Source: Campylorhamphus procurvoides (taxonomy: Eukaryota; Chordata; Aves; Passeriformes; Dendrocolaptidae). Taken from it: a DNA stretch of 64,000 bases. The DNA is taken from contig WBMV01002647.1 of the NCBI GenBank assembly GCA_013396655.1, positions 191,414 to 255,413 on the forward strand, given 5' to 3'. Every line of letters begins with the position of its first letter. Position 1 is the first letter of the stretch. The notes beneath the pieces were generated by a model, which was not told the DNA's origin, ran no database searches, and worked only from the letters and a program-made list of their open reading frames with translations. This document shows positions 1 to 64,000 of this stretch, in pieces. Made by a program: the position numbers and the translations under genes.

Positions 1-1584
1 TTGTTTTTCTGGTGTCTTTAAAGACACACACCATCTCTCCTCCACTGCTGCTACTCCCAGTCCAAAATAAATGTGTGTAGCAGCAGGATTTCATTTGGGG
101 AAGAATAGAAAAGCTATTTCAAACAAAACACATCTTTAAAACACTTCTCACATCTGACTGTCAGGCCTCTGGCAACCAGGACAGTTGTCTAGAGTTCTGT
201 TATTAGGCCATAAATTACCTAGCCAAGAGCACCACAAGCAGAAAGAGTCAAAGAAAAATACTAATAAGAAACCAAATGTGAAAATAAAACCAGTTGTCTT
301 TCTCCAACACTAAAATGCCAGAGTAGCAAAGTTACAGAATGGTATTACACTGGGGTTTTCTAAGGGGACTGATGTGAAATTGTGTTACAAATCCAAATAT
401 TTCTGAATCATCTGTTTTCTTCCAGTCCAAACCAGTATTCTATAAAACATAACTTCTGAGCAGTATTGGAAATATCAGAACAGTTCTCAAAAAAAATGGT
501 ATCCTCATTGGAAATTTACTACCTTATACTGTAACGATGAGAGAAAAACCAGAAGAGATACCAATTAAAACTTGCATTTTGTCATCACTAATTTTGGTAT
601 TTTATAAGGATTTTAACAAGCATTTGTGGAAACAGCTAGACAGGCATAATTGTCTTTACATACCCAATGCAGTTGCCAAGACAGGGACTATAATCACACC
701 AGCTGTCCAGGAGGGAGTATATTTAGAAACAAGTTCATTTTCATCTGGCAGCAGAGCTTAGATCTGTTGAGAAATGTTATTTTCCATTCAAATTAATATA
801 TAACCATATTAATTTTCATGACAGATCAAAACATAACTATTTTTTAAAACTCAGAAACAATCAGAAGGTTTCTACAGAAATATTCTATCTCAATATATTT
901 CAAAATTATACTTTAAGATTTCAGTGGCTTGCATGCACACTGAATGACACCTGTCATTTTAACCTAAAATCTCGAACTTTCATATTTTAAAACACTGATA
1001 AGCAGGAGGGGAATTAAAAAAAACTCCAAATAAACACCAAAAACAGACTGACCTTTTTGTTAAGCTTCAGAAAAATACAGAACTATTGGAATCCACACTT
1101 TTCCATTAATTCATTCAGCTATGGAAACTGGTATCTTCCAGGGACCAACTTTCTGGCCAAAGAAAGGAAAAAAAAAACCAACAAACCACCAGTAAAATCT
1201 CCACACAGAATTATCATTTATCATTTTGAATCAACATTTTCGGTGCCCCACTAGAAACTAAGCTAAGACCCTATTTTATAAAAGCCCCAAAGCAACCATT
1301 GTAAAAGAAAAGGGGGTTTCAACTTCTGTGAGCAGAGAAAGAAAGATTTTGTAGTCTCTACTCCCATCTTTGCTTCCAGCCATATACAGAGACCTTCTAA
1401 GAGTTCAGGAAGCAGAGAGTACCACTGGACAGATCTGTTGTTTCCATTCTTTTGATCTGTTTCTCAGTGTTAATTTTCAGTTTGAATGCCCCAAAGTTAG
1501 TGGAATCCAGTTGAGGAAACTATTAAAAATATAAAAGACTGAAAGTGGCCTTGTTTGAGATAAATGCAGACAGGTGTTTAAGGA

Positions 1585-1636
1585 GTTTATTTAGGTAAAA
1601 ATTGAGAGGCGTTTATTTAAATAAAAACTGAGAGGC
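1585..1636. repeat. 26-bp tandem duplication, two copies
   Basis: Two adjacent 26-bp units (1585-1610 and 1611-1636) both begin GTTTATTTA and end GAGAGGC, with a few substitutions between them. They lie just upstream of the CpG-containing segment at 1660-1930. Confidence 0.85.
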
Positions 1637-4030
1637 TTTACGGAGGAAAAAACAAACTATGTCATTTGTTAAATGGGGGACTTCGAGGGAGGGGTCTTGG
1701 TTTTGCTTTTAAGAGTCCGACCGTATCTCCCTTGAATTTTGAAGCGTGGCAATACCAAACAAGACCAAGAGATGGCAGCATTGGTAAAGCATCTCACCGC
1801 TCAGCCTCTCCCTTCTCGGTATTGCGCCAGGCTTGGTCATTGTTTCACTGGTGCTAAAACCGCGACCTCAAAAATGTTCTGATTAAGCATTCCCCGAACT
1901 GCTGTCGATTTGCAGATCTTGTTTATGTGTGGTACAAAAGTGGACTGGTAAAAAAAAGTATTAGAAAAGAAGGAGTAACTACTCTTCTTGCTGGAACACA
2001 GGCCAGCTCTCACAGCCTTGAACTGCCAGGCACACTACTGTCACATTTACAATAAAGATCAGTAATTGCCTTACATTAGGCCTCCAATGTTCCAATCAGA
2101 ATTCTATCTAGTTGCAGAGTTGCTGCAAAAGCATAAATTAAAAGGCAGTCCCGGCAAAAGAAATTTACGGTATAGATTAGGACACACAACATCACACTGA
2201 AATCACTGAATATGAGAGCAAAAGGATTGCAAAGACAATGCAGAAAGATTATTCTACACATGAGAGTCCATCCTGATGCATATGACTTATAGCAACATGA
2301 AGCTATACAGTAAAAATATTTTTTTTTAAAAATCATATTTTACAGAAAAATAAATATCTCTAGTCATCTCTTCAGTGTGTCCAGCATTTTTAAAAGCTAA
2401 GCATATGAGTCCTATTCAGATCCAGAAAAATGACTGCACAATGCAAGCTAGTCTTTTTTATTTCAGTAGGACTGCAGCCCACTTTTAAATGTAAACCTGT
2501 GGTTTGGCTGCACCATGGAAGATGATCTGAGGTTCAGTCTGAAAGATATATGACAGGCAAGCCCTTTAAATGCAAGAGGTAGACTAGAAGAAAATTAAGC
2601 ACATTTTCACAACTTTCACCCTGCTACATAAACACATGTGTGTTTCTGAGGTGATGGAGGTCACCATGAAATCCACTACCAAACATTACAGAGACCATTT
2701 TGCAGTATTCATCACCAGTGTAAGAAATTTAGATAAAGAAATAGTTTTGAGGGACTTTGAGTCATCCAGCTAGTGCTGTGGCTACACAAACTAGGTATAC
2801 TGACTTTGATCCCATCATTTAAGTGCAACACAGGCATCCAGCCAGAGAGCTGGGGAGTCCCTTGGGACATGCCATTTGTGCCCGTGATCCATGGACAGGC
2901 ACCAGGAAGGGGAACCAGTGGCATGTACCCCCATGAGGCTAGAGGGAGACATCAGAGGACCAGCAGCCTAGTCTGTGGAGCAGAAAGGGATGCTCTTCTT
3001 CTGCATCTCGACCTCTCAGGCTGAGACTTCATGAGACAGTTCAGTCAGCCTAAGGGCTTCCTGACTTCTAAGGGGAAGTCCAGTCCCCTCCACCCACCCT
3101 CCACACCTACCAATACTCTCCATCCGCTACAGCACCACCTGACGTGTTAGTCAACCGTGCAACTAGCTCAGGAACAGAAAGGAAATCAAGGAGCACAGCA
3201 ACAATGGTTTTCTGCTACTTCAGCTATTCCAAAAGGACAGAAGCACACATGGGAGCAGAGGAAGAGCAAACAGGACTGACCCTCTCAATAGCCCCAAGTT
3301 ATTTGATCAGCTCCAGCTATCGTGTCAGCACGGCCCATGATTAATATCTGAGGATTTTAAGCAAGGTGCTTTCAAGTAACATCAATCACAGCTCTATCCC
3401 AGTGTTGTCCACAAAAATTGGATTTGTCACGCAGTGTGCAGCAAACCAATAATTACGTGCTCAAGAGAGACATGGACTATTTATTTCAGAATTCTGCAAC
3501 CCTGGGAGCCTGGTGGTATTCCACAAATGAAGCACACCAACATTTGACAAACAAAGGAATTAGTGTTCCTTGGCTACATGTTACCTAGTTCTCTTATTAA
3601 TTAGTATTCTATCTTATATTGGTTAACAATTCTCTTCCTTCTCATGCTAATTAGTCCACATGCTCAGCCTTTGTCTTCCGAGTCAGTGCAAAGAAAGCTA
3701 AAAGCAGAAGGTTCACATTCCACAGAAGAAACATGTCATCAGCAGACAATCTGGACAAAATATTCTACAGTTACACTGTTTTGCATGTGTCACTCTCAAA
3801 CTGAAACAGATTCCTAATCTTCAATTAGAAAATTAGGTTTATTGTTTTTCAAAATTACTTGCTCAAAAAAACCCCAAGGGTGCCTGCTTACATGTGAGGC
3901 TAAGAAATGTCTTCCCAAAGTTTGTAAAATTTACTAGCCCTGCCCCTATGAAATTGCTGTGTTTGGAATCACAAGGTAATTAGAGGGAATTTTTTTTTTA
4001 AATATCATGTGAGTTATCTCTAGAAAAAAG

Positions 4031-4151
4031 ATTGTTGGGTTCATGCAGTGTTTCTTGAAATAATGAAACCCTAATCATTCATGATGTGTGACGATTTCTT
4101 CACCTAAGACACAAACATCGTCAATAACAAAACAACCATTGTTGGGTTCAT
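4031..4151. repeat. 14-bp direct repeats flanking a 93-bp insert
   Basis: ATTGTTGGGTTCAT occurs at 4031-4044 and again, identically, at 4138-4151. The 93 bp between them end in an A-rich run (about 4123-4137) and contain a 7-bp inverted repeat (TGACGAT at 4089-4095, ATCGTCA at 4117-4123). Long identical flanking repeats plus an A-rich end are what LINE-mediated retroposition of a small RNA leaves. I do not recognise the insert. Confidence 0.55.
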
Positions 4152-5562
4152 TTCAGATTACTATGACATCATCCTAATTCAAAGGCACTCTGCACGTTTT
4201 ATAATCGTACTCTCAACACCTGAGAGTATTTCTAGATGTAATTGTAAAGAAATATCCCGAGACTGCATGCTATACAGATCCGATTTTTCCCGATTAAAGG
4301 CATTAAAGCTGTTTTAACATGAAAACTTGATAACCCATAACACATGCCACATTGGATTGACTGCAGAAGAACAAAGGAACTGTTGACTGTCTCTTCTATA
4401 TTTCTGTTCTCCTGGAAGTACACCATGAGTCTTTTAAATGATGAAAAGACTTTTGGCAGTGTGAAGTGGTCAGATAGCCAAAATGCCAAAGGGCATTTTC
4501 TATACGAGAGACTATTTTAATTGGCTGAACTATTTTGCAGAAAAGCCCAAATGTTTGTGAATCTTCGTCAGATGATAAAAAACTTTTTCTCTTTTTTTTA
4601 AGAAAGACAGAACAAATTTCTCTACAGGTTTTTTAATAAAACAGTTTGAATAATCAGCAGTTGCTCTAAAAATACCTGGGTTTATTCACATAGCAATAAA
4701 AAGATAGTAACTTTTACATAAATATTCTCTCACACAGAAACTATAGAGCTGCACTCTACCATAATGCTGGCAAAACCACAGATTTTCTCCTTCTACAACA
4801 TAAAAATATAAGTCGTACAGAGTGTTATTGCTGAATAAAAAAATTAAAAATATTTTTCTAGCTTTCACTTTCTGAAGAGTTAAATCTTCACTAAAAGAAA
4901 AAAGTCGTCCCTCTACTTCTGGAAAAAGAATGACTTTTTAAATTTTATTTTTTACTAAAAGAGTGATTATTATGTGCCCTATGGTCAGTGTCCTATTAAT
5001 ATTTTAATAATGCTTTAAAATAATGAGGTAATCCCACTTCAGCACTTTCACTGTTTAAACATTAGAAATACCAGGCCTTGTTCACATGTATATGTGAACC
5101 TATCCTTTAAAGAGTGGCATTATTATTGCTATTCAATCTTCAAATATTTCTTAGTCACATGGTCATTAAAATATAATATGCTGTTTATAATATTTTTAAA
5201 AAATCACTACATACTAGCTAAAAAGTAATTTCTTTAAATTATATTGTGACTTTTTGCTTTCTTCACTCTATTTTCTACTAAGATAATTTCTTTGTCCATG
5301 AGAATACATTTTGCCGCTACAAAGATAAGAATCTGTTTCACAGTAGTTGAGATGTACTTATGTGGTGAGATTTTGTTTTTAGTGAAGTGTCCACTGGTCT
5401 CAGAGAAAAGCAGATTTAGGTATACTGAAAGCTGGAAGTTGAACATAGCTTAAATTAATATGAAAAAGTGCAAAATATTATTTATCAAATACATTATTGA
5501 TAGAAACAATGTTTCTAGACACATTCATTGAAATCTTTGATTCAAGAGGGAATATCATTTTG

Positions 5563-6725
5563 TGTCATGGGTTTCTCTGATTAGGTGGTTTTTTTTTTAT
5601 AAGAGGAAGATTGGCTTCTGTTGGAGGCCTATGGAAGTTTCACTCCATCCTATAGAGCAGAGCCAATGAGGACCAGCTCCAAGGAAAACTTCCTGCTTTT
5701 GAACCATTAAGTTACACCCCTGTGTGAAAACATATTTAAGAAGTGGTTGTGCAGTTAGAAATTGGCAGCCATGGGTTAACAACATCACAACGCAGACATC
5801 AAGGTCAGTGCAGGAGAGGAAGAGGAGAAGGCCATAGATCAGGGACAGGACTTAAAACTATTATTCCCTGAATACGTGGTGATGACCATGGTGATTACAA
5901 GTTGTCCCCTCGAAGCCCATGGGATCTATCGGGGTGCAAAGACCCCCCTGTCGGAGCAGGGGGATGCATGAAAGAAGCTGGTACCTCGTGAGAGGCCCCC
6001 AAGATGGATCGGAGGTCCTGCAAAGATTTGCAGCTGAGACCCACAGAGGCAGAGGTCCATGCTGAGCAAGAGGCCCCCAAGGTGGAGCAGAGTCTGGCAC
6101 AGATTTGCAGCCGAGACCCACAGAGGAAGAAACCTACGCTACGCAGGTACAGCCAGCTTTTCATGAGAGACTGTACTCCATGGAATGACCCACAAGAGAG
6201 CAGAGGATCTCTCTCATGGTGGGGACCCCACAGAGCGCAGGGGAAGGACTCAGAGTTGTGATTCCTGTGTGAACGTGGTGACAACTGTGGCGAAGTGAAC
6301 TGTCACCTTTGCAGACCACAGGAAAGCCCCCTGAGACAGAACTGCTGCTTAAGTTTTGGACTTACATCTGCGAATGGCTGTCCCAACAACAACTGACTGT
6401 AAACCTTCCATTCCCCTGTCGCCTGCACCACTGGGGGAAGGAGGGGGCATGGACAGACCGAGGGGTGGTGGTGGAAAAGTGTTTCTAACCTGTTTTTATT
6501 TCTTATTTTTAGTTTTTAGTTTGTTAGGAATAAATTTAAGCATTATTCTAAGTTCTGCTTTGCCCGTGGTATTAATCAAAGCTCCTCTCTCGGTTGTTAT
6601 CTCTAGCCGTAAATTCCAAGCTGGTTTATTTTCCCTTCCCTCTGGAAGGCAAAAGACGGGGGGGAAAAAGGCCTTGAAAGAGTCTTGCTGGACACCAGGC
6701 ATTTATCAAGGCTCAAACCACCACA
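5563..6725 (+). mobile_element. Solo LTR, long ERVL-type, 1163 bp
   Basis: The element starts TGTCATGGG and ends ACCACCACA. It is flanked by identical 5-bp duplications TTTTG (5558-5562 and 6726-6730), so the boundaries are firm. A 5-bp duplication and the TGTC...ACA ends fit avian ERVL-type elements. AATAAA at 6529-6534 is in the sense orientation. The interior holds a 78-bp tandem duplication. Open frames inside (for example 6356-6739) carry no family signature. The name of the LTR family is not determined. Confidence 0.85.
5992..6127 (+). repeat. 78-bp tandem duplication inside the solo LTR
   Basis: Two copies of a unit begin GAGGCCCCCAAG at 5992 and 6070 and share AGATTTGCAG(C/T)(C/T)GAGACCCACAGAGG-type sequence. 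The period is 78 bp and the second copy is cut at about 6127. U3 duplications of this size are common enhancer-type variation in LTRs; that role is inference here. Confidence 0.8.
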
Positions 6726-6730
6726 TTTTG

Positions 6731-9396
6731 AAACTTTAAGCAGAAACTACTGAGTGTGATTGAAAAAAGGGCGGTTCTAGAGTATCCTGAAGCAGGAGGT
6801 TAGAGATATGTTGCTTTCACATCTAACCTTAAAATATGATAAACATAATTCTCAAGATTACATATTTTATTTTTTTAATTTAGTAATTTCACCTGCACAT
6901 AGGTAGAGAGTTGCATATTTTCCCTTTAATTTGTTGTTCCACTGCTATGCTTTAGCAGCACTGTCTAGTAAACAGGGAAATACACAATATCATTAGGCAA
7001 TCTCATTCAAAAGCTTATGCCTGCCTCAGAATATCCCAGTTCCACTTACACAAACAGCAGAAAATATACCCAAAATTATCAAAATCCTGCACGATATCCC
7101 CTTTTCATTTGTAATACAGGAAAAGAGGGCAGGAATTGCGAAGCTAACATAAATGCAGATGTAGATGGTCAAAACTCTCAGGAGCACACAGGCCCTCACC
7201 TTTTCACGCAGGTGAACAAGGTTTCAGCCTCCTGAGTTGTCTGGCAATTGTTTCTGCAATTATTCAAATTAGCAGTGTTTAAATTCAAGTATTTTCAAAA
7301 GGGCACAATTCATCTTAAGTGACTTGGGCCAACCAAAACTGCATTAGTAGGAGAGGACAGAGTCTCAAAACACACCTGTTGTGATGCTTCCAAAAAGGGT
7401 GGTGAGGACATGGGAAATACTTAAGTCTCGGCAATTTGTGCTATAAATAACAACCAGCTATTTCCAAGCAAATTTGCTTCCTATGACTTGTTAGACTAGC
7501 TACATTACAGCTGCTGGCCATGAGAGGAGAACTTTGTACTGTTAAATAAACCTTTTCTAAAATACAAGGACATACTGTCCAGTCCAATATGTTGTTATGC
7601 AATATCTTGCTGGGTTTTTCTTTTCTATTCCCACTTTTCTACTGCCTCTTAGCTGTCAGTGCAATCAATGATTGTTAGCCCAATCCTGGTCACAGATCTC
7701 TCAAGAACTCACTGCTTTCTCCACCTAAGTCTTTACATTTTCACAATATCAAAACCAGGACGTAAAATTCTTTTATCACATCACTCCCTCCCCCCCTCCC
7801 AAGAGAGACAATACTGTCTTCAAAACTATAGAATATTTTCAAACTTTTCAGTAAAGTCTTTTATTTATATATTTAATAGCTTTAGGGAGGGAACCCCTCC
7901 TCATACCAAACTTAAACCCTCATACCCAACCTTAAATTCACACACAAAATATTGGCTGCCTACTGGTTGCTCTAGACAGCACTATGACTGTTCTCCTGTC
8001 CTGAGCATTATGTACTTTTATGTTCATGAAGAAGATAAAAGTGAATAAAAGCACTACCATGGAGGGCAGCCTAACAAACAGCCCACATTATATGGGTCTC
8101 CTACTAATCTTCACAGAAGGCAGCATAAGGGGTCCCTGTACAAAGCAAACTTCTGCTCAGAGAGAAGAAAAGTAGTTGCCTGAATTCAAGTAGGTAAGTG
8201 GTAAAAAACAAACAAACATGTTTCATCAGATAAAATCACAGAGAATCACCTCTTTCCAAAATGCAAGGTCCACTCAGTGGTCTTCTGTATCAACTGCATA
8301 TATGGATATCTTCTCACATACAGGTGCTGGACACATCTGACAAGGAGAGGTAACAAAAGGCAAGTGCAACTCAAGCTGGAAGAGATGTCCCCTTCACAAA
8401 CAGCCAGCTCCTAACAATTTCAGCACTCCCTGCAAGAAAACCTTCAGATGGATTCGGGCAACAATAAATAATTAAGAAATACTACTCGTACTCCCTATCT
8501 ACAAGACACTGCAAAGTTACATGCAATCTTTCAAAGCAAGAACTAGAACTTCTAGTGTACAAGTTTACATTCATTATGAATATGACAGTAATTTAAAAAA
8601 ATCAAGTTGGAGTCAATTAAAAAACAATCTTATCTCACAGTGATTCCAGTCACTCTTTCTTCTTTATTTGATGACACAGTCAATGTGTCATCTTTATTGG
8701 TCACAAATAACAGAAAATTATCAACATTTCCTGTTTTGGTAGTTGATGTCCAGCACAGACAGGATGAACACCAAAACCATGAAACAGAACATGAGTTGTT
8801 CCTGCACTGAGCAACATAAATCAATTTGGTGGGCAAATAAGAACATCAATAAGTGCCCTTCAGGTGCTCCCTTGACCCTCAGACTGAAGATGTCAGCAAT
8901 GACATTGCAAGTCTGGGTGCAGATTCTGTTGTATGTCTTCCCACCTCCCCCTGCTCACCATGATGCTTGGAAAGAGACAGAGAGCATAGTCTCTGCTCTT
9001 GTGGTTACCAAACCCATAAATCAGGGCAGGGTCAGTAGAGCAGACAGCAACTGAGACAAAGACACTCCATCACCTAACAGACAAGCCTTACTGGATACAC
9101 AGCATACAACTATATAAAACAAAGCAATAACCATATTTCTGTTAGCAAGACCCCACTAATCCTAGCTATCAGATATTCCAGCAGCCTTGGGGAGCCAAAG
9201 ATGGTACAATGCAGAGACACATACAAATGCAGTTCCTTTATAATCAGTTTTTATTGGTCCTCTCTTCCTTGTTTTCCCTGCCTCTTTCTAAATCCTTACA
9301 TGTTACAAGTGAAGAGACCAAAAAATAATACAGAAGGACCACTTCCAGACTGGAAGAAGAGACACCAAGCTAAAAAGACCCATGGACCGTCAAGTT
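6731..9396. other. Gene-free stretch
   Basis: No gene, RNA gene or recognisable repeat. An 8-bp perfect hairpin (GATGACAC / GTGTCATC with a 7-base loop) lies at 8670-8692 and has no obvious context. Confidence 0.55.
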
Positions 9397-9402
9397 GCTT
9401 TC

Positions 9403-9805
9403 AAAGTTTCTTATAGTTTTCATAATATAGATAGGTATTCTGTGTATTAGAGTAGTCCTAGATCCATTTCCATTGTTGGATTGTTATGATTGGTTAAGGC
9501 ATCCCCGGTTACAGCCCTGTTATTGGTTTCTGTCTCCTAATTCCCTCACTGGTCAGCTTCTGGTGCAGTGCACCATCTCCTTATATGTCTGACCACTCTC
9601 TGGTTTCCCTTGTTTGGCACGGTTGCCACCCCCATTTTCCTTCTTTGTCGCGTTCTGCCCTAACTCCACCCCTGACTCCACCCCAGTTCTGGACCCTTCC
9701 ACCCTGAGGTTATATAAGTCCCATGTGCTCCCAATAAAGTGACCATTCCTGTTCAACCCTTGCTTGGAGTGGTTCCTCTTTTTTTCCCTTACCAGTAACG
9801 CGACA
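9403..9805 (+). mobile_element. Solo or fragmentary LTR related in layout to the young provirus
   Basis: The U3/R landmarks are a TATATAA box at 9711-9717, AATAAA at 9733-9738, then a T/C-rich run and an end reading ACGCGACA at 9805. The TATA-to-AATAAA distance is 22 bp, exactly as in the LTRs of the provirus at 13768-22053. The 3' end is convincing. The 5' end is uncertain: GCTTTC occurs at 9397-9402 and right after the element at 9806-9811, which would be a 6-bp duplication, but the sequence after the first copy does not begin with TG. Confidence 0.55.
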
Positions 9806-10099
9806 GCTTTCCATTCTGCTTACAGGCTTTGAAATTCACACAAGAGCAACTGTTCTCTCTGGTTCACTTTGCTGGTCCAGTTCTGGATTACTTAAGCCAG
9901 CTATCACAACTACATGCTGCACTGGCTACATTAGAGCTGCAGGCGTAACAGGTTTCTGTCTTGATTAACCTAAGATTAGACTTCGGGATACTGCTGTCTC
10001 CCTAGCTGTCATTCCAGAACATCAATCTTATTTCTGTAACCATGTCTGAAAATAAACATGAAAGAAATGTAATGGAGCATCAACACATAGCATGTACCA

Positions 10100-10675
10100 A
10101 GAATACTGTGGCCAGCAGAACCAGGGAAGTGATCCTTCCCCTGTACTCAGCACTGGTGAGGCTGCATCTTGAGCAATGTGTCCAGTTCCAGGCCCGTCAG
10201 TTCAGGAAAGATGTTGAGGTTCTGGACCAGGGCCACAGAAGGGCAACGAGGCTGGTGAAGGGACTGGAGAACAAGTCCTATGAGGAGAGGCTGAGGGAGA
10301 TGGGGTTGTTCAGCCTGGAGAAGAGGAGGCTCAGGGGAGACCACATTGCTCTGTACAACTACCTGAAGGGAGGTTGTGGCCAGGCAGGGGATGGTCTCTT
10401 CTCCCAGGTGACCAGCAGAAGAACAAGAGGGCAGTCTTAATCGGTGCCAGAGGAGGTTTAGGTTAGATACTAGGAAGAAATTTTTTACAGAGAGAATAAT
10501 CAGGAATTGGAATAGATTGCCCAGGGAGGTGGTTGATTCATTGTCCCTGAAGGTTTTTAAGGAGAGACTGGATGTGGTATTCAGTGGCATGGTCTAGTAT
10601 GCATGATGGCTGGATCAAAGGTTGGACTTGATGATCTCAGAGGTCTTTTCCAACCTGGTTAATTCTATGATTAGA
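10100..10675 (+). mobile_element. CR1-type LINE, truncated 3' end
   Basis: The stretch encodes a degraded C-terminal tail of a CR1 reverse transcriptase (residues like [18 protein letters not shown]), followed by a 3' untranslated region with the typical 'group of a dominant LINE' phrases: TTGGACTTGATGATCTCAG, AGGTCTTTTCCAACCTGG and a tail of ATTCTATGATTAG. CR1 copies are usually 5'-truncated, and this is one. It is not a host gene. Confidence 0.85.
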
Positions 10676-12129
10676 TTTGTCTGACTCATGCAAAGTCCTT
10701 AAGCTAATTCCCTGAAAAACAAGTGAAACATAAACTCTGTTTTAAACAACTCAACATAAACAACACAAGTTCACAGGAGTTTGACCCTGATTATAAAACA
10801 ACATGCAAGGAAAAAGGTTATAATATTTTCATTAAGCTCAACACAAGGGAGTCATATGCAATCTGTCAATTTCAGGACAGGAAGGCACAATTACTTTCCA
10901 CAATCTTATTTTGGTTTCAAAAGAAAATTTAATAGAAGATTTAGAAATTGTGGGTTTTTTCTGAAAGAGTCAAGCTATGCTGTAGAAAAGTATAGGACCA
11001 ACATTACTACTCCTATGTAAGCAGCTCTATGAGAGCATGCCAGGAAGCTTTCTTGCACTGCCAGCAACCGGCAAGTGTATTCAGCTCTCAGCAAGCATCC
11101 TTTGTCAGAGATCTGCAGGCTTCATCACTTGCCAAAAAAAAATTTCAAACTCAATTTTTTCAATTCCTTACCTCCTGTTCATTTACCTTCTCATCTTTCC
11201 TGCATCTCAACACCCATCCCCTTTCAACTCGCAGCTCTCTTGCAGATTATTTTGCGCCATGTGATCAATCTATTCTGCATCCAAGCCTCCTGAATGTAAC
11301 TGAACACTTTCTCAAGAAAGCTTATCAGAAGAAATTCAGTAAATTAGACCTATTTTTTCAATACCCACTCTCACATTTTTAATCCACAATTTTGTGACAA
11401 CATTAGATTCCTGAATAAAATTGTTTCTTTAACCTGAAATATAGTGATGAAAAGAAAGATTTTGCAGCATTACATTGCTTCTGTGTATATTTTTCAGCTG
11501 ACGTTTCACTGACCACCTTGAGGATTTTAATGTATTTCAAGACATCTGAGAATGACAGTATCACTAATCTAAAAAGACATGATGCAGAAAGATCCCTTGC
11601 TAGCTTCTGGCAATCGGCTACACCTAGGTTTCCAGGAATATTATCAGACTTTCGTGTAGGGATTCAAACACCTGTTCAACTTTAAATCCTGTGCTTATTT
11701 CTGTAATCATAGCAGATGCTAAGGAATTATCAAACCAAGATGAAGTAAAGCATAGGGATAAAGAACAAAGGCAAATCCACATATCTTTGGAATCAATTTT
11801 TGGCATATATTTGCACTTTTGAATTTTAAACTTGCAGTCTTTCCTATTTAAGTGCTGGTTTCAGATCTTTTATTTTTAATACACTAATACATTTCATAGC
11901 TTCTTCCTCACTTAATTATACATTTGTTATGCACATATTACCTAAAATTTTGGCAAATACACAGAATCAAAGTGGCAGAAGTGCAATTGGCAGCAAGAAT
12001 CTCCTGTAGATTCTTATGAAACTGCTTTGACCTAAGGCTGTAGCCAACTCTCTGTCAGCTACCAAAGCTTTAGATATCGTGGATATCTAATCAAGACCAA
12101 GACAGGCACAACCCACGTGAATGCCATTA
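10676..12129. other. Gene-free stretch
   Basis: Only chance open frames (up to 117 codons at 11029-11382, overlapping in several frames). No family signatures and no recognisable repeats. Confidence 0.55.
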
Positions 12130-12134
12130 GATCC

Positions 12135-12600
12135 TGTCTTGGTTCTCCCCAGGACAGGGTTAATTTTTTTGTAGTAGCCAGGAGAAGGGACGGCTAGGAT
12201 CTGGAGTTTATTCTATACCACCTCACCTCACTGCTGGGGCAAGGAGAAGGGACTGTCTTAGGAAGACAAGGGGTTCCTTCTGGTTAAGAAAATCGGTCAG
12301 AGGGAGCAATCTGGTATTATCTATCATCAGGAATTTTCTGTGTAAATCGTTTTTTTTCTTACACTATATAAGTCATTAGTACTGTTGCTGTTACTGTTTC
12401 TTATCTCGTTGCTGTTTCCAGTAAATTGTTCTCATCTCAACAATGATCTTTGTCTTCCGTGTCTCCAGTTCTTCTTTACATCCTGACACAAGAGGGAGGG
12501 GGAGGGGAAAACAGGGGAGGAAGAGAGTGGCATATGGTTTGGTGGTTTGGAGAGTTTCAGTGGGAGTCCCAGTGGAGAATACCATTCCTAAACCATGACA
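12135..12600 (+). repeat. 5' LTR of the old ERVL-type provirus
   Basis: It starts TGTCTTGG and ends CCATGACA. It aligns along its length with 27497-27950 (shared TTTTTCTTA(C/T)A, the GTTGCTGTTTCCAGTAAATTGTTCT run, and the GAGAGTxTCA-type tail). The two copies differ at many positions, so the insertion is old. Confidence 0.85.
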
Positions 12601-12608
12601 GCCTTATT

Positions 12609-12626
12609 TGGCACCCAATGTGAGGC
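12609..12626 (+). promoter_or_regulatory. Primer-binding site, tRNA-Lys1,2-like, decayed
   Basis: TGGCACCCAATGTGAGGC lies 8 bases after the LTR end. It matches the tRNA-Lys1,2 type of primer site at 15 of 18 positions, and all three differences are transitions, two of them at positions that would be CpG. This gives the old element a primer type different from that of the provirus nested in it. Confidence 0.65.
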
Positions 12627-13761
12627 TCAGGGGTTGAGATAACAACAGATCTGCCCAGATGGGGTTGGAAACAAATTTGATCTAAGCAACTGTTGTATTA
12701 GATATAGAGCCACTGGTCACAATCCTTCTTGGTTTGTTCACGTGGGTGTGGTGCCTAACCCTATATATGTTTCCATATGTTCCAAGGATGGTGCTCTTTT
12801 GTAGAGGAGGGATAAGGATCAGGATTGCTTTATTGATGTGCTGTGGGATATGAGTTTATGACATGATGACATCAAGGGCAATGAGGGTCATTTAGGATGT
12901 GTGCTGCTCTCCTATTCTTACCCCAGGCACTACCTTTGGGAGCCCATACACAGTCTATGGGGGAAAACAGGGAAGGATGATTTTCCCCAGCTTTTCACCC
13001 CCTTATCCTCCTTCAGGCCTGTTACAACAGCTTTTGAGAATTCTGAATTTGCCTTGGATGTTAAGGAAAGCATGCTCTTGTTCCTAGGTCTGCCAGGTCT
13101 TCTCAGTGTGGTCCACACCATGTCCAGAGTTACAAAGGAGATTTTTAGGAAGGCTTTTCAGAGATCTACCCTGAGAGTTGATAGTCATGAGTGGCATGGA
13201 ATGTGGGAGGGCATGGGCCAGTATTTGGAAGACTTCTCTTCACCAGTGGTTTGGAAGTTCACACCTAAATAACTACAGGACCCTGTTAAAATGAAAAAAT
13301 ATGTGAAAGAAAAATGCTGTGGCAGCTCTAGAAAGAGGTGAAATTATGCAACATGGTGGGCCCTGGCTGCTATTTACCAGACACTGCTAATCACTAGACA
13401 GCACGCTCAGCAGGAGGAGCAGGAAAGCAGACCAACAGGCACTATAGCCACTCAAACTGCAGTTGAAACAGAACAACCCATACTAGTAGCAGTAGCCCCT
13501 GTACAGAAGAAGAATTCCAATACCAACTGAGTTTGCTTAGCAAAGGATGAAGAGGAAGCAGGGACCTCAGAACAGGAGGAAAAGGCAGGGCCAGAGATAA
13601 TTACTCAATCCCTATCCCTGGGTGAGCTGTGAGGCATGTGAAAAGATTTCAGCCTCCAGTCAGGTGAGCCTCTGGTGACCTGGCTGCTCCAATGCTGGGA
13701 TATCACAGCCAGTGGTGTGACGCTAGCTGGTAGTCAAGCAACTGGAATCCCTATCCCAGAA
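12627..13761 (+). pseudogene. Degraded leader and gag remnant of the old provirus, first part
   Basis: By position, between primer site and pol, this is leader and gag. A 123-codon open frame at 12901-13272 is the longest surviving piece and overlaps a 62-codon frame in another register, as expected of frameshifted decay. I see no matrix, capsid or zinc-knuckle signature. The remnant is cut at 13762 by the younger provirus and resumes at 22060. Confidence 0.5.
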
Positions 13762-13767
13762 TGTAGG

Positions 13768-14352
13768 TGTGGGGATTAGGGAATCTTACCAGATGTGGCG
13801 GAGAAATAGAAGTCCGGAGAAGACCGAATCAGAAGCGGAGACGGCGGTTTGAAGACAGTTGGGGAGCGAAAGAAGACAACAAAAAGAAGACCCACTAGTT
13901 ATTTAGTTAATTGTTAGACAGTTTTGTATTGTATTAGATTAGAAGCAGAATAGGCATAATTCCGATTGTTTTGATTGGTTTGTACCCCAGTTTTCTCCCC
14001 CGTTACACCTTCCTATTGGTTGATAAGTTCCCGGGTTCGGGTATGGCTCCCATTGGTCCCCGGTCGCCCTAGGCAATGGCATGAAGTCCATAGCCAAATA
14101 GGGCTGACCACTCCCCTAGTCCTTCCCATTTCCACTCCCCTTAGGCGGAGTTCTTCTCCCTCACCCTATTGCATGCCAGACCCTCTTGTCAATCCCTCAG
14201 ATCCACCCCTTTTTCTAGACCTTTCCATCCCGGGCTCTATATAAGCTGATGTTCTGCTGAATAAAGTGCTGGTAGCTGGCTGTCAGCCATTTTCTCTTAA
14301 CCTGCGTTGAGTCATCCTTCTCTCCTTTCCCTCAACGGGTCTGCGACGCGCA
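13768..14352 (+). repeat. 5' LTR of the young provirus
   Basis: It starts TGTGGGGATT and ends GCGACGCGCA. It is 585 bp, the same length as the 3' LTR, with three substitutions between them. It is C/T-rich and CpG-bearing. The last residues of env are encoded in the corresponding start of the 3' copy. Confidence 0.95.
13974..14265 (+). promoter_or_regulatory. U3 promoter: three inverted CCAAT boxes, TATA box, poly(A) signal
   Basis: ATTGG (reverse of CCAAT, the NF-Y core) occurs at 13974-13978, 14015-14019 and 14052-14056, spaced 41 and 37 bp. TATATAA is at 14238-14244 and AATAAA at 14260-14265. A start site about 30 bp after the TATA box would fall at roughly 14266-14272, so the poly(A) signal would lie in U3 and be present only at transcript 3' ends. 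Binding by NF-Y is inferred from the motif. The 3' LTR repeats all these at +7701. Confidence 0.75.
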
Positions 14353-14354
14353 TC

Positions 14355-14372
14355 TGGCGCCCGAACAGGGAC
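14355..14372 (+). promoter_or_regulatory. Primer-binding site, tRNA-Lys3 type, exact
   Basis: TGGCGCCCGAACAGGGAC follows the LTR end by two bases and matches the tRNA-Lys3 type primer site used by lentiviruses and MMTV at all 18 positions. Alpharetroviruses use tRNA-Trp, so the primer sets this element apart from that genus despite its env. Confidence 0.95.
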
Positions 14373-14738
14373 CCTGAAGTGGTATCCCTGATTCTTCTTA
14401 TTCGACCGTGAGTGGAGAAGAGCTCCTCACACTCCGGTCTTCGCTGATCTCCTCTTGCGGAAGAGTCGCCAAAAGCCACCCAGCGATCTCGCTGAGTGGT
14501 GCCGACTACGACGAGCCAGCAGCACCTCCGAGAGCATGACCCCGGTGCAGAGATCCCTGCGGCGTTGAGATCGTCATCGGCTTCAGCTCGCCTGAGGATC
14601 CGGATCCGTCGGGGAGAAGGTGAGCCGCAAGAGAAGACAAACATTCCCTAACCTTCCAGAGCCCTTTACCCGAATCACAGTTACTTCCCTAGTTATATAG
14701 TTTTATTCGCCCAGTTCTACTGTTAATCTCGTTCCATA
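14373..14738 (+). other. Untranslated leader with a strong splice donor
   Basis: About 366 bases between primer site and gag start. GAAG|GTGAGC at 14616-14625 (GT at 14620-14621) is a near-consensus 5' splice site and the likely donor for the spliced env message. The packaging signal would be expected here, but I cannot identify it from primary sequence. An open frame on the other strand is chance. Confidence 0.65.
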
Positions 14739-16847
14739 ATGGGCATTTTTTCATGCCTAAATTGTTGTGGGTCGAAATCCCGAATTATCTATCAAGATTT
14801 AAAATTTTACTTAAGACGTAACTCCCATCCCATTCAAAAAGAATCACTGAAATACTTAGCCGAATGGATAGCCGAAAATAACAAAACCGTAAACTATCCA
14901 ATTACATACAAAGAATGGGATGAGCTTGGATTCGACCTGTGGGACCAGTCCCATAACAAGAACAAGACACTGGCCTGGAGGGCACTAGCAGCCTGGGACA
15001 TGATTTTGCATGTCCTACCCTTGCCTGCACCCATTACACCCGACGTGCCACACGACCCCCCTCACGCGGTTCGTTTGGTGGCGGGAAACGCCTACAGACA
15101 ACAGGGACAGCCTGCGCGACAAAATGGCGTCGGGACCCCTCAGGGACATGCTGAATCACCCTCGCAAAATGGCGGCCAAGCCTCGCCTCAAGTTATGTCA
15201 CCAAATGAACGAGGCTGCTCCTCTGACATGATAACCACACCCCCTGTAGTCAACGTCACTCTCCAAAAGGCGGAGACTTCAGCCCCACCCCCTACCACCA
15301 GTGACATCACCAAGGGGTGGGAACAGCTAGACCATGTGATCAAGGCTATGCTAGACTTGAGTCACATGTTGGAGGACCGGAAGCAAGATGGCGGCGCCCA
15401 TCAGCCGCCACTTCCGGCCCAAGATGGCTGCCCCCAGAGTAACACACTTCCGCCCGACAACCATAAACATCCGGTCCAAGATGGCCGCGCCCTTGTGCAG
15501 GCCCCGCCGACAGTCAATCAACACGAAGTCCCGAAACCCCTAGTATCTCCAGTTGATCCCTACCTAGACACCTTACCGCTAGATCCCACAGCCCCTCCTG
15601 ATCCAGCAGAAGCCAGGTATGAAGAGATCAGAAGAAGAACAGAAGACGACGGAAATCTAGATCTAGTTTCTGCGTTCCCAGTGTTTTACGATCCAGGAAA
15701 ACCACCTGCCTGGGAACCATTGAGCTACCCTTACATGAAAGATCTCCGTAAGGCAGTAGTAGAATGCGGCATAGCAGCCCCTTACACCCTAAACGTACTG
15801 AAAAATTTCTTTGATGCGTATACCCTAATACGTAGAGACATCGATGTCATCACCAGAGCCATACTAAATTCATTAGAACATTCGACCTTTATGGACGAAT
15901 GGAGGCTACTAGTAAAGAGGTATATAGAAAATAATTACAGAACCCAAGGCACGCCATTAACCCATATAATGGACAGATTCATGGGCACAGGTTTGTTTAT
16001 GGACACAGCGCGGCAAACACGCACCCCTCAGCACGAGCTGAACATCACGAAACAACTCGCATACCAAGCTCTCACTGTTGTCGCTTCAAATACTTCAATC
16101 ACTTCCTCATACACAAAAATCTTCCAAGAAGGGAATGAGCCATTTACTAAGTATGCTGAGAGGCTCAAAGATTCCATCAACAAGCAGGTAGCCAATCCGA
16201 AGATGCAAGACGAACTCTTTAGAAGGATAATAATAGAAAACGCCAATGAGGATTGCCAACCTATCCTCCAAGCACTGAAAGACCCTACAGTCACTGAAAT
16301 GATAAAAGCGTGCCGAAACGTCAACACAGTCGCGCACAAGAAACAGGCCAGAGTAGAATCATTGAAAGAGGCTTTTGTGGCCTCCGCTCAAATACAAGCA
16401 GATTCTAACAAACATCTAGTAGAAGCGATACAAGATAGCCAATATACGATAGCAGACCAGATAGTTAACATCGCACAGCAAGTCCAAGGAGTAGCCGATG
16501 GAGTTTCCAAAGAAGTGTCTGAGTTTAAAGATTTTGTGAAAATAGGACCTTGCCTACATTGCAAAGGATTAGGCCACCTAATAAAAGACTGCCCGCACAA
16601 ACAATCACGCTCACCGCCTCCTAACACGCCATGTCCAAGATGCGGCAAGGGCTACCACTGGGCGCGACAATGTCAGTCCAAATATAATGTAGAAGGGAAA
16701 CTAATATCACCCAGTTCTTCCCCCAAACCATCAGAAGGTCCAAAATCAGGAAACGGAGCTGCGAGCGCTCGGGGAAGCGCGACGACAACAAATCTTCCCC
16801 AGTGCCCGTGGTACTCCCCAAAACTGAAAACTTTAAAAGAGGAGTAA
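14739..16847 (+). CDS. gag: Gag polyprotein, 702 aa, open
   Basis: The frame encodes the structural polyprotein. The start ATG is followed by Gly2 and a Cys-rich N terminus (MGIFSC), a myristoylation-type signal for membrane targeting. A basic and Trp-rich matrix region follows, then a Pro-rich variable region (about residues 85-290) with five QDG/QNG tripeptides. The capsid region has a major homology region near residues 463-485 (GNEPFTKYAERL). Two CX2CX4HX4C zinc knuckles lie at residues 605-618 and 632-645 in nucleocapsid. The reading frame ends at TAA 16845-16847, seven bases after a slippery heptamer. The absence of stops over 702 codons fits a young insertion. The Pro-rich region doubles as a YY1/ETS-like motif cluster in the DNA. 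Confidence 0.95.
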   Translation: MGIFSCLNCCGSKSRIIYQDLKFYLRRNSHPIQKESLKYLAEWIAENNKTVNYPITYKEWDELGFDLWDQSHNKNKTLAWRALAAWDMILHVLPLPAPITPDVPHDPPHAVRLVAGNAYRQQGQPARQNGVGTPQGHAESPSQNGGQASPQVMSPNERGCSSDMITTPPVVNVTLQKAETSAPPPTTSDITKGWEQLDHVIKAMLDLSHMLEDRKQDGGAHQPPLPAQDGCPQSNTLPPDNHKHPVQDGRALVQAPPTVNQHEVPKPLVSPVDPYLDTLPLDPTAPPDPAEARYEEIRRRTEDDGNLDLVSAFPVFYDPGKPPAWEPLSYPYMKDLRKAVVECGIAAPYTLNVLKNFFDAYTLIRRDIDVITRAILNSLEHSTFMDEWRLLVKRYIENNYRTQGTPLTHIMDRFMGTGLFMDTARQTRTPQHELNITKQLAYQALTVVASNTSITSSYTKIFQEGNEPFTKYAERLKDSINKQVANPKMQDELFRRIIIENANEDCQPILQALKDPTVTEMIKACRNVNTVAHKKQARVESLKEAFVASAQIQADSNKHLVEAIQDSQYTIADQIVNIAQQVQGVADGVSKEVSEFKDFVKIGPCLHCKGLGHLIKDCPHKQSRSPPPNTPCPRCGKGYHWARQCQSKYNVEGKLISPSSSPKPSEGPKSGNGAASARGSATTTNLPQCPWYSPKLKTLKEE
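15121..15488 (+). promoter_or_regulatory. Cluster of five YY1-like motifs with ETS-like neighbours inside gag
   Basis: AAAATGGCG at 15121-15129, AAAATGGCGGC at 15166-15176, CAAGATGGCGGC at 15384-15395, CAAGATGGCTGC at 15420-15431 and CAAGATGGCCGC at 15477-15488 all match or nearly match the YY1 core (AAnATGGCGGC). Adjacent sequences ACCGGAAG (just before 15384), CACTTCCGG (just before 15420), ACTTCCG (about 15446) and CATCCGG (just before 15477) resemble ETS/GABP sites. In protein the same DNA encodes repeated QDG/QNG tripeptides, so the repeats may also reflect protein duplication. Function is inference. Confidence 0.55.
16832..16838 (+). promoter_or_regulatory. Gag-Pro -1 frameshift heptamer TTTAAAA
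   Basis: T TTA AAA is correctly phased to the gag frame (codons 16833-16835 and 16836-16838) and follows the X XXY YYZ rule. It lies seven bases before the gag stop. A -1 slip joins the frame that runs into the protease. The downstream structure was not computed. Confidence 0.85.
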
Positions 16848-17515
16848 CTTCTTTTTATTTGCAGCTTACTTCATCAGTTTTGTTAGATTCTTGTTCACCT
16901 ACCCAGGTTGATACCGAGTTTTGTTCTGACCCTCCAGTTTCTTCTTTTACAGGCTTGATTCTCTCCCATCCAGATTTGACAGACGAAGGGGCACAAGTTG
17001 TCCCGTTCGTGACCCAAATACTTTGCGATTCACCTATTACTGTTTCGTTATTAACAGGATCTCCTCCAGTATTCATCTCGACAGGGAAGCAAATCACGGA
17101 GGTCGTTCCCCTAGACTTGCTGACATGCCATGACAGTACCATCCAGAATGATACTAGCGTGCAGGTAATGTGGGCACAACCTGTTTCACGCCACCATCCT
17201 ACACTCCAGTGCTCCATTTATCATTCCGGCGACCGCAACCCAATTCCGGTCTTAGGGTTGATAGACACTGGCGCTGATGTCACCATCATTGCGCAGCAGG
17301 ACTGGCCTAAGCACTGGAAACTAAAGTCTCATCCTAATCACATCACTGGGGTGGGAGGATCTCTAGCAACTCAAATTAGTGAAAATTTAATATCGATAAT
17401 CGGACCTGATCATAAACTGGCAACAACATTCCCGTTCGTTCTCCCCGTACCCATGACGCTATGCGGTAGGGACGTATTAAGCCAATGGAGTTTCTCCCTT
17501 TCTACAAATTTGTAA
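16838..17515 (+). CDS. pro: Protease (with a possible dUTPase-like N-terminal part), open
   Basis: This frame is -1 to gag and is entered by slippage; an internal ATG at 16802 lies inside gag and need not be used. The aspartic protease signature IDTGADVTI has its catalytic D-T-G at 17264-17272, followed by the GGRDVL-like C-terminal motif (CGRDVL). The protease would act as a dimer to cleave Gag and Gag-Pro-Pol. The 130 or so residues ahead of it include a stretch (about 16955-17105) whose pattern of hydrophobic strands and Gly turns is reminiscent of a dUTPase C-terminal half, placed as in betaretroviruses. No clear dUTPase catalytic motifs remain, so that call is tentative. The frame ends at TAA 17513-17515 directly after a second slippery heptamer. 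Confidence 0.88.
   Translation, partial: RGVTSFYLQLTSSVLLDSCSPTQVDTEFCSDPPVSSFTGLILSHPDLTDEGAQVVPFVTQILCDSPITVSLLTGSPPVFISTGKQITEVVPLDLLTCHDSTIQNDTSVQVMWAQPVSRHHPTLQCSIYHSGDRNPIPVLGLIDTGADVTIIAQQDWPKHWKLKSHPNHITGVGGSLATQISENLISIIGPDHKLATTFPFVLPVPMTLCGRDVLSQWSFSLSTNL
17506..17512 (+). promoter_or_regulatory. Pro-Pol -1 frameshift heptamer AAATTTG
   Basis: A AAT TTG is phased to the protease frame (codons 17507-17509 and 17510-17512) and sits immediately before its stop codon. A -1 slip leads directly into the reverse transcriptase frame. RSV uses the close relative AAATTTA. Its efficiency cannot be judged from sequence. Confidence 0.75.
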
Positions 17516-20138
17516 CATCGGCCACTGACGAGCAGCTTACCCCTGCCCTAACTTGGCTCACCGATGAGCCAGTTTGGGTAGATCAGTGGCCTTTGAGGGG
17601 AGAGAAGCTGCATTCTCTTAATAATCTTGTCCACGAACAGCTGGAGAAGAAACATATCATTCCATCCACCAGTCCATGGAATTCTCCAGTCTTCATGGTC
17701 AAGAAAAAGAACGGAAATTGGCGATTAGTCCATGACCTCAGAAAAATCAATGCGGTCATCGAGCCTATGGGGGCAGTTCAACCAGGCATGCCCTCGCCCA
17801 GCATGATCCCCCAAGGCTCCCAAATTAAGGTCATAGACATCAAAGACTGTTTTTTTCAAATTCCTCTAAACGCTAGAGATTCTCCACGTTTTGCCTTTTC
17901 CGTGCCATCAGTTAACGTGCCGGAACCGGCAAAACGATACCAATGGACGGTGTTACCCCAGGGCATGAGATACTCTCCTACGATTTGCCAGAACGTGATA
18001 GTGCAGTTGCTATCGGCCGTGAGGAGAGCATTCCCTGAAGTAATAATATATCATTACATGGACGATATTCTCTTAGCATCATCAGACCCAAATTTGCTCA
18101 ATTTGGCTACCGATTCAACCATTAAAATTCTACACGCCAATAATTTTGAGATCTCCCCCGAGAAAATTCAATCTACCGCCCCTTGGCAGTACCTCGGGTG
18201 GAAGATCTCCGAAAAGACAATCAGACCAGCAAGTTTCCTTAAATTCAAATATTAAGACACTAAATGAGTTACAGTCACTGTTAGGATCAATAAATTGGAT
18301 ACGACCGAATCTAGGTCTTTCAAATGACGACCTCCAGCCACTGTTTACGTTGTTGAAGGGAAACCCAAACCTTAATTCCCATTGAGAACTCACCAGCGAA
18401 GCCCAAGACACGCTCCAACTAGTTAATCGCAAGCTGCAATCCCCGATGACAACTAGAAAAATACCAGATGTTCCACCGGTAGTTTTCATTTTCAGGGGAA
18501 AAACACAACCTTTTGCGGCCATAGGGCAAATCAACACCAACTCGCCCATTTCCAAGAGCGCTGTTGTCTGGGAGTGGGTCTTTCTTCACAACCAGTTCCC
18601 AAAAACAGTAACTTGCCTGCCTGAGATGATATCCCAGCTCTGTCACAAGACCAGGCTTAGGACGTGGGAGCTTACAGGAGAAGATCCTCACACCATTTAT
18701 TTTCCTTTCACGAATAAATCCTTCCAGACATTACTTCAATCATCCGACGACTTTCAGTTTGCCCTTGCTGACTTCACTGGAAAATTGTCTATTCACTTAC
18801 CCAAAGTTCCGCTGCTTCAGTTCATATCTAACGTCCAATTATACCCTGACTTCATGTATTCTTCCACTCCTCTTTCCAATGCTATGACAGTGTTTACCGA
18901 CGGATCGGGAAAATCGAAAAAAGCTGTAGTGTGCTGGAAGGTAGGAGAAGCCTGGCAGAGTGACGTGCATACTGCCGAACACTCCCCTCAGTTGGTCGAG
19001 CTCTCCGCAGTATGCAGAGCCTTTATTTCCTGGAAATCTCAACATCATTTCTGACTCGCATTACGTAGTAGGAATCGTCCAGTGGATAGAGTACGCCAGT
19101 CTAAAAGAAGTATCCAACCCTCTCCTGGCATCGCTTCTCAAGACCCTTTCTAGAGAAATTCATTCCCGCACTAACAAATTTTTCATCTGCCATACCAGGT
19201 CGCACACGCACCTACCAGGACCAATAGCTGAGGGAAATTCAGTCGCGGACTTGTTGGTAAGTGCAGCTGTCGTCCCTAATCGTGTGGAGCAGGCTCGCCT
19301 CTCCCATGATTTTTTCCATCAGGGGGCCAAAGCTCTAAGAAAGAGCTTTGGCTTGACACAATCCCAGGCACGAGCGATCGTCTCAGCCTGTGGAGACTCC
19401 CAACAAGTCGCCCCGCTAGCTCCTGGCGGTGAGAACCCCAGAGGGCTTCGTGCATGCCAAGTATGGCAGATGGATGTCACCCAATTCGGCCCTTTTGGAA
19501 AACTAAAATATATACATGTTTTGATTGATACCTTTCCTGGCCTTATAGTGGCAACTGCGCACACTGGCGAGAAAGCCAAAGACGTAAAAAGACATCTCTC
19601 GTCTGCTTTTGCCATTATGGGAGTCCCAGAAAAGATAAAGACCAACAATGGCCCCGCTTATACGTCCAATTCAATAAAAATCTTTTTAGATATGTGGGGA
19701 GTGAAACATGTCACCGGCATTCCTCACTCATCAACTGGACAAGCCATTGTCGAGAGAGCCCACAAAACATTAAAGAATATGCTCATTAAACAAAGAAGGG
19801 GGAATACAGGTCTATCCCCTCATGAGCAATTAAATAAGGCTCTCTATGTCCTAAATTTTTTGAACGGATTAGATGAACACAACCTATCACCAGTAGAAAA
19901 GCATTTCGGCCCTAAAAGAGACCTGCAAAATTCTGGCGCCAAAGTACTTTATAAAAACTTAGAATCAGGCCAATGGGAAGGTCCCTTTCCTATAGTCACA
20001 TGGGGAAGGGGCTATGCTTGTCTTTTGACAGAGAGTGGTCCGAGATGGGTGCCAGCGAGACTCGTAGGGCCCTTCTTGTCATCTTCGCCGTCATCGCTAT
20101 CTCCTCCACTGGGTGATCCCGCCCGCGCAACAGACTGA
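17512..20138 (+). pseudogene. pol: Pol (reverse transcriptase, RNase H, integrase), broken
   Basis: Pol copies RNA to DNA and integrates it. The RT part is at 17512-18255 with YMDD at 18055-18066 and the LPQGM motif upstream. RNase H has a catalytic Asp at 18899-18901 (FTDGSG) and a later ISDS motif. Integrase has HHCC-type and D-D-E signatures, with the first Asp at 19473-19475 and Glu at 19752-19754. Breaks: the frame changes by net +1 near 18216-18245, TGA occurs at 18383-18385, and the frame changes by net +1 again near 19025-19045. Missense: the second integrase catalytic position (19644-19646) reads Asn instead of Asp, and the last zinc-binding Cys (19398-19400) reads Ser. The last frame ends at 20138 and overlaps the env start. 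Either change in integrase alone should abolish or impair its function. Confidence 0.93.
19985..20044 (+). promoter_or_regulatory. Candidate env splice acceptors
   Basis: Two pyrimidine tracts end in AG upstream of the env ATG: CCCTTTCCTATAG ending at 19995 and TTGTCTTTTGACAG ending at 20031. Either could pair with the donor at 14620 to make subgenomic env mRNA. The second is 13 bases from the ATG at 20045. Confidence 0.5.
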
Positions 20139-21553
20139 TACCCTCAAGAATAATCAAAAATCAAAACATCCAATTAGAAAAACAAAAATTGGCTAAAGTA
20201 TCTGAGCAGAGAAATTCCAATTCGGCCTCCGAATTGTACCATGGGAACATTTGGGTCCAGCTCGCAGATATGATGGGAAAGGATAACCTGTGCCTCTCGG
20301 TGACAGACCCAGGAGATCCTTTCCGATCATGTCTTGTTGGGGTTCCCTGGTGCCAAACTCAGTGGCAGCAGTACCTTGGGAACTACACCCCCTACTGCGA
20401 CACAATGTCCCACGAGTACGCGCATTTCTCGAGGTGTTACAGCCAGGGCACACTACCACCGTACTGGCCACGACCTCCACGTCAGGCCGCAGAATTCTCC
20501 TTTCCGAGAGAACCATTCCAGGACGTAAAGATTAAAGGCTCCCTTCCAGCCCCTTTCTGTTTCTATTTCACTTTTAGAACCAGATCATTCCCCCCTTCAT
20601 ACATAGATGTCAGTCTGACTTTTAAGTCCAATTATTCCAATTTCGACTCTTGGTGTCACCGAAATTTAGACATAATAACCCAGTTCGTTTCCCCACTCAA
20701 GAATGTCAACTTACCGAACAACTCTTTCCTTATCTGTGGGAACCGAATGTGGAAGGGCATTCCTGCTGGCGCCCATGGAGGCCCTTGCACATTCGGGCAG
20801 CTAACCATCCTGACCCCAGATAAGAGAATCGCCAGTCAGCTTCTCCAGGCGAACAAAGGACAGCATCTCCGCCCACGCCGAGACACCGCCATCCCAGCCC
20901 TTCCTTTCAGTGAGTCGTGCGATTCAGTAATCCATTACTGGACAGCCACACAGGACATTTTAGGGTCCATATTCGCACCGATTGGCACTTCTCACGCATT
21001 AAAATTAATTAACAAATTAGGCTGTTGGGTGTCCAAGGAGGTAAATGCCACTTCGGCAGCCTTGGACGGGTTGCTTTCAGATACTGATACCTTAAGGAAA
21101 GCGACCCTGCAGAACCGCGCGGCCATTGACTACCTCCTCCTGATCAATGGGCATGGGTGCGATGAGTTTGAGGGGATGTGTTGCCTCAACCTCTCCACCC
21201 AGTCCAGATCCATACATCAGCCAATTAATGATCTCAGGGGGCTAGTCAATGAACTGAAAGTGAAAGACCAGAATAAACCCACCGAATTCTGGGATTGGTT
21301 CCCTAATCTAGGCATCTCCCAGGGGCTAAAAAGGCTTTTTGTTCTGTTAATTTTGGGGATTATCATTATTGGCATAGTAATCGTCCTAATTTCTTGTGCT
21401 TTATTTTGTATTAAGAGTTTCTGTGTTAAAAGTCTCACAGCCCTCTTCTTAAACAAAGAAGGGGGAGATGTGGGGATTAGGGAATCTTACCAGATGTGGC
21501 GGAGAAATAGAAGTCCGGAGAAGACCGAATCAGAAGCGGAGACGGCGGTTTGA
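20045..21553 (+). pseudogene. env: Env glycoprotein, alpharetrovirus-like, with early stop
   Basis: The ATG at 20045 opens a signal-peptide-like stretch (RR then a hydrophobic core ALLVIFAVIAI) that overlaps the pol end. An in-frame TGA at 20114-20116 cuts it. The same frame is then open from 20117 to TGA 21551-21553 with no usable ATG near its start. Surface subunit: many cysteines and N-glycosylation motifs, no CXXC of the gamma type seen. Furin-type site RPRR at 20870-20881. Transmembrane subunit: cysteines at 20918-20920 and 21023-21025 enclose an internal fusion-loop-like segment 34 residues long, close to the ASLV arrangement. The CX6CC motif is at 21158-21184 and a hydrophobic anchor at about 21332-21412. 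The last 28 codons lie within the 3' LTR. The role, entry by receptor binding and fusion, is from the family. As it stands the frame lacks a continuous signal peptide and start. Confidence 0.9.
21455..21468 (+). promoter_or_regulatory. Polypurine tract of the young provirus
   Basis: AAAGAAGGGGGAGA directly abuts the TG of the 3' LTR, the place of plus-strand priming. It lies inside the env reading frame. Confidence 0.92.
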
Positions 21554-22053
21554 AGACAGTTGGGGAGCGAAAGAAGACAACAAAAAGAAGACCCACTAGT
21601 TATTTAGTTAATTGTTAGACAGTTTTGTATTGTATTAGATTAGAAGCAGAATAGGCATAATTCCGATTGTTTTGATTGGTTTGTACCCCAGTTTTCTCCC
21701 CCGTTACACCTTCCTATTGGTTGATAAGTTCCCGGGTTCGGGTATGGCTCCCATTGGTCCCCGGTCGCCCTAGGCAATGGCATGAAGTCCATAGCCAAAT
21801 AGGGCTGACCACTCCCCTAGTCCTTCCCATTTCCACTCCCCTTAGGCGGAGTTCTTCTCCCTCACCCTATTGCATGCCAGACCCTCTTGTCAATCCCTCA
21901 GATCCACCCCTTTTTCTAGACTTTTCCATCCCGGGCTCTATATAAGCTGATGTTCTGCTGAATAAAGTGCTGGTAGCTGGCTGTCAGCCATTTTCTCTTA
22001 ACCTGCGTTGAGTCATCCTTCTCTCCTTTCCCTCAACGGGTCTGCAACGCACA
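21469..22053 (+). repeat. 3' LTR of the young provirus
   Basis: 585 bp, TGTGGGGATT to GCAACGCACA. Relative to the 5' LTR it differs by one C/T change in U3 (near 21916) and two G/A changes close to its 3' end (CGACGCGCA against CAACGCACA). The three inverted CCAAT boxes (from 21675, 21716 and 21753), TATATAA at 21939-21945 and AATAAA at 21961-21966 are all kept. Confidence 0.95.
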
Positions 22054-22059
22054 TGTAGG

Positions 22060-22426
22060 CATTGACAAGGCAGTTGAGGACAGAAATTCTCAGCCTCTGG
22101 AGGTGACTCCTATCAAGCATGAGGGAAAGGTATCATCTTAAGGATGATCTAGTAGTGCACCCAAGCAGGTGGAACACCATGGAGAAAGGTATCTGGTACC
22201 TCTGCTGGAAGTAATCTATAGGAATTCAAATAATAAGCAGTACCCTGTATATACAGATGAGGTCCAGTGTACACAGTCTACACAACAGAAGTTTGTACAG
22301 AGTGTGCCATTGTTGTACACCAACTCATTGGCACTGGTATCAAGGAAAGGACAGCAAACAGTACTTCAGGTGACAACCACACTTGGGTAATATGATCATC
22401 ATCTTTTTTCCTCCCTATCAGCCTGT
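22060..22426 (+). pseudogene. Gag remnant of the old provirus, second part
   Basis: This resumes the old element after the young provirus; the join is shown by TGTAGG on both sides. No open frame above 73 codons and no motif I recognise. It ends where the antisense solo LTR begins. Confidence 0.5.
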
Positions 22427-22431
22427 ACCTC

Positions 22432-22981
22432 TGTCATGGTTTAGGCATGGTATTCTTTAATTTGTGCTCCCACTGATATGAAAAACCATGAGCTGCTCCC
22501 CTCCCCCAAACCCCTCTGGTGAGACAGACAGAAGGCAGAGATTCCAAGCTGAGGTAAGAACAACTTACTGGAAACAGCAACGAGGTAAAAAACGAACAGG
22601 AACAGCAATAATATTAATAACAGAAGTATATAAGAAGAGGATGATTTAAAGGGAAAAATTGCTCACAGACTGACAAAATGACAGACAGACCATCCATGCC
22701 CCCATTTTTCCCCCAAGCCCAAGACAATGATAAACAATGGCCAACAAAACCTCAGTTTGAGACCAGCATTACCCCACCACTCCATTCACCACTTGTTCCC
22801 CTGGAAAAAGACCATTCCCCCACTTCTCGGAAGTGAGAGACAGTACCTTTACCCCACCCCCCAGCCATGATGCAAGATGGGATCAAACAGCACAGTGTTT
22901 TGGCCACACCCACACAGCTCCAGGTTCCCCCATCACAACTATTGCAAAACATTAATCCTATCCTTGGCTGAAACTAGAACA
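22432..22981 (-). mobile_element. Solo LTR, antisense, nested in the old provirus
   Basis: Plus-strand ends are TGTCATGG and AACTAGAACA. The flanking 5-bp sequences are ACCTC (22427-22431) and GCCTC (22982-22986), a duplication with one transition. On the minus strand its start resembles the LTRs at 40123, 52295 and 58416 (sharing the ATTAATCCT and TGGAAACAGCAA type phrases), so it is one of that family. Confidence 0.8.
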
Positions 22982-23126
22982 GCCTCAGCTGTGGAAAGAC
23001 TCAAACAAATTAGAGAGAAAATGTCCCATGCCCCACCAGTATGGACCAGAGTCTCTGCTATTGGAAGCAAGCTCCCCCTGACTAGAGAGAGAGGGTACAC
23101 ACCATGAGGAAACCTCTGGCTTTTGA
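22982..23126 (+). pseudogene. Short gag fragment of the old provirus between two nested LTRs
   Basis: A 145-bp strip of the old element, reading in part VERLKQIREKMSHAPP, a gag-like helical segment. It is cut on both sides by insertions. Confidence 0.5.
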
Positions 23127-23744
23127 TGCTGAAAAACCTCAGTATGAAGCCGCTAAGAGAGTTTGTTCTTTTAGCAGCAAAGGTATTTATTCAAGCAGCA
23201 CTGGAAAGCTAGCCAGCTCACGCTGGACAAACTAGCTTCGAATCAACAGTGCAAAATGAGCCATTTTATACATTTCACTACATGATTACAACATACAATG
23301 TTGCATAATAGTAAGATTACAATATCTGATTATGCATATTAATGACTAGGTGGAGACTAGGTGGAGTCTGAGTGGAGCCTTCCAGAATCTTTGTTTGGCA
23401 TCAGGATTAGGTGGTCATTTCTGGTCTTCAGCCTCCCCCTAGGGGTCTTTAACTCCTCTTCTTCACCTTGACTCCTTCAGCCTTCATTGTTCATGACCTA
23501 GTCACTGAAGCTTACAGAAACTACTGGCTTAAGGCCATTTTGCTCTATTCAGATGTCTACACTGTCATGATTAACAGCGCTAGGTGGTTTGTATATAGTT
23601 TTCTAAGATCAGGTCCAGTGGTTTGAACAGAACACATCTCCATGTTCTCCTATTAACTCAGGCAAGGCAGGTGCTGAACAGTTTCTACTGATCTGGTTAA
23701 CCATTCCTGGGGTTTATCCTTGTTTCATTTTACCAGCATGAACA
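23127..23744 (-). mobile_element. Solo LTR, antisense, different family, nested in the old provirus
   Basis: On the minus strand this has a TATAAAA box (about 23263-23269) followed by AATAAA (about 23190-23195), the order of an LTR promoter and poly(A) signal. I propose ends TGCTGAAAA and CATGAACA, with 4-bp flanks TTGA and TGGA (3 of 4 match). The boundaries are tentative, but gag-like sequence of the old element on the two sides appears to join when the segment is removed. The size and 4-bp flank would suit an ERV1-type LTR. Confidence 0.6.
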
Positions 23745-23748
23745 TGGA

Positions 23749-24200
23749 GAAGACATGAGGAGGTGGGATGGAAAACACACTTCTGCCCTAGCTGCATAGG
23801 TATGTGAGTTGAAAGGAATAACAACCCACTCCAGGAAATTCTTCAAGGATAAATGCCGCTCCAGTTCCCAGTGGGCAAGTCATCAGACAGAACAGTAGGG
23901 CTGAAGTTACTTCCAGTTCTCCTGAAGGGACCTCCAGTTCATGTTTACAAGAAGTGAACAACAAGAACAACAACCAGGACTAAAGGGGCCCTGCCTCCAG
24001 GCAAGAGGAGGAAAAGGACAATTGGATCTATTGGACTGTGTGGATCCAATCACGTGGCACATGGGGCCCACTAGAGTGTAAGGCTCTAGTTGACACCAAC
24101 GCACAATGTACCCTGATGCCAACCCTGATTCCCCCCAACAGGGGCAGAACCCATCTCTATTTCTGGTGACAGGAGGGGTCTCAGCAGTTGACTGTACAGG
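23749..24200 (+). pseudogene. End of gag and protease remnant of the old provirus
   Basis: A degraded gag tail runs to about 24040. A protease-like active-site stretch follows at about 24089-24120, where the D-T-G triad reads Asp-Thr-Asn (24092-24100), so the enzyme would be dead even without the surrounding stops. Confidence 0.65.
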
Positions 24201-27160
24201 AAGCTGAAGTGAGCCTGACTGGAAATGAATGGCAAAAACATCCCTTTGTGACTGGCCCAGTGGCCCCATGCATCCTTTGCAAACACTACCCCAGGAGAGT
24301 GTATTTCAAGGACTTAAAAGGGCACCGTTGGGCTTTTTGGGATAGCTGCTGTGGAGTCAGAGGAAATCAGACAGCAGAAATACCTTGTCTTGTCTCTCAG
24401 AGGACCCTTCTGCAGTGGTACTACTGAGGTTCAAAGAAAAACAGATACCTATTGCTACAACAACAGTGCACCATCAACAATACTACACCAGCCAAGACTG
24501 TGATTCCCACCCATAACATGATTCCTGAACTGGAGAGCCAACAGGTGATCAGCAAGACTTACTCAACCTTTAATAGTCCTACATGGCCAGTACATAAATC
24601 CAGTGGAGAGTGGAGACTGATGATGGACTATCGTGGCCTGAAGGAAGTCACATGACCATTGAGTGACACTGTGCCCAACATGCTGGAACTTCAGTATGAG
24701 CTGGAGTCCGAGGGAGCAAAGTGGTGTCACCATCAACATTGCCAATGCTTTTTTCTCAATTCTTTTGGCGGCAGAGTGCCAGCCACAGTTTGCTTTCACC
24801 TGAAGGGCCATCCAGTACACCTGGAAAAGATTGGCCCAGGGGTGAAAACAGCACCACCATTTGCCATGGACTGATCCAGACTGCACTGGAAAAGGGTGAG
24901 GCTCCAGAACACCCGCAATTGATGACATTATCATATGGGGCAACACAGTCCATATAAGAGGAAGTTTTTGAGAAAGGGGAAAGATAATTCAAATCCTCCT
25001 GAAGGCCAGTTTTGACATTAAACGAAGTAAGGTCAAGGGACTGGCCCAAGAAACTATTTTTAGGAGTAAAATCGCAAGATGAACATTGTCCAATTCCAAT
25101 GGATGTCGTCAACAAAATAGCTGCTATATCCCCACCAACCAGCAAAAAGGAAACACAAGCTTTCCTGGGTGCTGTGGGTTTCTGGAGGGTGCATTTCCAG
25201 ACTGCAGTCAAATTTAAAGTTCTCTCTATCATGTGACCCAGAAGAAGAATGATTTCAAGTGGGGTCCTGAAAAACAACAGGCTTTTGAACAAACTAAACA
25301 GGAGATTGTTCATACAGTAGCCCTTGGACCAGTCAGGACAGGGCAAGATGTGAAAAACGTGCTCTACACTGCAGCTGGGGAGAATGGTTCTTCCTGGAGT
25401 CTCTGGCAAAGACTCAAGGACAACTCCTGGATTTCTGGTGTCAGGGATACAAAGGATCTGAGGCCTGTTGCATCCCAACTGAAAAAGAGATACTGGCAGC
25501 TAATGAAGGAGTTTGAGCTGCTTCAAAATTGATTGGCACCAAAGCACCACTCTTCCTGGTGCCCTGACTGCCAGTGCTGGGCTGGATTTTCAGAGGGAAA
25601 GTCCCTCTCACATATCATGCCACTGGTATTATATGGATTAAGTGGGTTGTGCTGATCACCCAGCAAGCTTGAATAGGAAACCCCAATTGCCCAAGGATCT
25701 TGGAGACCATCATGAACTGGCCTAAAGACAAAAATTTTGGACTATCATCAGAAAAGAATGAGAAGGTGATACATGCTGAGGAGGCCCGACCATACAATCA
25801 ACTATCTGAAAATGAAAAACAGTATGCTGTCTTTACTGACAGTTCCTGCCATATTGTAGGGATATATCAAAAGTGGAAAGCTACCATATGGAGTCCTATG
25901 CGGTGAGTCACAGAAGATATCGAGAGACAAGGTGGATCAAATCAGATTGCAGAGCTGAAAGCCATCCAGCTGGCTTTAGATATCACTGAAATAGAGAAAT
26001 GGCTGGTGCCCTGTCTCTACACTGACAGAGAGATGATAGCAAATGCTCTGGGAGGGTGGCTGGACTAATGAAAAAAGATCAGCTAGCAGCACAGAGGGAA
26101 ACCCAGCTGGGCTGCTGAAGTGTGGCAAGAAACACTGCCCGGGTGAAGAAGTTTGCTGTAAGTCATGCAGATGAACACATACTCAAGAGTCAGGCTACTG
26201 AAGAACATTGCAAAACTGGGCAGGTGGATTATGCTGCCAAGATTGAAGTGTCTCAGGTACATCTGGACTGGCAACATAAGCGTGAATTATTTCTGGTTTG
26301 GTGGGCCCATGATGCCTCAGGTCATCAGGAAGAGATGCAACAACCAGATGGGCTCATGATTGAGGGGTGGACTTAACCACAGACACTATTTCCCATGTTA
26401 TTCGTAACTGTGAAACGTGCTGCAGTCAAACAGGCTAAGTGAGTAAAGCCTCTGTGGTATGGGGTTTATTTCAACCTCAGTGGTTGAAATAAAAATATGG
26501 AGAGGCCTGGCAGATTGATTACATCACACTCCCACAAACCTGCCATGGCAAGTGCTAAGTGATTACAATGGCAGAAACAACCGCTGGATGGCTGGAGACA
26601 TACCCTGTGCCTCACACCATTGCCTGGAACACCGTCTTGGGCCTTGAAAAGCTATTCCTGTGACGAGATGACACTCCAGAAAGAACTAAGTCAGACAATT
26701 GGACTAATTTCAAAAATACCCTCAGAGGCCCCTGGGCCAGAGAGGATGGTACTGAGTGGTATATCATATTCCCTATCATGCACCAGCCTCTGGGAAAATT
26801 GAACAGGTTCAATGGACTGTTAAAAACCACGTTGAAGGCAATGGGCAATGGGACATTCAAACGTTCTTGCAGAGGCCACCTAATTAGGTAACACTAGAGG
26901 TTTTACTGATCAATCTCGCCCTGCCCAATAAAAACCTCCATCCTCCACAGAAGGGGATAAAGTCCCCTAAAGTCGCACATATGAAGAATGTGTTAGGGAA
27001 GACAGTTTGGATTAGTCCTGCCTCAAGCAAAGGCAAACCCCTGCGTGGGATTGTTTTTGCTCAAGGATCTGTGTGCACTTGCTGGGTAATGCAGAAAGAC
27101 AGGGAAACACAATGTACACCTCAAGGGGACCTGATTTTTGGGTGAGAACAGTCTGTGATG
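24201..27160 (+). pseudogene. Pol remnant of the old ERVL-type provirus
   Basis: Decayed reverse transcriptase, RNase H and integrase in order. RT phrases include SSGEWRLMMDYRGLKEVT (24600-24653) and TSKKETQAFLGAVGFWR (about 25140-25190). The YxDD region near 24916-24945 is disrupted by a shift. RNase H keeps a catalytic-type Asp at 25838-25840 (FTDSS) and a YTDRE motif near 26022. Integrase keeps a zinc-finger-like HDASGH (about 26310) and CETCC (about 26411), and WQID with Asp at 26517-26519. Reading requires many frame changes. The 240-codon open frame on the opposite strand (24756-25478) is a shadow. A conserved-looking stretch (26895-27160) after integrase could be the last part of pol. 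Confidence 0.85.
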
Positions 27161-27496
27161 TTGGACTGTGTAATACTGATTGCTGAATAACACTGCCACA
27201 GTGTGCTGTAGCTACCATGGACTGCTCCAGATACGTCAGTCATGAGCTCCTGATTCAGCTTTCACCAACTCAACAGCACCCCAGCCCTCCTGCCCTGGAA
27301 GTCATCTAGGATGGATAGAACCCAATGAACTCAACAGACACCCTGTAGGGACAGCCATTCACTATGGAAATTATACCTGTGCTTGTATGTCAACATATAT
27401 GTATATATATATATATATATACACATACACATGTATGGGGTTGGAAGATGAAGGACCTGGGTCTGACGTAGATGGTACAAAATAAGGGGTGGATAA
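27161..27496 (+). other. 3' internal region of the old provirus with a TA repeat and polypurine tract
   Basis: No coding capacity seen. An alternating TA/CA microsatellite runs at 27395-27433. The purine-rich run AAATAAGGGGTGGA directly precedes the 3' LTR, where a polypurine tract is expected. Confidence 0.65.
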
Positions 27497-27950
27497 TGTC
27501 CTGGTTCTGGACAGGGTTAGTTTTTTACATTATCCAGGAGGGGGCATGGCTAGGACACGGGGGTTAATACCATCTCACATCATTGCTGGAGGTGGGGGAA
27601 GGAACTCTATTCTGGGGAGAAGGGGCTTCTCCCAGTCAAAAAAATATGTCAGAGGGAGCTGTCCAGTATTGTCTACTGCTGGAGTTTTCCATGTGAATTG
27701 TTTCTTTTCTTATACCCTCTGTCATTAGTATTGTTGCTGTTACTGTTTGTCTTCTTACCTCATTGCTGTTTCCAGTAAATTGTTCTTATCTCAACCCATA
27801 TCTTTGCCTTTTGTGCCTCCCTTTCTCCTCTCCATCCTGATGTAGGAGGGATGAGGAGGGGAAAAGTGGGGGGAGTGAGAGAGCAGCATGCGGTTTGGAG
27901 AGTCTCAATGGGGGCACTGAACTGGGAAGTACCATTCTTAAACCACAAAA
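27497..27950 (+). repeat. 3' LTR of the old ERVL-type provirus
   Basis: It starts TGTCCTGGTTCTGG and ends TTAAACCACAAAA, the terminal CA having decayed. It aligns with 12135-12600. The flank GATCC at 27951-27955 completes the target duplication. Confidence 0.85.
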
Positions 27951-27955
27951 GATCC

Positions 27956-30900
27956 TTAGAGACTTACCAAGATTATATACCCAGCAGTTGTAACAATCCA
28001 CGAGTTTACCCAAACTGAAATAGTGTGGTTCTCAGGCAATTGGTCTTTTACTGAAAACTAGAAGGTATATGAGTGCAAAAAGCAGGCTAATTAATTCCAC
28101 TGAAAATCAATTTTCCATCAAATCATCAATACTTTGTAAAATTAGCAAACAATAACTTCCGTAATTTCTATTAAACTTAAACTGACCATTAAATGAACAT
28201 TGAAGAATAATCCTGTTCACATCCCGACCTGGTTCTAAATACTATTTCCTGTTCCTGCCCTTGGGCTGGCATTATTGTTTGCACTCCTCATAGTGAAGAA
28301 AACTAGGCTAGCAGAAGAAAAATTAGCTTTCAACTGGAGTGATACCCTGCAGCAAGACATCACACAGCCACAGGCATATGAATGGCATATGGGAAGGGGT
28401 GGGAAGAAGTGGCAGAAGACAGCAGGAGACGTAAAGCCAACCTGCTCCTTTCAACAGCAATCCGCACTTCTGCCAGATTAAAATAGCAGTGCAACGACAG
28501 TCTTAACCCACTTGGAACAAAGGAGGGAGGCTGCTTTTGGGAACATTTTTTTCCCTTGAAATTTCCATAATAGAATATTTGGTTTTTAAAGGGAAAACAT
28601 TTAATTATAACAAATTATGAAAAAAACCCCACATGTTAAAAAACCTCACAGTTATGTCAGGGTAGGAAATCTGAGTGAGTTTAATGAACTGAAAAATTTG
28701 AAGAGTTATCACAAGACAATCTAGGACAATAAAATCTGACAAACAGCTCTACTAAAGGATTCTGTCTAATTTATCAGTACGCCTGAATTTTCTAAGAATA
28801 TATACTCTCCATTGAGAAAAAACATGGGCATACTCTTCATAAAAAATACAGCTGTTTCAGTCTTGTTTTGGTTTTTAAATGGAAACATTGGAATAGAATT
28901 GTTTCAGCTTTTATTACGTTTCTTCTAGACTCCATATTCTCTGAAGGGATTTTTCAAACTTTTTTTTATGTTGATTCTATTTTCCCCTTGCCTTCTAAGT
29001 AATAAAATAATCCAATTGGCTACTTTCTTATAACTCAGATTCTGACATTCCTTATTCATCTTTACAGTTCTGCGCTTTTCTTTCCTGAATGCATCAATAC
29101 CAATTGCTAACATGAAAAACAAAAACAAACAACCAACCCCCTAACAACACCAACAAAACATCAAAAATCATTCTCACAGCCATGGTTCTCCAGCTCAGGA
29201 CTCTGAGGCTTCCAGAGCCCATCACTGCTGTAGAAGACTGAAGCAAAGAAAGCATTTAAACACCTCTTCTCTGCTTGGGAAGTGACTGTCCTCATCAAGT
29301 AATTGGCCAATGTGCTTTGTGGTCTGCCTTTTGCTATTAACGTATTTTGAAAGCCCTTTTTATTGCCCCCAACAGTACTAGCCATTTTCAGCTCTAACTG
29401 AGCTCTGACCGCACAAATTTTCTCCCTACCATGGTAAACAGCTCCTCTGTTGGTCCTCCCACGTCACTCAACCTTGCTTCCATTGGCATTAGGTCTAGAA
29501 GAATATCCTTGCTGAGTAACAGGCACTTTCAGAACTAGAGCAGTAAGGTTATGTATTATCTGAGTGTCCCTCAGTCTATTCCCAGACTCTTCATTATATA
29601 CAACAATAAATTCTTTTTTTTACATACATTTCATTAACATGATTCATTAAGCAAAAGGTTAAGTATTGGCAGTCTGCAGTATGTCAAATTCCCTTAACCT
29701 GATTGACTCCAGCTCTTCTCCCTGTCAGCACCTCTTCAGAAATGCAGCCACCTCTCAGCTCCACTATTCTTGGCATCATTCCAGCATGCTGAGCTTGGCT
29801 GAAAGTGAGCACTCTCCTTAGCAGATTCCCTCTGGCTTACTCTCAGAGATATGACAAAATTTATATTTTCATTTCAAGACTTCAGAGATGTATTTTAAAA
29901 AACATAAATATTTACTTAACCATTCAGTACACTGGAACAAGTTACGTACAGACAAAATTTTTTGCTCAGCCACATATTCACTTTGAGTCCTTTGTGTACA
30001 AAAAAACCAAACAGACTTCCTTACCCAAAACCCCACAAAATCTGGAAAAAAAACAACTGCTGTTGACCAGGAGAGGGAGACAAATGAGAACAGCCAAAAT
30101 CAGGACTGCTGGTGCTCATCCTTACTGAGACATATTGCATTATACAGAATTTTTTCCAGTCCTGTTTCAAAGAGGGCTGGTGGCATGTGCCTGTTACAAA
30201 ATATTCTGTACTCAGTTGCAATGTAAAATGGTTTTCTGTTTCCTTAAATTCCTGAAGGTTTCTACTTTCTTTTCTTTCTTAGTCTGATTCCTGCAGCTAC
30301 AGATAAAAATCCAAATGCCTTCCCTAGAGTATTTCAGAGACAGTCTGACCTGTTTTTTCTAAGGAAATCAGGGAAAGCGTGCGAGGGAACTGAGCAGAGA
30401 GGTAGAGCAGAGACTTTCCCTTTGTTGGAGTGGCCTCCCAGAGCCATAGCCACGTCTCCCAACATTTGAAAGTTATAAATACTGTGTGAAAGTGAGAGAA
30501 TACACTCAACTGCATGAAAAATGTGAGAATACAAGTATTTTCTTTTGGCATGAGGGCTGAAGGCAATGGATGAAGTGGGGGAAGGGGAAGCAGTGCTTTC
30601 TATAAAGGGGCTGATCTCTTTTACAGAAAGTTGTTTGCAGACAGCTTTCTGTGAGATGAGAGAGACTTTTTTTCTTATCCTCTGCAATCATCTCTGTTTC
30701 ACAGCTAGGCAAGAACTACCTCTTTTGAAAAGTAGCATTCTTCTACTTCTGGAGCAGGAGTCCTTGAAATGAGCACCTAAAGTGCAGCATGACTGCAAAC
30801 CGCCACACTGTAATGAATTCCATGAATTCCACTTTGTTCAGGCTTTACTTGGTTGTGTATGTGTGTGTCTGTGTGTCTGTGCACCCACGTACATGCAGAA

Positions 30901-33900
30901 GTTTGCACATATACATAAAATTCCCCAAGGTCACTGCTGTGATTGGTGGTGTTTCCTTCAGCAGGCAGCGAGGATAGTGTATGAACATCCTTCTGTAAAA
31001 CACTCTGCAGCTGGTGAAGGGAGTTCTCACAATGTGGACAGGAAACTGGAAGAGGAGAGGTCAACATGCATAATGATGGGGCTGTCACTCAACAGCAGTC
31101 CTAACAAACTGGAAAACTTGGTCAACAGAAACTTCATAAAGTTCACAAAAAACAAATGCAAAGTCCTCTATCTGGAACAGAACAATGTCATGAAACTGTA
31201 AAGTTTAGAGAATCAACTAGAAAGCAGCTTTCCAAAAAAGGACCCGGGACTTCTGATAGGCGAGACATGTTTACGCAGCTCAGCAGTGCACTTCTGCAGA
31301 AATCAAGGCCAGTCACAACTGAGCTGCATTAGCTAGAAGGAAAACCAGCAGGTTCAAGGGAGTTGTTATTCGCTTCTATTCAGCACAGCACATTTGTAAT
31401 CGCACCACTCTAAGGCAGTGTCCTGTTTTGGACTAGCTAGTAGGGTATTTACAAGCTAAAGCAAGCCTAGTGGAAGGCCAACATGATAGTTTGGTGCCTG
31501 AATCAGGTAAGGTAGGGAAAAGGATAGAAAACACGGGAAATAATGCCACAATAGCAGCCATGGAACACCCTTAGAAGGAGGTGCTTTCATTTTAGAGAAA
31601 AACTCGTTTAATTTACTTATTTACACCTAGTCCCAGTGGTCTTGTCAGGTTTCCCTGCAGTTACACTTAAGACAAATGCTGCCAGCAAACAAGGGCTCCT
31701 CAGCTTCCCTGGGCTTTGCCTCAAGATGTTCTGATAGATGTGATTTTTTTGGTTTTGAGTACAGTTAATGGAGGGTTTTTAGCAGGTGTTAGGAGCTGAC
31801 ACTAATTAGTCTCTCCACCTTCCCATCTCTATAACTCATTAGGATATACTGCAAGCCATTTGTGTCTGTAGTTGTGTCCAGATCTTAACAACCTGCTAAT
31901 CCAGGTGCCAGCAATAAATGCCATTCTATAGCCATTTTTTTCCACGATTCTGGTACCATGACACCCATTCACTCTCTATTAATACCAACCTTAGTGTTTC
32001 TGTCCTCTAAAGGACAAATGGGTTTCTTTAAATTGAAAAGGGGAATTGATGTGGAAATTGAATTGCTGCCTTGAATTCCCTATACGTAGCCACAGAGTAA
32101 ACAGAACCGGACTGCTCTTGGAGGAAATATTAAGTAAATATAAGGAAAAGAATCTTCACAGCAATGATGCTCAAATACCGAGCTAAATCTGTCAAGGAAA
32201 CTTTCCTGTCTCATCATCCAGGACCCACTCTTGGCAGTCACATTCCCACCACCACAGACTTTACCTGCTGGGACTGAAGCCCGTTTGCAGCCGATGGCTC
32301 CAGTGAGCTGATGGGTGACCCAACTGACTTCCTACACACACACTCTCATGCAGTCAGATAAAATTTCCTTACTGGCTCAGACCCAGGTTTCCCCTAACAG
32401 TCTCAGATCTCTAGATCCTTAAAGGAATTTAATCGTGCTGCCATGATGCTGAAACACCTCAAGCTGGTGCCAAGGAGGGACAACAAAGGAAGCCCTGGGC
32501 TTTTTTGGCCTCACAGTCTATGCACAGTGACCTGGGTCTTCCTGCTAAGTCCTCGGCTCCCGCTGTATCTCTGAGCGTCTGGTCACCTGGCTGGGCCACA
32601 GGTCCCCATGCCCTTTGTTGTTCAAAGGGTTAGCACCAGTTCCCAACCTCGTGCTTCAGGCTCCTGCCATTTCCTGCCACCCAGAGTTTAATCTGCAGCT
32701 TGCACACTGAGCTGTCTGCACTAAACATATTATTCAACACTCTCCATCATCCTGCTGTGGATGGGGAACATGTAAGCAGCTGGATGAGAGCATGACAGTA
32801 TGAACTTTACTTCCTACTTTCCTTGAGGAATCTACATTCTGCAAACATTTGTCACCACATACCAAGAAAATGACTTATGCCTGTTGTCTCCACCTTAAAA
32901 CTAATAGGAGTTGTACACCTATTTTTAAATCCAGACACGGGTGTGAATGGAGAAGTCTTTACGCCTAGAGTGCTTATACTCCTAAGGATGATGAATGTTT
33001 GACTTTCAGAGACTGGGGAGGTGGGTACACATGGTTGCCTCTCCTTCTTAAGGAGGAACTGTTCAGGAACAGCTTGACAATGTCAGTGAAAGAAATAAAC
33101 TGAGCTTGCCGTGGGTTGCTGCCACTAATGGGGTTGTTTACTCCTTTGCTGCACCCCATTTGTGTGGCAGACCTACTCTAGAGTTGGTGGCAGCATTTTG
33201 CTGGACTCTCTGGTGGGTCCGCTCAACTCGTGGATCTGGCAAAACATCAATCTTGGAGGATGGGAATAGCATCTAGTGTGTTAGCAAACTAAATTGGCTC
33301 AGTGAAGTACCTAACAAATGCCAGAGGTGAAACTGGGGAAGTCTTTCAGCAGCAGCCGCCTGCTAGGTCTACTCAGCTGAATCGTCAAACCAAAGGCAGA
33401 CATATACCTTATTCCTTCCCCCTGAGGGGTGTAAGGTTGCCACCTCAATGCTGTCACAAGCATGGAGGTCTGAAAATAAAGTTTCCACTGAAACTACCAG
33501 AAATACAGCAGGGCTGGCTAAAGTCCAGGCACACATACCACCTCAGCGTGGCACAGAACCATGTCACAGAGAAGTCATGCCAGCCACTGCCTCCAAACAG
33601 CAGAGCTGCATCCCATGGCACCCACTGGATGAGGCAGGCTGTCCTTCTTCTGCCCCACATGCTGCTGGAGGAAATTGCTCCACAGAGAGAAGTCAAATCT
33701 CCAGGCAATATCCTCACCAAAACGGAGTCAGGCCAGTTTCCTTTAACCTGCAAAAATGGGGGATGGGTTTGGGGAAAGAAAAAAAGGAAGCTGCATTCTG
33801 TGTTGATGGGGTGACAAAGCCAGGGTGTGCTTATCTTCCTGGTGTCTGTGTGCGGCAGAAGGGAGAGGGTAACACCCTGGTTTTCCTCCTGTACTGACAG

Positions 33901-34200
33901 GGTGACCGTGGGAGATGGGCAGGCACAGGAAGGCCTTTCTCCGCCATGGTGGTGGCCGCAGTGGAGCTGCACTGCCTCTTGCAGGGCTTTGACAAGAGAG
34001 CACAGCTGGGTTCCCATGTCAGCAGAGGAGAGTACGTGTGGAAGGGGAGCTAGAAGCCACATCCAAGCATGGACGGGCAAGAAGCTGCATGCAGAGAGCA
34101 GCACACTACTGTGGGGGACAGGGAGCACCCTGAGAGCCAACATGTCCCTGCAGAGGCTTTCACCGAAAACAGCAAAGCTTGTTTTCTGCACTTCTCATCC
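27956..34200. other. Gene-free stretch leading to a CpG island
   Basis: No supported gene or repeat. A TG-rich tract lies at about 30851-30882. From about 33300 the GC content rises and long overlapping open frames appear on both strands (up to 245 codons on minus at 33454-34191). Their mutual overlap and lack of any family signature argue for chance. Confidence 0.5.
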
Positions 34201-34209
34201 TTAAGTGTC

Positions 34210-34900
34210 ACAAAAACAAATCTGCAAAACACACGGCATTTCCCTGACTGTGGAGGAGAGGAAGATTGTGGGTAGGAAGCGAGGGCGGAGAGAGCCCAGG
34301 CCGGCTGGGCTCGGGGACAGCAGCAACCCCACAGGCCGGCTGTGGTGGGAGGCAGGGAGGGAGGGAGGCAGGGAGGCCGGGGAAGGGGCCGGGAACAGCC
34401 CGCAGATCCGGCCCGGGCCGGTTGGAGCCGGCTGGAGCCGGCTGGAGCCGGTCGGGGCGCTGAGGGACGCGGCAGCTCCCCAGGCCGTCCCTGCGCCGGG
34501 CGGGAGCTGCTCTCCGGGGCGGATCGGCAGCGCCCTCGGAGCGGAGCCCGGCCTCGCTGCAGCCGCGCGCCAGAGCCGCCTCCCGGCGGGAATCCGCTCC
34601 TGGCTTCCCAGAGCCGCGCGGGCAGGCGGCGCCGGTGTCGGGTTTCAGCCGGAGAGGGCGGCGGGGGGAGCGGAGCGGCGGGGCCGGGGGAGGGCGGGGA
34701 GNNNNNNNNNNNNNNNNNNNNNNNNNNNNNNNNNNNNNNNNNGGGTTGTCCGCGCACATCCCGCCCCGGCCCGCGCGAGTAAGGGGCTATCCCGGCCCGG
34801 GGTGTGCCCTGCGAGTGGCAGGCAGGGCTGTGGGCAGCGCCGCTGAGGCAGCCCGGCCTGGGTGGGGAGCCTTTGGCTCGCTGGTCATGCGTGGGGAAAG
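34210..34900. promoter_or_regulatory. CpG island, probable promoter or first exon, with assembly gap
   Basis: Very GC- and CpG-rich compared with its surroundings, which is the usual signature of a vertebrate promoter. It holds a G-run stretch (about 34345-34384) able to form G-quadruplexes and a 10-bp tandem repeat around GGAGCCGGCT (34421-34452). CGA|GTAAGG near 34779 could be a weak splice donor on plus. Transcription direction and gene identity are not visible. Open frames across it include unknown residues and are not credible. Confidence 0.7.
34702..34742. other. Assembly gap, 41 N
   Basis: A run of N inside the CpG island, typical of GC-rich sequence that failed to assemble. Any feature crossing it is uncertain. 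Confidence 1.
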
Positions 34901-35071
34901 GTGCTTGGGTTTCCCGGGTAGCACTTAGGCACAGATTTTTGGACCGAAATACCCCCTTTTCTGGATACCTCTTGCACTGTATTTGTAAATATATAAGTAT
35001 TGCCTTTGGTCTGCTGCGGTACCATTCGAACTACAAAATGGCATCTGAACCCTTTATTAGGGGAAGCAACA

Positions 35072-35323
35072 ATGCTGCCTGAAATACATTTGCTGGTTTT
35101 CTTCCTGTGGCTGGTACAATCTGTTATTGAAGTGTCATGTCAGAAGAGCACAGAGCCACAGGCTCCTGACTTTCTTTGGGAAACAATTTCACGCTTTAAT
35201 ACCTTACCTGGTGGAAGGCACTTCTTTATCCTTCCTCAGCCTAAATTACCATTTCATTGCATTGTACTTTCTACATCCATTTTCAATGGCCACCTACAGC
35301 ATACTAAGCCCATCAGTTTCTAA
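35072..35323 (+). other. Open frame with a signal-peptide-like start after the CpG island
   Basis: The ATG at 35072 opens 83 codons beginning MLPEIHLLVFFLWLVQSVIE, which has the charge and hydrophobic pattern of a secretory signal peptide, followed by a polar stretch. It lies about 170 bp after a CpG island, where the first coding exon of a gene could be. I do not recognise the sequence and see no convincing acceptor or donor around it. It may be chance. Confidence 0.25.
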
Positions 35324-37765
35324 CAAATGGTACACTTTTCACCTGTACACATTACTTGAGTGGACATCTGCAATTAAAACAGACTCAATCACTCATATTC
35401 ATGTTCTTTTGTTCTGTCACACTGGACTAGTAAAGCAATGTACACTGGCCCATGGGGTTTCAGCTTAAGGGCTAACTCAAATCTTCATCATCATGCTGAA
35501 GAGCAAAAAAAACCAGCCTTGTCACCTATCTTTGGATTATATCAGTTCTGTCTTTAATCTATTCATAAGCATTTGATCTGCTTCTAGTCTGTGTCTTTCA
35601 TCTCTGTGTCTCTTACTGGGTTATATTGTTCTCCAGATAACCCTGATAAATGGAAGACACTCCCTGTCCACCTGTCCATCTGTGCATCATCAACAGCAGC
35701 TTTACTACTTTTTTGTTGTTGTTGTTTGCTTCTCAGTGTGTAACCATATGTCAGTTTTGCATTGCTTCCCCAGCTCTGGGAATGGTGATGCAGAAAATGT
35801 GCTCCCTTGCTTAGTTATCTGACCCATTTACAGTCTATGTAGATCCATTTAGAAAGGCCATTGATAAAAATTCTTGTGGCCACACAGCACTATTCTCACA
35901 GGCCTTACCAGAAGTGGAGCTGCTCTGATAACTCCAAAGCAGTCATAGGAGGTAATCTAGCTCAGACAGAATCTAAAGGTGTAGAAAGAGATAGAAACTA
36001 CATTTTGCTCTTCAAAAGCCCTAAGGAGTCAGCATATGTCAATATGGACAAATTCAGGTTTTATAAATACTAAATATGGACAAAGTCACTGGACCAGAGG
36101 TGTTCATGTTTCATCTCAGTGTGTTTTGCAAAAGGGATTTTCAATTGCTCATATCCATATTTCCCTCTAAGAAGATACACAAGTAAATATAGCTTAGCAG
36201 CAGGTACTCTCGCTCCTTGACAGAGAAGATAATGAGGCAAGAGAGCTACTTACTGTTTATTGGTTGCTACTGTGCAGTCAGCTGTGGTAGTCTGGGTAAG
36301 TCAGTTGGGCTATACTCTTGTGATACTCTAATGTCAAAGAATGGAGGTGAGTCCTGTCCTGTACAGTGGAATTAAAATTGTGTTGAAATGCATGGGACAG
36401 TTTATCCTCTTATTCTGGTTTGTTTGGGTTTGTTTTTTGGTGTGTTTTTTTTTTCTCTTTTAATAATCAAACATGCACCTGTGTCCCATCAGAGGAGGAA
36501 AAAGAAAAAAAAAACAGTATTTCTGTTCTTCAGAAACAGAAGTTTCATGGATATTGTGTCTTGAAGTATTTCTGCACTTAAGAAAGTCAGACTTGGTTAT
36601 CCATGACACTGATGCAAGAACTGTAAACTCTTGTTGCAGACAGATTTTTTAACTCATGCGTCCTTGAAAAGTGTGACTCAGTGAGTAAGCTGTTTCTTTC
36701 ATGTGTCTCTTAAATATTGGTGAATATGTGTCATTCAGTCAGAGTTGCTGTGTTGATTTTGTCATGTTTGAAGTGTATTGAATTTTTATGAGGAAAAACA
36801 TGTACATTTCTAAATTATAGATAACCATTTTCCTCTCCTCTTTTACCCCAAAGGTCTCCCCTGGAGTGTTTATTCTAGCATTCTGGTGTAACCATGAGAG
36901 TGAGTGTCAAATATTACAAATGACTCAAATATGAAGCCGATTCTTCTGTTGTTTGCATATTTGAGGCATCTTGGTTAACACATTGCACAGTAAGTTTAGC
37001 ACTTCTAAGGAACAACATCCTATCACCTGTGTCAGAGATCCTTTTATAGGGTAGGCATGAAAAGAATTTGTTCACACAACCGTGAGAATGAGGTTAAAGG
37101 AGTTGCTGAAGTTGCAAGTCGAGTCATACACAGGACATCCATCATTTGACAGCTAACTGCTAGGCTATACTGCTCCTCTCAAATTACTGGGGTTTAGATT
37201 TTTAAATAAAATTGAATTGGCACTCATCTTTCACCTATCTGAAAAGACTAGAATTGATGAGTCTGTATCCGTAGGAACACTTGAGAATACGATGAGTGCG
37301 TCTAAAGCCATGTAGGGTGTTCAGTGAAGTATTTTGTTTTCATTGCTTTTATCCACTGTTGCCTAGGGACTTTGAATATGGGTCCTGCAAGATAAATGAA
37401 AGAGAAATACAATGTTTTTAGTGTAAATTAGTGTAAACTCTACATATACAAGCATATTGGAAAGAGTTGCTTTAAAATTGAATACTATATAAATGGACTT
37501 TGTTGGTTTAGTCCTCAATTTCCCTAATGTTTTAATGGTGTATAAAAACTATAAGACTTAACTTCCAGAAGATCTTGGAGCATCTTGTGTCTTGTCACTG
37601 TCTGTCTTTGAACTTAATGTCTTGACCAAACTCCAGTTTGTGCAATTAGGTTTCACCAGCTCGAGAGTCCTCTACTGTATTATACAGCATTTGTGTGCAG
37701 AAGTAGAGATTCTTCATTCTGCCCCAGACCTGGCTGAATTTTAACCATGCAGACAGACCTCTTAG
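35324..37765. other. Gene-free stretch
   Basis: T-rich and AT-rich non-coding sequence with simple T/TG runs near 36418-36462. No gene or recognisable repeat. Confidence 0.55.
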
Positions 37766-37769
37766 GGAT

Positions 37770-38192
37770 AACCAGACATGAAAGGTCTGGAGCACAAGTC
37801 TTATGAGGAGCAACTGAGGGAGCTGGGGTTGTTCAGTCTGGAGAACAGAAGGCTCAGGAAAGACCTTTCCACTCTCTACAACTACCTGAAAGGAAGCTGT
37901 AGCAAGATGAGGGTCCATCTCTTCTCCCAATTAACAAGTGACAGGACAAGAGGAAATGGCCTCAGGTTGCACCAGGGGAGGTTTAGATTGGATGTAAGAA
38001 AAATTTGTTCACTATAAGGATTGTCAGGCATTGGAACAGGCTGCCCAGGGAAGTGGTGGAGTCACCAGTCACCATCCCTGGAGGTATTTTAAAAGACATG
38101 TACATGTGGCTCTTAGGGATATGGTTTAGTGGTGGCCAGGGCAGTGCTGGGTGAATTGCTGGACTGGATGGTCGTAGAGGTCTTTTCCAATA
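37770..38192 (+). mobile_element. CR1-type LINE fragment, 3' end
   Basis: It parallels the copy at 10100-10675 (GAGGAGCAACTGAGGGAGCT, TGTTCAGTCTGGAGAACAG, GTAGAGGTCTTTTCCAA), covering the end of the RT frame and the 3' untranslated region. It is 5'-truncated. Confidence 0.85.
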
Positions 38193-40117
38193 CTTCTTTC
38201 CCATGCTTCCAGTAAACATTATCTTCTTTCACAAAATCTTTGCAATATGCAGTGTATAGAATTAACCAAAATTATACAGTAAAGGAAAAATCTACAAAAA
38301 TATTTGCGTTTCTCGTGGGAGATAGAAGTTGTGTGGTAGGTCACTACTGTTGTCTGGGTATTGCTCATGTTTTTTAACAGTTGACATGTCAGAAGTCTCT
38401 AGATTTGTTATTAAGTTGGGCATTGGCTAATAGCTTTTGTTAGTTTTAATTGTAAGAAAGCCTGATTCATCCTCTTAGGGTTTGGTCAGCTTTTAACTTA
38501 CTGGTAAGACAAAGAAATGTGGGCTCTTTGATAGTTGTTTTCTTTACAACGTTTGAACAGTATGTTGTTTTCCCTTCTTTGGGGACTTATTGATCCTGGC
38601 TGGTGACTACTTGCTTGACATTTTCTTTGCTTCATCTTCTTAAGAATTCATCAAGGTTTCTTAATTTTTGTTATGCATACAAAATAAATTCTTAGTTGGT
38701 GTAGCATTTAGGAAACATTTAGTGCCTTGCTCCTGTTAAGGATCAAAATACAGACAATAGAATATATTTCTAGGATGAGTAATTGCTTATCTGTGTTAGT
38801 CTGCTTCATTTTCTATAGCAATTTAGAAATAAAAACCTGTGTTAAAACTTTACATGTAGTTCTTTGATTCTAATTTAGCTTTCTTTAAATGTCAGGGTAG
38901 AAACTTCTTCATTTATTCATTTGCTTTAGGGAATTCTAGTGACCTCCCACTGGGAAAGGGAGCATTACGTCCTTCGGGATAAGTGTGACCAGAAGTAGCC
39001 TCGTTTCAGGGCAAGTTGACTGTTGCTTTAAAATTCTCCGAATCTTTGAGAGTAAGAGAATGCTCTCCACTCTGGGTTCTTGATCACAGCAATAAGAACC
39101 TTGGCAAATAATAAGTTTAGAGAATAAAATGCTTTCTTCTCCCATGCTTTTAAACAGAAAACAAAACAACAACAAAAAAATCCCAACATCTAAAGAAACA
39201 AGCAAGCAAGCAAAAAGCAAAATCCAGATGAATTAATTTTGCTTAGAGCATTCCAAAATACTTTTCAACTGAGTTTAAACATGGAAAATTCTCAAGGCTT
39301 AATTTTGAAATCTAAAACACACAGATACTTCAAAAAGTCTTATGTATAAAAATTTGTTACAATTAGAACTATTCTGAACCCTCAGTAGTGATGTACTAGC
39401 AAGTGTCAGTTAAAGTAATCACAACTCATGACTAATGGGGACTTGCAAGAGATAAATTTTAAAGGTAAGGCCTTGGGGGTTTTTCTCCAGAGGTCCCATG
39501 TTGTAAAACTTCCATTAGTGTTTTCTGGGTTGTGGTTACTGATGACAGGAGAGAGTTACTGGAGAGCCTCAGGGGATCATTATCTCCTCTTTAACTATCT
39601 GACCTGCAGTTGGTATTGCCTGGTGGTCTCTCAAAATTACCTGAGAGTGGGGAAACCTGAACTGCTGCTCAGACACCTGATTCATTCACATGATGGCCAC
39701 ATTCAGAATCCAAGCATCTCTGAAAAGCTGCTTGAAGAAAGTCAGAGAACAATTAAGAACAACTCTCTCTGTAAATGTCCTGATGAAGAGTTTACATTAG
39801 CATGATATTACGCATCTCCATAATTTTAAATAGCAGGTTTTTTACAGTCTGAAGTATTTTGGTTATTCAGAACTTGACAAAGAGAGGGAATGAGGAAGAG
39901 GAAAGCAAAACTATCATCAGTCTCTTTCTTGCACAGTAAACACAAAATTGGAAGAGTTGAGGACAGCTCCTATTGAGACAGTGCCAGAAGAGAAGCAACT
40001 AAGAAGGTGAAGAGAATGGGAAGAGAGTACTGGTTAGAAAAATTACATGAGGCATAGAATAAAAGGGGAAAGGATTGTAGATTGAAAAAAAGACAAAAAA
40101 TGATGAAAGGCAGTTGG
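38193..40117. other. Gene-free stretch
   Basis: No gene or repeat recognised. A 125-codon open frame at 39428-39805 has no family signature. Confidence 0.55.
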
Positions 40118-40122
40118 CACAG

Positions 40123-40596
40123 TGTTGCGCTTTAGGAATGGTACTCCCCAATTTGGTGCCCCCACCGAGCCTGTCCAAATCATACACTGCTCTCTCTTGA
40201 TCCCCCATTTTTCCCTCCCTCTTCCCCTGCAGTGCACTGGAGAGGCGATGTGGAAAGATCATGGGTTGAGATAAGAACAATTTACTGGAAACAGCAATCA
40301 GGTAAGAAAATAACCAGTAACAGCAACAATACTACTGACCAAAGGTATAGGAAAAAAAATTGACTCACACAAATAATAAGCCAAACCTATAATAGACAAT
40401 ACCTGTAATAGGCAATGGCTCCCTCCACCATGTTTTCTTGGCTGGAAGAAACACCTTCTCCCCCAAAGAGAGAGATAGTCCCTTTCTCCCAACCCCAGCA
40501 ATGTCGTGAGGTGGTACACAATAACCTCCAGGTCCTAGCCATCCCCCTTCCTGGCTACTGCAAAAAATTAATCCTGTCCAGGCCAGAACCAGGACA
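40123..40596 (-). mobile_element. Solo LTR, antisense, ERVL-type, 474 bp
   Basis: Plus-strand ends are TGTTGCGCTTTAGG and CCAGGACA, flanked by identical CACAG at 40118-40122 and 40597-40601. It shares the motif block (GAATGGTACTCCC, ACTGGAAACAGCAA, AAATTAATCCTGTCC) with the LTRs at 52295 and 58416. Confidence 0.9.
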
Positions 40597-40601
40597 CACA
40601 G

Positions 40602-43600
40602 GAAGGGAATAAATCAGAAAGAAAGTCAAATGAAGAGTGAAACTAACAAACATATAGAGGAAAAGGGGGAATTAATGAACAAGTGGATTTGCATTCTTAT
40701 TTCCAGAAATCCCTTAGAGGTCAAGATATCTCTATGGACCTCAGCATATCTACTTTTTTTTGTCCTCACAGATTTATCTTCTGTTTAAAAGTTCTGTTTG
40801 GTATAGTGTAGCTTAGAGTTCATATGCAGCACAAAACATGATGTACCTTGGTAAATCAGTGCTGACTACAATTTATAAATGTCCATGTTTACAGGTCTTT
40901 GAGCTATAAAGTGACCAAGTAGCTGGGATTCATCTGGTCCTTAGAAGTTACAGCACTTTGCCTCAGAGCAGGGATAAGGTTAGTAATGTGATATTCCTGG
41001 AGATGCCATTTAAATTACATTCATTGATTGGACAATAGCATTCATCTGAGTTTTTATAAAGGCATTTTTCTGATTTCTAAAGTTTACCCATGGGTGGTGA
41101 TGGTGGGTATTTTAATGAACGTGCTCTGGAATACTTCTTTTCCTGAGCTGCAGTAAGGAATTTTCAGCATTAATTTTTCATTATGCTGGAGAAGCACCTC
41201 ACTTCAAATAAGCAACAATAATCTCATTTTAACGAAGATGAGAAAAGTTTATACTCCTTTATAGTGCCAGAGAATGGTTTCAATCACCAAATATATGCAT
41301 GTATTGGCAAATAAAACAGGCAAATATCAGGCCTGTATGGGGGAAATACATTTTACTGGAGATTTTCTAAGAAAGTATCTTTTGTTACTAGGTTCCTGCT
41401 GATTTCAGGCACTATTACTGTGTACAGTTTTCCTGAAGAAGTAGTATTGTTCAAAGAGCCTCCTGCTTCTGCTGTCATTTTTAACCTACTAAAAGTAGTT
41501 CACAGTTCCCCAAGTTTGAGCAATAACTTGGGTAATTATATAAGATACCATACCAGCTCTGGATCACACATTGCCCCATACTTGTATTGTGTATCCCTTG
41601 ACCAGAAATAAGGAATATGTGTGACTGAATGTCATGGGTTTCACATGCATATTTTTTAACAGTGCCTCTTATCACAGCAATTCATGTATTATTTCTTGGT
41701 TTTCTCTAATCATTTGTGAGTTCTTTTTCTTTAATGCTGGAGTTACACAAAATGTTCAGTGTTTGATAGCATAGAGACTAACTCTCCAAATGCCAGCAGA
41801 GATATGTAAAGAACTGTTTCCTAGAGCAAGAGAAGAATGTTGAAAACCGATGAGACACTGCAGCAGAATTCAAAATAGCATTAATTTATGTCTGGCTAAT
41901 GAGTATATATCATAGTTCTGATGTTTTCTTAATACAATTTGAGCAGGGCACATATTTTCAAGCAAACTGTACTTCTGTATATAAAATGAAAAGGCAGATG
42001 TACTTTGAAGTCTTACTCTGAAATGCTCAATGCAATCAGGACTATGAAACCAATGAAATATAACAAAAAATATTTATCATACTTTATGCTTACATTAGGA
42101 TTGCTAAAAAAGGGAGGAGGAGAGAGAATTTTTCTCATTGATCACACAAATAAGTCACAAGTGAACAATAGTGCTCTAACCAAAAGCCTGTGTCTGGAAT
42201 GGAAATCCTCTCCCACACTTCAAGGCTGACCTTCCCTCCCCCTTCTTCCATAGCTCGTATTTCAGAGCTGAGCTGGTCGCCAGCAGACTGTGAGCTGCCA
42301 GGAGTTGCTCAAAAGTAGAGGCACAACCATTAAGTGCCCCCTCATGCCTCACTCCCCACAGGACCAGAGAGATTTCTCCATAAGAAGGGAACTTTCTGTT
42401 CCTCACTGGTACAGAAAATCTCATAAAAACCATCATGGGTGCCCTCTTACATGAGGACATTATCTAAGTTGAGGCTGCATCTCCTCCCAGAAAGCTAAGT
42501 AGGTCATAGCAGCTGACCTGTCCTTGTGTTTTTATGTGATCAAGTTCTAAAGCCAAATCCAGATTGTTGTTCTCATGTGACTTAGGCAGTCTGTTCACAT
42601 CTGGTAGGCAGAGAAAACATGAAGCAATAAAAGCAAAGTTTATGAAAGGGCATCAAGATTATGCTGTTGTCCTTGGGCATAGGACATTTAACAGCAAATC
42701 TTGCCTCTACTAAGAAATGTTTATTTAGATTGTTACATGTTTGTACCAGCAGACACTGCAAGTGGATATGTATCAATAACTGAGGCTCTTTTGCCCATGC
42801 TTTGAACAAAAATAAATTGGCAGCAGTGCCCCTTGCACTATAGCTGCATCCATTCTTTGAAGTTTTGGCCCAGTGGCTCCATTAGTCATGGAGACTGGGA
42901 TGGCTGAATTTTCTTTAGCTCTGTCAGTCAAATAAGAAAACAGGAAGAACAGTTCAAAAATCTGAAATTAAAAATGCTGCAATATAAGAAAATTTTTATA
43001 AAAGCCAAGAATTTTTTTGCTTTCCTTCTTCATCTTTTCTTTGGCAGTGAATATTCACTCACTACGAATCATCAACCATAATTGTAGCATCTGTATTAAT
43101 GTGTGCACACTGTGCTTGGAATGTATTTTCATTCCCAGATGGGTTTTACTTTTAACTGCGAGAGGACTTTTCCATGAAATTAGGTGTGATGTAGCAAAGG
43201 GAATTACTTAGAAAAATAGTTGGACATAGTGGCATGATGGCAATGTAACAAACTCAACATTAAACATTCATAAATAGATTAACAGATTATGCCCAATGGC
43301 ATTGATACCTGTATAGGAATTTTTATTCAGATAACCATTCAGATACATTTTTCCCTTGAAATACTCATATTTGTTCAATAAACATTCTTTATATCATGTC
43401 ATCATGGGAAGTGTGGAATGGAGAGAATTCTCCCTACCAAAGCTCAGCATTTTAGGGTGACAAAGCAACAAAAAAGTTCAAGGCCTGTCTGTATAAATGA
43501 AATATTGTAAATTTAAAAGCACAACAGCTATTCTCAGCCCTTCTTAACATGAAGAGCACTCATTCTGTCTTGAATTATCAATGTTACATTGGCATAAACT

Positions 43601-46600
43601 CTCCATTATAATGCTTTTTTTAACTACACTTTGAAACTAATGTGAGTTGGGGCAGGCAATGAATTTAAAAGTGCAATGGCTGCTCTGAAATAACTGTGTA
43701 TGGATATTCCGTATTCAGAAGAAGAGTATCCACACATGGACCTAATCAGCAACAGCTTGATGTGTAAACAAGTATTAATATTTACTTAGAATCTAAGTGA
43801 CAGAACTTGTCAGTGAAGGAATTTATTATTAGAAGATATAAAACTGAACCTAAGCAAGGCTTTTGGATAAGAAAACACCAGACCATCCCTGAGCTCAACT
43901 GAGCATTACATAGGCAAGGTGTCAGAAGGGAGGCGTGCAAGCCATCTTTCTTTTCCTCGCTGCCCCTGGACCTGGCTTAAAGCCAGACCCATCCATTTGC
44001 GACCAAAAGAAGACTGAGGATGGAGATAACCATGAAGGAGGGATCTTCTAGGCACCAAGTAGATAGAGATCCTTGAGCAGTTAACAAGGCCTAGGCCCAG
44101 AAGTATTGAGTCACAAATGTTTTTTACTTTATATACTTGAGAATATTCAGCATCAGTGCTGCATCCCAGCCTCAGCAGATAAAATGGCTTTAGAGAGGAC
44201 ACAAGTTTAGACTTGTATGTGCAGGTTTACCGCTGCCTTTATCTTTTTGACTCTCTATTGTTAGAAGGAAGGACTCCCCCCAACAAGTGAAGAGAGAGAG
44301 ACAATCCCATGCCCAATCACTGTATGGGAAGCCATACAGAGGAACTTTCTATTTTCTTTTTTTTTTTTAATGCACTTCATCTCTGTTCCAGTGGAAAAGA
44401 AGACATTGTCAGTTCACAATTTCCAGGAGGTCATGGCTATTTGCAGGAAATGCTGACAACACCAGGAGTGTTGTGTAAGGACCAGCTAAACCTGTTTAAC
44501 AAGCATAGCAACTCCCTGACATTACCACAACTGCAGAGCTGCTCTGGAGGCCTCCTACTTTTGCTCTGCAGAAATGCCTGTGTACAGTGCTGCATGTGGC
44601 CTGTCCTTCCAAAAGTACATGAAAGAAGTGGTTAAATTTTGTTTCTGATTCCAGGTTTCAATGCCAAGGGCTGTGGGGAGCAGTTCCTTCACAACAGAAA
44701 TGTCTCTAACCACTTCTTGTGGCTTAAGGTCTTGCCATCTCTTACTTTAAATGCAACTACATTACTATTGCAGCTACCAGTGAAAGAATGGGTTGAGTGG
44801 TTGAACACATACAGTTAACTTCTCTGGTAGCAGCAGCCAGTTCAGCTAAACATGGACCTTGTGTCTACAAGTTCTTGAAAGAGGCCACACCCTCATCAGA
44901 CATGTCCTGCCTGGATTCCTTCCGAAACCAGCTGCTGCCCTTCCCTACAAGAAATGCCTGGCACTGGAGTGTGAACCTTTGTACACCACCTCCTCCATCC
45001 AGGATGACTGTCTGCATGGCAATGCAGCTGTTAGGAAAGCCATAGAATTGCTGATGACATGGACCTTGAAACATCATCTGACTCAACTTCTCCCAGTGCC
45101 CCCACAAAGAAACAGTCTTTCAGCAGGTGACCCAAAATAGTTCTCCCAAATACTGTTTTTTTCTGCATCAGATCCTGATCCTTGAAGTGTTTATCCTCCT
45201 AGTATTTCTCCCTCACTAATGCAATTTATCCCACCTTAGTGAATCAGATCAATGGTGCTTGAAGCTACACTGTTCATTAGATCACTGAGGTGGGTGAAAA
45301 AAAAAGCACCACAAATTATTTTCCCATCTGTAAAGTTACATTTCAAAATGACAATTACTGTTACCTGCTGTAAAGTACATGTCCATAAATGGTTTATCAG
45401 CACAGGAAAAGGGGTAGCGGGGGAGGAGCAAGCAGCCAACCTTTGTGTCCCTGTTAAGCTGATGTCAGCCCCAAAGCTAACCTGTGGTGTGATGGTGCAG
45501 CTGTTGTCCTTCTCCAGTTGAGTGCTAATAATAGTAGAACAAGGAACTTTTTTCTGTATGGGAGAACTCCCTCCTTTGGATAGATCACTGACAGTGACTG
45601 TTCTCAGAAGAGGTGAGGTGTGGGTAGGAGCGTATGAACTTTTACACCCACTCTACTTCTTCCTTCTCCTTGTGGTTCTTCTGTGAGCCCACGAGACCCT
45701 TACTAAAGGAAAAAGAAGTTTAGTTGTCATGCTTTTGCTGTAATAGGCTTTCCAGCAGAGGCTGCCACACAAAGATTGTGTTGTAGACGAGATTTGTGAA
45801 GTAGAGGGATACGAACACTACTTACTCAGAAAATAATGGTCAGCTCATTTTGTACAGGCTGCCGAGAGCCACTAAGCAAATTAATCAGTTTCAGTCACTC
45901 CTAGCCTGAGAAGAGCTGGAAAAACCTGGGTGACTGATTCTGGTTTATTGAGCCTTTTAGTTTAGTTTTTTAACACCTGTGGCACCATCCTGCCTTTTCA
46001 CAGTAAGCACAAGAATGTCCCTTCACCGCTCCTTTTATTTCTTGCTATTCATTCACCATATTGTATTTGTTTTTCTTAGCCAGCTGAGTCTAATTTCCTC
46101 TTTGTGCTGCTCTTCACCTTCATACTCCCTTCCCCCACATCTTAATTATGACATATTTCCCTTAGGATTTTTTGTCTTTCTGTCATTAATGATGGTAAAA
46201 AATAAGCAACAAAAAAACCCCTAAATTTTGACAACATTGGGAAAAAGTAGGTAATTTCATTTGCCAACCCATAGTCCCTACAGAGAAAATGACCTTGCCT
46301 CTAAGACAGAAAAATGCTTTGACAGCAACAAAGCAGAAATAATCAGGAAAAGGTGAATTATAGCAAAATGTTTTTCTGGGCATTCTACAGCAAGGAAAGC
46401 ATTAGTTTGGTAGATTAGAGTGGTTTCATCTAATATGCTCCCTCTTATAGTAATCAGTGTTAGTTGCTTCAGGGGCAGGTACAAGCTGAGGACTAACTTA
46501 CCCAGAAAAAAGTATCTTTTAACACTTCTCATCCTCCCAACAGAGCTTGTTTTCTCTTGACTTTACCTTTTTGGTCATCTCACTTGAGGCACCTGGTATT

Positions 46601-49600
46601 TGTAAAGATTAATGTGCACATGCATCACACAACTGATCCAGGTTCTAGGTGTTTCTTCTTCAAGATAAGACTATTTTCATTGGTAAAAGTGGATTGTGCA
46701 TGTGTGCATTCCTAAAATTTCTCACTGTGGAACTGTAGTGGAGATAAACACTTAGACAATGACTACTTCACTACAGTTAGACAAGGTCAGCATTGTGCTC
46801 TAATACAGTCTTTCCTCTCAGGCTAGTTGTTGTGTAACAAAAACTGCTAGGCTCTGACTTTCATGGGATTTCTTAGCAAGATGGCTACTAGAAAGGAAAA
46901 CCCCCTCTAATTCTGTCCGTAAAAACCACAGGCTGCTACTTGCTTTTCCCTGGAATCTGTTAGTTGTTTTTTCCCTTCCTCTTTCCCCTGTTTAATTATA
47001 ATTCTTGAGTGATGACTCATGGCAGGAAACAGAGCTGCCTTGTGTCCTTGTGTAAGCCCCAGAAGGTATGTGAAGGTCAACAGAGCATGTACAGCATGTC
47101 CTGCAAACTTGAATGCAATGCACTCCACATTGTAAGTTCTTACACTTAGCATTCATCAGTGCTAAAAGTATTGGTGAAACACTATGTCCTGGGGAAAAAA
47201 AAAAAAAAAGAAAATCCAGGAGCAAGGAATGGCCTCTGCTAGGAAATATCTGGAGGCATAATTTTTGAGAAACTACTTTGTTTCTGATTACTGTTTGCTA
47301 AGTTGTCTAGAGAGCACCATGAAGTTTAGGTTATGGGCAAATTCTGATTAAAAATAAGTTAATGTTAAAATTGTGTGGTGACCCAAATAGCTTTTTCCAC
47401 TGTCAAGCTTTTTCTGTTGCTTCTACACCTTTGTTGTATGACATGTCATAATCTCTGATTCATAGTTACAACCTATATGTGTTGAGAGGTTCTGTCCAAA
47501 CACTAGTCAAAAGCATTTTCTGACAGTATCAGCCATTATTCACATAGAAAAGAATGTGGAGCTTAGCCATGAAGATAAAAAAAAAAGTTTTAAGATCTGT
47601 TCTGATCTGTACACCCCAAATGATATAGTATGTTTGCCATTTCACTTTCAAAAAGCCCCAACATCCACTTCATGCTACAAGTCACATATGGGGAATTTTA
47701 ATGGATTTCCAAGGACTTTGCGGTTAGCTGACATTGGGCAGATGTAAAGCTGCTTGCTGCTTCAAAACAGCGCAGAAAAACTGACATCTATGCAGCCAAC
47801 CTCAAAGTTATTTTTTCCAAGTACTACTCCTATGTATGATTCTACCTTATCGGTTTTTGATAGTTAAATTTCCCTGTTTCTCAAATTGTCTTTCCATCAG
47901 TACAATGGTAGAAAAAAATACAACTAGAGAAGCTGTGATTCTGACTGTGCATAAAATGGTAAATTCACAAGTTCAAAATATGTACATTTCCCTGCCAGTA
48001 ACCTCTCTCAGTTCAGATAGAAATAAATACAATGCCAGTTAATTATGGTGATATTATGCTTTATCCTCCCAGCCCTTTAAGCTTTTCTGGGCCCATTTAG
48101 GAAACATTCTACCTTTTTTACTACTTATTAAGCCCTGAAGTGCCAACAAATTTATCTACCCTGGGACTATGAACACTGGTTGTCAGAAGTCATTTCTAAT
48201 CAGGGCAAAATATGTTTCTAAACAGTCCTTACACTGCAAGGAACCAAATCTTATCTGCCTTTCCTCTTGCTAACAAAACTACAAAAAACCGCTGCATAAA
48301 TTTCAGACCTTGAATCTCTCTGTGGAGAGACAAGATGGAAGGCCAACCTCTAACTAGGAGCAGTGTATGTGTGTGTATGAATGTTGCACATAAAGAGTGT
48401 AAGACTGAACAGAAAATAGAGAGATGGAGCTTCCTGTTTTCCCCATGAAAACCAACAGTTTGGTAGGTGTTGTGCTTTGGTGTACAGAAGTAAAGTTGGA
48501 AACACTGGGAAGAGATCAAGTCTGATGTAGTTTCACTATTTTATATGTCAGTCAAAGAGAGAGGAAGGCCCCAATGAAAAGTTACGCAGGTTCTTGTTTG
48601 ACATACTCAGTGTATTTCCCTTACAGCAGCATTAAAAATGTGTCCTTGTTAGAAAATGCCAGCTATCAAAAGCACACAGTGTCCCTGGGAAACATAAGTC
48701 ACATCCAAAGGTCAGAAGACCTCTATTAAGGCAGCAGATTTTACCTCTCTCATTTGAGGGGTTAGGACTGTTTGCTTTGGACTGGAGAGAAGTCACACAG
48801 AGAGGTGTTTGAATAGGGTCAAATGAAGTATGCAGAGGCCGAAATGAGCCCTGTTCTGCAAAGAAAGGGTTTCAGCTGGGGTCCTTGGACAAAAATATCC
48901 ATCTCAACTCTTTTGGCCTAACCCAGTTAGGTTTCTTGTTCATCAGCCCTGTCAAGGAGAGGCATCAGATCAGTGAATTCCTTTCAGCCATGTCTTTCTC
49001 TTATCCAGCTTTATCTGCTGAGAGTTGTGCTTGTGCTCAGTAGGGAACAGATTTCATTGCATTGTGTTATGGAAACGTCTTCCATCTGGCTTTTATGAGT
49101 TCTGGATTCTATGTAATTTAATTTAGCACAGGTTTTAAAATAGATCCGTAGAGCTTTTCAAGAGATTTCAGCTGCTAAGCACCGTTTCTCCCATGCTGTT
49201 AGATAGCCACTGAATTTCCATTAGCAGCATATCTCAACCAAGTACATCATGAAATTGTAGCATGATGGGTTATTTGGCATGCTCTAGTGCCGTGTGAACA
49301 CAAGCTGTTGAGATTTGGCATTGCCAGTAGAGAACCTGAGCATGCTAGGAAATTGTGTAGGCTTTGGTTTTGACAATTTCTTCATCATCCTCATAGGTGA
49401 TCTCTATCAGTGAGTCTCCTGATTGCCTTTATATAATCCAGGAAAAAATATGTTCACCAGCATTCAGCTGTAATAACACAATATTTCTCCACTTCATGTC
49501 TTTGCTGAGAGAACAGAAAAAAGAATTTTGGAGAAACAAAAGGCAGGAGGTTTGAACCCTGAATGTTCAAGAATGGATACAATTTTATTTTCTTCAGAAT

Positions 49601-50430
49601 TCTTCATATTCAGAGGAGGCTTATTATAGCAGCAGTATTCCAGATCCTGGGTTGTTTTTTTTTCTCCAATATTTAAGATCACAAAATAGCCTGATATTAA
49701 AGTTACCTGTAATAAGTTTAAGTAGCTGTCCAGTTGAGGAGGGAGAGTGATAGAGTGGCTTTGGTGGACATCTGATGTTCAGCCAAGGTTAACTGACCAC
49801 ACCTGTGAGAATGGATATGCACAATTTCTGCCTGTTCAGCTAGGTGGTTGCTGTTCTTGATCAGAGAGGATGTTTGAGCAATGGGAAAATAATGTAGTTA
49901 TACCAAGGAAACTGAAGAAATTATTTTGAAATGCTGTATAATGTAATCAGAGGAAAATGTACATCAGTGAACTTCCAACAGAATTTTTAAGAAGAGTGTT
50001 ATGCAATAAAAATATTTATTCAACATAATAATGATAATTTAAAGTAAGTAGGGAACAATTAATGAATTTCCTTTGACTTTAAAGTGAAAAGGTTGCTAAA
50101 ATCTAAGCTATAAAATAGTCCAGATATGAGCACTACACTCCAAGCAAATATATATGTCAGCTGAAGGTAATCTGAAGATAAACCAAAGATAAGAAATAAG
50201 AATTATAAGAAATTTAGAAACCTTAACCCAGGGTTGGAATAACTGGACATGTTTAGTCTAGTGAAGAATGAGGAGAAATGTGGTTACAATTCAAATATTG
50301 AAAAAATTGCTGCAGAAAGGAGTAGAATAATTATTTTATGAAGGTAGTTTCATATTAAGAATGTTTCAACAGTTTTGGAAAAACTTTTCTAAACATTAGG
50401 ATAGATGTATACTGAGTGAATCCCAGTTGG
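40602..50430. other. Gene-free stretch
   Basis: Nearly 10 kb without any gene or repeat I can support. Open frames are short (about 110 codons at most) and overlap in opposite frames. A-rich runs occur at 47195-47209. Confidence 0.5.
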
Positions 50431-50434
50431 AAGT

Positions 50435-50810
50435 GGTAAGGAGCATGTTGATTGCAGGTGCCTTGGGGTCCAGCTGCAGTGCCAGCTGCAGCTGAGTGAT
50501 GTGAGCCCCAAGCAAGAGGTTATGAAATGCAGACCCTTTGCAAAACAAAGGGCACAGGGATGTGTGGCACCAGCCAGGTGACCAGAAACTCAGCGAAAAA
50601 GGAGGAGTCAGGAGCCATAGGAAACCTGGGGGCAAACTGTAAGAAAACCTGGTCTGACTGCCTGAGAGTGGGGTGTATAGGAAGAGAAATGCTCACTGGA
50701 GTTATCTGCTGAAAAGGGGTCCTAGTAGTTAAAGTCTCTGGTGGTGAGAATGTGTCTGCCAGAGTGCTCCTGAATGGTCAGACAGGAAAGTTTCCTTAAC
50801 AGGAGGGCTG
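50435..50810 (+). repeat. Interspersed repeat, copy A
   Basis: Shares blocks in the same order and strand with 62373-62880: CAGCTGCAGTGCCAGCTG, a GTGTGGCACCAG-type phrase, and GGTCAGACAGGAAAGTT. The spacing varies between copies. It is probably LTR-derived (copy B has a TATAAAA box), but neither ends nor duplications are clear. Confidence 0.6.
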
Positions 50811-51855
50811 TGAAATACCTGTCTTCTTCACTTGTCAGTTTTTTGGCCGTTTTGCTGAGATGCAGATATGAGCTCAGCAAGTTTGTCCTTCATTCTTCTC
50901 TCTTCCTTGGAGTTTTATCAGGTACTCAGCAGGTGACAGCCTCTATCTATTAGGAGTGCAATGTGCAGGTGGAAAGAAAGAAAAAAACCTGCACAGATCT
51001 TTATTGCCCAAATACTAGGCCAAACACCAGCAAGGATGACAATTTCTTTTCTTTATCACTTTTTGATGATTCCTATTCCCAGTTTGAAGCGCACTTGAAA
51101 AGGACATTTCTTTTCACTTGCAGCTCATTTCTACACAACTATCATCAAGCCTATACAGAGTTGGTATTCGCTTGGAGAGCATCTGATCAATCTGCAGCTG
51201 TGATTGTAATTGCATGCTCAGACTTTATGGTAAATGGTCGGAATTGTGCAGTGTTACTCCAAGTCTGTGAGAAATTGATGAGGCTGGTTGGGAAAACATG
51301 AGCTGGGCCCCTTGCTTATCTTGCAACTGATTCGAGCAAGGCCTAACAATTGAAGGATCTTCTCTAAAAAGAATAGGGATCTGTCCAGGGGATCATGATA
51401 GGGCTATACTGAGGCACAGAAGGAGGTGGCCTTTTCCGCATATACTTGTAAACAAGCTGTAACTTGTAGCAAGCTCATTTCTCTGTTGGTCTTGAGATAT
51501 AATGAGATCATTCCTTCTCCTCTTGATATAGTCTGACAATGGGTATAACGCCATTTCCTGAAACTATGTGAGTCCTTCTGAATCATTAGTTTTCCTTTTA
51601 TTTTCTTTAAAAAGAAACTCTGGCATACTGGTCTGTTTTTAAATGTCTTCCAAGTCTTTTCTTGTTAGTCATGTTACTTTAAGTTAGTCATGTTTGACTT
51701 CGTTAGTCATGTTAGTCTAATACTGATGTTAGAACCTGAGCATCGTAACTACCACCACCTTCCAGAACTGGGTTTGGGTTTTTGTTTTGGTTTTGTTTCT
51801 TTGGTTTTTCCCTTGCCAGGTACATTCAATTATTTCAATGCGTCTTTTTTTTTTT
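50811..51855. other. Gene-free stretch with a short ordered repeat
   Basis: No gene. GTTAGTCATGTT recurs exactly at 51664-51675, 51683-51694 and 51702-51713. Confidence 0.6.
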
Positions 51856-51860
51856 CATGG

Positions 51861-51963
51861 TGTCATGGTTTAACCATGTTATTATTCTCATACTAAATTC
51901 AAAACACAACATTTATCAGCTACTAATAAGAAAATTAACTCTATCCTAGCTAAAACTAGGACA
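51861..51963 (-). mobile_element. 103-bp miniature solo LTR
   Basis: The plus-strand ends TGTCATGGTTTA and AAACTAGGACA match the ERVL-type LTRs here (for example 22432-22981), and identical CATGG flanks lie at 51856-51860 and 51964-51968. At 103 bp it is about a fifth of the usual length, so its middle is missing while both ends and the duplication are intact. Confidence 0.85.
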
Positions 51964-52294
51964 CATGGGGAAAATATAATTCTAGAAAAGCATTTCTTTG
52001 AAAGGAGGTAGACAAATTGCATTTCCAACATCAAGAGGAAGCTAGTGGCTTATGGCCCCCTTCTCCCCTCCCCCAAGTATTTATAGAAAAAGTGACTTGG
52101 ACTAAGGTACATATACATATAGAGGCACTATATTTCTAGGTTCTCAAACAGATCTTGCCTCTTAAGCACTTGCACATTTTCTTCTCTACGATATGGTAGT
52201 CTCAAAATTAAAAATATCTTGTCATCTGTTTAAGATCAGAAAGCAAATGTAATATCCAGTGATCAACAGGTAGGGTACCCAGGTATTAACATGG

Positions 52295-52771
52295 TGTTGT
52301 CATTTAGGAATGGTACTCCCAAAACTGGTGTTCCCACGGAAACTCCAAACCACATGCCGCTCACCCCCCTCCTTTTCCTCTCCCCCTCCCCACTGCAGTG
52401 GACTGGAGAGGCGAACTGGAGGCACAAAAGACAAAGATCATGGGTTGAGATAAGAAAATGAACAGTAGTGAAAACAATATTAATAGCAAAAGTTTACAAA
52501 AGAGAAAGCATGGAGCTTGATATGACTGCAGCCATGCCATCCTGACCACTCCCTCTGGCTCAGAACTGGCACACCCAAACCACTCCCTGTGGCTCAGCAT
52601 TGCCCCATTGCTCACTCCACCACAGTTGCTTGACAGGAAGGAACTCTTCAAAAGAGTCCCTTTGCCCTGCCCCTGCAATGGTGTGAGGTGGTACAGAATA
52701 GGCTCCAGGTCCTGGCCCTGCCCCCTCCCAGGTACTTCAAAAACAGCCCTGTCCTGGCTGGAACCAGGACA
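52295..52771 (-). mobile_element. Solo LTR, antisense, ERVL-type, 477 bp
   Basis: Ends TGTTGTCATTTAGG and CCAGGACA, with identical flanks CATGG at 52290-52294 and 52772-52776. Same family as 40123-40596. Confidence 0.9.
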
Positions 52772-52776
52772 CATGG

Positions 52777-55570
52777 TACAACTTGTCTTTGTATTCCAGT
52801 TTGCTTCTTCTCTGCCTCTTGATTTTGGATATTTATAAAAGCGAGCTGTTACTATTTAAGGATCTTATGTTGGGTTTCAATTTAATTGGTTCTTACCCAC
52901 TAGCATGCCTATACAGGAGACTGCCAAAGAAAACCCATTTGCTTCAGTTAAAAGACTAGATTTTTTTCCCCCTGTGCTTTTCATTTTTATAGCCTTGATA
53001 GAAAAATACCTTTAGAAAGGGAAAAATTATACAACTGTCCAGTACCATTCCATTTCAGACATGGTTCTCATTCAGAATGAGAGTTTTGCTGCATTGCAAG
53101 TTATGCAGTGTGATCATTGGTCTGTGGAGGAAATGAATTGTTATAAATTCGTTGTAACACTCCTCAGTTGTCTGTGATGTTCATACCAATAGCATTACGT
53201 ATTTGGGTGTGCCATGATAAAACAGATCCACCCATGCAATAATTATTACCACAGGAATGTGAGACACCTGCTGAAGGTCCTCTTAGGAAGAATTCATCTG
53301 TTCATGGATGAATATATGTACGATGGTACAATGGTCATAAATATTGCTAGGCCTTGCTTGTTTCAAGCACTTCAAGGACACATGTTTTCATAGGTATATC
53401 AGTCTGAATTTATTGCATGAAGGTAAGGGGGCCACAGTAGTACATAGGCTTAGAAGTTGATTGCTTGACTAAGCTTGGTAGCTTCCAAAGTAAGTCTTCT
53501 TGAGAACTCATTAATTCTAAGTATTTAATACTACCTTTTCATACTTCTCTGCAGACATGCAGCTATGGAAGGGATTTGAACGTATCACCTCCCGCTTACA
53601 GGTGCAATAATGTAATGCAGGAGAGTATGTTGTATGCAAGGCTGCATTAGTTTTCTTGCTTCTCAAGAGAGGAAGTTAGAGGAACATTCTGTTACACTGA
53701 ACTATTGTGACCTGTGGGATTTCACAACAGGGATGATGCTGCAAAGGCATCCTGAATGGTAAATAAATATCTTGACTTACTTAACCACACATGTCTACTT
53801 TGATTACCAAATATGCATAAGTAGAATTGCAGGGATGTTGGCAAGTAAGTCCTTTTTATGTACATTCTGTTCTCAGCCATAGTTTAGCCTTGCCGTAGGA
53901 GAAGAATCATTATTTCACACCTCATCTTCAGTGATGTAGTTTCCATGAAGTCATCTTCCTCCCCATGACAATTCAGTGTTTATATGAACTAAGGGGAAGG
54001 CTAAACATTTTCCTGTAAGCACTCCACCAGAGTTTGGTTTTGGCAGACACAGAAGTAATTTCCATGATGATGTCATTGCACAGAACTCTTTGCTCTTAAC
54101 TCTCTTGACCATGTCTGATGTACTGCTTCCCTCTCCCCTCCCACTTCCTTCTTTCATCAACATTGCACTTCCTGAGTCCAATGGTTCTTCCCAAACTCTC
54201 ATTCTCTTGTGTTTTCTGCAACCATTTTCCTACAGTCTTCTGACCTATAAAGCAAGTAGACAAAGGCACACCTGGAAACTTAAAAACCAAGACAGGAATC
54301 GTGGAACTATTTTGCTACTATTTTGCTCTACCTTTGTCTTTTTAATCCTTCACATCTAAGATTTTAAGCATTCCTTATGGTCCATAGTGGAAGTCTTAGT
54401 GCACTGTAAAACCTTAAACATTTTCAACCCTTTCTTGGGGAGGCTAATGTGAAACATGTCAATAATAATAATGTGGAACATTTAATATACTAGTCTTTCT
54501 AACAGCCTCAAATTGTAATAACTCTCAGTATTTCTTAACAGAAAACTAAAATTACAATCCTGAAATTCTACATCTTACTTGTTTTTTAATTATAAAAGCA
54601 TTAAACCCAAGTCTGGATCAATTTCATCATAGTCAAATAATTCAGTGCTTAAATTTCTTTTAAAATGCAGCAGGTCAACACAGGCACATAATAACTGCAG
54701 GTAAGTGGGAATAAAGTCACTCTGTCAACTTTTAAAATGATGTGCAATAGAGAGTTACAATGTTTTGTGTTCTAAGCATATGGGATATCAACGTAATGAC
54801 GCAGTGATTAATTGCAGTGCAGTTTCAGTCCAGCTGAGAGCAAGGTCATGCTTTTTAATGATTAATGGATGCCAATACAAGGTAACTATAGAGGTAGTCC
54901 ATTCATTCCCATTCTACACAACAGACATGGGAATATTCTACATCTGAATTCTACATAGATGTGTATACAGACACGCAAACACATATGTATATGTGTGTAT
55001 ATGTATCTCAGATGCATATTGTGTTTACACATTATTCTTTCTGGTTACATGAACAATTGGTAACTATAGGATAAAAAATTACTGGTATAACTTTGCTGTA
55101 ATTTCAGTATAATTACAGTCATTATGAATTATGAATTTTAACCTAATATCAAGTCTGAACTTTTTCAAAATAGGACATTTAATTGCAACCACTGCACAAC
55201 TTTTGGAAAGTTTCCTCCTTTTCTCCCACAGTAGTGCCTTTTCTAGTTTTTGTTTTCTTTTTTGGTTTTTAATAATTTAAAAGAAGAACCTGTGGGCAAC
55301 TGAAAAACTCATATACATGAAATATGCTTGGCAAATAAAAAAAATATGGAAAATTAGCCATTTTCTTTAATTTGGAGAATTACTAAATCCTAACTGTATT
55401 TTTCTCTGAAGGGATTTACAATAAATCCAACATTTGTTGTAACACATCTATACTTTGATAGATACCATAATAGGATTTTTTTCCCTTTGGATCTTACTTT
55501 TAATCAATATAATTCTAGTATTCATTATTTCTCTCTGTCACTTTACTGTAGATGCATGCAAATCATATTC
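52777..55570. other. Gene-free stretch
   Basis: AT-rich, no gene or repeat recognised. A short alternating purine-pyrimidine stretch (TATGTATATGTGTGTATATG) lies near 54984-55003. Confidence 0.55.
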
Positions 55571-55576
55571 CATCTT

Positions 55577-55612
55577 GAAACTGAAACTGAAACTGAAACT
55601 GAAACTGAAACT
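55577..55612 (+). repeat. (GAAACT)6 hexamer array, ISRE-like
   Basis: Six perfect GAAACT units. Adjacent units read GAAACTGAAACT, which fits the IRF-binding/ISRE core GAAANNGAAA in five overlapping copies. It may be a simple microsatellite or a regulatory array; no promoter lies close by. Confidence 0.95.
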
Positions 55613-58410
55613 AAGGAAGATCTCTATACTGGTGTTTGGCCACAAAACTTTGCACTGCCAAAACATACAATGAAATAATTTATTAATATAAACAGGGAGG
55701 ACTGTTGCTTTTCACATGAAAGAAAGGCAGTTATTTATATGTTGCTAAGAAATGATCTATTTTGCTGTTTAATAGCAAAAATAACTTTTAATTTGTAAAG
55801 TAGAGCAACCTATCCTAGGATGCTCATGAACTAGAGCATTATTGCTAATTGTCTTAGTGCAGAGCATGGCAGCTTTAGTTGAAACCCTCAGTAGCTGACT
55901 GTTTTCCTCAAGCATAGGCATCTCATATTCTGAAGCCCAGCTGCAAATAAACCCCACGGTTTAAAGAAGATACACATTTTGTCCCACACCAACTTCCCCT
56001 TGACAGTCACATCACAGGCTGCAGCCAGGGGATGTGCTTTGGGGAAGAACAGCACACTGGGAGACATGTGCCATGGACATGGCTTGTCATTACAGGCTCT
56101 CTCCCACTCCTCATTCACCACATGCCACACTGCGCCAATAGGCACAATCTTCAGGGTCAGAATGAGAGGCAGCAGCACTGCACCACCAGTGCGTGAGCTG
56201 TGGGTGACGTAAAATGAGACAAGAAATTTTTGAGTATTTTACCTATTGGCGTTACTAATGCTACTAAAAAGAGAAAAGTACAGTCCAAGTGACACGATTT
56301 TAGGGAGCAACTCCACTGCCTGAGAGTGATATGCTTAGTGGGCTCCTTCTGATCTTGGTCTCCACCAAGAAAACCAGAACTGGGGCAGGGACAGTCTATA
56401 ATGCCCTTTCACATCATGGCAGGCTCTTTGCTTGCCCTCACAGTGGATCAGCAAGGGGGGGCACACAGCAGACTGGCAGGACAAATAGCACATGCAGGGA
56501 GCTATCCCCAGGGATGGATGGAACCAAGCCACATGGTCCTAGTCCAACGCTGCCCCAGCAAACCCAGCACCTTCTACAGACACTGGCTGCACCGTTCCTG
56601 CCTCAGCCCATGCTTGGTCCTGCTGTTTGCCCTGTTCGGAGCCTGTTTTCTAGGTACATTCCTGCTCCCTGACCCCACTCCCCACTTTGCTCCAAACTTT
56701 CTGGAGGTGCCTTATGCCCCTGAGCCCCATTGCCAGGCAACATCACATCCCTTATGTATTGCCAGGACACAGCTGCCATGGCCATGGGTCCCTGGAGGCC
56801 CCAAGACCAGGCCGTGTTCCCTGCTTTGCCCTACACAGTTATGGGATTACTGGCCACTCCACAACTCTGAAAAACACAATGAAAACATCTTGTTCATGTT
56901 TTTATTCACTAAAAGCAGAACCTGGGCTGTGCAACTGCCCATCACACTTCTCACTGCAGTCATGATTCAGCCAACAGGCAGACATGTTGTGTTTAACTTC
57001 CATGTACGCCATATGTTGATGGAAGTAGTTTTCTCTGAAGATGCCTAAGGGAGTTGAAAAGCATTTGTGTGTGTGCATGCTATCATGAAGGGGTCATCTT
57101 GAGTGAGACCTCTTCTAGAGAAACCACTCTTTCCATTCTAACAGTGAACTGGCAAGTAAGTAATAAGTAAAACCATGGTGCTAATCCTTGCCAAGAAGCA
57201 GAATGGTATAGGGAAAAACCAAAACCCTTCTAGCAAATGGGACATTACTTCTGAGTAATTTGAAGAAGCCCCTTTAAAATGAGAGTGATCAAGGCCACTA
57301 AAAAGAGAAAAAAAAAGTAGTACAAAAAACTTACTCATCCAAGCAAAATCTGAAACAATACAAACCTATGACCCCTTTGCAACATGTAGGTGGTTTTCCT
57401 AAATAAATAGCATCACCTCCTTTTCAGTGTTACTGTGACATAATTCCAGTTCTCAGTTTGGATGGATGAATATAAAACAATCTTGGTTTTCTGTTGTTGC
57501 TCCAATGCTGTAGCTTACAGGTTTCCCAATTGGTAGCTATGTAATTCTGTGCTGGTTTTGCTGTTAGGTCACCAGAATTATGAGTGAAATTTCTCTTTTT
57601 TTCAACTGAGATTTCTCCCTTAGAAATATGTCCCTACCCATCAAAATGAAGAAACTGAGTAGTTTGGTTTGAATTTTTCTAAATTGTTTGCTTCCTTTTG
57701 AAACAAATGAGGTACATTTGAAAACATGGTTTTGTTAATGATTTTACTTACATGATCAGCTATGTCAAGAAGACATTAAAATTCCAACTTGTAAGACTAT
57801 AGCAGGATAACACAAACAAAACAAGAACCTGTAGCAGCTTATGTTTAAAGGAAGTAATGTTTCAGTATTTTTACCAAAAGGCAAAGAATAAAGGAAAATA
57901 TATGATGTATTACTCAATAAGATCTTTGGGCTTTTCTTGGTTTGAGGTAGGGGAGGTGGAAAGGTGGTATTTTAATATTGGGTTTTATTTCTCCCTACCC
58001 AATTTTTTTTCATGGGCAATAAATTAATCTTACCAAGTCAAGTCTGTTTTGTCAGTGGCGTTAACTGGTAATTGGTGTCATTGTCTATCTTGCCTATCCT
58101 AAACTTGTCCACCCTATTTTTGCAACTGATCCTGTTGAAGCAGGGGAGTGAGAGAGCAGCTGGGTGTTCATCTGACTGTTAAACAAGGCTAATCCAGCAC
58201 AGTCTTAGTGTTTTAGTGTCCAACAGGGGGCTGAAATAATTAGAGATAATGACAGTAATTGGGAGAGGTAATGCACAAAACTTGAACTGGACATTGTCAG
58301 TGCATGGAATAATTTGGAGGAGCTTTGATATTGGTGTGTGATGGAGATTTATTGTGTGTGTACATATTGTTCACTCTTGCCAGTGCCATGATGGTGTGAC
58401 TTCGATTTTG
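55613..58410. other. Stretch without a supported gene; contains a 215-codon open frame
   Basis: From about 56300 to 57050 base composition is GC-richer than around it, and an ATG-started frame runs at 56401-57048 (215 codons) with one hydrophobic segment (CLVLLFALFGACFLGTFLL). I do not recognise it and other frames there are also open, so it is not called a gene. The rest shows nothing. Confidence 0.45.
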
Positions 58411-58415
58411 ATGTA

Positions 58416-58863
58416 TGTTGTGGTTTAGGAATGGTACTCCCCAATTTAGTGCCTTCACTGAGACTCTCCAAACCCTTGTTTTGCCCTGTCCTTCCCACTG
58501 TGGTACACTGGAGAGGAGGATTGGAGGCACAAAAAATAAAGATAATGGCTTGAGATAAGAACAATTTACTGGAAACAGCAATGAGATAAGGCAATGAACA
58601 GTAACAGCAACAATACTAATGCCAGAAAGTACAAGAAAAGAAATAGTTCCTGTGATAAAAAAACCCCAGCAGTAACGAACAGTACTGGACAGTCCCTTCA
58701 CCACGTTTTCTCAACCACAAGGAATGCTTTATCCCTGAAAGAGAGTCCCTTCCCCCCGCCCCCAGCAATGACATGAGGTGATATAGCATAACCTCCAGGT
58801 TCTAGCCATGGCCACTCCTGGCTAATGCAAAAAATTAATCCTGTCCTGGTTGGAACCAGGACA
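58416..58863 (-). mobile_element. Solo LTR, antisense, ERVL-type, 448 bp
   Basis: Ends TGTTGTGGTTTAGG and CCAGGACA, with flanks ATGTA (58411-58415) and ATGTG (58864-58868), a duplication with one transition. Same family as 40123-40596. Confidence 0.87.
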
Positions 58864-58868
58864 ATGTG

Positions 58869-59850
58869 GGGAATTTTTTGTTGATGTTGAAGTTTATGGA
58901 GAGTGTGTGTATATTTTAGTGATAAAAAAGTCTGTGATCTCAGGTCCTTGTATCATAGTTAATGCCTCTGTGAAAGGACCTTACTACACTGTGAGAGGGT
59001 TCTGCTACATGGGTAGAGGGATAAGATTGTTTCTTTGTATATGTTAGCCTGCTAGCCAAAATCTGAGTTGGTTTTCTTATCAGTGACTCCCTCCCTTCCT
59101 TCCCTTCTGCAACTTCCTTCTTTTAAAACCTCCTTTCACACTTTCCTAAATACACCAACATCAGGAGAAATCATCTAAAATTATTCTGTTTAGTCTTGGA
59201 AATTAAATGCATTATTAAGTAAGATGGTCGTAACTGGCAATGGTAGTGCTAACGTCTCCATTTGTTAGTGACTTTAATCAGGATCAGTGAATATCATGTA
59301 TATTGGTTAGTTACTTGCCTCAGTATGGGAAGAACTGTTGGATATTATCTAAGCTATATATACAAGATATATACAAGAAATACTCATCTTTGTTTATCCC
59401 ATAATCAAATGCTACAGGAGGAAGTAATGAGAAAGTACTGGCAAAAAAATCTGGCAAAAAATACCAGATGCCACCTTCAGTAAGGAAGAAACTTTAACGC
59501 AAGACAATGTCTTCTAGCAAAAATAATGGCCAACTTAACAAAGAGGAAACACATAAAATATTTAATTTTTTATCAGATTCTAAAAATACCTCAATATATT
59601 GGGTAAAAATTAGGGAGACACATGTTCATACAACTGTGTAATCTGGAGATTCAGCACTCTGCATCTAAGTATTGTGAGAGTTAAAACTAATTTCTCAACC
59701 TGTACTAACAATGTTACTTTACATTGTATTAAAAAAGGCTTATATGAAAAAGGATTTTTAAAATTATCTGTTTTTCTTCACCAGAAAGTTGTCATGCAAT
59801 TCCTTTATCAGTGATATTTTAAGCCTTCAAAGTGAAATTCTTGAAAACCC
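58869..59850. other. Gene-free stretch
   Basis: AT-rich, nothing recognised apart from a short TATATAC-type repeat near 59356-59373. Confidence 0.55.
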
Positions 59851-59856
59851 AAATCA

Positions 59857-59935
59857 TAGAGATGTTAATGTTGAAAAAGACATCTGAGTCCAACCATTAT
59901 CCTAACACTGCCAAATCACAGATTATGTTGTCAGG
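59857..59935 (-). mobile_element. Small CR1-type fragment, antisense
   Basis: AATCATAGAGATG ... GAAAAAGACATCTGAGTCCAACC is the reverse of a CR1 3' end (compare TTGGACTTGATGATCTCAGAGGTC at 10622). It is short and diverged. Confidence 0.6.
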
Positions 59936-60590
59936 GATTTTTTTTTCTCACCACAAATATTTTTGTTAATGAAATTACTTTCTGGTATTATGGTGTTTCT
60001 TTTGCCCTGTGTAAGAATTGTTTATAATCAGAGAAACTGTAATCATTCCATCCTACTAATATGTAAGAAATACCTATTAATCTAGTAATTTACCAAATAA
60101 CAACTAACATAAACTTTAGTGCCTGCAAAGTGTTATCCATTTAGCAAGGTGACCTCTTTACATACACATTCCCCAGGAATTATTTAAAAATAAAATGTAC
60201 CAATAAAATTATTTTTTCCCCACTCTTGCTAAACATTTCTTATGATCAAGGTTTTTTTTTCATTAAAAGTCAGTAGCTGTCTTTATATAAAAAGTACATT
60301 TTCATACTGACAACTGTACCTCTTCTGTGCATCACTTTCCTTTTTTTCTTTTATCATTCCCTCTTGTGACTCTGCAATGTCTTCATTAGCAAGTACTAAA
60401 TCACATCAGAGGAGTTAATATTTGGGAAATATCATAGTGTTAAGTGTCATACTTCTAACACAATCTGACATAGAGCAGGATTGTTTAATCAACTTTCTAG
60501 TGATACATCATTCATAGATGGGGAGCTGTCCTATAACAGTACATGGAAATAAGAAAATTAAATATTGTATGCAGACTTGAAACTTTAAGT
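59936..60590. other. Gene-free AT-rich stretch between CR1 fragments
   Basis: No gene. It may separate two pieces of one antisense CR1, but the pieces are too diverged to be sure. Confidence 0.5.
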
Positions 60591-60594
60591 TCAT

Positions 60595-61445
60595 TGGAGA
60601 ATTGAGAATTCCTCTGCTTCCTCCCATGAGGAAGCTATAGACTGCAATGAGGTCAACCCTCAGTTTCCTCTTCTCCATGATGAACCAGCCAAGTGACCTC
60701 AGCTGTTCTTCACAAGGCTTCCCCTCTAGATCCTTCACCATCTTCATGGCCCTCTTTGTATGCCCTCTAATAGCTTCACATCCTTCTTAAATTGTGGCAC
60801 CCAAAATTCCACACTTGACTTGAGGTGAGGCCACACCAGTGCAGAGCAGAGCAGGACAATCACCACCTTTGACGGGCTGGCAATGTTGTGTGTGATATAT
60901 TGGAGCTCACAGTTGACCCTCCTGGTTGCCAGGGCACACTGCCAACTCATATTCAATTTGCCATCAACCAGGACCCCCAGGTTCCTTTCCATGCACTGTT
61001 CTTCAGTGTCTTGTTCCCGTCTGTCCATACATCCAAAGTTGCCCCATCCCAGGTACAGAATTCAGCACTTGCCCTTGCTAAACTTCATACAGTTGGTGAT
61101 TGCTCAGTCCTCTAATTTGTCAGTGTCTCTCTGCCGGGCCTCTCTGCCCTCAAAAGAAGTCAACAGCCCCTCCCAATTTAGTGTCATCAGCAAATTTAGT
61201 ATGCCTTTGAGTCCTGCACTCAAGTCGTTCATGAAGATGTTAAAGAGAATTGGGACTAAAATGGATCCATGAGGAACTGCAGTAGTGACTGGCCACCAGC
61301 CCGATATAACCCCATTTACTACATTCCTTTGGTACCTGTAATCACAGTCAATGCAGTAAGCATTGAATTTGAAGGTGATTTGATGATCAACAACACAATG
61401 ATCACAATCAACAGCATCCCATCTCTTCTAGCAACAGCTGATGGG
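60595..61445 (-). mobile_element. CR1-type LINE fragment with part of the RT domain, antisense
   Basis: On the minus strand it encodes a decayed CR1 reverse transcriptase. The catalytic FADD motif reads at 61183-61194 within KFADDTKLG, followed by a WAL(A)TRRVNCELQYI-type region and the EEQLRSLGWF C-terminal segment also seen at 10100 and 37770. Stops and shifts separate the parts. This is the longest CR1 piece in the window. Confidence 0.88.
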
Positions 61446-62370
61446 TCCCAGTCCTGATAGTTGCTGATTAAACTGTGTCCTTCCAGCAAATGAAGACAGA
61501 TACTAGACCTGACAAATAGGACTTCTGAGGCACTCAGATTTTCAGTAATATCTTTTCTTCAGAGATCCAAGAAAGATTTTTGTAATCCTTCATTTCTTGG
61601 TGCATTTGTGTATTTTCTATTTATTTGTGAGGAAAAAAAGAATAATGCTACTGGCAGCAAATTCATATCTTAATGCAGTTTTGAAAAATTATTTTTTTTA
61701 GGTAAATAAAATCTTCTTAACTCTCCCTTTAGGTGCATGAATTGCACTGCATTGAACTAAACTATGTCCTGCAATGGCTTCCATACTAAAGTAAGTTTGA
61801 AATAACACCAATTGTTATTCAAAGACTGTACAAATACACAGCCTTCTGAAAATATGCATCTTTTAGCCACAAAGGCTTCACTCCTGATTGACTCCCAAAG
61901 GATGTATATGCACGGATTTGCAAAAGTACTCACCAACAGTAAAATTTCAAGTTAAACAATAAACATGGCTAGGAAGTTCCTGCTTCTGGATAGTTCTAGC
62001 ATTTTCTTTCCAGAATGTCTTGTCCTCTGTACACAAAACCTCAGAAAACTCAACTTCAAATTCAAAAGGCCCTTTTTCTAAGACTGTATCGCACTGTAGC
62101 TCAACAATGCTAAGACATTAAGAGGTTTCTGCCATGCTTCCTCTTAGAAATTGTCGTACCCGTAGCAAAGACAGATAAGCAAGATGTATGTTCCCATTTC
62201 AGCAGTTCAAGTTCCAGGCTAGTACCACTTCTTAAAGCTCTGTTGCAGATGTGTTTGCACAAATTTATGGGCACATTCTTCCATTATTGGCTGTGCAATG
62301 GAAATATGTAGCAGGGAGGTCAGGCAAACCACTAGAAATGGCAGCGACATAAAACACTGCCCCTCAGTGT
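61446..62370. other. Gene-free stretch
   Basis: AT-rich, no gene or repeat recognised. Confidence 0.55.
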
Positions 62371-62372
62371 GT

Positions 62373-62880
62373 TGAGGAACACATTCAGTGCAGGTAACTC
62401 AGTGTGCAGCTGCAGTGCCAGCTGGAGATTGAGGTCTGGGTGGCAGGAAATGGCCAGAGCCCCAGGCAAGAGCCTTGAACTGGTGTTGAGCCTTTGCATA
62501 ACAAAAAGCGGGAGACCTGTGGCACCAGTCAGGTGACTGGACACTCAGAGAAGACTCCAGACTATTGTGCCTGTAGGCTGTGAGGGTATAAAAGCCCATG
62601 TCCCTTCTTAGAGGCATCAACTCTAGCTTTTATTCTGTTGTTGCACCATGATTACATTATTTTAACGAGCCAGATGTCTGAGACTGCCCTGAGAAAACTA
62701 CGGTCACACTGGTACAGAAACCTTGTCTGATGTGAGAGGGTGGTGAGTGTAGGGAGTCAAGTCAGGTACCTGTTGGCTCACTGGAGCCACTTGCTGTGAA
62801 GGTGTCCTAGCTCAGGTGGTGCAAGTGTGACTGCCAGACTGGTTCCCCGATGGTCAGACAGGAAAGTTGCCTTAACCAAC
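62373..62880 (+). repeat. Interspersed repeat, copy B, LTR-like
   Basis: Same block order as 50435-50810. It also contains GGGTATAAAAGCCC (about 62583-62596), a TATA-box context, which suggests an LTR. It carries about 130 bp absent from copy A. Ends are not resolved. Confidence 0.6.
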
Positions 62881-63639
62881 CCACCAAGCACATCTGACAG
62901 GACTCTTAAGAGTGGCTGTGTCATAAGTACAGCTGTTTCATGACATACAGGCACAGAGCAACCTGTTGGTCAACCTGGTCTATACGTGATGGAAAGAAAC
63001 TTCATATTTAGCTTACTCTTGAAGAAAGTAAATTAAGATGCCATTTTTCACACTTTCAGTAGAAAGAATGTGAACTTTATTTGCCTTAATGTGGCCAGAA
63101 TGGGACTCTCCGTTACTGAGTCAGTAGGTGACTGGTACATGACTCTAGTACTAGATTAGTGCAGGGGGTACATAAGCATTTCTACCAAAATGTCAACACG
63201 TGTCCTTCTATGCTTTTGTGCCTTCTCGTGCATCTGGTCTCTCTGCTAGATCTGACCTGTGCCTCATGGGACTGACCAGCTGCTGCAGTGGTTTTTCCTG
63301 CCTTTGGCTATTGGTACAAGGGGCACCAAGTTCTGGCTCAGATCAAAGCAGGTCCTGTGGTTTTCTGCCCTCGTCCCTGAGGCAGAAATGGAGGGTGGGA
63401 AGTGACCACTTGTAGCTGACCTGGCCCTCACCCAGGATAACCTGTGTGCCTCAGATCCACTTAAAAGCACAGCCAACCCTTTGGTTTCCTTCGACTCTTG
63501 AACCTCAGCGCTGGTTCTTGAACAACCCCAAACATTTGAGCTTTGGCCAGGCACAGCCATACCCCAGAAGTGGGACAAGAAGGGCGGTAAGTGACCCGTA
63601 GTGAGCACCTCACAAGGCTGACAGTGCAGCCTGGCAGAT
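62881..63639. other. Stretch approaching the right-hand CpG island
   Basis: GC content rises towards the right. No supported gene. Overlapping open frames on both strands (63200-63608) lack signatures. Confidence 0.5.
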
Positions 63640-64000
63640 CTCAGGCAGGCTTTTGAAGGTGTCGGCGAGGCTGCAGAGCCCCCAGCCCAGGGGTGCAGTG
63701 GCAGGAAGCGGCAGGAGGCCAGGAAGGGTGGGCAGGCTGGCAGAGAGGACGGGAGGGCGGGCTGTCCCCGGCACCGCCCCCGGGCCCACCGCAGCTCCCC
63801 CTAGTGGCCGCGGCCGCCGTGCGTCCTGTGCCTCGTTGCGCCTGACGGTCCCCGCCCGTCCGCCAGGGGGCGGGGCCACCGCCTCATTTAAATATCCCCG
63901 TGGCTCATTTGCATGCGGCGGGGCTGTTCGGCCCTGCGATTGGTCGGCTGCGAGGCGCCCCCCCCGCCGCCGGCCCCTGAGCCCACGGGGGGGCGGGGCC
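63640..64000. promoter_or_regulatory. CpG island, probable promoter, cut by the window edge
   Basis: GC/CpG-dense with several GGGGCGGGGCC-type Sp1 sites. On the minus strand the order CCAAT (63939-63943), octamer ATGCAAAT (63907-63914) and TATA-like ATATTTAAAT (63886-63895) would direct transcription leftwards from about 63860. Direction is inference. No coding exon identified. Confidence 0.65.
63794..63873. promoter_or_regulatory. Two CTCF-like motifs in the right-hand CpG island
   Basis: Minus-strand CCACTAGGGGGAGC (63794-63807) fits the CTCF core fully. Plus-strand CCGCCAGGGGGCGG (63860-63873) fits with one mismatch. They are in opposite orientations, about 53 bp apart. Occupancy is inferred. 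Confidence 0.55.

Follow-up and report, generated by a model that had tools for sequence, protein, structure and literature searches.

The window, by which we mean the whole stretch of 64,000 nucleotides analyzed here, contains at positions 13768-22053 a provirus with two 585-bp long terminal repeats (LTRs) and inner genes. The LTRs have TG...CA ends and differ at 3 of 585 sites, in every case by a transition. The features that delimit the element are the following.

13762..13767, no strand: target site duplication TGTAGG, left copy
13768..14352, + strand: 5′ LTR, 585 bp
14355..14372, + strand: primer binding site, 18/18 against the tRNA-Lys3 motif
21455..21468, + strand: polypurine tract AAAGAAGGGGGAGA, abutting the 3′ LTR
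21469..22053, + strand: 3′ LTR, 585 bp
22054..22059, no strand: target site duplication TGTAGG, right copy

Birds accumulate about 2 × 10−9 substitutions per site per year; at this rate, the LTR differences would place the insertion roughly 1.3 million years ago, with a wide error. The primer site was called with the 18-nucleotide tRNA-Lys3 motif, and the ancestral virus would, by analogy with known retroviruses, have primed with this tRNA. To judge from the relatives of the element and a genome size of 1.02 Gb, the host is very likely a bird.

The observed/expected CpG ratio exceeded 0.6 in all seven 1-kb steps of the element (14001-21000), as expected of a young insertion. Outside the element, a single window step, 34001-35000, rose above 0.55: it has a G+C content of 64%, a CpG ratio of 0.73, short GC-rich tandem arrays at 34347-34692, and a run of 41 N at 34702-34742, and looks like a CpG island containing an assembly gap. 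The rest of the window yielded no further LTR copy, and none of nine tested open frames outside the provirus (including 33448-34843, 24756-25475, and 56401-57045) matched Pfam at an E-value of 0.01 or lower.

Coding content and damage

The inner part of the provirus carries the following genes and motifs.

14739..16847, + strand: gag, 702 open codons, with the p24 N- and C-terminal domains (Pfam)
15585, + strand: PTAP motif in gag
16551 and 16632, + strand: two CCHC knuckles in gag
16817 and 16832 (16817..16838), + strand: gag-to-pro slippery heptamers CCCAAAA and TTTAAAA, in frame for a -1 shift
16688..17515, + strand: pro frame, with the DTG/DSG motif of an aspartyl protease at 17264
17506..17512, + strand: pro-to-pol slippery heptamer AAATTTG, in frame for a -1 shift, with a strong predicted stem on its 3′ side
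17470..18255, + strand: pol piece 1, reverse transcriptase (RT), YMDD at 18055
18386..19054, + strand: pol piece 2, in a different frame, with the first part of RNase H (Pfam hit under the cut-off)
18945..20138, + strand: pol piece 3, in the third frame, with the last part of RNase H followed by integrase
20114-20116, + strand: stop codon in the env frame, directly 3′ of a hydrophobic leader
20117..21553, + strand: env frame, ending inside the 3′ LTR, Pfam Avian_gp85
20918-21025, + strand: fusion region flanked by Cys 244 and Cys 279
21158, + strand: CX6CC motif

The sequence-only reading of this DNA had described a young provirus at 13768..22053 with an exact tRNA-Lys3 primer site, a protease in a frame separate from gag, two -1 shift sites, and a YMDD motif, and each of these proved to be present. 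It did not mention the breaks in pol and env described next.

The gag and pro genes are open. Barring assembly errors at the breaks, the pol and env genes are damaged. The pol gene is broken over three frames, and the second acidic catalytic position of the integrase (19644) is an asparagine, where the one other copy compared has an aspartate. Past its stop codon, the env frame stays open to 21550. The position of this stop is read through in two closer copies, and two more distant copies have the leader in frame with env. Within 20000-20285, the hydrophobic leader and the end of pol overlap in different frames. Broken pol and env frames can stem from sequencing error, which raises the question of whether the whole structure is an assembly chimera or a nested insertion of two elements. 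Against this, the LTRs match each other, there is one target duplication, and the polypurine tract is in place; moreover, the copy C136 has nearly the same LTR spacing (7,704 against 7,701 in the window), and its RT and env follow each other as they do here. We regard the probability of such an artifact as close to negligible and take the element for a fairly young provirus that is now defective and, as assembled, unable to complete a cycle alone.

Frameshift sites, capsid, and protease

With gag set as frame 0, pro lies in the -1 frame and pol starts after a further step of -1. The overlap of gag and pro contains two in-frame heptamers, where single-base shuffles gave a mean of 0.16 and reached two or more in 23 of 2000 cases; the overlap of pro and pol contains one, against a mean of 0.044, with at least one in 83 of 2000 shuffles. 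Predicted RNA folding 3′ of the pro-pol heptamer was much stronger than in shuffled sequences (z -3.69), whereas folding 3′ of the gag-pro heptamers was not above them (z -0.73). By analogy with other retroviruses, two -1 shifts would yield Gag, Gag-Pro, and Gag-Pro-Pol. Gag begins with MGIFSCL. In the pro frame, Pfam listed no dUTPase even at E-values as high as 10, nor did it match a G-patch; the frame stops four residues past the protease match.

We judged genus affinities from bit scores against Protein Data Bank (PDB) chains, most of whose names do not state the virus, and from identities in a structure-based search. The best match of the capsid was a chain named "Gag protein," virus unnamed (91 bits), followed by HERV-K (60 bits), which is the nearest chain whose name states a virus among the best 60 of 131; no chain named as Rous sarcoma virus (RSV) appeared among those 60. 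The protease scored 50 bits to a chain that is presumably from M-PMV and 45 and 42 bits to RSV- or myeloblastosis-type chains; these scores tell little, since tethered HIV dimers reached 63 bits via two stretches. Capsid and protease appear to lean weakly to the beta side.

Affinities of the reverse transcriptase and integrase

Against PDB chains, the RT scored 262 bits to its top match, which we take to be HERV-K, followed by HIV-2 at 148 bits, and no alpharetroviral RT was named among the best 60 of 205 chains. In the structure-based search of viral models, the RT was 48% identical to avian leukosis virus (ALV, 236 columns), to a human endogenous retrovirus (228 columns), and to a python endogenous retrovirus (231 columns) alike; rabbit ERV-H reached 53%, but over 161 columns only, and the top rank went to an unnamed protein (44% over 243 columns). 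Judged by these identities, the RT appears intermediate between alpha and beta.

The integrase gave 248 bits to a chain that we assume to be from mouse mammary tumor virus (MMTV) and 160 bits to the best chain that we assume to be from RSV; the chain actually named RSV scored 134 bits. A second natural copy gave 255 and 166 bits in the same comparison, again with partly presumed chain identities. By these scores, the integrase is clearly beta-leaning, nearer to MMTV than to RSV. The "intermediate" label therefore rests mainly on the RT identities from one structure-based search. Acting as in known retroviruses, this beta-like integrase would have inserted the provirus with the 6-bp duplication.

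The gag-pro-pol region had been called betaretrovirus-like. Its layout, primer site, and integrase agree with that description, but the RT, being as close to ALV as to the human endogenous retrovirus, does not. A plain betaretrovirus was put aside for this reason and because neither a G-patch nor a dUTPase was found.

Two further searches were negative. An RT scan of viral contigs, run twice, returned 1 and 29 pattern-matching stretches, none of which was confirmed, and a tblastn comparison of the integrase piece with phage records gave no match.

An Env of avian gamma type

The predicted Env has an RPRR cleavage site ahead of its fusion region, and CXXC is absent from its 454 residues. Avian gamma-type Envs are described as having a fusion region between two cysteines past the cleavage site and a CX6CC motif (PMC3758190, excerpt), and the alpharetroviral surface subunit (SU) as being without CXXC (PMC9967133, excerpt). 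Against PDB chains, the avian sarcoma/leukosis virus (ASLV) transmembrane subunit (TM) was the best match at 61 bits, with the next at 30.4 in a group of chains mostly named as filovirus GP2; syncytin-2 (24 bits) and another retroviral TM (4jf3, 16 bits) ranked lower. In a structure search with the predicted Env model, the top named viral matches were EAV-HP (25% over 478 columns) and ALV ev/J (37% over 174 columns), followed by gamma-type Envs at ranks three to five and RSV at rank six; the model is poor (mean pLDDT 55), so these matches are hints only. Taken together, these comparisons place the putative Env as avian gamma type, nearest to ASLV, EAV-HP, and ev/J. Its description as alpha-like, with an internal fusion loop between two cysteines, CX6CC, and no CXXC, agrees with the Avian_gp85 match, the ASLV score, and the residues found at each position. 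By analogy with viruses of the ALV kind, entry would have used a spike in which SU and TM are disulfide-linked.

For the TM part of 20189-21550, named filovirus GP2 chains (about 29 bits or less) scored somewhat above syncytin-2. This is in line with the excerpt of PMC3758190, according to which the TM of avian gamma-type Envs is related to the fusion proteins of filoviruses.

Pairing of pol and env across loci and birds

Searching the same genome with a piece of the LTR returned at least 40 matches, including the two in the window (40 of 117 candidates were scored), and searching with the RT returned 140, many of them partial or distant and some loci being counted repeatedly. From the RT match list we picked 19 loci and compared the stretch downstream of each. 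An env homologue followed the RT at 12 of the 19. The other seven had no env match, and CX6CC was also absent from their open frames of at least 60 residues; because every downstream stretch was taken at one constant distance, a missing match may reflect deletion or misplacement. The same env might also accompany other pol lineages in this genome.

The two genes have diverged together. Over the 12 loci, the best-match identities of RT and Env to the window had a Spearman correlation of 0.91. Distance matrices for 16 entries (the window, the 12 loci, and three bird gene models, with Env taken from residue 171 on) gave a Mantel r of 0.875, a value reached in none of 5000 permutations, and among these entries identity to the window went down to 51% for RT and 40% for Env.

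The same pairing occurs in other birds. Three gene models, two from swallows and one from a white-eye (P0045, P0127, and P0131), contain this type of RT and Env in proviral order, although bird gene models may fuse pieces of different elements. A fourth, the swallow model P0032, scored 71 bits to an MMTV-type and 28 bits to an RSV-type integrase and 56 bits to the ASLV TM; the C-terminal part of its integrase precedes the zinc-binding part, which marks it as a patchwork model and makes it weak support for the pairing. Relatives of Env in the protein database numbered 32 of 4077 candidates, or 50 of 7291 when an alignment was used, and all the named ones among those listed were from birds. For the RT of copy C136, there were 591 relatives among 2164 candidates, and the named ones among the 120 listed were likewise all from birds. 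The closest RT among the matches listed, from Sclerurus mexicanus, was 71% identical to C136 and 70% identical to the RT of the window.

A single element with the look of two genera, bounded by young LTRs, might suggest that a beta-like provirus lately gained an ALV-like env in this genome or this copy. Three findings make such a recent event very improbable: the pairing recurs at 12 of the 19 loci, where RT identity falls to about 50%; gene models of other birds have it too; and the RT and Env distances correlate instead of conflicting. A recent or unique recombinant is not supported. The pairing of pol and env is not recent; it belongs to an old, varied avian lineage in which the two diverged jointly.

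Origin of the lineage

We consider it probable that the element, a defective provirus, descends from a class II retrovirus lineage that has persisted in birds for a long time, stands between Alpharetrovirus and Betaretrovirus, and has had an EAV-HP/ALV-like env since before the compared subfamilies split. The data directly show how the provirus is built, that its pol and env diverged jointly, and that gene models of other birds contain both.

A true betaretrovirus that gained an alpharetrovirus env in birds once, long ago, and then diversified would also account for much of the data. The integrase is nearer to MMTV than to RSV in two copies, the capsid is nearest to HERV-K among PDB chains whose name gives the virus, pro has its own frame, there is a Lys primer site, and the closest relatives of Env are ASLV, EAV-HP, and ev/J. 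Class II backbones that acquired a foreign env are on record, namely MPMV, PyERV, and TgERV-F (excerpts of PMC3758190 and PMC10536682), and beta-related endogenous retroviruses (ERVs) with a gamma-type env are described in general terms (PMC9967133, excerpt). Against such an ancestor stand an RT equally close to ALV and to the human endogenous retrovirus and a pro frame in which Pfam found neither G-patch nor dUTPase. We hold this older recombination to be unlikely. Of the two readings proposed from sequence alone, a recombinant avian lineage or a genus-intermediate family, the second fits best.

The literature searched, in part as excerpts and including PMC3758190, PMC10536682, PMC9967133, PMC4272516, PMC1224870, PMC5006616, PMC10820513, and PMC11067759, did not yield an account of an avian gamma-type env joined to a gag-pro-pol of beta-like or alpha-beta kind; we do not claim that the combination is unpublished. 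With its beta-leaning integrase, apparently intermediate RT, and this Env, the lineage offers material on which the origin of the Env and the direction of its movement can be tested, and such tests are feasible on ordinary public bird genomes.

Comparison with known retroviruses

Like MMTV, HERV-K, and other betaretroviruses, the provirus uses a different frame for each of gag, pro, and pol, with two -1 shifts between them, and its integrase is closest to MMTV, chain identities being partly presumed. Betaretroviruses have a dUTPase ahead of the protease and a C-terminal G-patch in Pro (mammalian members), and type B betaretroviruses have a beta-type TM without the third cysteine. In contrast, Pfam found no dUTPase or G-patch in the provirus, its TM has CX6CC, and its RT resembles ALV as closely as it does the human element.

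Alpharetroviruses use a tRNA-Trp primer and encode the protease at the end of gag. The provirus differs in both respects, with the Lys3 primer motif at 14355 and pro outside the gag frame, in the -1 frame at 16688-17515. It resembles Alpharetrovirus in having an Env of the avian gamma type, as defined in the excerpt of PMC3758190. With chicken EAV-HP and ALV ev/J, the likeness lies in Env, for which they were the top named matches of a low-confidence model. ALV-like ERVs proper were confined to Galliformes among 53 avian genomes (PMC10820513, excerpt).

TgERV-F is an avian class II element that mixes alpha and beta features and whose env, of the mammalian gamma type, has a separate history (excerpts of PMC3758190 and PMC10536682). 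The provirus shares the mixture of alpha and beta features in an avian class II element. The mammalian gamma type has CXXC in SU and an N-terminal fusion peptide, whereas the Env of the provirus is of another kind, without CXXC and with an internal fusion region flanked by cysteines.

The chicken alpha-beta ERVs, in print since 2005, are described with an intermediate Pol, -1/-1 frames, an often undetected dUTPase, and no G-patch (PMC1224870, excerpt). That group was defined on Pol, and we liken the provirus to it by these described traits rather than by sequence: both have a bird host, very likely so for the provirus, as well as -1/-1 frames, no G-patch, and, in the provirus, no dUTPase found.
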